Shown: piece by piece, positions 1 through 33,401 of the stretch | Layout: the number at the start of each line of letters is the position of its first letter | How positions within the stretch are numbered: the first letter of the stretch is position 1 | Source of the DNA: a virus | Direction: 5' to 3' (one strand) | Length of the DNA: 33,401 nucleotides | Virus record (IMG/VR): IMGVR_UViG_3300034121_000393 | Span: 1 to 33,401 of that record | Translations under genes and position numbers: made by a program | Notes under the pieces: model-generated | Told to the model about the DNA's origin: nothing | The model's input: the letters and a program-made list of their open reading frames with translations, nothing else | Databases searched by the model: none

Positions 1-127
1 TTAGTGCTTCTTAAATCAATGTGTTGATTTGGCACATTAATTATTGGCTGCGTTACATCACCATAGTTGAATAGTTTTCCACTCTGGTAGTCCGATAGTA
101 TCTGTGCAGCCTCATCGTTGCTTATAT
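1..127. repeat. Terminal direct repeat, left copy (circularisation overlap)
   Basis: These 127 bases are identical to 33275..33401. The length equals a k-mer size commonly used by short-read assemblers, so this is most simply the overlap left when a circular or circularly permuted genome is written as a linear contig. The duplicated segment lies inside the tape-measure gene, which reads in frame through the joined circle. Confidence 0.95.
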
Positions 128-2375
128 CACCTATTTTAGCGTTCTGTTGTGGGTTAAATATACGTTCATCACCATCAACCGCAATAACATAACCATCTTT
201 GCCATTATGCACCTTGTTTCCGCTTAAATCACGTTGTACATTTTCAGTTCCCTCAATGAAGCTACCTGCAACTATTTCAGCCAATGTAGTTTCTAAAATT
301 GCCTTTTGCAATGCAGTTGCTGGTTCTGTTTTTGCGTAACCGCTTAACAAGTTATAGAATGCAACACGCTTTTGCTGCTTAATTTCTTGCTCCTGCAATC
401 TTTTGCGTTCAAGTTGTAACTTTGCTGCCTTACTTTGTTCAAATGCTAATGTGTTTGTAAGCCCACGTTCTGCAAGCCTTGCTTGCTGCTCAATGGCTGA
501 TTTGTTAGCTTCTATTTCTCTGTTTAAATACTCTTCAGCACGTTCTAATCTTTGTTTGTAAATTTTATCAATATTTAAAACTACTTTATCTACACTTTGA
601 ATTACATCTTTAGTTAATTTTTTATCTCTTTCCATTAACTTTCTTTTTTGGTCTAAAAAGTCTTCAAACATTTCAATTCCACTTGCATAAAATTCAGCCA
701 TTAAATCCTCTTGGCTCATATTAAATTCCTTTGCTGCTTTCTTTTGTGCATCTTCAAATCTGGAATAACCTTTAACAATTAAATCTTCCATTTCTTGTAT
801 ATCACCTTGCAATCCTTTAAATTTAGTTTTATCAGTATCTGGTGTTTCAGCCATTAACTCATATAATTTTGCAATCAATGCTCTTCTTTTTTTAACCCAT
901 TCTTCAAGTTGTTTATCTTCTTCTTCACGTTTCTTTTTTTCTTGTTCTGCTGCTTTTTTATCAAATTCTCTTTTAGCTGCTGCCAATTGCTCATTCAATA
1001 ATTCTGCTGCCTTAACCTCCATTCTATCATATTGCGAACGAAGACCTAACAATTTTGAATTAGTAGCTTGAATAATTTTTATTTCCTCCTCTGAAAAATC
1101 TTTTCTAATAATGCCTTTTTTCATTGATACTGTCATAACTCCAGCAACTTCAGTAGTTTCTAACTTTGCCAAAAATTCAACTCTATCTTCCTCATCACTA
1201 ATTGATTGTGCTGCTGCCTTTATTTGGTCTTCTGCTGCTTGTTTACGCAACTTTTGAATGTCATCTAAATTCTTTTCATAATCATTGAAAGCATTTACTC
1301 TTGCCAAATCCAAATCGCTTAAAGTACCATCTAATTCAAGTTCTTTTTTTATTATCTCATCAACTTGCTTTTGCAAATCTATCAATGCTTGTTTATTTCT
1401 TTCAATGGCTTTAGTGTTGGCATCAATGGCTTCAGCACCATCCTCAAATGCTGCTTCAGCACTAAATAAATTGCCTATAAAATCAATCATTTTAGCACCA
1501 TACAATGTAAGTAATGTTACTCCAACCGACAATGCAGTTTGCCACGAAAATATACCGCTTAAAACTTGCTTAAATGCTGATGTTGTTGGCGCACCACTTT
1601 TAGCAAGTTCAACATTCGCTTTCTTAATCTTATTAATCTCATCAAACAGTTGAGGTAAGTTGTTTGAGATTGCCATAAAACCAGTACTTATGCTATTGGC
1701 AAACGCTGGCATCTCTCGGCTTAACTGATTGATACTATTGCCTAATCCATTCCAAGCCCCTGCATAGTTTCCTACATTGCGCTGAAATTCTCCAACGCTT
1801 GTTTCTGCACCTCTTACTCGCCTATCTAATTCCGTAAATTCTTGTGATAATGCTTTGAATAATTTACCATTTGTTCTACCAGTAAATTCAAGTTCTTTTA
1901 ACTGCTGCTTAACTGCTGCTAATGCTTGAACACCTTTTTTGTATTCTCCGTTGGTTTGTTTTAACTGTTGTTGCGCTCTTTGATTTGCTTTGGTTTCTGC
2001 ATCAATTGCTTTTGCCAAATCATTTTCAGCCTTTAATTGTTCTCTGGTTAACTTATTCTTTTCAATTGCAGTTCTTATTGCTGCCTGCTCTAATGTTTGT
2101 TGTTGTTGCAATACTTTTAATTCAGCAACTTCCAACTGCTGCTTCATTTTGATGAGGTCTGATGTCTGCCTTAACTCATTGTTTAATTTCTTTACATCAT
2201 CGAAAGATTTCGGTTTAAAAGCAGAAACAAATTCTTTTTGCGCAGCTAAACTTAACTTAATTTCCTTATTGGTTTCACGAATGATGTTAAGTAATGTATC
2301 AGCACCTTTAATGGCATCATTGAATGCATCACTCTCGAATAAATCATTTTTGCCTAACGCTTTACCTTCTGCCAT
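1..2375 (-). CDS. Tail tape measure protein (N-terminal part; gene continues across the circular junction to 33130)
   Basis: The tape measure sets siphovirus tail length and is passed into the cell during DNA ejection. The start is the ATG at 2373-2375, five bases after the stop of the preceding chaperone-like gene (TAG TAA A ATG). Joined through the circle (2375 + 145 nt) the ORF is exactly 840 codons, 839 aa. It is rich in Gln, Lys, Glu and Ala heptads over about residues 35-190, then has a hydrophobic stretch around residues 255-285 and long charged coiled coils (about 290-660). The C-terminal part has a GKDGYVIAVDGDERI-type motif that I recall from Bacteroidota phage tape measures. Position after the major tail protein and a short chaperone-like gene agrees. 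No Zn-peptidase or muramidase motif was seen. Confidence 0.9.
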   Translation of the reverse strand, partial: MAEGKALGKNDLFESDAFNDAIKGADTLLNIIRETNKEIKLSLAAQKEFVSAFKPKSFDDVKKLNNELRQTSDLIKMKQQLEVAELKVLQQQQTLEQAAIRTAIEKNKLTREQLKAENDLAKAIDAETKANQRAQQQLKQTNGEYKKGVQALAAVKQQLKELEFTGRTNGKLFKALSQEFTELDRRVRGAETSVGEFQRNVGNYAGAWNGLGNSINQLSREMPAFANSISTGFMAISNNLPQLFDEINKIKKANVELAKSGAPTTSAFKQVLSGIFSWQTALSVGVTLLTLYGAKMIDFIGNLFSAEAAFEDGAEAIDANTKAIERNKQALIDLQKQVDEIIKKELELDGTLSDLDLARVNAFNDYEKNLDDIQKLRKQAAEDQIKAAAQSISDEEDRVEFLAKLETTEVAGVMTVSMKKGIIRKDFSEEEIKIIQATNSKLLGLRSQYDRMEVKAAELLNEQLAAAKREFDKKAAEQEKKKREEEDKQLEEWVKKRRALIAKLYELMAETPDTDKTKFKGLQGDIQEMEDLIVKGYSRFEDAQKKAAKEFNMSQEDLMAEFYASGIEMFEDFLDQKRKLMERDKKLTKDVIQSVDKVVLNIDKIYKQRLERAEEYLNREIEANKSAIEQQARLAERGLTNTLAFEQSKAAKLQLERKRLQEQEIKQQKRVAFYNLLSGYAKTEPATALQKAILETTLAEIVAGSFIEGTENVQRDLSGNKVHNGKDGYVIAVDGDERIFNPQQNAKIGDISNDEAAQILSDYQSGKLFNYGDVTQPIINVPNQHIDLRST

Positions 2376-2379
2376 TTTA

Positions 2380-2832
2380 CTATGCTTTTATTTGTTTTTG
2401 CTGCTTTGAATAATTTTTAACGTAACCAAACCACTCTGCAACTGTAATTGTATGCAAAGATAAGTGAAATCCTTTATATTTTTCTAAATAATCTTTTATC
2501 TCATCAGTAGTAGATGATTTGCGGTCTGTTAACTCCTTTAATTCGCTCTCTGCAATGCCAATTAGTGTTTTGTTGAACCTATCATCAGTAACGTGCAAAT
2601 CTATCTGCAAACACGCTATTTCTCGCCTTTTTTCAAGCACATCCATATAACTTTCCGCAATGCCAAATCTATTGACTAATTGCCTTTGGATTTCTTCAAA
2701 TGCAATGGTAAAATTGCGCTTAAATAATCCCCATTTGCGTATCAATGCTTTCTTGTTGCCCTGCTCCACAACTTGTAAGTAGTTATAGATGGGCATCGTG
2801 TCAATGTTGTTATAAAATTGTGTTCTTAACAT
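2380..2832 (-). CDS. Tail assembly chaperone-like protein
   Basis: 150 aa, mostly helical and charged. It lies directly upstream of the tape measure, where siphoviruses place the tail assembly chaperone. The N-terminus (FYNNIDTMPIYNYLQVVEQG) resembles a short protein family found at this locus in Bacteroidota phages, which supports the ATG at 2832 over the internal Met at residue 13. The start overlaps the preceding gene by 23 nt in another frame, implying coupled translation. I found no obvious slippery heptamer giving the gpG/gpGT-type frameshift known from lambda. The role is inferred from position. Confidence 0.6.
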   Translation of the reverse strand: MLRTQFYNNIDTMPIYNYLQVVEQGNKKALIRKWGLFKRNFTIAFEEIQRQLVNRFGIAESYMDVLEKRREIACLQIDLHVTDDRFNKTLIGIAESELKELTDRKSSTTDEIKDYLEKYKGFHLSLHTITVAEWFGYVKNYSKQQKQIKA

Positions 2833-3268
2833 AGTTTAAAACTATTGGTTTTGATTTCTCTATTAATATTTCCTTACTAAACTCATCAAGACCTACGAAT
2901 TGTCCCCAAGTTTTTTGCAGGTCTTTACCCTCCTTAATTGAATCAACATCCAGCATCAACTCATCACCAACTATTTTAGTCTTAAATGTTTGATACATTG
3001 CGCCAGTATCACGCAATGTCACTCTATTGGTTGGTTGATTTTTCTCATTCTTAATTGCTATGGTGTAATCAGCATAAACATTGCCTCCTCTGGCATATTG
3101 TGACCTCATAGAAAAACCAAACACATCTATACCACGTTTAAATAGCTGCTCATCACGATTTAACCTAATAGCCTCAACTTGTATGGCTGGAGTGCTAATA
3201 ACCTTTTTAAACGCAGTTTCCTCGTTTAATTTCTTGACATTTCGTGCAATTACTTCAAGATTCCACAT
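2810..3268 (-). CDS. Conserved Bacteroidota phage tail/neck protein, function unknown
   Basis: 152 aa. The middle holds a motif reminiscent of a small family found between major tail protein and tape measure in Bacteroidota phages (NQPTNRVTLRDTGAMYQTF, about residues 90-110). No catalytic motif, signal peptide or membrane segment is visible. It starts right after a terminator-like hairpin (3282..3314), with a TATCTTTG promoter element ending four bases before the ATG, so it may begin its own transcript. A tail-completion or tail-terminator role is possible from position only. Confidence 0.55.
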   Translation of the reverse strand: MWNLEVIARNVKKLNEETAFKKVISTPAIQVEAIRLNRDEQLFKRGIDVFGFSMRSQYARGGNVYADYTIAIKNEKNQPTNRVTLRDTGAMYQTFKTKIVGDELMLDVDSIKEGKDLQKTWGQFVGLDEFSKEILIEKSKPIVLNYVKNTIL

Positions 3269-3272
3269 ATTG

Positions 3273-3280
3273 CAAAGATA
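3273..3280 (-). promoter_or_regulatory. Bacteroidota-type -7 element (TATCTTTG) before the 152-aa tail gene
   Basis: TATCTTTG on the minus strand fits TAnnTTTG exactly. Only four bases separate it from the ATG at 3268, so a transcript from here would be almost leaderless. A TTTG upstream is at 23 nt spacing, longer than the usual 19-20. Confidence 0.45.
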
Positions 3281-3281
3281 T

Positions 3282-3314
3282 AAAAAAAGCCCTTACATCT
3301 CTGCAAAGGCTTTT
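3282..3314 (-). terminator. Intrinsic terminator after the major tail protein gene
   Basis: On the minus strand, an AAAAGCC / GGGCTTTT hairpin with one bulge is followed by a run of seven T. It sits 18 bases past the stop of the major tail protein gene. It would limit transcription from the highly expressed head/tail genes into the downstream tail genes. Confidence 0.7.
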
Positions 3315-3331
3315 CAATTTTAATGGTTAAA

Positions 3332-4282
3332 TTAAATTACTGTACCAGTTGTTCCAATCATTGTAACACCATCTAATCCGTTTTTCTTGATTAAAGGTTG
3401 TAACACATCTGCAACAGTTTGAGCAGTATAAGTCAACGTATAGCGACCATCAATAGTTGTGCTTTCAGCAGCAGTAACAGTTACATCAGATGCATCAGTA
3501 ATATTATACATTTTACTTGTTGAACCAGTATCACTTGAAACGAAATCAGCAGTAACAAGACCCTCAATTCTGTAGTTATTAGCCATATCACCAACTTTAG
3601 CATAAAGGTCAACTACCATTGTAGTTGTGCTTGTGCTGATAATAGTAGCATAAACATTGATAAGACCTTTCAAGTTAACGATGTTAGCAGCAGAGATTGA
3701 AGATGCTGAAATCATTCTCAAATCATCATCCTTTTGTAAAACATCCCATTGACCCATCAACATTATCTTTTGGATAGTTGTATCAGTTGTGAATACTGGC
3801 TTTGCGTAGAAAGTTGCAGCATCACACGCAATAGGGTAAAGGTAGTTACTTCCAGTTTTGGTAGTGCCTAAAATGTTACCATCCAAATCAACGATAAATA
3901 TACCAAATGTTGAACATCTGTTAGCGTTGAATTGTTTTGCAAGTTCAAAGCTACCTTTGATAATCATAGCAGTAAAGTTTCTGATACCATCACGAATGAA
4001 TACACTTGACCCATCTTCAAATGTTTCCAAGATAGGGTCTGCTCTATCAGTAGTAACATTCTTTAATTTGCCAGTTGGATACCAACGCTTTGAATCATCT
4101 GCTTCGTTAATCAATGCAGTAAAGTATGCATCATTTAATGTAGCAGTTGGGTCAATGTAGTTAAATGTACCATCGTTGGCAATTAACGGAACTAAAATAA
4201 AATTTGCTGCAACACCCATAATTGGTGAGCAACTTGGTGAACCAGTGTTTTGTAGCGACACATCGCAAGAACATAATGACAT
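3332..4282 (-). CDS. Major tail (tube) protein, Bacteroidota-phage type
   Basis: 316 aa, acidic, rich in Thr, Ser, Ala and beta-prone segments, expected of a self-assembling tail tube subunit. The N-terminus has four Cys in the first 18 residues (MSLCSCDV...SPSCSP). The C-terminal 100 residues (Thr/Val/Ala/Asp rich) look like an appended Ig-like or tube-decorating domain. It is located after the connectors and before the chaperone and tape measure, and is followed by the only clear terminator in the virion block, fitting a need for high expression. Family assignment is from order and composition, not a diagnostic motif. Confidence 0.75.
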   Translation of the reverse strand: MSLCSCDVSLQNTGSPSCSPIMGVAANFILVPLIANDGTFNYIDPTATLNDAYFTALINEADDSKRWYPTGKLKNVTTDRADPILETFEDGSSVFIRDGIRNFTAMIIKGSFELAKQFNANRCSTFGIFIVDLDGNILGTTKTGSNYLYPIACDAATFYAKPVFTTDTTIQKIMLMGQWDVLQKDDDLRMISASSISAANIVNLKGLINVYATIISTSTTTMVVDLYAKVGDMANNYRIEGLVTADFVSSDTGSTSKMYNITDASDVTVTAAESTTIDGRYTLTYTAQTVADVLQPLIKKNGLDGVTMIGTTGTVI

Positions 4283-4315
4283 ATTGTTTTTTGTTTTAAA
4301 TATTAATAATTTGTT

Positions 4316-4999
4316 TTAATTTTCGCAGCAGGAAAAACATTTGTTGAATGGTATTTTAATCAGCAGTTCAGTACCAGAGGTATTATCAGCAAAGATTTGA
4401 CTCTTCACTCCCTCCCATTGCACCTTACCGAAATTAGCATAATCATTTTCAACGTATGTAATCTTGTTGCTTGCGTTAGTTCTACTATACGCAAATAAAG
4501 AACGAATAAACTCGGAACATAGTGATTTCATTGGTTTTATTGCCTGCTCTAAATGTGTTGAACGTAACCAATTTTTAGGGTCAGCATCAACAAGAAAATA
4601 AATAGCGCAATCACTTTCAAAATCAATAGTAGATTCCTCATCAGCAAATCTCTCTGGTGCGTTCATATGCAAGTAAATCAATGGTAATTTATTGTTACTG
4701 CTTGACACCTTAATCAATTCGGAATTGGTTTCTAAAAATGTTCCAAAATAAAAGAATGGTGCTGCTAAATTATAGATGCCAGTAGTTGGCTGGGTAGCTG
4801 CTGCAATAGTAATTGATTCATTGAATACAACTTCCTTAATCACTTTGCCACTTAATATTTTACCATAGGTTGCCCACTTCGTATTTGTTGTCATTAACTT
4901 CCAGTTGCTACCATCGGCAACAACGGAATTAACTACAATCGTTTTATCTATTGCATCAACAACATTTTTAATATGGTCTTTAGTAGTTATTAAGCCCAC
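4316..4999 (-). CDS. Head-tail joining / tail completion protein candidate
   Basis: 227 aa. The only usable start is a GTG at 4997-4999, overlapping the previous gene's end by 10 nt (GTGGGCTTAA), so translation is probably coupled. The sequence is mixed alpha/beta, has no catalytic or membrane motif, and ends in CFSCCEN with three Cys. In comparable phages the gene between the connector and the major tail protein encodes a neck or tail-completion protein. That role is inferred from position; I do not recognise the family firmly. Confidence 0.55.
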   Translation of the reverse strand: MGLITTKDHIKNVVDAIDKTIVVNSVVADGSNWKLMTTNTKWATYGKILSGKVIKEVVFNESITIAAATQPTTGIYNLAAPFFYFGTFLETNSELIKVSSSNNKLPLIYLHMNAPERFADEESTIDFESDCAIYFLVDADPKNWLRSTHLEQAIKPMKSLCSEFIRSLFAYSRTNASNKITYVENDYANFGKVQWEGVKSQIFADNTSGTELLIKIPFNKCFSCCEN

Positions 5000-5496
5000 G
5001 ACATATAATTTTTTAGTACACCTTTGAATGTTGGATAATCGGCATCTTTTACCGACTCAATATAGGTTTGAATTGCTTTGAATGTTAGAATCATTTTGTT
5101 GTAATCAATGACTAATGATGTGTAACTCATTGCGCTGGGCATATTAATAGTGCCTTCGCTTTGTGTGTTACCTTGAATGGTATTGGTCTGTGGCTGCGTT
5201 CTAACGTAGTGGAAAAATACCCATTTAACCAACATAACTTTCATACCATCACTCATAAACATCTCATTATCTATTTCCTTAACAAACGCATCGTAAATGG
5301 TCACATACTTCGCAGTTTGTGGCACACCTCCGATTAGGTCTGCAATGAATAAAATATACAACTCAATGCCTAATAACTCATAAAGTAATTTTGACTCGTA
5401 TAGCGTAATAAAAGTATCTAATTCAGCATCCGTAAACACATCCGTTGCTATTTTATTTTCGCCTATGAAATCGGAGGCTGATATTAGAATTCCCAT
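4990..5496 (-). CDS. Head-tail connector (gp6-like, DUF6712-like)
   Basis: 168 aa, predominantly helical. It resembles connector proteins of Bacteroidota phages: a short N-terminal strand, then a helix pair around FTDAELDTFITLYESKLLYE (about residues 20-40), and a long C-terminal helix. It lies two genes after the capsid gene, the usual connector position. Connectors form a ring under the portal after packaging. The N-terminal part fits the family as I recall it; no alignment was possible. Confidence 0.65.
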   Translation of the reverse strand: MGILISASDFIGENKIATDVFTDAELDTFITLYESKLLYELLGIELYILFIADLIGGVPQTAKYVTIYDAFVKEIDNEMFMSDGMKVMLVKWVFFHYVRTQPQTNTIQGNTQSEGTINMPSAMSYTSLVIDYNKMILTFKAIQTYIESVKDADYPTFKGVLKNYMSWA

Positions 5497-5497
5497 A

Positions 5498-5713
5498 TTA
5501 TTTTACAAGACCTTTATTCGTTAATAATTCAGCAATATTTTCAGATACAACTATTTTTTCTCCTGCTTTTAAGCCTTTAAAATCCTTAATAACAACAACC
5601 TCAACTTCTTTAGTTGATTGCGTTACTTGTTTCGCTTCTGATTTCTTTTCAGAAGGAGCAGCAGCAGAGGTTTGTGCCTCCACTACTACTTCTTTAGATT
5701 TTACTTTGCTCAT
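5498..5713 (-). CDS. Small capsid-adjacent protein of unknown function
   Basis: 71 aa. The first 35 residues are low-complexity (Lys/Ser/Ala/Glu/Val), probably disordered. The last 35 form a compact beta-rich module around VVVIKDFKGLKAGEKIVVSE ending in LLTNKGLVK, resembling the small C-terminal domains of proteins next to the capsid gene in many Bacteroidota phages. It lies 4 nt after the capsid stop and 1 nt before the connector gene. A head decoration or minor head protein is possible; function unproven. Confidence 0.6.
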   Translation of the reverse strand: MSKVKSKEVVVEAQTSAAAPSEKKSEAKQVTQSTKEVEVVVIKDFKGLKAGEKIVVSENIAELLTNKGLVK

Positions 5714-5717
5714 TTAA

Positions 5718-7013
5718 TTAAGCAGTTTCTAATGCAGCAATATCAGTTGCAAATGTACCTTTCACAAACGCAGTTCTGTCGTTGTTCTTGGTTACTAATG
5801 CACCTCTCCACTCTGCAATGATTGTACGCATATTCTTTGTCCAGTCATTACCATCTAACCCGATGTTAATCATTATACCTTGCTTTTGATATAAAACAGA
5901 CAAATTAAAGTTACCTACAAGATATGTACCAGCAGTTACTAATGTGCTACCAATCATCGGAACACCATCAAGTGTTAACTCCATACCAACATAAAGCAAT
6001 CTGTCAACATAACGCTTATCAGTTGCTGATACTTTCATTAACTTCAATGCTGCGATGTCTGAAGGATGCATCAATATTGCGTTAGGTGCTTCTTGATTAG
6101 CAATTGCAATTTGATTCATTGCTACAACTAAAACATCGGCACTATTAGCATTGTCAACTGTTCCTGCAAATGTACCAGCAGCAAACGCAGTTGCAACTGT
6201 TCTGATACCATTTAAGTTTGGTGCAGTTCCATTACCAGAGTAAGATGTGTTTTCAACATCTAACATTAACAAACGCATCAACTCATTTCTGATTTCGCTT
6301 TCGATAAAATCAATATCATCTAACATTTCAGTTGAAACCTTGATGAATGCAGTGCGCTTAACAACCGCTTGAGATGCAACTACTAAATCAAAATCAATTT
6401 GATTCTTTGTGCTTCCTTCTGTTGTACCACCAGCAGCACCATCTCTGTTTGCTTGGTAAACCCAAGAAATGATGTTACTTGCTGCTTGACCTTTTGCGAA
6501 TAAATCGATTAGTCTTGGTCTGCGTGTAGCAATTAAGTTTAAGCCTGCAATACGTTGTTCAACTGGCACATTACCACCGCTAATGTTAGTTGATTCTAAC
6601 ATATCACCAGCAGCCTTGAAAGAGAAACCAGCACCGTGAGCAGCAGATTTGTCAAGGTCTTTCAACTTTGTCAAGTTTGCTTTGTTCTCCTCTAATGCTT
6701 TTCTGATATCAGATGCTTGAGCAGTCAAAGAATTTGCTTGGTTATCTTTGTTTAACTTTTCAATTGCCAAACCATATTCTTTCAATGTTTTGTTCAATTG
6801 TACCATTTGCTCTTTTTGAGCAGTAGCAAGTTCTGATTTCAAAGATTCAATATCTTCTTTACTTGCGCTTTTAGATACTGCATCTTCTAATGCTTTTCTT
6901 GCTTCTTCGTTATACTCGTTGTATAACTTTGCCATTTCTTCTGCTTCTTGACTTGCGAAAGATATGGTGTTTAATCCTTTTGTTTCAAGGAATAATTCAA
7001 ATTTACTTTTCAT
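5718..7013 (-). CDS. Major capsid protein, HK97 fold
   Basis: 431 aa. Residues about 1-130 are a highly charged coiled coil, the delta/scaffold domain typical of HK97-type capsids. A hinge follows (Gly/Ala/Ser, about 123-150), where the maturation protease probably cuts. The remainder shows the HK97 layout: N-arm, a segment with KRTAFIKVSTEMLDD and an E-loop-like Gly/Ala/Thr patch, the spine helix region ELMRLLMLDVENTSYSGNG, and a P-domain/A-domain region ending with RGALVTKNNDRTAF. It sits immediately after the prohead protease, as in HK97. The call is strong on family; the cleavage site is inferred. Confidence 0.92.
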   Translation of the reverse strand: MKSKFELFLETKGLNTISFASQEAEEMAKLYNEYNEEARKALEDAVSKSASKEDIESLKSELATAQKEQMVQLNKTLKEYGLAIEKLNKDNQANSLTAQASDIRKALEENKANLTKLKDLDKSAAHGAGFSFKAAGDMLESTNISGGNVPVEQRIAGLNLIATRRPRLIDLFAKGQAASNIISWVYQANRDGAAGGTTEGSTKNQIDFDLVVASQAVVKRTAFIKVSTEMLDDIDFIESEIRNELMRLLMLDVENTSYSGNGTAPNLNGIRTVATAFAAGTFAGTVDNANSADVLVVAMNQIAIANQEAPNAILMHPSDIAALKLMKVSATDKRYVDRLLYVGMELTLDGVPMIGSTLVTAGTYLVGNFNLSVLYQKQGIMINIGLDGNDWTKNMRTIIAEWRGALVTKNNDRTAFVKGTFATDIAALETA

Positions 7014-7014
7014 T

Positions 7015-7857
7015 TTAAATGTTTTTTGTGAGATTAATAAAAAATTGTTTTTGTTTTTGTTTTTGTAGTGATAAATCGGCTACGGGTGTTTGAGTGTCAT
7101 TCAACGGCTCAATATTTTCTTTTGGTATGGTAACGCTCATTGTAGGTGTTGCATAGTTGCTGCCTTTTAAAACTGCGCTACCTTCAATTATTTTAGCTTC
7201 TGTTACTGCCCAAAAATATTCATCTTCTTTTAAATAGTCTTTATTCGCTACCATTGGGTAATACTTATCCCAGTTAGCTTTTTCTTCTGCAAATTGTTTT
7301 GATGTGGAATTAATGCAAAGATAAAGGTTGATATATCTCATCCCTACTGAATGTTCTTTTACCCAACCATTAATATACTGGTTGAACATAAATTCGTTCC
7401 TATCCTTGCTTATTTCAGCCTCAAATATCAATGCTTCAGTATCACCTTGTAAGTTGGGAAAGCCTAACTTATCCCAAGTCATTTTCTTGGTGCTTGCAAC
7501 GATGGTATCACTTATAACTTTATCGAATGCCATTCTATGCTCCTGCAATAAGTAGAATGATTTGGTTTCATTAAGTGACTTCTTCCAGATGCCTTGAATG
7601 TGGCAGTCATCGTGACTATCCACAATGTTAGTTGTATTGATTACCACTTTCGCAGTAATAACCTCAACCTCATCTGGCATATCAATGTCATCTATCATTG
7701 CTTTCGTTACACCATCTTTTTTATATTCAGTTGGCATAGAATAAGCAATACAATCAGCATACTTTGTAGCAGCCTTTTTTTCAGCAATGATGAGGTCTTT
7801 ATTCTTTTTCAAGAAAGCCCACTTCTCACTCTTATCATTGAATTTTGGTAACTTCAT
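7015..7857 (-). CDS. Prohead maturation protease (HK97-like, S78/U35 clan)
   Basis: 280 aa. This serine protease would process the capsid delta domain and the portal-associated scaffold. The likely catalytic His is H107 (LLQEHRM) and the nucleophile S170 (VKEHSVGMRY); acidic residues lie in the following strand around TEAKIIEGSAVLKGSN, the counterpart of the family's 'EvSlV' strand. The first 60 residues are a charged extension, longer than the classical family. It is placed between portal and major capsid, one base before the capsid ORF. The catalytic residue assignment is from motif resemblance. Confidence 0.8.
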   Translation of the reverse strand: MKLPKFNDKSEKWAFLKKNKDLIIAEKKAATKYADCIAYSMPTEYKKDGVTKAMIDDIDMPDEVEVITAKVVINTTNIVDSHDDCHIQGIWKKSLNETKSFYLLQEHRMAFDKVISDTIVASTKKMTWDKLGFPNLQGDTEALIFEAEISKDRNEFMFNQYINGWVKEHSVGMRYINLYLCINSTSKQFAEEKANWDKYYPMVANKDYLKEDEYFWAVTEAKIIEGSAVLKGSNYATPTMSVTIPKENIEPLNDTQTPVADLSLQKQKQKQFFINLTKNI

Positions 7858-7890
7858 TTCTTTACGATTTTAGTTGCTAATTTCTTAATC

Positions 7891-9189
7891 TTAATTGCTT
7901 CCAGTTGTGCTTTGGTTTTGCTCATTGCCTATTGTACTTTGTAATGTTGTTGATATAATTAATTTGTCTGCGTTAGGGTCATCAGTAATCGGAGGTTTTC
8001 CCATTGCAACACGCACTTCATTTGCAGTAAATATGCCTTTCATTTTAAAGTCTGCTAACTGTATTTTGTTTTCCTGCAAACATTCAACACCGCTAAAGTC
8101 TTGTCGCATTCTAACTTGTTGACTTGGAAAGTGATTAGTGCATAAGTATTGCGTGTAAGCCTCTGCCATTTTATCAGATAGAGGAATGATGCAATTGGTA
8201 TACATATTCTTTTGCGCTTCCAAACTATTGTTGAATGTACTTGCAGCAGTATCGTTGAATAATTTGGCATCAATACCAAACACATTACACAATGCTCTGG
8301 TGTTTACTATTCCCTTTTCAAGTAACTGCATATCACTTGGTGACATACCTATTTGAATGTATTTTAAGTCTTTGTTTGTGGTAATAATCTTACCAAAGTT
8401 ATGCGCTCCACCAACACGATTTCTCAATTCAGCATCTACCCTTGTTGCCTCATCTGGTGTCATTGGCAATTGTGAACTATCTGAAATTAATCCTGCAACA
8501 CCTTTGTTTGATAATATACTTGCATCAGCAATCCAACGCTCATTGCCTACCTTAACAACGTATGCAGCAACTTGAATAGGGCTTAAACCATAGTCAAAGG
8601 TCTGTAGATTTGGATTGTAGAACTTAATGTGCTTTAACTCATTTTGCGTGTATACCCTTGATGTGCCACCGAAATTGAATTGGTATTCAAGTTGTGGCAT
8701 AAAAAAGTTTAAGTTGCGGTTATAGATGTTAATGGCAGAACTTGGTAGAATATCTAATTCTTGAATCAATCTTGAATTAAATTGTGTATTGCCCACTAAA
8801 TAAACATTGCCAGTAATCAATAAGTAAAGTAAGGTTTGCTCTTCGATATCATTCCAAGTATAGCCCTTATAGTTGTTTGGCTCATCCATTAATTCGTGAA
8901 GAGATGTATTGTAAATCTTCTCCCAAGTACCATCAACTCTTTTCCTTTCAATTATCCAAGGTATAGATTTGCTTACATCAACTATTTTCTTAACTATGGC
9001 ATATACATCAACATTCTCTGAATAGCCCTCTCTAATCATTAAATCTGCTCTATTGCCCCAATTCAATGGCATTAGACCACCAAACTCTCTCCAGATTGTT
9101 TCTCTGTTCTGCTCGGTCAACGATATAGTGTTGGCATAGCTTAATGCTTTGTTTGCTATTTTCCCAACTACCTTTTGAATGAAATTCAT
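7891..9189 (-). CDS. Portal protein (HK97-family)
   Basis: 432 aa. The dodecameric portal ring is the packaging channel at the head vertex. Family features in order: N-terminal region with DVYAIVKKIVDVSKSIPW (about 58-75), the conserved LLITGNVYLVGN strand (about 124-135), the clip/stem region, and the C-terminal FGIDAKLFND plus NSLEAQKN crown segment (about 320-350). The length matches HK97-type portals (about 400-450 aa). It lies after large terminase and before the prohead protease. A -7-like element TACATTTG sits 20 bases upstream of the ATG. Confidence 0.9.
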   Translation of the reverse strand: MNFIQKVVGKIANKALSYANTISLTEQNRETIWREFGGLMPLNWGNRADLMIREGYSENVDVYAIVKKIVDVSKSIPWIIERKRVDGTWEKIYNTSLHELMDEPNNYKGYTWNDIEEQTLLYLLITGNVYLVGNTQFNSRLIQELDILPSSAINIYNRNLNFFMPQLEYQFNFGGTSRVYTQNELKHIKFYNPNLQTFDYGLSPIQVAAYVVKVGNERWIADASILSNKGVAGLISDSSQLPMTPDEATRVDAELRNRVGGAHNFGKIITTNKDLKYIQIGMSPSDMQLLEKGIVNTRALCNVFGIDAKLFNDTAASTFNNSLEAQKNMYTNCIIPLSDKMAEAYTQYLCTNHFPSQQVRMRQDFSGVECLQENKIQLADFKMKGIFTANEVRVAMGKPPITDDPNADKLIISTTLQSTIGNEQNQSTTGSN

Positions 9190-9208
9190 TTATTGAATAA
9201 ATATTGGA

Positions 9209-9216
9209 CAAATGTA
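9209..9216 (-). promoter_or_regulatory. Possible promoter -7 element (TACATTTG) upstream of the portal gene
   Basis: The minus strand reads TACATTTG, an exact TAnnTTTG match, 20 bases upstream of the portal ATG. TTTG occurs at 9239..9242 with 22 nt spacing, slightly longer than optimal. It lies in the 73-base gap between terL and portal. Confidence 0.5.
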
Positions 9217-9262
9217 TTAATAATTCTTTTCATATTCGCAAATTTCGTTAAAATAATTCATT

Positions 9263-10462
9263 TTAAGCACCTCCGATTGCTAATGTGGATACTGGTACAA
9301 GGTAATCGAATCCGTAACGTGCAGGGTCAATTTGATGGTTGTATGCATCAATAGGTGTTTCTGATTTCTTATCGTGCCAAATATAATTCCGTAGTTCTTT
9401 GATGAGGTTTAAACTATCTGATGTAACAACTATCTGATAGTCTTGCATTCGCTTGATGCCATTTCTCACACTATCCTTACCCTTTTGCGCTGGCATTACG
9501 TTAAAATTGCGTTGCCTTAAATCGTTTATTGTTCTTGGGTCAGCAGAATCAGCAACGATGATGCTATTGATGGGGTTTACTCTTAACCTCAACGATTCAC
9601 TTAATTGCTCGGTGCTATTGCCAGTCTTATACATACACTCCTGCAAGTATATTATTCTTCGCTTCTTATCAACTGCTATTTTAATCAATGAATCTGGGTC
9701 ATTGCTGAACCCGAAATCCAAACCATAAACGTGCGGTAATGAATCATCGAATTCACCGATGTCCCAATTTTGAAAGATTGCACCCTGCAATGTGCCAACT
9801 TCACCATCAATATAAACACGACACCAATTGTGCCAATATTCATTTTTTATGTTCTTTGGGTCTGTTTTGTCGCCTAATGGATTATGGTATGCCTTGCCTA
9901 ACTTAATGTTCAACTCCGAAAGGATCTCTGGAGGGCAAGCCTCATTGTCTTTGTAAGTAAGCAAAAGAAACTCTGAATCTGATTCAGTCAATATCTCATC
10001 GTGTACCCAAAATTGTCGGTCTGGGTTAAAGTCTATCCAAATGGTGTTGCTCCTTGTAATTAACGCATCTGCAATATCGTAGTCAATGTGGTTTGCTTCA
10101 TTCAAGAATAACACATCACGCTTCCCCGCTGCTTTGGCTTTACCGACTGAATCGAAAGCAGTAAACTGAACTATTGCACCATTTGAGAATTTGTATTCCA
10201 TTGGGTTACTTCGCCAATGGTCATCAATCCAACGATTAGTATCAAACATAGTGTCTTGGAATATCTTAACTGCTCCATTCCTTACTGCTGGAATACTTTC
10301 AGCTACAACTGTGATGAGGTGTCTTGGATTTTTAGTTGCATAATCAATGGCAGCAACTGGAATAATGCCATAGGTCTTGCCCGCACTTGTACCACCTTGT
10401 ATGACACGCTTTCTGGCTTTCATAGCCAATAACTTATTAATCGCAGTTGTCCTTTGAAACAT
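9263..10462 (-). CDS. terL: Terminase large subunit (Terminase_3/PBSX-like ATPase-nuclease)
   Basis: 399 aa. The packaging motor ATPase and headful/cos nuclease. Walker A is GGTSAGKT (residues 23-30), Walker B VLFLNEAN (117-124, catalytic E122), and the coupling motif is IDFNPDR (143-149). The C-terminal RNase H-like nuclease has D249 (YGLDFGF), D305/D308 (VADSADP) and Asp residues 379/386 (QIDPARYGFDYL). All key residues are present, so it looks intact; its length is normal for the PBSX group. It starts two bases after the small terminase stop. Confidence 0.95.
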   Translation of the reverse strand: MFQRTTAINKLLAMKARKRVIQGGTSAGKTYGIIPVAAIDYATKNPRHLITVVAESIPAVRNGAVKIFQDTMFDTNRWIDDHWRSNPMEYKFSNGAIVQFTAFDSVGKAKAAGKRDVLFLNEANHIDYDIADALITRSNTIWIDFNPDRQFWVHDEILTESDSEFLLLTYKDNEACPPEILSELNIKLGKAYHNPLGDKTDPKNIKNEYWHNWCRVYIDGEVGTLQGAIFQNWDIGEFDDSLPHVYGLDFGFSNDPDSLIKIAVDKKRRIIYLQECMYKTGNSTEQLSESLRLRVNPINSIIVADSADPRTINDLRQRNFNVMPAQKGKDSVRNGIKRMQDYQIVVTSDSLNLIKELRNYIWHDKKSETPIDAYNHQIDPARYGFDYLVPVSTLAIGGA

Positions 10463-10464
10463 AG

Positions 10465-10923
10465 TTAATTAAACAATGGTTGCTCACCTACCACCTTAAC
10501 TTCACTTTTCGCAGGTGCATAATCACCGCCCATCTTGTTTAACTCTGCTATGGCTGCTCTTCTTTCGCCAAAAGATGGTTTGACCATTAGTGTTACTATG
10601 CCACTTGGTGTGCTTATTTCTTCTTCAATGCTCAATTCCCCTCTTAATATTTTGGTAAGCATTTGCATACGTTCAGCAGCATCGGCAATTGAACCATCTG
10701 CTATATCTTGAGCAGCCTTTTCATTTGCCATTGCAACTATCTTTTTATTCTCTGATTGCAGTTCGGAAATGTAAGACTTAATTTTATCCGTTTTAAGCAA
10801 TCTTGATGATGCTGCCTTACTTGTACCTTGTTTAGCAATAGTAAATGCAATAGAATAAGAATCTGTGGCATTCTTGCCACTAACAAACAACTTGCAAAAC
10901 TCCTTTTGTTTCTCGGTTAACAT
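10465..10923 (-). CDS. terS: Terminase small subunit
   Basis: 152 aa. It recognises phage DNA and loads the large terminase. The N-terminus has the typical LTEKQKEFCKLFVSGKNATDSY start of the Terminase_2-like helix-turn-helix (about residues 2-45), then a helical oligomerisation region and a short C-terminal tail. It is directly upstream of terL, as usual. A TATCTTTG element lies 30 bases before the ATG and may start the late transcript. Confidence 0.88.
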   Translation of the reverse strand: MLTEKQKEFCKLFVSGKNATDSYSIAFTIAKQGTSKAASSRLLKTDKIKSYISELQSENKKIVAMANEKAAQDIADGSIADAAERMQMLTKILRGELSIEEEISTPSGIVTLMVKPSFGERRAAIAELNKMGGDYAPAKSEVKVVGEQPLFN

Positions 10924-10952
10924 TTAATTATAGGTTGGTTAACAATTGTTCA

Positions 10953-10960
10953 CAAAGATA
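10953..10960 (-). promoter_or_regulatory. Promoter -7 element (TATCTTTG) upstream of the packaging/head genes
   Basis: Minus-strand TATCTTTG matches TAnnTTTG exactly, 29 bases upstream of the terS ATG, in the only gap between the replication block and the virion block. No good TTTG at -33 was found, so activation by a phage factor is possible. Confidence 0.5.
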
Positions 10961-10964
10961 AGAA

Positions 10965-11495
10965 TTATTTTAATAAGTTTAGTATTTCAGTTTGCAGTTG
11001 CTCAAACGATGTAGCTACAATGTAATTACCTCCATCGGCTTCGATTGCTGCTTTGCGTTTTAGTTGTGCTTCTCCCATTTTATCAGTTGGTGATTTGACT
11101 TCGATGGCAAACAATCGGCCTTTCAATATACATTGTATATCCTCCATACCTTTGTTAAGCCCAGCAATGTAACCTATGCCCTTTCGATATCTGCCCTCAC
11201 TACTTATGCGCCTTGCACTATTGCAGCTATGTACTGCTTTAAGGTAGGCAATAATAAGGTCGGTAAACTTATTAGTGTTGAATGAATCTTTGGTTTCTTT
11301 CGGTTGCAGGATATTGTTAACTGGCAAATCCAAATGGTTTGTCGTGAGCTCCGCTTTTCGTTTCTTAACAACTTTCTTTTTGTTGAGGTTAAATCGTTCA
11401 ATCGGTAATGTTTGCCAAAATGCTTGATTCATGTTTGACCGTTTAAATTGGTTGTGGTAATACAGTTCAAATTCTGGGATTGTGTAAATTTTCAT
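10965..11495 (-). CDS. VRR-NUC domain nuclease
   Basis: 176 aa. The C-terminal half is a clear VRR-NUC (PD-(D/E)XK superfamily) domain: GRYRKGIGYIAGLNKGMEDI (D119), FAIEVK (E132, K134) and the Q144 helix, ending with GGNYIVATSFEQL. Such stand-alone phage enzymes are structure-specific or Holliday-junction nucleases. The N-terminal 75 residues (FWQTLPIERFNLNKKKV...) are basic and of unknown role. It is the last gene before packaging, so it may resolve replication or recombination intermediates before terminase acts. Confidence 0.88.
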   Translation of the reverse strand: MKIYTIPEFELYYHNQFKRSNMNQAFWQTLPIERFNLNKKKVVKKRKAELTTNHLDLPVNNILQPKETKDSFNTNKFTDLIIAYLKAVHSCNSARRISSEGRYRKGIGYIAGLNKGMEDIQCILKGRLFAIEVKSPTDKMGEAQLKRKAAIEADGGNYIVATSFEQLQTEILNLLK

Positions 11496-11733
11496 ATTAT
11501 TACTATTACTTATTAATTACTTAAAAATTACCAAAAAATTACCAAGCGTATGCCTTACTACCATTGCTCTATATTATTATTATTATTAAAAAGTAATAAA
11601 GTAATAAAGAAATACAACATTTATACGTTTTTTGTTTTTGATATGTTTTTGCCATAGCTTTTGGATTATTACCGATATTTATTACTTTGTTGATTGTCAG
11701 CATATTAATAAGTAATTAGTAATTTTAGTAATA
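11496..11733. other. AT-rich non-coding segment with ATTAC/GTAAT repeats (candidate origin or regulatory region)
   Basis: This 238-base gap is the longest without a convincing gene. It contains about 12 ATTAC or GTAAT units: five ATTAC near 11505-11540 (including two AAAAATTACC copies in tandem), two GTAAT near 11593-11605, two ATTAC near 11667-11685, and three GTAAT near 11711-11731. A 44-codon minus ORF (ATG near 11702) ending in poly-Ile is possible but looks spurious. The location next to helicase and nuclease genes fits an origin; this is inference. Confidence 0.45.
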
Positions 11734-13329
11734 TTAATATGCAAACCTTGGCATCGCTTCATTAGGGTCATCAACTGAATCATTTTGTTTATTAACTACT
11801 TTATTTTTAATATGATAAGGATTTTTAAATAGAAAAGGAAGTCCAGTTTTGCTGCTCTGTGGATAATTTTGATTTGGGAATCCTTTATACTTTTTGTTTT
11901 TTAAAATTACCACTTTCATTTCATCCTTTATAACTTTTCTAATATAGCAAGCATCAAATTTATGATTTAATGAAAACCATTGCATTTTAACATCTTTAGC
12001 AGTTGCCTCAATAAATTCAATTCCATCATTATTCATAAAGAAATCATCTAAATTCATTTCGATTTCTTTTCTCAATGTTGATTTACTTTCCTCCATAACA
12101 ACTTGCAATGATTCGGTTAAGATTTCATCCTTTGTAAATACCATTCGTGATTTGCTAAAATCTATTGCAGGAAGTTGTATAAGATATTTTAAAAACTTTG
12201 GTATCTCATTAAACAAATCGGTTTCGATGTTAGTGTTTTTTGCGCCTTTGATAAGTTTAATTTTTCTCACCCAAAATCGAATCTCCTCCTCATCTATTTT
12301 CATAAAATCACTTTCTTTGTTGGTGCAAAAAATAACCTTACCAAAAAAAGGTACTGAATAATGGCTAACAAACTTTTGCGAAACAGACATTGTTTTGGCG
12401 GTTGCTATTGATTTTAACTTTTCAATTGCGTGTTGTTTATCGATGGTCGTTTCATCAATCATAATGATGTTTTTAGTCGCGTACGCATCATTAAAGTTAC
12501 TTGTAAGGTCACTTGGATTAATTAAGGTAGTGTTTTCTCCAAACAACATTTGAATCCAATTTAAGAAAGTTGTTTTACCCGTTTCTCGTTCCGTTGAAAC
12601 AAGTGCTAATACTGGCAATATTTGGCGCGGATATTCGTAAAGTATTTTCATATACTTTAAACCAAGCTCCCATTGCTCTCCAAATATATGATGTATCAAT
12701 CCCATAGTTACGGGTATATCGTTTTGGTTAACCTCATCAATAACAAATTTATGCGAAAACTTTGCGTAAAGGTTATAACAGTTGTTAAGCACTGGAGTAT
12801 ATTCGACATTGTCCGGATAGATAGTAAAGTCATCAAACTTGTAAATCATTCCAAGTAATTGTTTGCCATGGTCTTGCTTTATTTCATCTTTTTTCCAAGG
12901 TTTTAACAAAGTGTTTTCAGATTTGTATCTGTCTTTTTTGGCTATAACTTTAAAGTAATCAGTTCCCACCCTAATATAAGGTATATCGGATTTCATTATT
13001 TCAAAATTAACATAAGACATTGCAGCGAATGAATCGCCTTGGAATTTAACCGCGGCTAAAACCATAAATTTAGAAACTTTGGCCCCAACACCAAGTCGAT
13101 AACTATTTTTTTTCATCACATCAATAGTGTTTAACTTATTGAGAATGAAAGTCGGTTTGTTAAGTTCCTGCGGATCTAAACTATCGGGATTAAGTAGGCA
13201 TACTTCCGTTTCAGATTTTACATTGCATTGTTTGATGCCCTCGAAAATTGAAATAAATGAACCATAGAAGTTAAAGTAATCCACCGCGTTAAGTAGCGGG
13301 TTTGATTCAGGTTTTTTAAATTTGTCCAT
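11734..13329 (-). CDS. Replicative helicase, SF3/D5-like (DUF5906 type)
   Basis: 531 aa from the ATG at 13329; an upstream in-frame TTG at 13335 is less likely. The C-terminal half is a superfamily 3-type AAA+ helicase: Walker A STERETGKTT (245-254), Walker B IIMIDET (288-294), motif C KVIFCTNKES (331-340), then RFWVRKI. The N-terminal half (about 1-200) has no recognised primase motif; the primase function is probably in the separate 293-aa gene upstream. It overlaps the preceding 61-aa gene by 14 nt. The last about 90 residues are basic, possibly DNA-binding. Confidence 0.85.
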   Translation of the reverse strand: MDKFKKPESNPLLNAVDYFNFYGSFISIFEGIKQCNVKSETEVCLLNPDSLDPQELNKPTFILNKLNTIDVMKKNSYRLGVGAKVSKFMVLAAVKFQGDSFAAMSYVNFEIMKSDIPYIRVGTDYFKVIAKKDRYKSENTLLKPWKKDEIKQDHGKQLLGMIYKFDDFTIYPDNVEYTPVLNNCYNLYAKFSHKFVIDEVNQNDIPVTMGLIHHIFGEQWELGLKYMKILYEYPRQILPVLALVSTERETGKTTFLNWIQMLFGENTTLINPSDLTSNFNDAYATKNIIMIDETTIDKQHAIEKLKSIATAKTMSVSQKFVSHYSVPFFGKVIFCTNKESDFMKIDEEEIRFWVRKIKLIKGAKNTNIETDLFNEIPKFLKYLIQLPAIDFSKSRMVFTKDEILTESLQVVMEESKSTLRKEIEMNLDDFFMNNDGIEFIEATAKDVKMQWFSLNHKFDACYIRKVIKDEMKVVILKNKKYKGFPNQNYPQSSKTGLPFLFKNPYHIKNKVVNKQNDSVDDPNEAMPRFAY

Positions 13330-13501
13330 TGTCAATTTGTTTTATCATTTCTTCTGCAAACATAATAGCTTCAAAACATATATTCCCAATATTGATTTTA
13401 TCAATATAACCAGAACTTTGTTTACTTTTTGCAATTAAACTTTGCATTGCTATTACTGCAATGTACTCTAATCTTTCTTGTTTTGTTTTTTCGTTTTTCA
13501 T
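13316..13501 (-). CDS. Small helical protein of unknown function
   Basis: 61 aa, strongly basic N-terminus (MKNEKTKQER) then two probable helices. No recognised domain. It directly follows the structured RNA at 13506..13636 (start codon 5 bases after its U-tract) and overlaps the helicase start, so its translation may be coupled to helicase translation. It could act as a leader ORF for the helicase; evidence is only the position. Confidence 0.6.
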   Translation of the reverse strand: MKNEKTKQERLEYIAVIAMQSLIAKSKQSSGYIDKINIGNICFEAIMFAEEMIKQIDNGQI

Positions 13502-13505
13502 AATT

Positions 13506-13636
13506 TTAAAAATAAAAAAGCCCTAGTGATTAAGTTTGCTTACGAAGCAAGTAAGGGATTGACTCCTTACACTTAATCATTAGGACTTCTAATGTTTTAA
13601 TGTCAATCTATGTTACTTCGGTTCGTGACTCCGATG
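13506..13636 (-). ncRNA. Structured RNA / attenuator: three-way junction with loop pseudoknot and U-tract
   Basis: On the minus strand a complete transcription unit is visible. Stem P1 pairs 13519-13535 with 13571-13587 (17 positions, one mismatch and one wobble). P2 is TTGCTT/AAGCAA (13536-13550) and P3 GTAAGG/CCTTAC (13551-13570), all stacked with no unpaired base between them. The P3 loop (13557-13563) is complementary over 7 nt to 13602-13608, giving a pseudoknot. A small TCGG/CCGA hairpin lies at 13618-13634. P1 is followed by TTTTTTATTTTT on the minus strand, then the ATG at 13501. A matching promoter precedes it. Not recognised as a known family. Confidence 0.7.
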
Positions 13637-13639
13637 TTG

Positions 13640-13671
13640 CAAATGTACTTTATAATTATCTATTTTGCAAA
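13640..13671 (-). promoter_or_regulatory. Full Bacteroidota-type promoter for the structured RNA and helicase genes
   Basis: Minus strand: TTTG (13671-13668), 20 nt, TACATTTG (13647-13640). Both elements and the spacing match the Bacteroidota primary sigma consensus. The -33 element lies inside the end of the primase gene. Start of transcription is expected near 13633-13636. Confidence 0.8.
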
Positions 13672-14537
13672 TAAGTAGGAAAATTTAAACCCTTATCCAC
13701 CATTTGTTTTGCGGTAGCTTTATAAACACTTGGCTTTTTAGATAGGTAGCTTTGCGAATCAATTAAGTTATTGATAAGTGAAATGGCATCATTATAATCA
13801 ATATAATTCGCGCCAACAAACCCTCCGAGCAAATAACTGGTAGCTCTTAAAATAATATGCCCAGTATCGGTTATGGTATTAATTCGCTTTGCAATTATCT
13901 TTTCAATAACAGATGTTTTGTCATCAATAATGTATTGTTTTACTGCGGGCCTAACTATTTCAATGTGTTTTGTTGACCAAGTTTGCGCATCTGTTCTGTG
14001 TAAAATATCGGCATCGTAACTAATAAACATCGGTAAAATGCAGTTTTTTGGTGCTGTATCAAACCCATTGTAACAGTTGAGGTGTCGCTCGATGCCTGCA
14101 TAATAGTGTTTAAATTCATCAACCGAAGTGCAAATCGGAATCTTAACCAGTGCGCGAACACCATGCCTTGAAGCGGATAACCACGCGGTTATTATGTATT
14201 TGTATTCGTTAAATAAATACTGTTTAAATTCAACTGCCACATCGCTTTCCAAATGGTCAAAGTCTAAAACAAGTAAGCCAGTCCAATGTTGAATATTGGA
14301 ATACTTACGCGGCCCGTTAACGTAAACACATGGAGTGAATGAGTATAGTTTTGACTTTAAAGCTTGCTTTTTGGCCATGTCTTTATTTTCCTCTGCAATC
14401 CTTATCTCCTCAAATACATTGCGGATATCTTTTTTAGGCGTTCTAATTGCGTTAATTAGATATTCAAGCGTAACACTACCTAATGGAGTGCTACGTTTGA
14501 TATCCGCTTCGTAATAGTTGAATGTTATTGGTTGCAT
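13656..14537 (-). CDS. BT4734/VirE-N-type primase-like protein
   Basis: 293 aa. Matches the BT4734-like N-terminal (VirE-N) family, an archaeo-eukaryotic-primase-related domain common in Bacteroidota mobile elements. Visible motifs: WTGLLVLDFDHLE (D92, D94, metal-binding DxD), SASRHGVRALVKIP (121-134, nucleotide-binding), and GFDTAPKNCILPMFISYDAD (158-177). The C-terminal about 100 residues are helical. In related elements this domain is fused to the DUF5906 helicase; here the two are separate genes divided by a small ORF and an RNA element. It overlaps the upstream nuclease gene by 13 nt. Confidence 0.82.
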   Translation of the reverse strand: MQPITFNYYEADIKRSTPLGSVTLEYLINAIRTPKKDIRNVFEEIRIAEENKDMAKKQALKSKLYSFTPCVYVNGPRKYSNIQHWTGLLVLDFDHLESDVAVEFKQYLFNEYKYIITAWLSASRHGVRALVKIPICTSVDEFKHYYAGIERHLNCYNGFDTAPKNCILPMFISYDADILHRTDAQTWSTKHIEIVRPAVKQYIIDDKTSVIEKIIAKRINTITDTGHIILRATSYLLGGFVGANYIDYNDAISLINNLIDSQSYLSKKPSVYKATAKQMVDKGLNFPTYLQNR

Positions 14538-15082
14538 AGTTTATCCATCATAAACTCATAATTGGCTATGTGAACATTTGTGTAATCAATACCGTTTGGA
14601 TGTATCTTATGCTCAAATACTGGTTTATTGTTGATACTAAACTGATAGCCTAATGGTTTCTTTCGCACTTCACCAATGTTGAACACACCAAGAAAACCGT
14701 TAAAAGAATGGTGATCATGTAGCTCCTCATGTCTATCGATGTGCAATTCTACTCCATCAATAATTGTTGATTGCTCATTTAAAATAAAATAGCTATAAGA
14801 TAAAGGTGGGCAAATTAAAACAATAGCTTTAACAAATTCGCCTGGTTTATATTCCCACTCTGCGGTTGTGTATCTTTCGGCTTGCTTAATGTACTTGCCT
14901 ATTTCCTCGCCTCTTTTTTTGTCGGGTATTTTACATTCAATTGCAAAGTGATATTTGCCATCAATAGTTAAAAGCAAATCAATTCTGTTTTTTTTGCACT
15001 TGCTTACTACTTCTCTTTGAACTTCAAAATACTTTTTAAATTTTAATTCAAGTTTGTTTACAAATTCTTTTTCTGTTTTCAT
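14525..15082 (-). CDS. PD-(D/E)XK nuclease-like protein
   Basis: 185 aa. The N-terminal 75 residues carry a PD-(D/E)XK core: E12 helix, RIDLLL (D35), FAIECK (E49, K51) and a Q67 helix (YIKQAERY). The remainder, with HIDRHEELHDHHSF (His-rich, about 113-127), may be a substrate or metal-binding extension. Placed between Gp157-like/RecT-like proteins and the primase, it could be the exonuclease partner of the recombinase or a structure-specific nuclease. Family call from motif spacing; substrate unknown. Confidence 0.75.
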   Translation of the reverse strand: MKTEKEFVNKLELKFKKYFEVQREVVSKCKKNRIDLLLTIDGKYHFAIECKIPDKKRGEEIGKYIKQAERYTTAEWEYKPGEFVKAIVLICPPLSYSYFILNEQSTIIDGVELHIDRHEELHDHHSFNGFLGVFNIGEVRKKPLGYQFSINNKPVFEHKIHPNGIDYTNVHIANYEFMMDKLCNQ

Positions 15083-15083
15083 G

Positions 15084-15233
15084 TTATTTTTTTTTAGGGT
15101 TTAGTTTATTGTACTCGATTTGATTGTAATTAAAGCCATCCACTACCATTGCTTTTTGGATTGCATGATAAATTGTTTCGGCCCATGTTGGAAGGATTTT
15201 CCCGCTTGGGGATTTTACTAAAAATATTTTCAT
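15084..15233 (-). CDS. Small protein of unknown function (49 aa)
   Basis: 49 aa, Lys-rich (MKIFLVKSPSGKILPTWAET... NPKKK). The beginning (KIFLVKSPSGKI) looks like a beta hairpin. It stops one base before the nuclease ATG, and its start lies 16 bases after the structured element at 15249..15330, so it may be the first gene controlled by that RNA. No family recognised. Confidence 0.6.
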   Translation of the reverse strand: MKIFLVKSPSGKILPTWAETIYHAIQKAMVVDGFNYNQIEYNKLNPKKK

Positions 15234-15341
15234 TTAATTAAATAAAGAAACCCCTACCAGATTGCGCCACCCGCCAAGGGGCAACAATAAGATAGGGGCT
15301 ATGTTAAAAATGTCTTTCACTTTGGCGGGTTATTTGGGATG
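15234..15341 (-). ncRNA. Leader RNA candidate with interleaved (pseudoknot) stems
   Basis: On the minus strand, ACCCGCCAA (15330-15322) pairs with TTGGCGGGT (15277-15269), 9 bp. AGCCCCTA (15300-15293) pairs with TAGGGGTT (15256-15249), 8 bp including one G-U that exists only on this strand. The order is A-B-A'-B', an H-type pseudoknot topology, or two mutually exclusive stems. A U-rich tail (TTTCTTTATTT) follows, then the ATG at 15233. A promoter-like site precedes it. Not recognised as a known riboswitch. Confidence 0.6.
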
Positions 15342-15373
15342 TAAATATAAGTAATAATTACTTAATCTGCAAG
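15342..15373 (-). promoter_or_regulatory. Weak promoter-like site upstream of the pseudoknot leader
   Basis: Minus strand: CTTG (15373-15370), 20 nt, TATATTTA (15349-15342). The -7 element deviates from TAnnTTTG at the last base. The same TATATTTAC variant occurs upstream of the HNH gene. Confidence 0.4.
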
Positions 15374-15852
15374 TTCCGATGTGTTTCTATCCTGCATCCA
15401 GTAACCTCAACACCATCCTTTAATGCTGCTTTAATTGCAGCCTTATCGGCTTGTTCTGTTACTTTTACCACCTTGTATGCAGCAGGCAGTTGGTTGACAT
15501 CATTTACCTCAACTGATTCCGATTTTCTAAAGTTAATCTTGACCAAAGGTGTTTTAATTTCTTCAATCTGGAATAAATCCATTGCGTGTTTGATTCTCTC
15601 CTTAAGATATTCCGATGCTTTCTCACGTTGCTTTTTTGCTGCCTGCAATCGTTTTATTTCAGAATCAATGATGTCAACATCCGCATCCATTTCTTTAATT
15701 ACAAAAGAATAGGCTACTGATTTGTTTTGTAGTTGTTCTTCTGTGATTGCTAACTGCTCACTTAACTCTGATGTTAATTCACCATCGTTGTCAATTAACT
15801 GCTCTGCAAGTTTATTGTAATTTTGTTCGATGTTAAAAATTGATAGTTTCAT
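15358..15852 (-). CDS. Gp157-family siphovirus protein
   Basis: 164 aa. Matches the Siphovirus Gp157 family: long N-terminal coiled coil (about residues 5-90, with DADVDIIDSEIKRLQAAKK), then IKTPLVKINFRKSESVEV (about 98-115) and the C-terminal LPAAYKVVKVTEQADKAAIKAALKDG module typical of the family. Members usually sit beside recombination genes and were first noted in streptococcal phages; the exact role is unclear. It abuts the RecT-like gene (stop and start share base 15852), consistent with a shared recombination operon. Confidence 0.85.
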   Translation of the reverse strand: MKLSIFNIEQNYNKLAEQLIDNDGELTSELSEQLAITEEQLQNKSVAYSFVIKEMDADVDIIDSEIKRLQAAKKQREKASEYLKERIKHAMDLFQIEEIKTPLVKINFRKSESVEVNDVNQLPAAYKVVKVTEQADKAAIKAALKDGVEVTGCRIETHRNLQIK

Positions 15853-16526
15853 TAGTTTGCTGGTGTTAGTTTAGTTTTCATTTCATCCTTTGCTGCTAAT
15901 ACTCTTAAATCAGTTTTTTGGTTAAGCGTTAACTTTTTCCAAACTGCTTTGATTTCATCAAGTGATACGCAAACTTGAATGTCATTAATGATTTCATCAA
16001 TTGTTGTGTCAACTTCAATGTGTGTTGCTTCTTCAGTAGTTACCACTTGCATTTCCTCTGGAACGTATACTGGACCGCTAAATATGTCGGGGCAATACCA
16101 CTTAACACCATTACTAATAGCCCTTGCAAATAGCATATTCTTTGGAAACTTATCAATGTTTTTGGTTAGTGCTTTCCTTGCATCTTCGATAGTGAATGTG
16201 CTATTACCTATTTTAGTGTTACCTTGAAAGAAATCAATTGAGCATACCTTTTCAGATGCTTCTACAACACGATAGTCATACTTGCCACTACCTTTAAGTC
16301 TTGATGCTATTAAACCAGCACCAATGGTCGGCTTTCCTTGTATAATGTGGATGCCAGTCATCGCAGCGAAAGGAGGAATACCGATTTCTTGCCCTGCGGA
16401 TATCTTAACCATTGCTTGAGCAATACTTTTGATGTCGGTAAACATTCCGCTTTCGTAAAATGCTTTACTAATATTCATAATATCAGTAGTGTTAATTTGT
16501 TGTACTGTGCTTACTTGTGTGTTCAT
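15852..16526 (-). CDS. RecT-like recombination protein candidate
   Basis: 224 aa. Contains the AQAMVKISAGQEIGIPPFAA region (about 36-55), followed by GIHIIQGKPTIGAGLIASRL, FTIEDARKA and NMLFARAISNGVKWYCPDIF. This layout is shared by phage proteins usually annotated as RecT/Bet-like single-strand annealing proteins. The C-terminal about 60 residues are acidic and helical. Neighbours (OB-fold protein, Gp157, PD-(D/E)XK nuclease) support a recombination role. I am confident of the family shape, less of biochemical activity. Confidence 0.72.
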   Translation of the reverse strand: MNTQVSTVQQINTTDIMNISKAFYESGMFTDIKSIAQAMVKISAGQEIGIPPFAAMTGIHIIQGKPTIGAGLIASRLKGSGKYDYRVVEASEKVCSIDFFQGNTKIGNSTFTIEDARKALTKNIDKFPKNMLFARAISNGVKWYCPDIFSGPVYVPEEMQVVTTEEATHIEVDTTIDEIINDIQVCVSLDEIKAVWKKLTLNQKTDLRVLAAKDEMKTKLTPAN

Positions 16527-16530
16527 TTTG

Positions 16531-17118
16531 TTAGTTGTTTTTAGTTATTAAAAAATTATTTTCTTTAAGTATTTTTATTGCCCAATCAATTTGGTCTTCT
16601 AATCTTTGCCCACTATTATGGTTAGATTTCCATAACTCTAAATTTTCGATTCTATTATCATTTTTAATGCCATTCTTATGATGTACTGTTTCTTGTTTAA
16701 CCAATGGTCTATTAATGCTTTTTGCCATTACAAGTCTATGTTGTGCAACATATCCTCTGCCAACTCCATTTGCAACCATACAAGAAAATATACTTTCTGG
16801 CTCTACATATTCATAAACATATCCAGACTTCATATTTTTGATTCCACCTTTCCACATCGGATTATTTTTTCCAGTAAAATAACCTTTGCCTATTCTACAT
16901 TTGTGGCATTTGCAAAATTCTTTATGAATTACTTTGTTCATATTTTTTGTCTTTATAGTTTCACGATGTATACAAGAAACGCAAGTATAATTATCTTCAT
17001 AGCCTTTGCGAACCCATTTATTAACTTTGCAAACAGAGCAGGTTAAAAATGTAAGATATTGCCTACCTTTCATTCCTAACTTGTCTGCTCTTTCTTTACT
17101 ACCAATTTCGTATTTCAT
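16531..17118 (-). CDS. HNH endonuclease, probably a homing-type mobile gene
   Basis: 195 aa. Zinc ribbon with C27/C30 and C46/C49, a second Cys/His cluster (FCKCHKC, 69-74), the NUMOD-like GKNNPMWKGG (83-92), and an HNH core: YVAQHRLVMAK (H127) and ETVHHKNGIKNDNRIENLEL (143-162; H146, H147, N149). Free-standing HNH genes of this kind are mobile and cut related genomes lacking them. It sits between the DUF3127 and RecT-like genes, is more AT-rich than its neighbours by eye, and has a promoter-like site of its own, all consistent with recent insertion. Confidence 0.88.
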   Translation of the reverse strand: MKYEIGSKERADKLGMKGRQYLTFLTCSVCKVNKWVRKGYEDNYTCVSCIHRETIKTKNMNKVIHKEFCKCHKCRIGKGYFTGKNNPMWKGGIKNMKSGYVYEYVEPESIFSCMVANGVGRGYVAQHRLVMAKSINRPLVKQETVHHKNGIKNDNRIENLELWKSNHNSGQRLEDQIDWAIKILKENNFLITKNN

Positions 17119-17122
17119 AATG

Positions 17123-17153
17123 TAAATATACTGAATTATATTAACCTATCAAA
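17123..17153 (-). promoter_or_regulatory. Promoter-like site directly upstream of the HNH gene
   Basis: Minus strand: TTTG (17153-17150), 19 nt, TATATTTA (17130-17123), one mismatch from TAnnTTTG. The ATG at 17118 follows only four bases later, so the transcript would be nearly leaderless. Confidence 0.5.
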
Positions 17154-17200
17154 ATAATTACATTAATTAACAAATATTGTGTTTTGCAAAATAGTTAATA

Positions 17201-17524
17201 TTAAAATGGTACTTCTTGATTATTACTTGGTGCTGCTGCTTCGGTAAACGGATTACTATCCACTTTCCAGCACACTATCGTATTGAAAACCTTAACTTCA
17301 CCTTGTGGCGATGTCCACTCTCTACCACGAATATTGATGTGCGCTTCAATGTCTTGCCCTACTGAAAGCGAATCTGCAAGTGAGCAGGCTTTCTGTTGCA
17401 GTTCAATTGATACTATCTGTGGGTACTGGTCAGCAGTAGTGAGTACTAATTCACGTTTGGAAAACTTTCCATCACTAACTGATACTGTTGCGCCTATGCG
17501 CTTAATTGTGCCTTTGATTGTCAT
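17201..17524 (-). CDS. DUF3127 OB-fold single-stranded-DNA-binding-like protein
   Basis: 107 aa. Matches DUF3127: GTIKRIGATVSVSDGKFSKR, VLTTADQYPQ (about 27-36), the hallmark NIRGREW (64-70) and KVFNTIVCWKV (78-88). The fold is OB-like, and the C-terminal tip EVPF resembles the acidic/aromatic tails of SSBs that recruit partners. Common in Bacteroidota and their phages, where it likely serves as ssDNA-binding protein. It leads the recombination block. Confidence 0.85.
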   Translation of the reverse strand: MTIKGTIKRIGATVSVSDGKFSKRELVLTTADQYPQIVSIELQQKACSLADSLSVGQDIEAHINIRGREWTSPQGEVKVFNTIVCWKVDSNPFTEAAAPSNNQEVPF

Positions 17525-17536
17525 TTTTTTATTGTA

Positions 17537-17857
17537 TTAATTATGATTAGAATTATTATGTATTGTATCGATTTTGGGAACGTGCAAGTATTGCGACAAC
17601 ACTATTGAGAGAAAAGCATTGTTAGGGATGAAGTTGCCATCTGGCAAATCCATTTCATTAAAACCCACAGAAATCAAAGCATCGCATTTTTTAAGTATGT
17701 CGGCTGCATATTTTTCCTCAAATGAGGCCGCTATTCTGCCATCAAACCAAAAGTAGAATGTTTCTGAATCTGATTCGTGTTCAATTTTTTGTTTTTGCTC
17801 ATCGTTAAACCAAGTTGTAACTGTTGTAATTTGTTTTTTAATGTGAATTGATTGCAT
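17537..17857 (-). CDS. Hypothetical early protein (106 aa)
   Basis: 106 aa, acidic middle (NDEQKQKIEHESDSE), aromatic FYFWFDGR (about 33-40) and an Asn/His-rich tail (NNSNHN). No domain recognised and no membrane segment. It sits between the +-oriented terminator hairpin at 17889..17911 and the DUF3127 gene. Short early genes like this often encode host-takeover factors, but nothing here specifies a function. Confidence 0.6.
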   Translation of the reverse strand: MQSIHIKKQITTVTTWFNDEQKQKIEHESDSETFYFWFDGRIAASFEEKYAADILKKCDALISVGFNEMDLPDGNFIPNNAFLSIVLSQYLHVPKIDTIHNNSNHN

Positions 17858-17888
17858 TGTTAGTTTAGTTTTTATTGGGTTAGTAAAT

Positions 17889-17911
17889 GGGGGTGTTTAG
17901 CCCCCTTTTTT
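17889..17911 (+). terminator. Intrinsic terminator oriented antisense to the early operon
   Basis: GGGGG-TGTTTAG-CCCCC followed by TTTTTT on the plus strand: a strong 5-bp G/C stem, 7-nt loop and U-tract. All genes here are on the minus strand, where the hairpin is preceded by A6 and followed by ATTTACT, so it would terminate poorly in that direction. Confidence 0.6.
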
Positions 17912-17913
17912 GT

Positions 17914-18123
17914 TTAGAATCTTAATAACATATCTGTTTTTATTTGTTTTGGTGTTTTCCAAGTATCAATTTTATATCCTATTTCAATAATTTCTTTACC
18001 ATTATTACCTTCTACAATGATAATATCTCTATTAATTTTTTTAGCAAATTCAACTGATTTGTTCCAAGTTTTTGAAGAGTAAATTCCAGATACTTTGTAA
18101 GTTATGTTAATTTTTGTGTTCAT
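17914..18123 (-). CDS. Hypothetical early protein (69 aa)
   Basis: 69 aa from the ATG at 18123 (MNTKINITYKVSG...). A longer reading begins at 18165, preceded by GGAGGTA at a too-short spacing. A TATATTTG promoter-like element (18145-18152) falls inside the longer version, which favours the shorter start. The protein is Lys/Ile-rich, with alternating beta and helix (SKTWNKSVEFAKKINRDIII), and more AT-rich than its neighbours. No family recognised. Confidence 0.6.
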   Translation of the reverse strand: MNTKINITYKVSGIYSSKTWNKSVEFAKKINRDIIIVEGNNGKEIIEIGYKIDTWKTPKQIKTDMLLRF

Positions 18124-18144
18124 ATTGTTTGTTATTTGTTGATG

Positions 18145-18152
18145 CAAATATA
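18145..18152 (-). promoter_or_regulatory. -7-like element (TATATTTG) before the 69-aa gene
   Basis: Minus strand TATATTTG matches TAnnTTTG; the ATG at 18123 is about 21 bases downstream. No good -33 TTTG was found at normal spacing. It supports the shorter start of the downstream gene. Confidence 0.4.
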
Positions 18153-18191
18153 GAGCTAATATCATTACCTCCTAATTTTATTTTTAGCTAA

Positions 18192-18458
18192 TTACTTAAC
18201 TTGTTGATTTACAAGCAAATAATTTTTAAGAAAATCATAAATCATAAAATGTTGTGGCTTCCAACGGTCAACTTTACCATTCATTAACCGCGCAATACCT
18301 GGTCGAGTGTATCCAAATTGTTTAGCCGCTTCGGTTATAGGATTGCATTTCGCTGGCCTTGATCCGTTGTGTTCAACAAGTGCTAACATCTGTTTGTATT
18401 CTTGTTTTAGTTGCTCTTTGCTTGGTTTGATGCGGGGTTGTTCTGCGGTTATGTTCAT
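18192..18458 (-). CDS. Small DNA-binding-like early protein (88 aa)
   Basis: 88 aa, basic. Residues about 42-65 (ITEAAKQFGYTRPGIARLMNGK) look like a helix-turn-helix: helix, Gly turn, recognition helix. The N-terminal 30 residues are a charged helix. Its start overlaps the end of the 125-aa gene by 4 nt. A transcription regulator is plausible; it is not a recognised CI/Cro repressor. Confidence 0.6.
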   Translation of the reverse strand: MNITAEQPRIKPSKEQLKQEYKQMLALVEHNGSRPAKCNPITEAAKQFGYTRPGIARLMNGKVDRWKPQHFMIYDFLKNYLLVNQQVK

Positions 18459-18832
18459 ACTTCTGACATTATTAATAACTGATTTGTATTCGTTTTTTTA
18501 GCCACCTTATAAGCGGCATGTAGTTTAGCCCTTATTTTATCTCTAAACAGTTGCCCATCAATCCATACACGAAATTCTTGTGTCCATTCCTTTTCTATTA
18601 TTTTCGGTTTGTATTTTAGAAGCTCCACAACCGTTGCCAATATCTGCACTACTTCAAACTTCTTAACGTGGAATAACATTGCGATTTCAACTTGGGTTAA
18701 TCCTGCATTATGTTTCAGCCACATATCCCAGTGCTTCGGGTCGATTGCTTCGGGTCTTATGATGTTTACGTAAGCATCACTAATGTAGCGGCTTATCTTA
18801 CGGTTGCGTGTTTTAATTGATTCTTTCGGCAT
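18455..18832 (-). CDS. Putative helix-turn-helix protein (125 aa)
   Basis: 125 aa, basic (MPKESIKTRNRKISRYISDA). Residues about 45-70 (GLTQVEIAMLFHVKKFEVVQIL) resemble a sigma-70 region 4 / HTH scaffold: 'LTQVEIAMLFHV' then the second helix. A DNA-binding or small-terminase-like role is possible. It overlaps the upstream 55-aa gene by 20 nt and the downstream gene by 4 nt. Family unknown. Confidence 0.6.
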   Translation of the reverse strand: MPKESIKTRNRKISRYISDAYVNIIRPEAIDPKHWDMWLKHNAGLTQVEIAMLFHVKKFEVVQILATVVELLKYKPKIIEKEWTQEFRVWIDGQLFRDKIRAKLHAAYKVAKKTNTNQLLIMSEV

Positions 18833-18980
18833 TGCGTATGTTATATTGCATTAATACAAGTGCTGAATGTATGGCCTCTGCGTTGCCACCTTTATAAGTA
18901 AGTTTCGCGCCTCCTTTAGGTATGTAGGCATGTGGGTTGTTTCGGTAACCGAATAATAGTTTTTGGATTAGTGCTTTCAT
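18813..18980 (-). CDS. Small protein of unknown function (55 aa)
   Basis: 55 aa (MKALIQKLLF... NAERIN), ATG at 18980, TAA at 18813, with the last 20 bases overlapping the next gene. It contains PHAYIPKGGAKLTYKGGNAEAIHSA, a Gly-rich beta turn followed by a helix. The ORF fills the otherwise empty 18833-18984 interval, four bases after the preceding gene, which supports it being real. No family recognised. Confidence 0.55.
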   Translation of the reverse strand: MKALIQKLLFGYRNNPHAYIPKGGAKLTYKGGNAEAIHSALVLMQYNIRNAERIN

Positions 18981-18984
18981 TTTG

Positions 18985-19608
18985 TTAGTTGTTTAAGATT
19001 ATTTTGTTTTGTTTTTTAACTTCTGATTCTGACATTAATATTATTGTCATTATTTCGCAACAGATAATTGCAATTTGTTCATTTGAAATACAAGTTTTTT
19101 TTAATTGTTTTGACAGTCTTATTAAATTAGCAACAGTTGATTTGTACTTTAAATAAGTTTGTTTTGATAAGCAATAATTATTTAATTCGTAAACAACAGA
19201 ATTTACAATATTTGTAAACCTTGCTTCTTGATTATTAATAATAAACTCCAAACACTCTTCAAAAGTATAAGTACAAAATATTCCAAGTTTTTTGTTTACA
19301 GTAAAATAAATATTGTTTATTCTACTTTTTTTAGGGTTATAACCTCCAGCAACAATTTTGGGCAAATGTGGAATTATAATTTTTTCCAAAATATGTTTTG
19401 ATTCTATATTGCTTAAATAAGTTGTATCCCTTTTTATCATTTCTGTTTGAATACAACTTCTCAAATATTCAGCACAAAAAACAAGTCTTAATTCATAGAT
19501 ACTTGTAGGCAATGCAATGTCAAAAAATCTTTTTTTGCAAATCTCACTTGTTATTCCAAATGAATGATTGCAATGGCAATCTCCACAATATTTAATTTCG
19601 TAACTCAT
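18985..19608 (-). CDS. Cys-rich hypothetical early protein (207 aa)
   Basis: 207 aa. The N-terminus carries CGDCHCNHSFGITSEICKKRF (C8, C11, C13, H15 and C23 region), possibly a metal site. The rest is mainly helical, rich in Ile, Asn and Lys, with further Cys scattered (CCEI near residue 180). Very AT-rich compared with neighbouring genes. It shares base 19608 with the 78-aa gene (stop/start overlap), so it is expressed from the same leftward promoter. I do not recognise it. Confidence 0.6.
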   Translation of the reverse strand: MSYEIKYCGDCHCNHSFGITSEICKKRFFDIALPTSIYELRLVFCAEYLRSCIQTEMIKRDTTYLSNIESKHILEKIIIPHLPKIVAGGYNPKKSRINNIYFTVNKKLGIFCTYTFEECLEFIINNQEARFTNIVNSVVYELNNYCLSKQTYLKYKSTVANLIRLSKQLKKTCISNEQIAIICCEIMTIILMSESEVKKQNKIILNN

Positions 19609-19844
19609 TATGCAAGTGAATCAAATTTTTTACTTTCAATTTCTCTAATTTGTTCCTTTGCATTGTTGCTTTCAATAGCATTTATAACAACTGCCCTTTT
19701 TAATTCATAGTTTAAAAGGTTGTTACATTGTGCTACAAGTTTAGCTTGTGCTGATGCAGTTGAAGCATCGATTTCTCCTTTGTCTAATTTATCCATTTGG
19801 ATGCAAAGGTGTGCAAATAATGATTTTGTGTTTACTGGTGTCAT
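19608..19844 (-). CDS. Conserved early phage protein (78 aa), first gene of the leftward arm
   Basis: 78 aa. It fits a small phage/bacterial family of unknown function with the layout NTKSLFAHLCIQMDKLDKGEIDASTASAQAKLVAQCNNLLNYELKRA: two helices, then a short tail. These proteins commonly occur next to early regulatory genes. Being first after the divergent promoter region it is likely the earliest leftward product. No DNA-binding motif is evident. Confidence 0.72.
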   Translation of the reverse strand: MTPVNTKSLFAHLCIQMDKLDKGEIDASTASAQAKLVAQCNNLLNYELKRAVVINAIESNNAKEQIREIESKKFDSLA

Positions 19845-19883
19845 TTGTTTAGTTGTTTAATTGTTAGTTGTTAAAAGTTTCGG

Positions 19884-19891
19884 CAAACCTA
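19884..19891 (-). promoter_or_regulatory. Leftward early promoter -7 element (TAGGTTTG)
   Basis: Minus strand TAGGTTTG matches TAnnTTTG, 39 bases upstream of the ATG at 19844. The -33 position holds TTTT rather than TTTG. It lies back to back with the rightward promoter at 19915..19945. Confidence 0.6.
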
Positions 19892-19914
19892 CAACAATAT
19901 TTTTAAAAATAAAA

Positions 19915-19945
19915 TTTGTATTTAAAAAAGATTACTTTATCTTTG
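19915..19945 (+). promoter_or_regulatory. Rightward early promoter (full consensus)
   Basis: TTTG (19915-19918), 19 nt, TATCTTTG (19938-19945): an exact Bacteroidota-type promoter. Transcription should start near 19950, giving a leader of about 15-20 nt before the ATG at 19968. No Shine-Dalgarno is visible (AAAACTAATAACT precedes the ATG). Confidence 0.85.
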
Positions 19946-19967
19946 CCAAAATTTAAAACTAATAACT

Positions 19968-20141
19968 ATGACAACAACACTAACATTAACATTGCACTTT
20001 GATTACGAAGATGATGACCGCGAAAACAACATTAGAGGCGGTTGGGTATTAACGGACATCACAAATGGTAATACACCAGTTTATTTATCACCGAAACTTG
20101 AACAATTATTAAATGAGGAGTTAGATCCCGAAAACTTTTAA
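19968..20141 (+). CDS. Small acidic protein (57 aa), first gene of the rightward arm
   Basis: 57 aa. Thr/Leu-rich beta-like start (MTTTLTLTLHFDYEDDDREN), overall acidic, ends in LNEELDPENF. Not in a known family that I recognise. It directly follows a strong early promoter and precedes a membrane protein by 3 nt; early acidic phage proteins can be inhibitors or DNA mimics, but this is only a possibility. Confidence 0.65.
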   Translation: MTTTLTLTLHFDYEDDDRENNIRGGWVLTDITNGNTPVYLSPKLEQLLNEELDPENF

Positions 20142-20144
20142 ACT

Positions 20145-20336
20145 ATGAAAACTAAACCATCCTTAATCCTTTGGGCATTATCAGCCCTTTTTATGTCCTT
20201 TTGGGCAATCAAATTCGCAATGACTGGAGTATTCTTTGGTAATTCCGAAGTGCTAACCTTTACGCTATCATTTTGCGCCTCGCTAACAAGTGCGGTGTGT
20301 GGCGCTGGATTTATGCAACAATGGCTTAAAAAATGA
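20145..20336 (+). CDS. Small two-helix membrane protein (63 aa)
   Basis: 63 aa with two hydrophobic segments, about residues 6-28 and 35-58, a short basic N-terminus (MKTKP) and a basic end (QQWLKK). It overlaps the next gene by 4 nt (ATGA). Topology and proximity to the endolysin make it a holin or antiholin candidate; it could equally be a superinfection-exclusion protein. No family recognised. Confidence 0.6.
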   Translation: MKTKPSLILWALSALFMSFWAIKFAMTGVFFGNSEVLTFTLSFCASLTSAVCGAGFMQQWLKK

Positions 20337-20749
20337 AATTGCTTTATAAACCCACCAATTTAACCTGCGAATTCATAATTTCTAATTTCGCGAAATCCGA
20401 AGGAGTGCAGAAAGTCATAGGATTTTCCAGAGGTTGGCATCACTGGAATAGCATTAGGCTTGGCATTAGAAAAGAGGAAAACTATTGCGTGTTGTATTTT
20501 TACGCTTATATTAAAGGGCAGCGCATTATACAACGGTTAGGCAGATATTCTATTGGTGAACTTGTTAAGGTTAGATTGCACTGGGGCTATTACATTGAAT
20601 GTAAGGCTAACGATGGGTATGCATTTAGAGTCGCTCCGAAGTGTTCTTTTCCGATTGGTTACTTATTGTATCCATATGCTGAAAAAGATGGCACAGAGGG
20701 CATAAAAGTGCCTTTTGATATTGAAATAATTAATTTAAAAATAAGCTAA
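20333..20749 (+). CDS. Hypothetical protein (138 aa), beta-rich
   Basis: 138 aa, rich in Tyr, Trp, Phe and beta-prone stretches such as RLGIRKEENYCVLYFYAYIKGQ (broken here by basic residues). It has no signal peptide or membrane segment. It starts inside the stop of the membrane protein and is followed by the endolysin 3 bases later. The pattern suggests a beta-sandwich, possibly carbohydrate-binding, but that is speculation. Confidence 0.55.
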   Translation: MKLLYKPTNLTCEFIISNFAKSEGVQKVIGFSRGWHHWNSIRLGIRKEENYCVLYFYAYIKGQRIIQRLGRYSIGELVKVRLHWGYYIECKANDGYAFRVAPKCSFPIGYLLYPYAEKDGTEGIKVPFDIEIINLKIS

Positions 20750-20752
20750 ACT

Positions 20753-21175
20753 ATGAAGCCCAAAGATGAAACCAAGCCCTTTGAAAGCAGGTTATTAGAA
20801 GACCTACACCCAACACTTGCCAACGCATACAAGAAAGCAGAAGCGCAATTTAACGCAACACACAACGATGTTCACGTTATTATTGTATGCACTTACAGAA
20901 ACAATGCAATGCAGGAAGTGTATTATCATAAACGACCGAAAATCACTAATGCCAGAGCAGGTCAAAGTCCGCACAACTATTACCCATCTCGGGCTTTTGA
21001 TATTGCATTTGTGAAAGTTGGCAAACGTGAACTTGACTACTCTGCAAAGCATTTTAAAGAGTTTTGGGAGATGTTGCAATCGGTAAGCAATAAGCTAACT
21101 TGGGGTGGCAATTTTAAGAACTTTTCAGATAAACCCCACTATGAACTTTCTAACTGGAAAATGACCATCGTATGA
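20753..21175 (+). CDS. Endolysin: M15-family L-Ala-D-Glu/D,D-peptidase
   Basis: 140 aa. Peptidoglycan peptidase of the M15 type: Zn ligands H74 (QSPHNYY), D83 (RAFDIAF) and H129 (KPHYEL), with the WGGNF motif (117-121) before the last His and R49 (TYRN) in the substrate groove. No signal peptide, so release needs a holin. It overlaps the next gene by 4 nt (ATGA). Length is normal for the phage M15 endolysins. Confidence 0.9.
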   Translation: MKPKDETKPFESRLLEDLHPTLANAYKKAEAQFNATHNDVHVIIVCTYRNNAMQEVYYHKRPKITNARAGQSPHNYYPSRAFDIAFVKVGKRELDYSAKHFKEFWEMLQSVSNKLTWGGNFKNFSDKPHYELSNWKMTIV

Positions 21176-21357
21176 CAAGAGGAACACGCTACACTAATGG
21201 CAAGGAGGTTATAACCTTTGTCAAGATTGATTTTATAGTTATCGGTGGAAGAAAAATTGACCACGTTTACTTTAGGCGCAAGGATAAAAACGATTTAATT
21301 ATGCCCTTGCTTGAATGGAATATTAAGGGTAAATTTGAGTGGTTAATTACGAATTGA
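21172..21357 (+). CDS. Small hypothetical protein (61 aa)
   Basis: 61 aa, beta-rich and basic (TRYTNGKEVITFVKIDFIVIGGRKIDHVYFRRKDK...; broken up here). No membrane segment or known domain. It is translationally coupled to the endolysin by a 4-nt overlap and followed by the holin candidate 1 base after its stop. Function unknown. Confidence 0.55.
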   Translation: MTRGTRYTNGKEVITFVKIDFIVIGGRKIDHVYFRRKDKNDLIMPLLEWNIKGKFEWLITN

Positions 21358-21358
21358 T

Positions 21359-21640
21359 ATGAGAAAAATAGCAAAGAGTTTTATTAGTAGTTTCAGCACC
21401 GATAAAATGGGCTTTTCTGCCCGAAAACTATCAGCATTTGCAGCAGTTTTAGTGTCGGTAATTATCACAATGAAGAAGATACCAGAGATTGCAATGATAG
21501 ATGCTTTATACGCTTGGCTTTGCTTTGGTTTATTGTGTTTAGGCATCGTTACAATTGAGCAAATTATTAACTTAAAAAACAGTACACCACCACCGCCTCC
21601 AAGCCCTACCAAAATTGAGGATGGGAGTGTTGGTTGCTAA
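21359..21640 (+). CDS. Holin candidate (93 aa, two membrane helices)
   Basis: 93 aa. A basic/amphipathic N-terminus (FSTDKMGFSARKLSAFAA) precedes two hydrophobic segments, about residues 28-42 and 49-68, with a Pro-rich, charged tail (NSTPPPPPSPTKIEDG). This layout (GFSARKLSAFAAVLVSV...) is similar to membrane proteins found near endolysins in Bacteroidota phages. A holin is the best guess; alternatives are an antiholin or other membrane factor. Confidence 0.6.
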   Translation: MRKIAKSFISSFSTDKMGFSARKLSAFAAVLVSVIITMKKIPEIAMIDALYAWLCFGLLCLGIVTIEQIINLKNSTPPPPPSPTKIEDGSVGC

Positions 21641-21650
21641 CAATAACAAT

Positions 21651-22217
21651 ATGAAACCACACCACCAAATTATAACCTTTGCAGTCCTATGCTTACTGCT
21701 AATTATCGGTCTTAACTATTGCGCAAAGGACAAACCGAAGCCTATTCCATTCGACTACAAAACCGAAGCGGAACTAATAAAAAAACAATTCGGCATTGAG
21801 CAGGCTATTCTACTTAACCAGTTAGAAGCAGTTAACCGAAGACTACAAACTGCGAACAACGCAAAAGATAGCATTAGAAAGCGTGAAATATCTTTGACGA
21901 ATACTAACATAGCTTTGATGAAGAAGTTGCGTGATAGGTTGCCAAAAGAGTGTGACACAGTCTTTGTATTGTGTGATGAGATAATCAATGTTAAAGATTC
22001 AAGTTATGCAGCGTTATTTACTGCATTTCAACTTTGCGCTGATGCTTCAACTATTAAGGATTCTTTAATAGTTGGCTACAAAGCGGAAAACCTAACGGAT
22101 TCGTTACTTTTAAAAGTTAGTAAGCAAGAAACGAAACAACAAAGAAGAGGTAAAGTTGCAGCGTGGTGTGTTGGTGGGGCAATGTTTATTCTTTGGTTGT
22201 TTGTTGGATTGAAATAA
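21651..22217 (+). CDS. Spanin-like membrane protein (188 aa)
   Basis: 188 aa from the ATG at 21651; an in-frame TTG at 21615 lies inside the previous gene and is less likely. An N-terminal hydrophobic anchor (about residues 7-23, with Cys near its end: GLNYCAKDK), then a long alpha-helical coiled coil (about 35-90) and a second hydrophobic segment at the C-terminus (WCVGGAMFILWLFVG). Position after endolysin and holin candidates suggests an outer-membrane disrupting spanin, but the second membrane segment is not typical of Rz. Uncertain. Confidence 0.55.
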   Translation: MKPHHQIITFAVLCLLLIIGLNYCAKDKPKPIPFDYKTEAELIKKQFGIEQAILLNQLEAVNRRLQTANNAKDSIRKREISLTNTNIALMKKLRDRLPKECDTVFVLCDEIINVKDSSYAALFTAFQLCADASTIKDSLIVGYKAENLTDSLLLKVSKQETKQQRRGKVAAWCVGGAMFILWLFVGLK

Positions 22218-22230
22218 ATTATTACATTTG
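22200..22230 (+). promoter_or_regulatory. Full promoter upstream of the kissing-loop RNA and methyltransferase
   Basis: TTTG (22200-22203), 19 nt, TACATTTG (22223-22230): exact consensus and spacing. The -33 element lies in the last codons of the spanin-like gene. Transcription should start near 22235. Confidence 0.85.
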
Positions 22231-22233
22231 CAG

Positions 22234-22316
22234 CGTTGTGTAGGAGCAACGAAAAGAAATTTTAACAAAAGCCTTGACTTTAGCGACCTCCTACTCGCTA
22301 TCGTTGAGGTTTTTTA
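22234..22316 (+). ncRNA. Structured leader RNA with two hairpins and a 7-bp kissing loop
   Basis: Hairpin 1 is CGTTG/CAACG (22234-22238 with 22247-22251) with loop TGTAGGAG. Hairpin 2 is TAGCGA/TCGCTA (22281-22286 with 22295-22300) with loop CCTCCTAC. The loops are complementary over seven bases (GTAGGAG with CTCCTAC). An alternative ACCTC/GAGGT stem (22286-22290 with 22306-22310) runs into a T-tract at 22310-22315, terminator-like. The methyltransferase ATG follows at 22329. Loop 1 resembles a Shine-Dalgarno and loop 2 the 16S anti-Shine-Dalgarno. Not recognised as a known family. Confidence 0.7.
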
Positions 22317-22328
22317 ATTTAAAGAAAT

Positions 22329-23192
22329 ATGAATGTAGTATCATTATTTAATGGAATGGGTACTTTAAGACAAGCATTGCATAATTTAGGAGTAAAAGTT
22401 GATAGCTATTATTCAAGTGAAATTAAACCTTATGCTATTAAATTACAACAACATCATTTTCCAGATGTGATACAAGTTGGTGATATTAGAAATTGGAGAG
22501 AATGGGATATTGATTGGAGTAATATTGATTTTATAGGAAGCGGAAGTCCTTGCCAAAATTTAAGCAGTATTGGAAAACGTGAGGGAATAAATGCAGATAA
22601 TAGCGGTTTGTTTTGGATTTTTATTGAAATATTAGAACATTGTAAAAAGCTAAATTCAAATGTATTATTTCTTCAAGAAAATGTAGGTAGTGCAAGAAAA
22701 AAAGATATTGGTATAATGAGTAGAGCTTTGGGAGTTTATCCAGTTAGGATTAATAGTTCGTTAGTAACTGCTCAATTAAGAGATAGATATTATTGGAGTA
22801 ATATTAGAACAAAACAATCCTTGTTTGATATAGTTACTGATATTCCGCAACCTATTGACAGAAAAATTATGTATAAGGATATTATAACCAGTGGCACTGT
22901 TAATAGAGAAAAATCAAAATGTTTATTAGAAAGTATTTACCATTCATTTTGTTATAAAGATGAAAAATCAGAGGAAGCGCAAAAATATCTAATAAAAAAG
23001 GAAAAGTTTGGAACTATATTAATTTATGAAAATGATTACATTAGAACAGTTAATAAAATTGAAATGTGCAGATTACAAGGTTTCCCAGATAATTATTGCG
23101 ATATACTTACAACTGCAAAAGCAGGCAGCTTATTAGGAGATGGTTGGACATTACCAATTATAGAACATATTTTGTCATTTGCAAAGTTTTAG
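22329..23192 (+). CDS. DNA cytosine-C5 methyltransferase (orphan, phage type)
   Basis: 287 aa. Transfers a methyl group from SAM to cytosine C5. Motif I VSLFNGMGTLRQAL (4-17), motif IV GSGSPCQNLS (70-79, nucleophile C75), motif VI QENVGSA (116-122) and motif VIII AQLRDRYYW (148-156) are all present, followed by EMCRLQGFPDNY and SLLGDGWTLPIIEHIL near the C-terminus. The target-recognition region is short. No restriction endonuclease lies beside it, so it probably protects phage DNA from host restriction. AT-rich relative to neighbours and enclosed by promoter/U-tract modules on both sides, it resembles a moron acquired by transfer. Confidence 0.92.
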   Translation: MNVVSLFNGMGTLRQALHNLGVKVDSYYSSEIKPYAIKLQQHHFPDVIQVGDIRNWREWDIDWSNIDFIGSGSPCQNLSSIGKREGINADNSGLFWIFIEILEHCKKLNSNVLFLQENVGSARKKDIGIMSRALGVYPVRINSSLVTAQLRDRYYWSNIRTKQSLFDIVTDIPQPIDRKIMYKDIITSGTVNREKSKCLLESIYHSFCYKDEKSEEAQKYLIKKEKFGTILIYENDYIRTVNKIEMCRLQGFPDNYCDILTTAKAGSLLGDGWTLPIIEHILSFAKF

Positions 23193-23200
23193 TATCTTTG
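23171..23200 (+). promoter_or_regulatory. Promoter for the second short RNA, at the end of the methyltransferase gene
   Basis: TTTG (23171-23174), 18 nt, TATCTTTG (23193-23200). One base shorter than the usual spacing. It overlaps the last codons of the methyltransferase gene. Confidence 0.6.
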
Positions 23201-23203
23201 CGT

Positions 23204-23267
23204 TGTTCAATGTTAGTTAAGTTATTAGGTCGAAGCACTTGCAGAAATGTAGGTGCTTTGTTTTTTT
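23204..23267 (+). ncRNA. Short RNA ending in a strong terminator hairpin
   Basis: From the promoter above, about 60 nt leads to the stem CGAAGCAC/GTGCTTTG (23231-23238 with 23253-23260, 8 bp including one G-U) followed by seven T (23261-23267). No ORF fits between. Like the RNA at 22234 it begins with CGTTGT. It may be a free small RNA, or a leader attenuator for the gene starting at 23295. Confidence 0.5.
23231..23267 (+). terminator. Intrinsic terminator after the methyltransferase gene
   Basis: An 8-bp stem (CGAAGCAC/GTGCTTTG), loop about 14 nt, then T7. It ends both the methyltransferase transcript and the short RNA begun at about 23204. Confidence 0.8.
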
Positions 23268-23282
23268 AATCATATAAATTAC

Positions 23283-23290
23283 TATATTTG
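23283..23290 (+). promoter_or_regulatory. Promoter -7 element (TATATTTG) just before the 73-aa gene
   Basis: TATATTTG matches TAnnTTTG, with only four bases before the ATG at 23295. TTTG at 23257-23260 gives a 22-nt spacing. Since a terminator stands just upstream, this is the likely promoter of the following operon. Confidence 0.55.
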
Positions 23291-23294
23291 TCGA

Positions 23295-23516
23295 ATGGAA
23301 GCAACATTAAAATTTAATTTGCCAGATGATAAAGGTGACTTTGAACTGGCAGTCAAAGCAAGTGCTATGTATTGTGTACTTTGGGATTTCAAGCAATTTA
23401 TGCGTGATGAAATCAAGTACAATGGCAACTTAACAGACAAGGAATACGAATTAGCAGAAAGATTCCAAGAAAAATTCTTTGAGATATTGCAGGACAACGC
23501 AATTTCGTTAGATTAA
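23295..23516 (+). CDS. Conserved small phage protein (73 aa)
   Basis: 73 aa from the ATG at 23295. A longer GTG reading (from 23253) begins inside the terminator hairpin and is rejected. It fits a widespread small phage family of the form MEATLKFNLPDDKGDFELA then a Trp/Phe-containing helix (CVLWDFKQFMRDEIKY) and an acidic C-terminal helix, function unknown. It heads the operon with the metallophosphoesterase. Confidence 0.8.
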   Translation: MEATLKFNLPDDKGDFELAVKASAMYCVLWDFKQFMRDEIKYNGNLTDKEYELAERFQEKFFEILQDNAISLD

Positions 23517-23528
23517 CACCTATAACAT

Positions 23529-24695
23529 ATGCCACAAGTTACATTAGAATTTTATAAATACGATTCTGTTGTAGCTGAAATGCTCCAGCAGGGCTTGGCT
23601 TGCTCCGAAATCGTTGCAAAGATATTAAACACAACTGCAACAAGGGAGCAAGATGCAAAGGTAAATTCATTTAGAAAGTATATTTTTAGGCACAAAAAAA
23701 GAATACTTGACCAACACGAGGGCATCTACCAAGCCACCAACAATTTAGATGTTCCTAATACCTCCACTAAAAATATGTGGATTAAAAATAAGGAAGCATC
23801 TTTGTTTGTTGTCAATCCTAATTATAAAAAGCCAGATGCAAAAGAACAAGAACATTTTAAAGAAGCACTTTTAAAAGACTTACAAGCTTACATTCCAAAG
23901 TTTCCACAAATAGAAAGAGTAAAAAGTAATGATTCTTATTTGCTTGTTTTAGATCCTGCCGATATTCACATTGGTAAATTATGCACATCGTTTGAATCGG
24001 GTGAAACATACGATAACCAAGTAGCAGTTAAAAGGGTTTTAGAGGGTGTAAAAGGAATATTGCAAAAGGTAAGCTCGTTTGATATAGATAAAATATTGTT
24101 TATTGGTGGAAACGATATATTGCACATTGACAATCCAAAAAGAACAACTACCAGTGGAACACCGCAAGACACAGATGGAATGTGGCACACAAACTTTTTA
24201 ATTGCTAAACAGTTGTACGTTGATGTTTTAGAAATATTAATAGGTGTGGCCGATGTTCACTTTACTTTTAATCCAAGTAATCATGATTACACAAACGGTT
24301 TCTTTTTGGCGCAAGTTGTAGAAACATATTTCAAAGATTGTAAGAATATAACTTTTGATTGTACGATAGCACATAGAAAGGGTTATAAGTATCATAATAA
24401 TTTGATTGGCACAACGCATGGAGATGGGGCAAAGCAAGGAGATTTACCGCTATTGATGGCGCAAGAATTTAGTCAAGAATGGGGCGAAACAAAGCACAGA
24501 TATATTTATACGCATCACGTACATCACAAAACAAGCAAAGATTTTATAGGAGTAACGGTTGAAAGTTTAAGAAGTCCAAGTGGAACAGATAGTTGGCATC
24601 ATAGAAATGGTTATCAGCATGCCCCTAAAGCGGTTGAAGGATTTTTACATTGTAAAGAGAATGGTCAAATAGCAAGAATAACACACATTTTTTAA
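23529..24695 (+). CDS. Calcineurin-like metallophosphoesterase with N-terminal HTH-like domain
   Basis: 388 aa. Metallophosphoesterase motifs in order: DPADIHIGK (D145, H147), GGND (193-196), NPSNHDYT (249-255), THGDG (296-300, H297) and THHVHH (328-333). They form the standard two-metal site. Residues about 1-65 (LQQGLACSEIVAKIL) look like a small helix-turn-helix/DNA-binding region. Related phage genes are often annotated as phosphoesterase or nuclease; substrate is unknown. A nucleic-acid phosphodiesterase or host-signal hydrolase would both fit. Confidence 0.85.
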   Translation: MPQVTLEFYKYDSVVAEMLQQGLACSEIVAKILNTTATREQDAKVNSFRKYIFRHKKRILDQHEGIYQATNNLDVPNTSTKNMWIKNKEASLFVVNPNYKKPDAKEQEHFKEALLKDLQAYIPKFPQIERVKSNDSYLLVLDPADIHIGKLCTSFESGETYDNQVAVKRVLEGVKGILQKVSSFDIDKILFIGGNDILHIDNPKRTTTSGTPQDTDGMWHTNFLIAKQLYVDVLEILIGVADVHFTFNPSNHDYTNGFFLAQVVETYFKDCKNITFDCTIAHRKGYKYHNNLIGTTHGDGAKQGDLPLLMAQEFSQEWGETKHRYIYTHHVHHKTSKDFIGVTVESLRSPSGTDSWHHRNGYQHAPKAVEGFLHCKENGQIARITHIF

Positions 24696-24731
24696 TGATT
24701 AATCACTCACTAACCACTAATTGCACCGATA

Positions 24732-25055
24732 ATGGATAATACATCATTCATTATAATGGACTGCATACATTGTATTTATGAAAAGCAATTTGACAAAGAT
24801 TTATTAGATTACATTGACATTCCAACTAACGAATATAATGATGAGGTGTTTGTGTTTGATGTTAAAGAGGTTAGGATAAAATATTTTTATAGTACAAAAA
24901 CGCTAATAAAAGAAAAAATGACAGATACTACTGTCATTGTGCTTACAGATGACAACGAGTTGTTAAGTAAATTAGAAATAACAGAATTTATTTTTATATT
25001 TTTTAAGGATTACGCAGAAAAGTTAAAGCAATATTTTCCCGAAAACAAAGAGTAA
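24732..25055 (+). CDS. Hypothetical acidic protein (107 aa)
   Basis: 107 aa, acidic (LLDYIDIPTNEYNDEVFVFDV), without membrane segment or known motif. Two bases separate its stop from the next start, so these two genes are probably co-translated. It is preceded by a short gap with the palindrome TGATTAATCA at 24697-24706. Function unknown. Confidence 0.6.
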   Translation: MDNTSFIIMDCIHCIYEKQFDKDLLDYIDIPTNEYNDEVFVFDVKEVRIKYFYSTKTLIKEKMTDTTVIVLTDDNELLSKLEITEFIFIFFKDYAEKLKQYFPENKE

Positions 25056-25057
25056 TT

Positions 25058-25276
25058 ATGAGCATAACAGAAAGAGTCAACAATTATAAAACCAAATATG
25101 AATATGGTTTTATCAAAGCAGAAATAGAAACTTTGCTAAAAGAATATCCGATTGACATCGAAAGATTTAATCAGTCTATGATGGGTCACACTTGTATGCT
25201 TATAGACAATGAAACAATCTGGTATCATTGTGACATTATAAAGGCTATAAAATATAGTGTTAGAATGTATAAGTAA
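25058..25276 (+). CDS. Hypothetical protein (72 aa), last gene of the rightward arm
   Basis: 72 aa, helical N-terminus (RVNNYKTKYEYGFIKAEIETLLKEY; split here by charged residues). No known domain. Its stop is one base from the stop of the convergent membrane protein gene, without a terminator hairpin between, so the two transcripts probably overlap in antisense. Confidence 0.6.
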   Translation: MSITERVNNYKTKYEYGFIKAEIETLLKEYPIDIERFNQSMMGHTCMLIDNETIWYHCDIIKAIKYSVRMYK

Positions 25277-25277
25277 A

Positions 25278-25457
25278 TTATTTCTGCTCATCAATGATGC
25301 CCAGCATTACCAACAACGCAATAACACCGCCCTTAAAAAAGCGACCTACATTCTTTGCAATTTCTCGGTATTGATAAAGCATTGCAACAAGATAAACAAA
25401 CAAAATAATCAAAACTAATATCAAAGGCTTAAGTGCTACAATATCTTGATTACTCAT
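25278..25457 (-). CDS. Small membrane protein (59 aa), last gene of the leftward arm
   Basis: 59 aa with hydrophobic segments at about residues 8-28 (LKPLILVLIILFVYLVAML) and 43-54 (GGVIALLVMLGI), separated by a basic loop (YREIAKNVGRFFK). ATG at 25457 overlaps the previous gene by 8 nt. The size and layout suit a holin/antiholin partner of the 68-aa protein. Function inferred from topology only. Confidence 0.7.
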   Translation of the reverse strand: MSNQDIVALKPLILVLIILFVYLVAMLYQYREIAKNVGRFFKGGVIALLVMLGIIDEQK

Positions 25458-25656
25458 TCTTGTTTTTCTTGGCTACTCTGTACGAAGCCCACATTGAAAC
25501 TATCAATGCACCTAACTTGGCGCAATCGTAAATGGTATCATAAATGCCAGTTAAATGGATGTTGCCAAACCAATCTGATGTCCACACACCTGCTTGAATT
25601 ATAACGCTTGTAATGATGACTAAAATGCTATTGTCGGGGTGGTGTGAATGAATCAT
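25450..25656 (-). CDS. Small membrane protein (68 aa), holin candidate
   Basis: 68 aa. One hydrophobic N-terminal segment (about 10-25, LVIITSVIIQAGVW) and one mid-to-C-terminal segment (about 46-58, LGALIVSMWASY), and a basic tail (RVAKKNKNE). It overlaps the tail gene upstream by 4 nt (ATGA) and the 59-aa gene by 8 nt. Late placement at the end of the virion operon matches a holin timed with late transcription. The endolysin is on the other arm. Confidence 0.65.
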   Translation of the reverse strand: MIHSHHPDNSILVIITSVIIQAGVWTSDWFGNIHLTGIYDTIYDCAKLGALIVSMWASYRVAKKNKNE

Positions 25657-25964
25657 AATGGATAGGTTGGTAAGGTTGCTAAAAATTGTGCAGCGGTTTC
25701 TTCATTAGGATTCAAAGCTACATATTTTGCAACTAACTTGCAAGTAGTAATCCACCAATCAATAATGCTTTGTGCCTCTGCACCAAATTCGGCATCGTTT
25801 ACCCACATTGATACCTCACCGATAGATAGATAGTTATTATCTGTTAATATTTCTTGCATCATTTCGTTGTGATACTTGTTTGTTGGGCTATCGTAGATTA
25901 ATTCTGTTTGGTCAACTATCCACGATTTGCGTCCATCACCTTGTTGTTTGAATGTTATAGTCAT
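25653..25964 (-). CDS. Hypothetical protein downstream of the tail fibre (103 aa)
   Basis: 103 aa. N-terminal beta part (MTITFKQQGDGRKSWIVDQTE), then helical (AQSIIDWWITTCKLVAKYVA). Immediately follows the fibre gene (1-base gap). By position it may be a fibre-assembly chaperone or a fibre-attached factor. No recognised family. Confidence 0.55.
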   Translation of the reverse strand: MTITFKQQGDGRKSWIVDQTELIYDSPTNKYHNEMMQEILTDNNYLSIGEVSMWVNDAEFGAEAQSIIDWWITTCKLVAKYVALNPNEETAAQFLATLPTYPL

Positions 25965-25965
25965 T

Positions 25966-27723
25966 TTATGTAGTAATTAAAATTAAACCGTTTGTACCCC
26001 AATTCGCGGGGTTTGTTCCCCAAGTTGGTGTTAATATTTTTACAACCCAATTATCAGTTGTGTTTACCGCTATTGTTAATCCGCTATATAATGTTTTTAA
26101 AGCACCATTAAGACCGAAGTCAGAGGTAAATGTGCCAATAGTGTAATCTGTTGATGTTGTTGTATTTCTTAAATACAATGTGCAAGTTTCGCTGCTTCCA
26201 TTTGTTGCCTGCAATAAATTAAATGAAAATGCAGTCATAGTACCTGCTTGTGGAAACTTAAACTCACGCCTTAAAGTAGTTGTTGCCATTATATCACCTA
26301 TTATTCCAAAGTGATAACTTGTTGCATCTACTGGGGCTAATAATGAAAATGATTGTACGTTTACGGAGTAGGTGTTAGTGCCACTCGGAGCAGCCACCCA
26401 ACTTGGTGCAAGTGTAGTGCCATTGCTTTGTAATATCTGCCCCGCAGTGCCATTGGCTAATCTTGTTGGCGCACCCGAACTACCACCGTATATAATGTCA
26501 CCACCCGTTGTCATTGGGTTGGTCATCTTACCATTGATTTGCGTTTGAATCGCACTTGTTGCACCCTTAACATAGCTTAATTCCGTTAAACTTGGATAGG
26601 TTGCAGTTGCCAATGATTTAATGCGTTTGCTTCCATCAAAATGCGCAATAGTTGAAGCGGTTTCATCGGCTATTGACACGCTACCATCTGCAACCTCAAT
26701 AGCATCACCGCTGCCACTTGATTTAGTTACCTTGATTGCTGCCCCACTACCGCCTTTGGTTACAATTATAGGCTCTTTTGAACCACTTGGAATTGCAAAT
26801 GTATTTTCGCCAGTAAATGTTTGGTCGTTGGCAAGGTAAACATCACCACCACCTCCGCTAATATCACTTAACATTGCAAAGGTTTGTGTCCCTGCTGCTT
26901 TGTTTGGTAATTCAAATGTAACATTGTTAGCTAATGCAGTAGCTTTAATTGTACCAGCACCAAATGATGGGTTTTGAATGGTCATAGAATCTGGATAAAC
27001 ACTTAATGCATTTCCAGAACTATCTTCCATTAATATATTTGAAGAATTAACTTGAACATAGTTACCAGTGCCATTGTCAATCTTTATAGCAGTTGTTGAT
27101 GTGTTGCCCTCATCTAATACTTGTTGGATGTTGGGTGTACTTACATCACTTAACATTGCAAAGGTTTGTGTCCCTGCTGCCTTGTTTGGTATTTCAAATA
27201 TAACATTATTAGCTAATGCGCTTGCTTTTATTTGTGCAGTGCCTCCTATTGTATTGAAAAATTTTATCAAGTCTGGCCCTATTGTTACACTATTCCCTGC
27301 ACCATCATCAATTATTATCGGTGTTGTTGAGGTATCTCCTGCATCTAATACTTGTTGGATTGTTGGTGCTGCCACTGTAAACACTCCACTAACCAAGTCA
27401 AATGTGCCAAACAAACCACTTGTAACATCAATAGCATATTGATAGATTTGATTACCAACACCACCAGCAGCCATAACAAGATATAAAGTGCTACCATCAT
27501 CAATAAGATAATTCTTTAACGATACCAAATCACCAGCCACCGCTAATGCTTGCATATCTGCTAACAAAATCTGCTCAATGTTTTCCGATAACATATATGC
27601 CTTTACTAAACTTACTGGCACTTTTTGTGACTGATAAACACCAGCACTCACGTATTGGTCTATGTCCAAGAAGGACAAATCCTTCATTTCGCTTGCGGTT
27701 ACTGCATATTGATTAATTTCCAT
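25966..27723 (-). CDS. Tail fibre / receptor-binding protein with tandem repeats
   Basis: 585 aa. Helical N-terminus (about 1-60) for tail attachment. Two imperfect repeats follow, residues about 121-198 and 198-290, each starting QQVLD-GDTSTT/GNTSTT and ending AAGTQTFAMLSD. Next come a Gly/Ser stalk, NPMTTGGDIIYGG and GQILQSNGTTLAPSWV (common phage fibre motifs), and a C-terminal about 130-residue beta-rich domain (FSLLAPVDATSYHFG... GLILITT) likely to bind the receptor. Start/stop overlaps (TAATG) link it to the baseplate gene. Confidence 0.85.
   Translation of the reverse strand: MEINQYAVTASEMKDLSFLDIDQYVSAGVYQSQKVPVSLVKAYMLSENIEQILLADMQALAVAGDLVSLKNYLIDDGSTLYLVMAAGGVGNQIYQYAIDVTSGLFGTFDLVSGVFTVAAPTIQQVLDAGDTSTTPIIIDDGAGNSVTIGPDLIKFFNTIGGTAQIKASALANNVIFEIPNKAAGTQTFAMLSDVSTPNIQQVLDEGNTSTTAIKIDNGTGNYVQVNSSNILMEDSSGNALSVYPDSMTIQNPSFGAGTIKATALANNVTFELPNKAAGTQTFAMLSDISGGGGDVYLANDQTFTGENTFAIPSGSKEPIIVTKGGSGAAIKVTKSSGSGDAIEVADGSVSIADETASTIAHFDGSKRIKSLATATYPSLTELSYVKGATSAIQTQINGKMTNPMTTGGDIIYGGSSGAPTRLANGTAGQILQSNGTTLAPSWVAAPSGTNTYSVNVQSFSLLAPVDATSYHFGIIGDIMATTTLRREFKFPQAGTMTAFSFNLLQATNGSSETCTLYLRNTTTSTDYTIGTFTSDFGLNGALKTLYSGLTIAVNTTDNWVVKILTPTWGTNPANWGTNGLILITT
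26862..26897. repeat. 36-bp direct repeat copy 2 within the tail fibre gene
   Basis: Identical to 27145..27180 over 36 bases, 283 nt apart. It encodes the AAGTQTFAMLSD portion of each tandem repeat. Near-perfect DNA identity suggests a recent internal duplication or a recombination site for changing fibre length. Confidence 0.9.
27145..27180. repeat. 36-bp direct repeat copy 1 within the tail fibre gene
   Basis: Identical to 26862..26897. Both are in the same reading frame on the minus strand and mark the ends of the two fibre repeats. Confidence 0.9.
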
Positions 27724-28649
27724 TAGTTACGATGTTTTTTATAATTATTATATCTTTGGCGCACCTCTAATTTTACTGGTGCTAATTTACTGATTAAAGG
27801 CTTCCAAACTGGTTTATATTCGGTCTGAAACATTATTTCTTTATCAACATACTTTTCAGCATTTCGTGAATTATAATCCGTTATAGTGCATCTATCAGAC
27901 TGCATTATTGAAATGCGAAAAAGGTTGTGCAATTGTGCAGGTATTCTTTTGGTTTCTAAAATGTAAATCGGTTCTTGCTCATCAAATGTCCACTCTCTAA
28001 CACCATTTTGATATTGTATTTCTTCCTTCGTATAATCGGCAGTTGGATATCCAAAATAGCCAGACAATCTTATTTGATTTACCCAATTTAAATTCAAGTA
28101 ATTAACTGTTAATTTATCATCACTTAAACTGCCAATTAGACCATTCTGATACCATTGTAATCTTATGGTCATCTCTGCTCTATCTGCTCTGTATTCGCAT
28201 AATTTAAAATCAAATGAGAATATTGATACATTGCCCAACACACCATCAGTAACTGCTAATTCAACCTTGTAAATCCCACCTCCGTGCAATGTCAACACCT
28301 TATGCCATTCTATCTTATAACCTACATATTTTTGATTATTCACAGTTTGAAAACCAAAAGGATAGTTTACCCCATAAGTAGTTCCACCACTCATTGTAGC
28401 TAACAAAACATTGTCTTTATACAACTTATAAACTGCATTAGTAGCAGTTGGTGAGCAGATGTCCATAAACGTGAAGAAATCATTCTTCATTGCATCACTC
28501 CCATCACCATATGCTAACTGCAATAATTTAAAATCAGCGCAGCAGTCCCACAAATCTGTGTTAGGCAATAATAACGTAGGCACTACTGCACTTGCTGCTG
28601 GTAGTGTGTAGAATATCTGTGTTGCTGCTTCTCCGTCAAATGTTGGCAT
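27723..28649 (-). CDS. Baseplate/tail protein (308 aa)
   Basis: 308 aa, beta-rich in the first 190 residues (KYVGYKIEWHKV...; LAVTDGVLGNVSIFSFDF), then a helix-containing region with ETKRIPAQLHNLFRI (about 234-248) and a basic C-terminus (VRQRYNNYKKHRN). Such sequences recur between the large baseplate protein and the fibre in Bacteroidota phages. I assign it to the baseplate on position and family look; no enzymatic motif. Confidence 0.65.
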   Translation of the reverse strand: MPTFDGEAATQIFYTLPAASAVVPTLLLPNTDLWDCCADFKLLQLAYGDGSDAMKNDFFTFMDICSPTATNAVYKLYKDNVLLATMSGGTTYGVNYPFGFQTVNNQKYVGYKIEWHKVLTLHGGGIYKVELAVTDGVLGNVSIFSFDFKLCEYRADRAEMTIRLQWYQNGLIGSLSDDKLTVNYLNLNWVNQIRLSGYFGYPTADYTKEEIQYQNGVREWTFDEQEPIYILETKRIPAQLHNLFRISIMQSDRCTITDYNSRNAEKYVDKEIMFQTEYKPVWKPLISKLAPVKLEVRQRYNNYKKHRN

Positions 28650-31123
28650 TATGCTATAGATTTAATGTTACCATCGGTTGTTGTTTTAAATGTCCCATCG
28701 GTCATTGTTTTATCAAATTCGGGGTCTGGTGTTTTTTCAACCTCATAAATTCTTGCAACGATGTCATAGGTAATGTTTCCAACTGGCAATGCATTGTGGT
28801 CAAGCACCGCCTCTGCCTTTATCGTAGTTGAATTTATTTGCGTTAAAACAACCTTGTCATCTATTCCCGAAATGGGAACAAACCAAGTTAATGGAAAAGT
28901 TGTTTCCCACACGCTTGAAAACCTTACTCGCCCACCTATACCACCTTGTTCGTGAATTTCAATGCCAAATACTACTTTACTTTCACTAATCAATAAACCA
29001 GTTGGTTTGGTAAATGTAGCCCTTACTATTGTGTTGCTGCCTGCTTGAATGTAATTTACACCTCCAGCAGATAATGGTGTGCCTCCGCTTGTAAATGTTT
29101 CAACTTTCTTTACTGAATAGGCTGGATTACTTGCATAATCGTTGATTGGTATCAAAATGTCCTCATCGAAATGGTAAGGATTTACACTTGAAACCACATC
29201 GTAACCAGTTCTAAAATATATCTCCCAATTAGCATTCAAGTAATGAAACCAATCTTGATTCTGTCCATTATTTTGCTCCGATGGGTTGAAGAAATCTGAA
29301 TTTACACCAAGCAAAGCTACCCACGCTTCCCAACGAATCATAAATGGGTAACTGATTTTAAACTTTGCGCTTGATGGGGTTGGTACTGCATCAACAATTG
29401 TAACTGTTATCGGCTTTCTGATTTCAGTTGTTGGAATATTGAAGACTGTGTTGTTTGAATAGTTAATAAATGGCGCACCACCTTGAAAAATAACTGGCAC
29501 ATTCAATTGAAAATCCTCTAACAAAAATTCAGCACCATCACTTATTCTTTTTGCAACAACTTGCTGATAAATTTTAGTTAAATAAACTGAATCCACAGTA
29601 GATGGGAATTCCTCCCAAGTGCCATAGATAAGGCTTTCCATAACACACTCATCGTTCTTGAATGTAGTGATGTCATCTGTTATGCCAGCATCACTTGCAT
29701 CTTCGTAATGTCTCTTAAATGTTTGCAGGCAGTTGAGGTCTGCTGGTCTTACTACATTATTAAAATTCTTTACACCACTCCATATTACTTGTTTGTTTGA
29801 ATTAACAACTTGGGTAAATGTTGGATTTGCAATGTTAGAAAAGAAGCAGAATCTTGGGGTTAAACTTTCATTTAATACTGAAATTGTATCAGCAACCAAA
29901 ACCAAATAAATAGTAACGTGAATAGTGTTTGCATCAATAAAATCTGCCTTTACACTATCGATAAAATTACCATCATTTCCGTATGGATTCGTGTAGACCA
30001 AACCATCAACATACGGATATAAATCAGCAAACAAAAAGTTTTCTCCAAGTGACCTACCATTGTTTTGGTATTCAATTTGATTGTTTGGCAATTTCATACC
30101 GCCAATGGAAATTCTTTGCCCTGCTGCAAAATCACCAGTTGCGCTTGTTATATCAAATTCAATAGTTTGGTCATAGCCAATAAAACTGCTTATTTCCGTT
30201 GTAGGAATTGCATTATTAAAGTATTGAATGTTCTGAATAAAGTAATCTTGCGCTCCTTGATTAAATGACTCATCAAACCAACCACTATTGCCTAATATGC
30301 TGCTATTTGTTTCAACAACTTGCAATGAATTTGGGTCATTAATGCTGCGTAATCCAGATATCTTTACAATGTATTTTAGGCAATTTCCATTCAAGTAATA
30401 AGTAGGCGCAATGTTGTTGACTGCATCTATTAATTGAGATGCCAAAAACAATGGTGTAGCAACAACATAATGTCTTACTCTAAATACTTGCCTACCATTA
30501 GTTGTATCATAGCTTACACGATATGCATCTGATGTTCCAACAAAATTAGACCTAATTTGCCATTCCAAACCTCCTTGAGGAACAAGTGTTGATGGTGTGC
30601 CAAAACTTGATGCATCAATGTTATCTGCCTTATACCATTGTAGTTGATTTGTGGTTAGGGAATTGAATTGATTTGGCTGCCCATTTTCAATGAAATTATA
30701 TTGAAAATCTAATGATTGAATTTCAGTTAAATTGTAAAGAATAGCATCTGCATTGCTTTCATTATTTGCTACTGGTAAACCGCTAACGATAGCATTAGAA
30801 ACTAATATTTCATTGTTGCTATACTTAACTAATACAGTAACTTTTTGATTGTTTGCAGTAGAAAAAAAGCCTGCGCTACAAGTTATTCTTATGGTGTCAC
30901 CAACGCTTACATTTGCAAATCTATTGCTGCCATATAAATGGTTTTGATTGACAACGCTACCAGTAACTAAAGGAGCAGCAGGAGTAAAGTTCACTTGAGT
31001 AAAAAATTCAACATCTGTCCAAACCAATAATGATTCACCAATATTGAATAATGGAAAATTGCTTCCACTACTACCAGTAGTAATTACATCGTAAAATGTT
31101 TGATTAATAATATTTACTGCCAT
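28649..31123 (-). CDS. Large baseplate / tail tip protein (824 aa)
   Basis: 824 aa, acidic and Asn/Thr/Val rich, predominantly beta. There are no clear membrane or catalytic motifs. The C-terminal 120 residues (YDIVARIYEVEKTPDPEFDK... TFKTTTDGNIKSIA) contain short repeats (DGTFKTTTDGNIK). Position between a 67-aa protein and the 308-aa baseplate protein suggests a tail tip/host-recognition structural protein. It is the largest intact ORF apart from the tape measure. Confidence 0.65.
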   Translation of the reverse strand: MAVNIINQTFYDVITTGSSGSNFPLFNIGESLLVWTDVEFFTQVNFTPAAPLVTGSVVNQNHLYGSNRFANVSVGDTIRITCSAGFFSTANNQKVTVLVKYSNNEILVSNAIVSGLPVANNESNADAILYNLTEIQSLDFQYNFIENGQPNQFNSLTTNQLQWYKADNIDASSFGTPSTLVPQGGLEWQIRSNFVGTSDAYRVSYDTTNGRQVFRVRHYVVATPLFLASQLIDAVNNIAPTYYLNGNCLKYIVKISGLRSINDPNSLQVVETNSSILGNSGWFDESFNQGAQDYFIQNIQYFNNAIPTTEISSFIGYDQTIEFDITSATGDFAAGQRISIGGMKLPNNQIEYQNNGRSLGENFLFADLYPYVDGLVYTNPYGNDGNFIDSVKADFIDANTIHVTIYLVLVADTISVLNESLTPRFCFFSNIANPTFTQVVNSNKQVIWSGVKNFNNVVRPADLNCLQTFKRHYEDASDAGITDDITTFKNDECVMESLIYGTWEEFPSTVDSVYLTKIYQQVVAKRISDGAEFLLEDFQLNVPVIFQGGAPFINYSNNTVFNIPTTEIRKPITVTIVDAVPTPSSAKFKISYPFMIRWEAWVALLGVNSDFFNPSEQNNGQNQDWFHYLNANWEIYFRTGYDVVSSVNPYHFDEDILIPINDYASNPAYSVKKVETFTSGGTPLSAGGVNYIQAGSNTIVRATFTKPTGLLISESKVVFGIEIHEQGGIGGRVRFSSVWETTFPLTWFVPISGIDDKVVLTQINSTTIKAEAVLDHNALPVGNITYDIVARIYEVEKTPDPEFDKTMTDGTFKTTTDGNIKSIA

Positions 31124-31326
31124 TACTTGTGCAAGTCTTTAAGTTTTTCTCTTACTATTTCAAATTCTTTTAAAATGCCACTTTGCTCTAATTTATGTGC
31201 AAACATAGCCTTTTCTTCATTCGTTTGAATTCCTTGCTTTGCCTTGCTAATTAAGGTTTCCACCTCGCTAAACATCCCTGCTAACCCACTTAATGCTATT
31301 TTTGCGTTATTCTCCAGTTGGCTCAA
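31123..31326 (-). CDS. Small coiled-coil protein (67 aa)
   Basis: 67 aa, fully helical and charged (LISKAKQGIQTNEEKAMFAH...), ends in LHK. It overlaps the 607-aa gene by 20 nt and the 824-aa gene start by one base (TAATG). A small baseplate linker or assembly factor is possible. No recognised domain. Confidence 0.6.
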   Translation of the reverse strand: MSQLENNAKIALSGLAGMFSEVETLISKAKQGIQTNEEKAMFAHKLEQSGILKEFEIVREKLKDLHK

Positions 31327-33130
31327 TTGTAGTCTTGATTAAATTAGTGGTGTAAATATACGGAGTTTTTGTTTTAATGTCACAAATTTTATTCCAAATG
31401 TTATATTTTGCTGATTCAATCAATCCAACTGCTGAACCATTAAATACCAATGGATTTAATCTGATTTGATTAAAGCTAACAGTATTGAATGGTAGCCCTG
31501 CCCAGTCTTGATATTTGTATTGCGTAAAGTAGTCAATAGTGTAGAACAAATCAAACTGCTCTCTGGCAGTTGGCTGCGTTGTTGTTAGCTTCCCATCACT
31601 CTCTATTCTCAATAGTTTATCAACCATAAAACTATCCTTTTCAAGCAGCAACATTCCTATTCTATTATCCAACAATTCGCCTAATGGGGAGTAAGGAATC
31701 TCTGGTATTTGTGGGATATCTGGAATTGTAATGTCAAAGCCAACAAGACCACCCAAATCTTCAAAGAAATCAACTATATCGTTAATACCATCAATAACAT
31801 CATTAATTACATAAATGATTGTATTAAGTAGGTTTACCGAACCGCCTACAATGTTATCAATCTGCTCATTTATCTCATCAAAAAAACGCTCTATTGCGGT
31901 CAATTCAAGTTTTCTTTTCCCAAGTGCATAAGCAAATTCAACTTGGTTTAAACCTTTCATTAAAACGAATTGAGAATTCACAATATTTATTGGTCGCAAT
32001 GTCACTTGATAATTAGTGCCTATATAATCTGTGATAGAATTGCTTTCGGTTACATCTGTTTGAAAAGTACAAACGAAATTGCTGGTAAATTCATCGGTGT
32101 TTAACTGATACTTTGTGTTTATTACACTTGGAATAGTGTATTGTGGTGTAGCAATTTGAAAATCTTTGCGCTCAAACAATAACTGATTGCCATTGAACAA
32201 AACTTTGCCATTGTACAAGTCTTTCATTTTGATAATGAAATCAGCAAATGTCCCATCTGGAAAACCAAATTGCACAAATTCATTAGGTGTAAATGCACCT
32301 AACAAATCTAAATTAAATGGGTTTGATGGGTTTTTAGGCACATAATATTTCTTTGGCAGGATTACATCATTTGCAACAATAATGCTGCTCTGAAATGATA
32401 ATCCTAAATATTGGCAACCTCTGATAAATAGTGTTCTTATAGGTATTGCTTTGTGATACTTTACTCTCTGAATTATTACCGCAAACATTCGCTTAATTAA
32501 CGCAAATGCAGCAATCATTAAGCCAATAAATTTAAGTATTTCACCAATCAACAAAAAGTAATTTCCCCAATCTGGTGATGCACTAATAACCGAAGCAATT
32601 GCGCCACTTAAACTATTTGCAGATGCAACAAGCCCATCAATTATAAGTGTTAAACCAATGACTGTAATAGCTAACTTTTCGTAATCTGGTATTGAAGAAA
32701 TAACATAAGGAATGTCAACAAAATCAGCCTGCGTAATTATGCCTGCTTGACTATACAAGTAATCAAAACTAAAGCCAGTTGCCACATCGTTCAACCAATC
32801 AATAGAATACTTTGGTTTGCTTTTCGCAATGATGCCATACTCATCAAATTGCGTTTGGTCTGATAGGTCAATATACCCATCAAAAAACGTAGTTATAACA
32901 CCATTTAAGTCTGTTTCTTCAATTCGCAATGGCATACCCTCAAAAATAAATCCAGCAGTAATCCAACCATTAATTGCATCAATGTTTTCACGAACAAATT
33001 CAAAATCATTAATGGTCAATTGTTGATTCGCAAATTCCCCGTCTTGAAAGTTAACCTCAACTGATAATTCTCTCAAGTTCTTGGGAGGATTAATCAGCAC
33101 ATTGTTAAGATACAAATTCAAGTTTACCAT
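31307..33130 (-). CDS. Tail hub / baseplate protein downstream of the tape measure (607 aa)
   Basis: 607 aa. N-terminal beta domain (about 1-140, VNLNLYLNNVLINPPKNL... FFDGYIDLSDQ) reminiscent of distal-tail/hub proteins. It has two hydrophobic stretches (about 153-185 and 193-215), unusual for a baseplate protein, and a Pro/Ile-rich segment (DITIPDIPQIPEIPYSPL, about 474-491). ATG at 33130 overlaps the tape-measure TAA (TAATG). Following the tape measure, it is the likely counterpart of Dit/Tal proteins. I cannot identify an individual family. Confidence 0.65.
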   Translation of the reverse strand: MVNLNLYLNNVLINPPKNLRELSVEVNFQDGEFANQQLTINDFEFVRENIDAINGWITAGFIFEGMPLRIEETDLNGVITTFFDGYIDLSDQTQFDEYGIIAKSKPKYSIDWLNDVATGFSFDYLYSQAGIITQADFVDIPYVISSIPDYEKLAITVIGLTLIIDGLVASANSLSGAIASVISASPDWGNYFLLIGEILKFIGLMIAAFALIKRMFAVIIQRVKYHKAIPIRTLFIRGCQYLGLSFQSSIIVANDVILPKKYYVPKNPSNPFNLDLLGAFTPNEFVQFGFPDGTFADFIIKMKDLYNGKVLFNGNQLLFERKDFQIATPQYTIPSVINTKYQLNTDEFTSNFVCTFQTDVTESNSITDYIGTNYQVTLRPINIVNSQFVLMKGLNQVEFAYALGKRKLELTAIERFFDEINEQIDNIVGGSVNLLNTIIYVINDVIDGINDIVDFFEDLGGLVGFDITIPDIPQIPEIPYSPLGELLDNRIGMLLLEKDSFMVDKLLRIESDGKLTTTQPTAREQFDLFYTIDYFTQYKYQDWAGLPFNTVSFNQIRLNPLVFNGSAVGLIESAKYNIWNKICDIKTKTPYIYTTNLIKTTIEPTGE

Positions 33131-33401
33131 TAGATTCTACGTTGTCTTTTATGGATTAATACCCTTTTCACTCCAGCAGTTATTTGCGTTTCTATCACAT
33201 CACCTAAATTGCTTAAATTGGTGTGGTTTACTGGCTTGTTTTCAATGGCTTTTTTTACCTCTAACAATAAGTTGTTAGTGCTTCTTAAATCAATGTGTTG
33301 ATTTGGCACATTAATTATTGGCTGCGTTACATCACCATAGTTGAATAGTTTTCCACTCTGGTAGTCCGATAGTATCTGTGCAGCCTCATCGTTGCTTATA
33401 T
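33130..33401 (-). CDS. Tail tape measure protein, C-terminal end (continues from position 1)
   Basis: The stop (TAA) is at 33130-33132, and the reading frame is open to the window end. Residues 792-839 of the 839-aa tape measure are encoded in 33130..33274, ending NHTNLSNLGDVIET... RQRRI. Positions 33275..33401 repeat 1..127 and should not be counted twice. Confidence 0.9.
   Translation of the reverse strand, partial: ISNDEAAQILSDYQSGKLFNYGDVTQPIINVPNQHIDLRSTNNLLLEVKKAIENKPVNHTNLSNLGDVIETQITAGVKRVLIHKRQRRI
33275..33401. repeat. Terminal direct repeat, right copy
   Basis: Identical to 1..127; see the left copy. Removing one copy gives the 33,274-bp unit genome. Confidence 0.95.

Follow-up and report, generated by a model that had tools for sequence, protein, structure and literature searches.

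What is the short stretch of DNA that separates a promoter from a cytosine methyltransferase gene in a phage of uncultured origin, and does its transcript control the gene behind it? The locus lies in a record of 33,401 nucleotides, the whole of which we call the window (IMG/VR record IMGVR_UViG_3300034121_000393, one strand). The window carries tailed-phage genes (terminase, portal, major head protein and primase), and its exonuclease gene has DNA-level similarity to Flavobacterium phages. The leader and its gene comprise the following parts.

22200-22203 (TTTG), then 19 nucleotides, then 22223-22230 (TACATTTG), + strand: Bacteroidota-type promoter, read from the sequence, with a predicted start site.
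22235-22250, + strand: 5' hairpin H1, from folds (22235-22238 with 22247-22250, extended by 22234-22251).
22240-22246, + strand: kissing arm 1, GUAGGAG, perfect complement of 22288-22294, with compensated alternatives in other members.
22251-22266, + strand: AU-rich linker of 16 nucleotides, single-stranded in the fold.
22267-22315, + strand: intrinsic terminator, from the fold, with lower stem 22267-22278/22303-22314.
22288-22294, + strand: kissing arm 2, CUCCUAC, within the terminator apical loop.
22329-23192, + strand: C5-cytosine DNA methyltransferase of 287 amino acids, from the ORF list (Pfam DNA_methylase, E-value 2.6e-28).

The original prediction, a leader RNA with two 8-nucleotide loops complementary over 7 nucleotides, holds at this place: 22240-22246 can pair with 22288-22294. 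H1 reads GUUG-UGUAGGAG-CAAC, UGUAGGAG being its 8-nucleotide loop, and the second loop, CCUCCUAC (8 nucleotides, 22287-22294), is the apical loop of the terminator, whose upper stem (22281-22286/22295-22300) stands on a 2x2 internal loop and whose T-run is T6 (22310-22315). The promoter expected ahead of the leader is present as well, as a TAnnTTTG motif of Bacteroidota type at 22223-22230; we take TTTG/TAnnTTTG to be the promoter consensus of this phylum. A sigma-70 scan of the window did not list the TACATTTG promoter, and a TAnnTTTG-type motif also lies directly before H1 in the listed relatives. For the 87-nucleotide RNA, the folding energy is -28.0 kcal/mol, whereas shuffled sequences average -15.5 (z -4.4), none of 200 being as good. 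The methyltransferase ATG at 22329 lies 13 nucleotides past the T-run, which leaves insufficient space for a further promoter.

Two related proposals fared less well. A competing terminator-like stem had been drawn between ACCTC and GAGGT, but the real terminator is one long hairpin (22267-22314), of which the second hairpin of that proposal is only the tip. Kissing and termination had also been presented as mutually exclusive states; since loop 2 is itself the apical loop of the terminator, the two can coexist and the exclusivity is not supported. We also considered an antiterminator formed by the H1 3' arm CAACGA with UCGUUG at 22301-22306. This pairing is perfect in the window and missing in several relatives (L006, L007, L003, L174), and we consider it incidental for that reason.

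Is the loop-loop pairing maintained in evolution? Within the close family of the window (about 27 phages), the loop pair is invariant, and a scan whose query comprised the linker end and lower stem (AACARAAGCCTTGAYT) but no loops recovered only close-family members with both loops intact. Across 19 relatives, 9 of the 18 terminator stem pairs have changed on both sides, the kissing pair being invariant in that set. More distant members came from other queries. The H1 hairpin alone retrieved phages with unrelated linkers and genes (L170, L174, L179) that nevertheless have CUCCUAC in the terminator loop, and a covariance model in which the loops were not paired detected, in the same phage records, second copies with jointly changed loops, GUGAGAG/CUCUCAC and GUCAGAG/CUCUGAC. 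The H1 stem covaries in the A3 subfamily, with both-side changes in all 4 of its 4 pairs. In the NUMOD/HNH subfamily, both-side changes affect 12 of 21 pairs (0 of 500 shuffles) and compensatory changes occur in all four helices, including 4 pairs of the kissing helix. Comparison with related phages, which had been proposed as one way to check the leader, has yielded the compensatory loop changes it looked for; judged from these alignments, the loop-loop pairing is kept up by compensation and is evolutionarily maintained.

Not every member has a neat 5' hairpin: in some primase leaders, the 5' arm sits in a larger loop or in a mostly unpaired 5' end. In one subclass (L054, L419, L421, L423, L452, L460 and L074, L360, L376), ACAAT... 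comes after the 5' arm, and the terminator stem contains an internal loop, UGAAAC / GUGGAU, which is conserved and may be a tandem G-A motif.

How general is this arrangement? A loose scanner, with no limits on promoter or GC, matched reversed sequence as often as real sequence and was dropped for this reason in favour of a strict one, which requires a promoter, a hairpin, a complementary terminator loop and a T-run. The strict scanner listed 13, 20 and 15 real matches (lists that include a few near-duplicates and doubtful rows) against 1 per reversed-sequence set of 1.0-2.4 Mb, with pairs that include GUCGUAG, GUCGUCG, GGACUAG, CAUCCAC, GCUCAAC and UGGUCAGA. To avoid circularity, leaders were then defined solely by a promoter, a terminator and a nearby start codon, complementarity not being required. 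Among 111 distinct leaders so defined, 85 have at least 7 nucleotides of complementarity between the 5' segment and the apical loop, and 95 of the 111 do when the apical loop is counted with 2 flanking nucleotides, for about 42 distinct sequences (here and below, leader counts depend on the loci fetched and are not population frequencies). When partners were permuted, with one leader per sequence, 1% paired. Among loci retrieved through protein homology or because they belong to named phages, 52 of 77 reach at least 7 nucleotides and 65 of 77 at least 6. The complementarity is far above chance, because it recurs with different sequences in dozens of leaders.

These leaders have the architecture of an attenuator: a promoter, a T-run terminator hairpin and a gene start directly 3' of it, with no promoter between. 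About 10-25 nucleotides separate leader and gene start in nearly every case, and the genes belong to a limited set of functions: C5 and N4/N6 methyltransferases, HNH and NUMOD-HNH nucleases, BT4734-like/PriCT primases, probable replication initiators and unknowns. The predicted kissing-loop leader before the methyltransferase stands, now tied to a terminator, but it is not specific to methyltransferase genes. Position before replication genes holds for some members (primase, replication initiators, elemoF), while the window copy precedes the methyltransferase. Three named phages carry the element, FCL-2 before gp54, 11b before PHG11b_62, and elemoF before an operon with an annotated replication initiation protein and a primase/helicase; no convincing element was found in lillamy, 6H, Leef_1, lotta8-1 and BT-TP2, and Blast of the leader against named phages gave nothing useful.

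In cellular genomes, 400 kb from two Bacteroidota contained zero leaders of this geometry, and the pattern TTGATAAAGN8CTTTTGAT had one match in 395 genomes. Model R1 gave few strong matches in GTDB Bacteroidia (L209/L312, L322, L410), the remaining ones being weak and unconfirmed by the strict scan. A 12.6-kb contig from a cellular genome bin (L524) is prophage-like, with terminase and replicative helicase genes, and has three kissing leaders, no two of which share a pair.

A protein search that started from the gene upstream of the leader provided 66 loci in which the fate of the element could be followed. In about a third of them, the same RNA follows the upstream gene, before differing cargo genes (several C5-methyltransferases, other methyltransferase-like proteins, an ATPase and unknowns); most of the others have neither RNA nor cargo, the upstream gene being followed directly by the next promoter/terminator unit. 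Two related loci, L106 and L129, lack a cargo gene; directly behind the upstream gene, they keep the terminator and its CUCCUAC loop but have a destroyed H1 loop. This loss of the H1 loop where cargo is missing, one event only, links the kissing pair to the downstream gene in cis.

The region has several features of its own. Window positions 22218-23192 and loci L103-L168 outline a cargo hot spot between a lysis-type gene and a second promoter-terminator unit, where phages are either empty or have a kissing leader with one of many genes, often DNA methyltransferases. The second unit (window 23190-23266) begins at the methyltransferase stop codon with TATCTTTG and continues for ~60 nucleotides to a hairpin with a GAAA-containing loop and T7; it is kept in most of the 66 relatives, with compensated changes in its terminator stem, and has no kissing pair. 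In L007, the first gene after the element (minus strand, about 6990-7020 and below) encodes a cargo protein, MSIKQKYSVKSIDNFQCKDWLIHKHYAKRIPSISYAFGLF..., which we presume may be a DNA-modification protein of Mom type.

Is the identity of the loop pair itself important? An identical 20-nucleotide linker and identical H1 stem occur with two pairs, GUAGGAG (L174, L202) and CUGGAAG (L404, L405), and a genome locus from the model search described above (L322) combines the same 20-nucleotide linker with yet another pair, GUCGAAG. Between the primase leaders L452 and L460, 4 of 16 kissing-arm positions differ, all compensated, against 0 of 58 in the flanks (p 0.0016); other pairwise comparisons, which are not independent, go in the same direction with weaker p values. 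Near-identical leaders, then, differ mainly in their loops, and the differences are compensated. As the flanks may be under constraint, fast loop turnover alone does not prove diversifying selection. Where a contig has two or three elements, each has its own pair (L170, L179, L341, L405, L461, L191/L139, G007, G028, L524). Fast matched turnover and differing pairs within one phage suggest that pair specificity matters, and compensatory drift without any trans function could also account for the turnover.

We propose that the leader is quite probably a transcription attenuator, that is, the conditional intrinsic terminator of a phage leader RNA family. At the sequence level, we have established the architecture, the pairing, the covariation and the location ahead of the start codon; the sequence of events is our model. 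RNA polymerase would start just after TACATTTG and H1 would fold first, followed by the emerging terminator hairpin with its loop complementary to that of H1; the two loops would dock (7-8 bp) as the terminator closes. The majority of transcripts would be expected to stop at the T-run, giving a compact RNA of ~80-85 nucleotides, so that the gene would be expressed only from read-through, be it the methyltransferase here or primases, replication initiators and HNH nucleases elsewhere. The median of 17 nucleotides between T-run and ATG, too short for a further promoter, leaves the gene without one behind the terminator and makes read-through the natural control point. We infer that docking tunes termination in cis. 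Against this attenuator reading, the terminator is predicted to be stable enough alone.

More speculatively, the released RNA, with both its loops, might pair with nascent leaders of the same specificity and thereby restrain its own gene in a dosage- or superinfection-dependent way. Such a brake in trans would account for the private loop pair of each leader, and these private pairs suggest, by analogy with the P4 CI RNA, self-recognition in trans. Bacteroidota phages may use a private kissing-loop code: a terminated RNA would recognise leaders that have its own pair and no others, which would amount to dosage control or superinfection immunity by RNA, with orthogonal specificities numbering in the dozens and several per phage; we put this forward tentatively, as one possibility.

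Could kissing instead promote read-through? A docked H1 might hinder completion of the terminator or modify the polymerase in the manner of HK022 put, the kissed form being the one that reads through. H1 and the terminator tip can indeed dock before the lower stem is complete, and lower and upper stem are commonly separated by an internal loop. However, the linker (16 nucleotides here) looks long enough, on a rough estimate, for kissing and the full terminator to form together, and put RNA is not known to have such a kissing pair. We hold a cis-acting antiterminator of this kind to be rather unlikely, although worth keeping in mind. It is still less plausible that the ~85-nucleotide product is a stand-alone small RNA, its loops serving as seeds for host or phage targets and its internal kissing keeping it inactive or stable, with the gene behind it incidental. 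Promoter and terminator do closely flank the RNA, and its loops diversify as seeds might. Yet the gene start is within the short distance given above in nearly all cases, with limited functions, H1 was lost too where the gene is absent (again, one event), and the sole constant is complementarity to the RNA's own second loop.

The arms also form an inverted repeat in the DNA, for instance an operator for a dimeric regulator, but they lie in the 5' segment or H1 loop and in the terminator apical loop, the stems covary as RNA and the spacing varies with linker hairpins, so that this reading is very improbable. Weakest of all is the original suggestion that the RNA touches ribosomes, loop 1 acting as a Shine-Dalgarno sequence and loop 2 as an anti-Shine-Dalgarno mimic: the resemblance of GUAGGAG/CUCCUAC is that of one sequence among ~42, most of them not SD-like, homologous leaders keep the pairing with GUCGUAG/CUACGAC, CAUCCAC/GUGGAUG, CUGGAAG/CUUCCAG and others rather than conserve an SD-like loop, no suitably placed start codon follows loop 1, Bacteroidota make little use of SD in general, and we give the idea hardly any credence.

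The rule that the 5' loop is the reverse complement of the terminator apical loop is simple and has predictive value for finding candidate attenuators in a group where phage gene control is little known, and the RNA itself is present both in uncultured metagenome phages and in the cultured FCL-2, 11b and elemoF. The matched-set loop changes, and the differing copies in one phage, may supply a natural set of orthogonal terminator switches and may allow one to test directly whether RNA-based immunity groups exist in phages.

The building blocks of this RNA are known: intrinsic terminators, attenuation, kissing loops and phage antisense RNAs. Their combination appears to be a previously undescribed class of structured phage RNA: no Rfam family scored above its gathering threshold, the weak E-value matches being due to chance, and a literature search, with most subscription papers outside its reach, found no description of this architecture. 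Kissing-loop riboswitches of the purine class also couple intramolecular loop-loop docking to a terminator, as is generally known, whereas the present leaders have no conserved ligand-like core and their loop sequences vary freely if complementary. HK022 put RNA, which suppresses distant terminators via the polymerase, is likewise a small phage leader with hairpins affecting downstream terminators; it is not known to have a complementary loop pair. The C4 antisense RNA of phages P1/N15 acts, after processing, on translation of the downstream gene, and is again a phage RNA with loops complementary to its own transcript; the leader described here differs in having no Rfam match. In plasmid copy control, the antisense RNAs of attenuation in pT181 and pIP501 and of RNA I/RNA II loop kissing in ColE1 come from a separate antisense gene. 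There, too, loop kissing decides termination or primer fate and loop changes create specificities, but here both loops are in one RNA, and no antisense gene has so far come to light. The immunity of phage P4 relies on CI RNA, a leader-encoded antisense RNA that terminates the replication operon prematurely (PMC4825925). With our elements it shares within-leader complementarity and control by premature termination (predicted here), and with some of them, though not the window copy, the place of the leader upstream of phage replication genes. The CI RNA arises by processing of the leader and has seqA and seqC as its pairing partners, whereas here a 5' loop faces the terminator apical loop within a unit of ~85 nucleotides that occurs in dozens of specificities, also before methyltransferase and HNH genes, and whose action in trans is putative.
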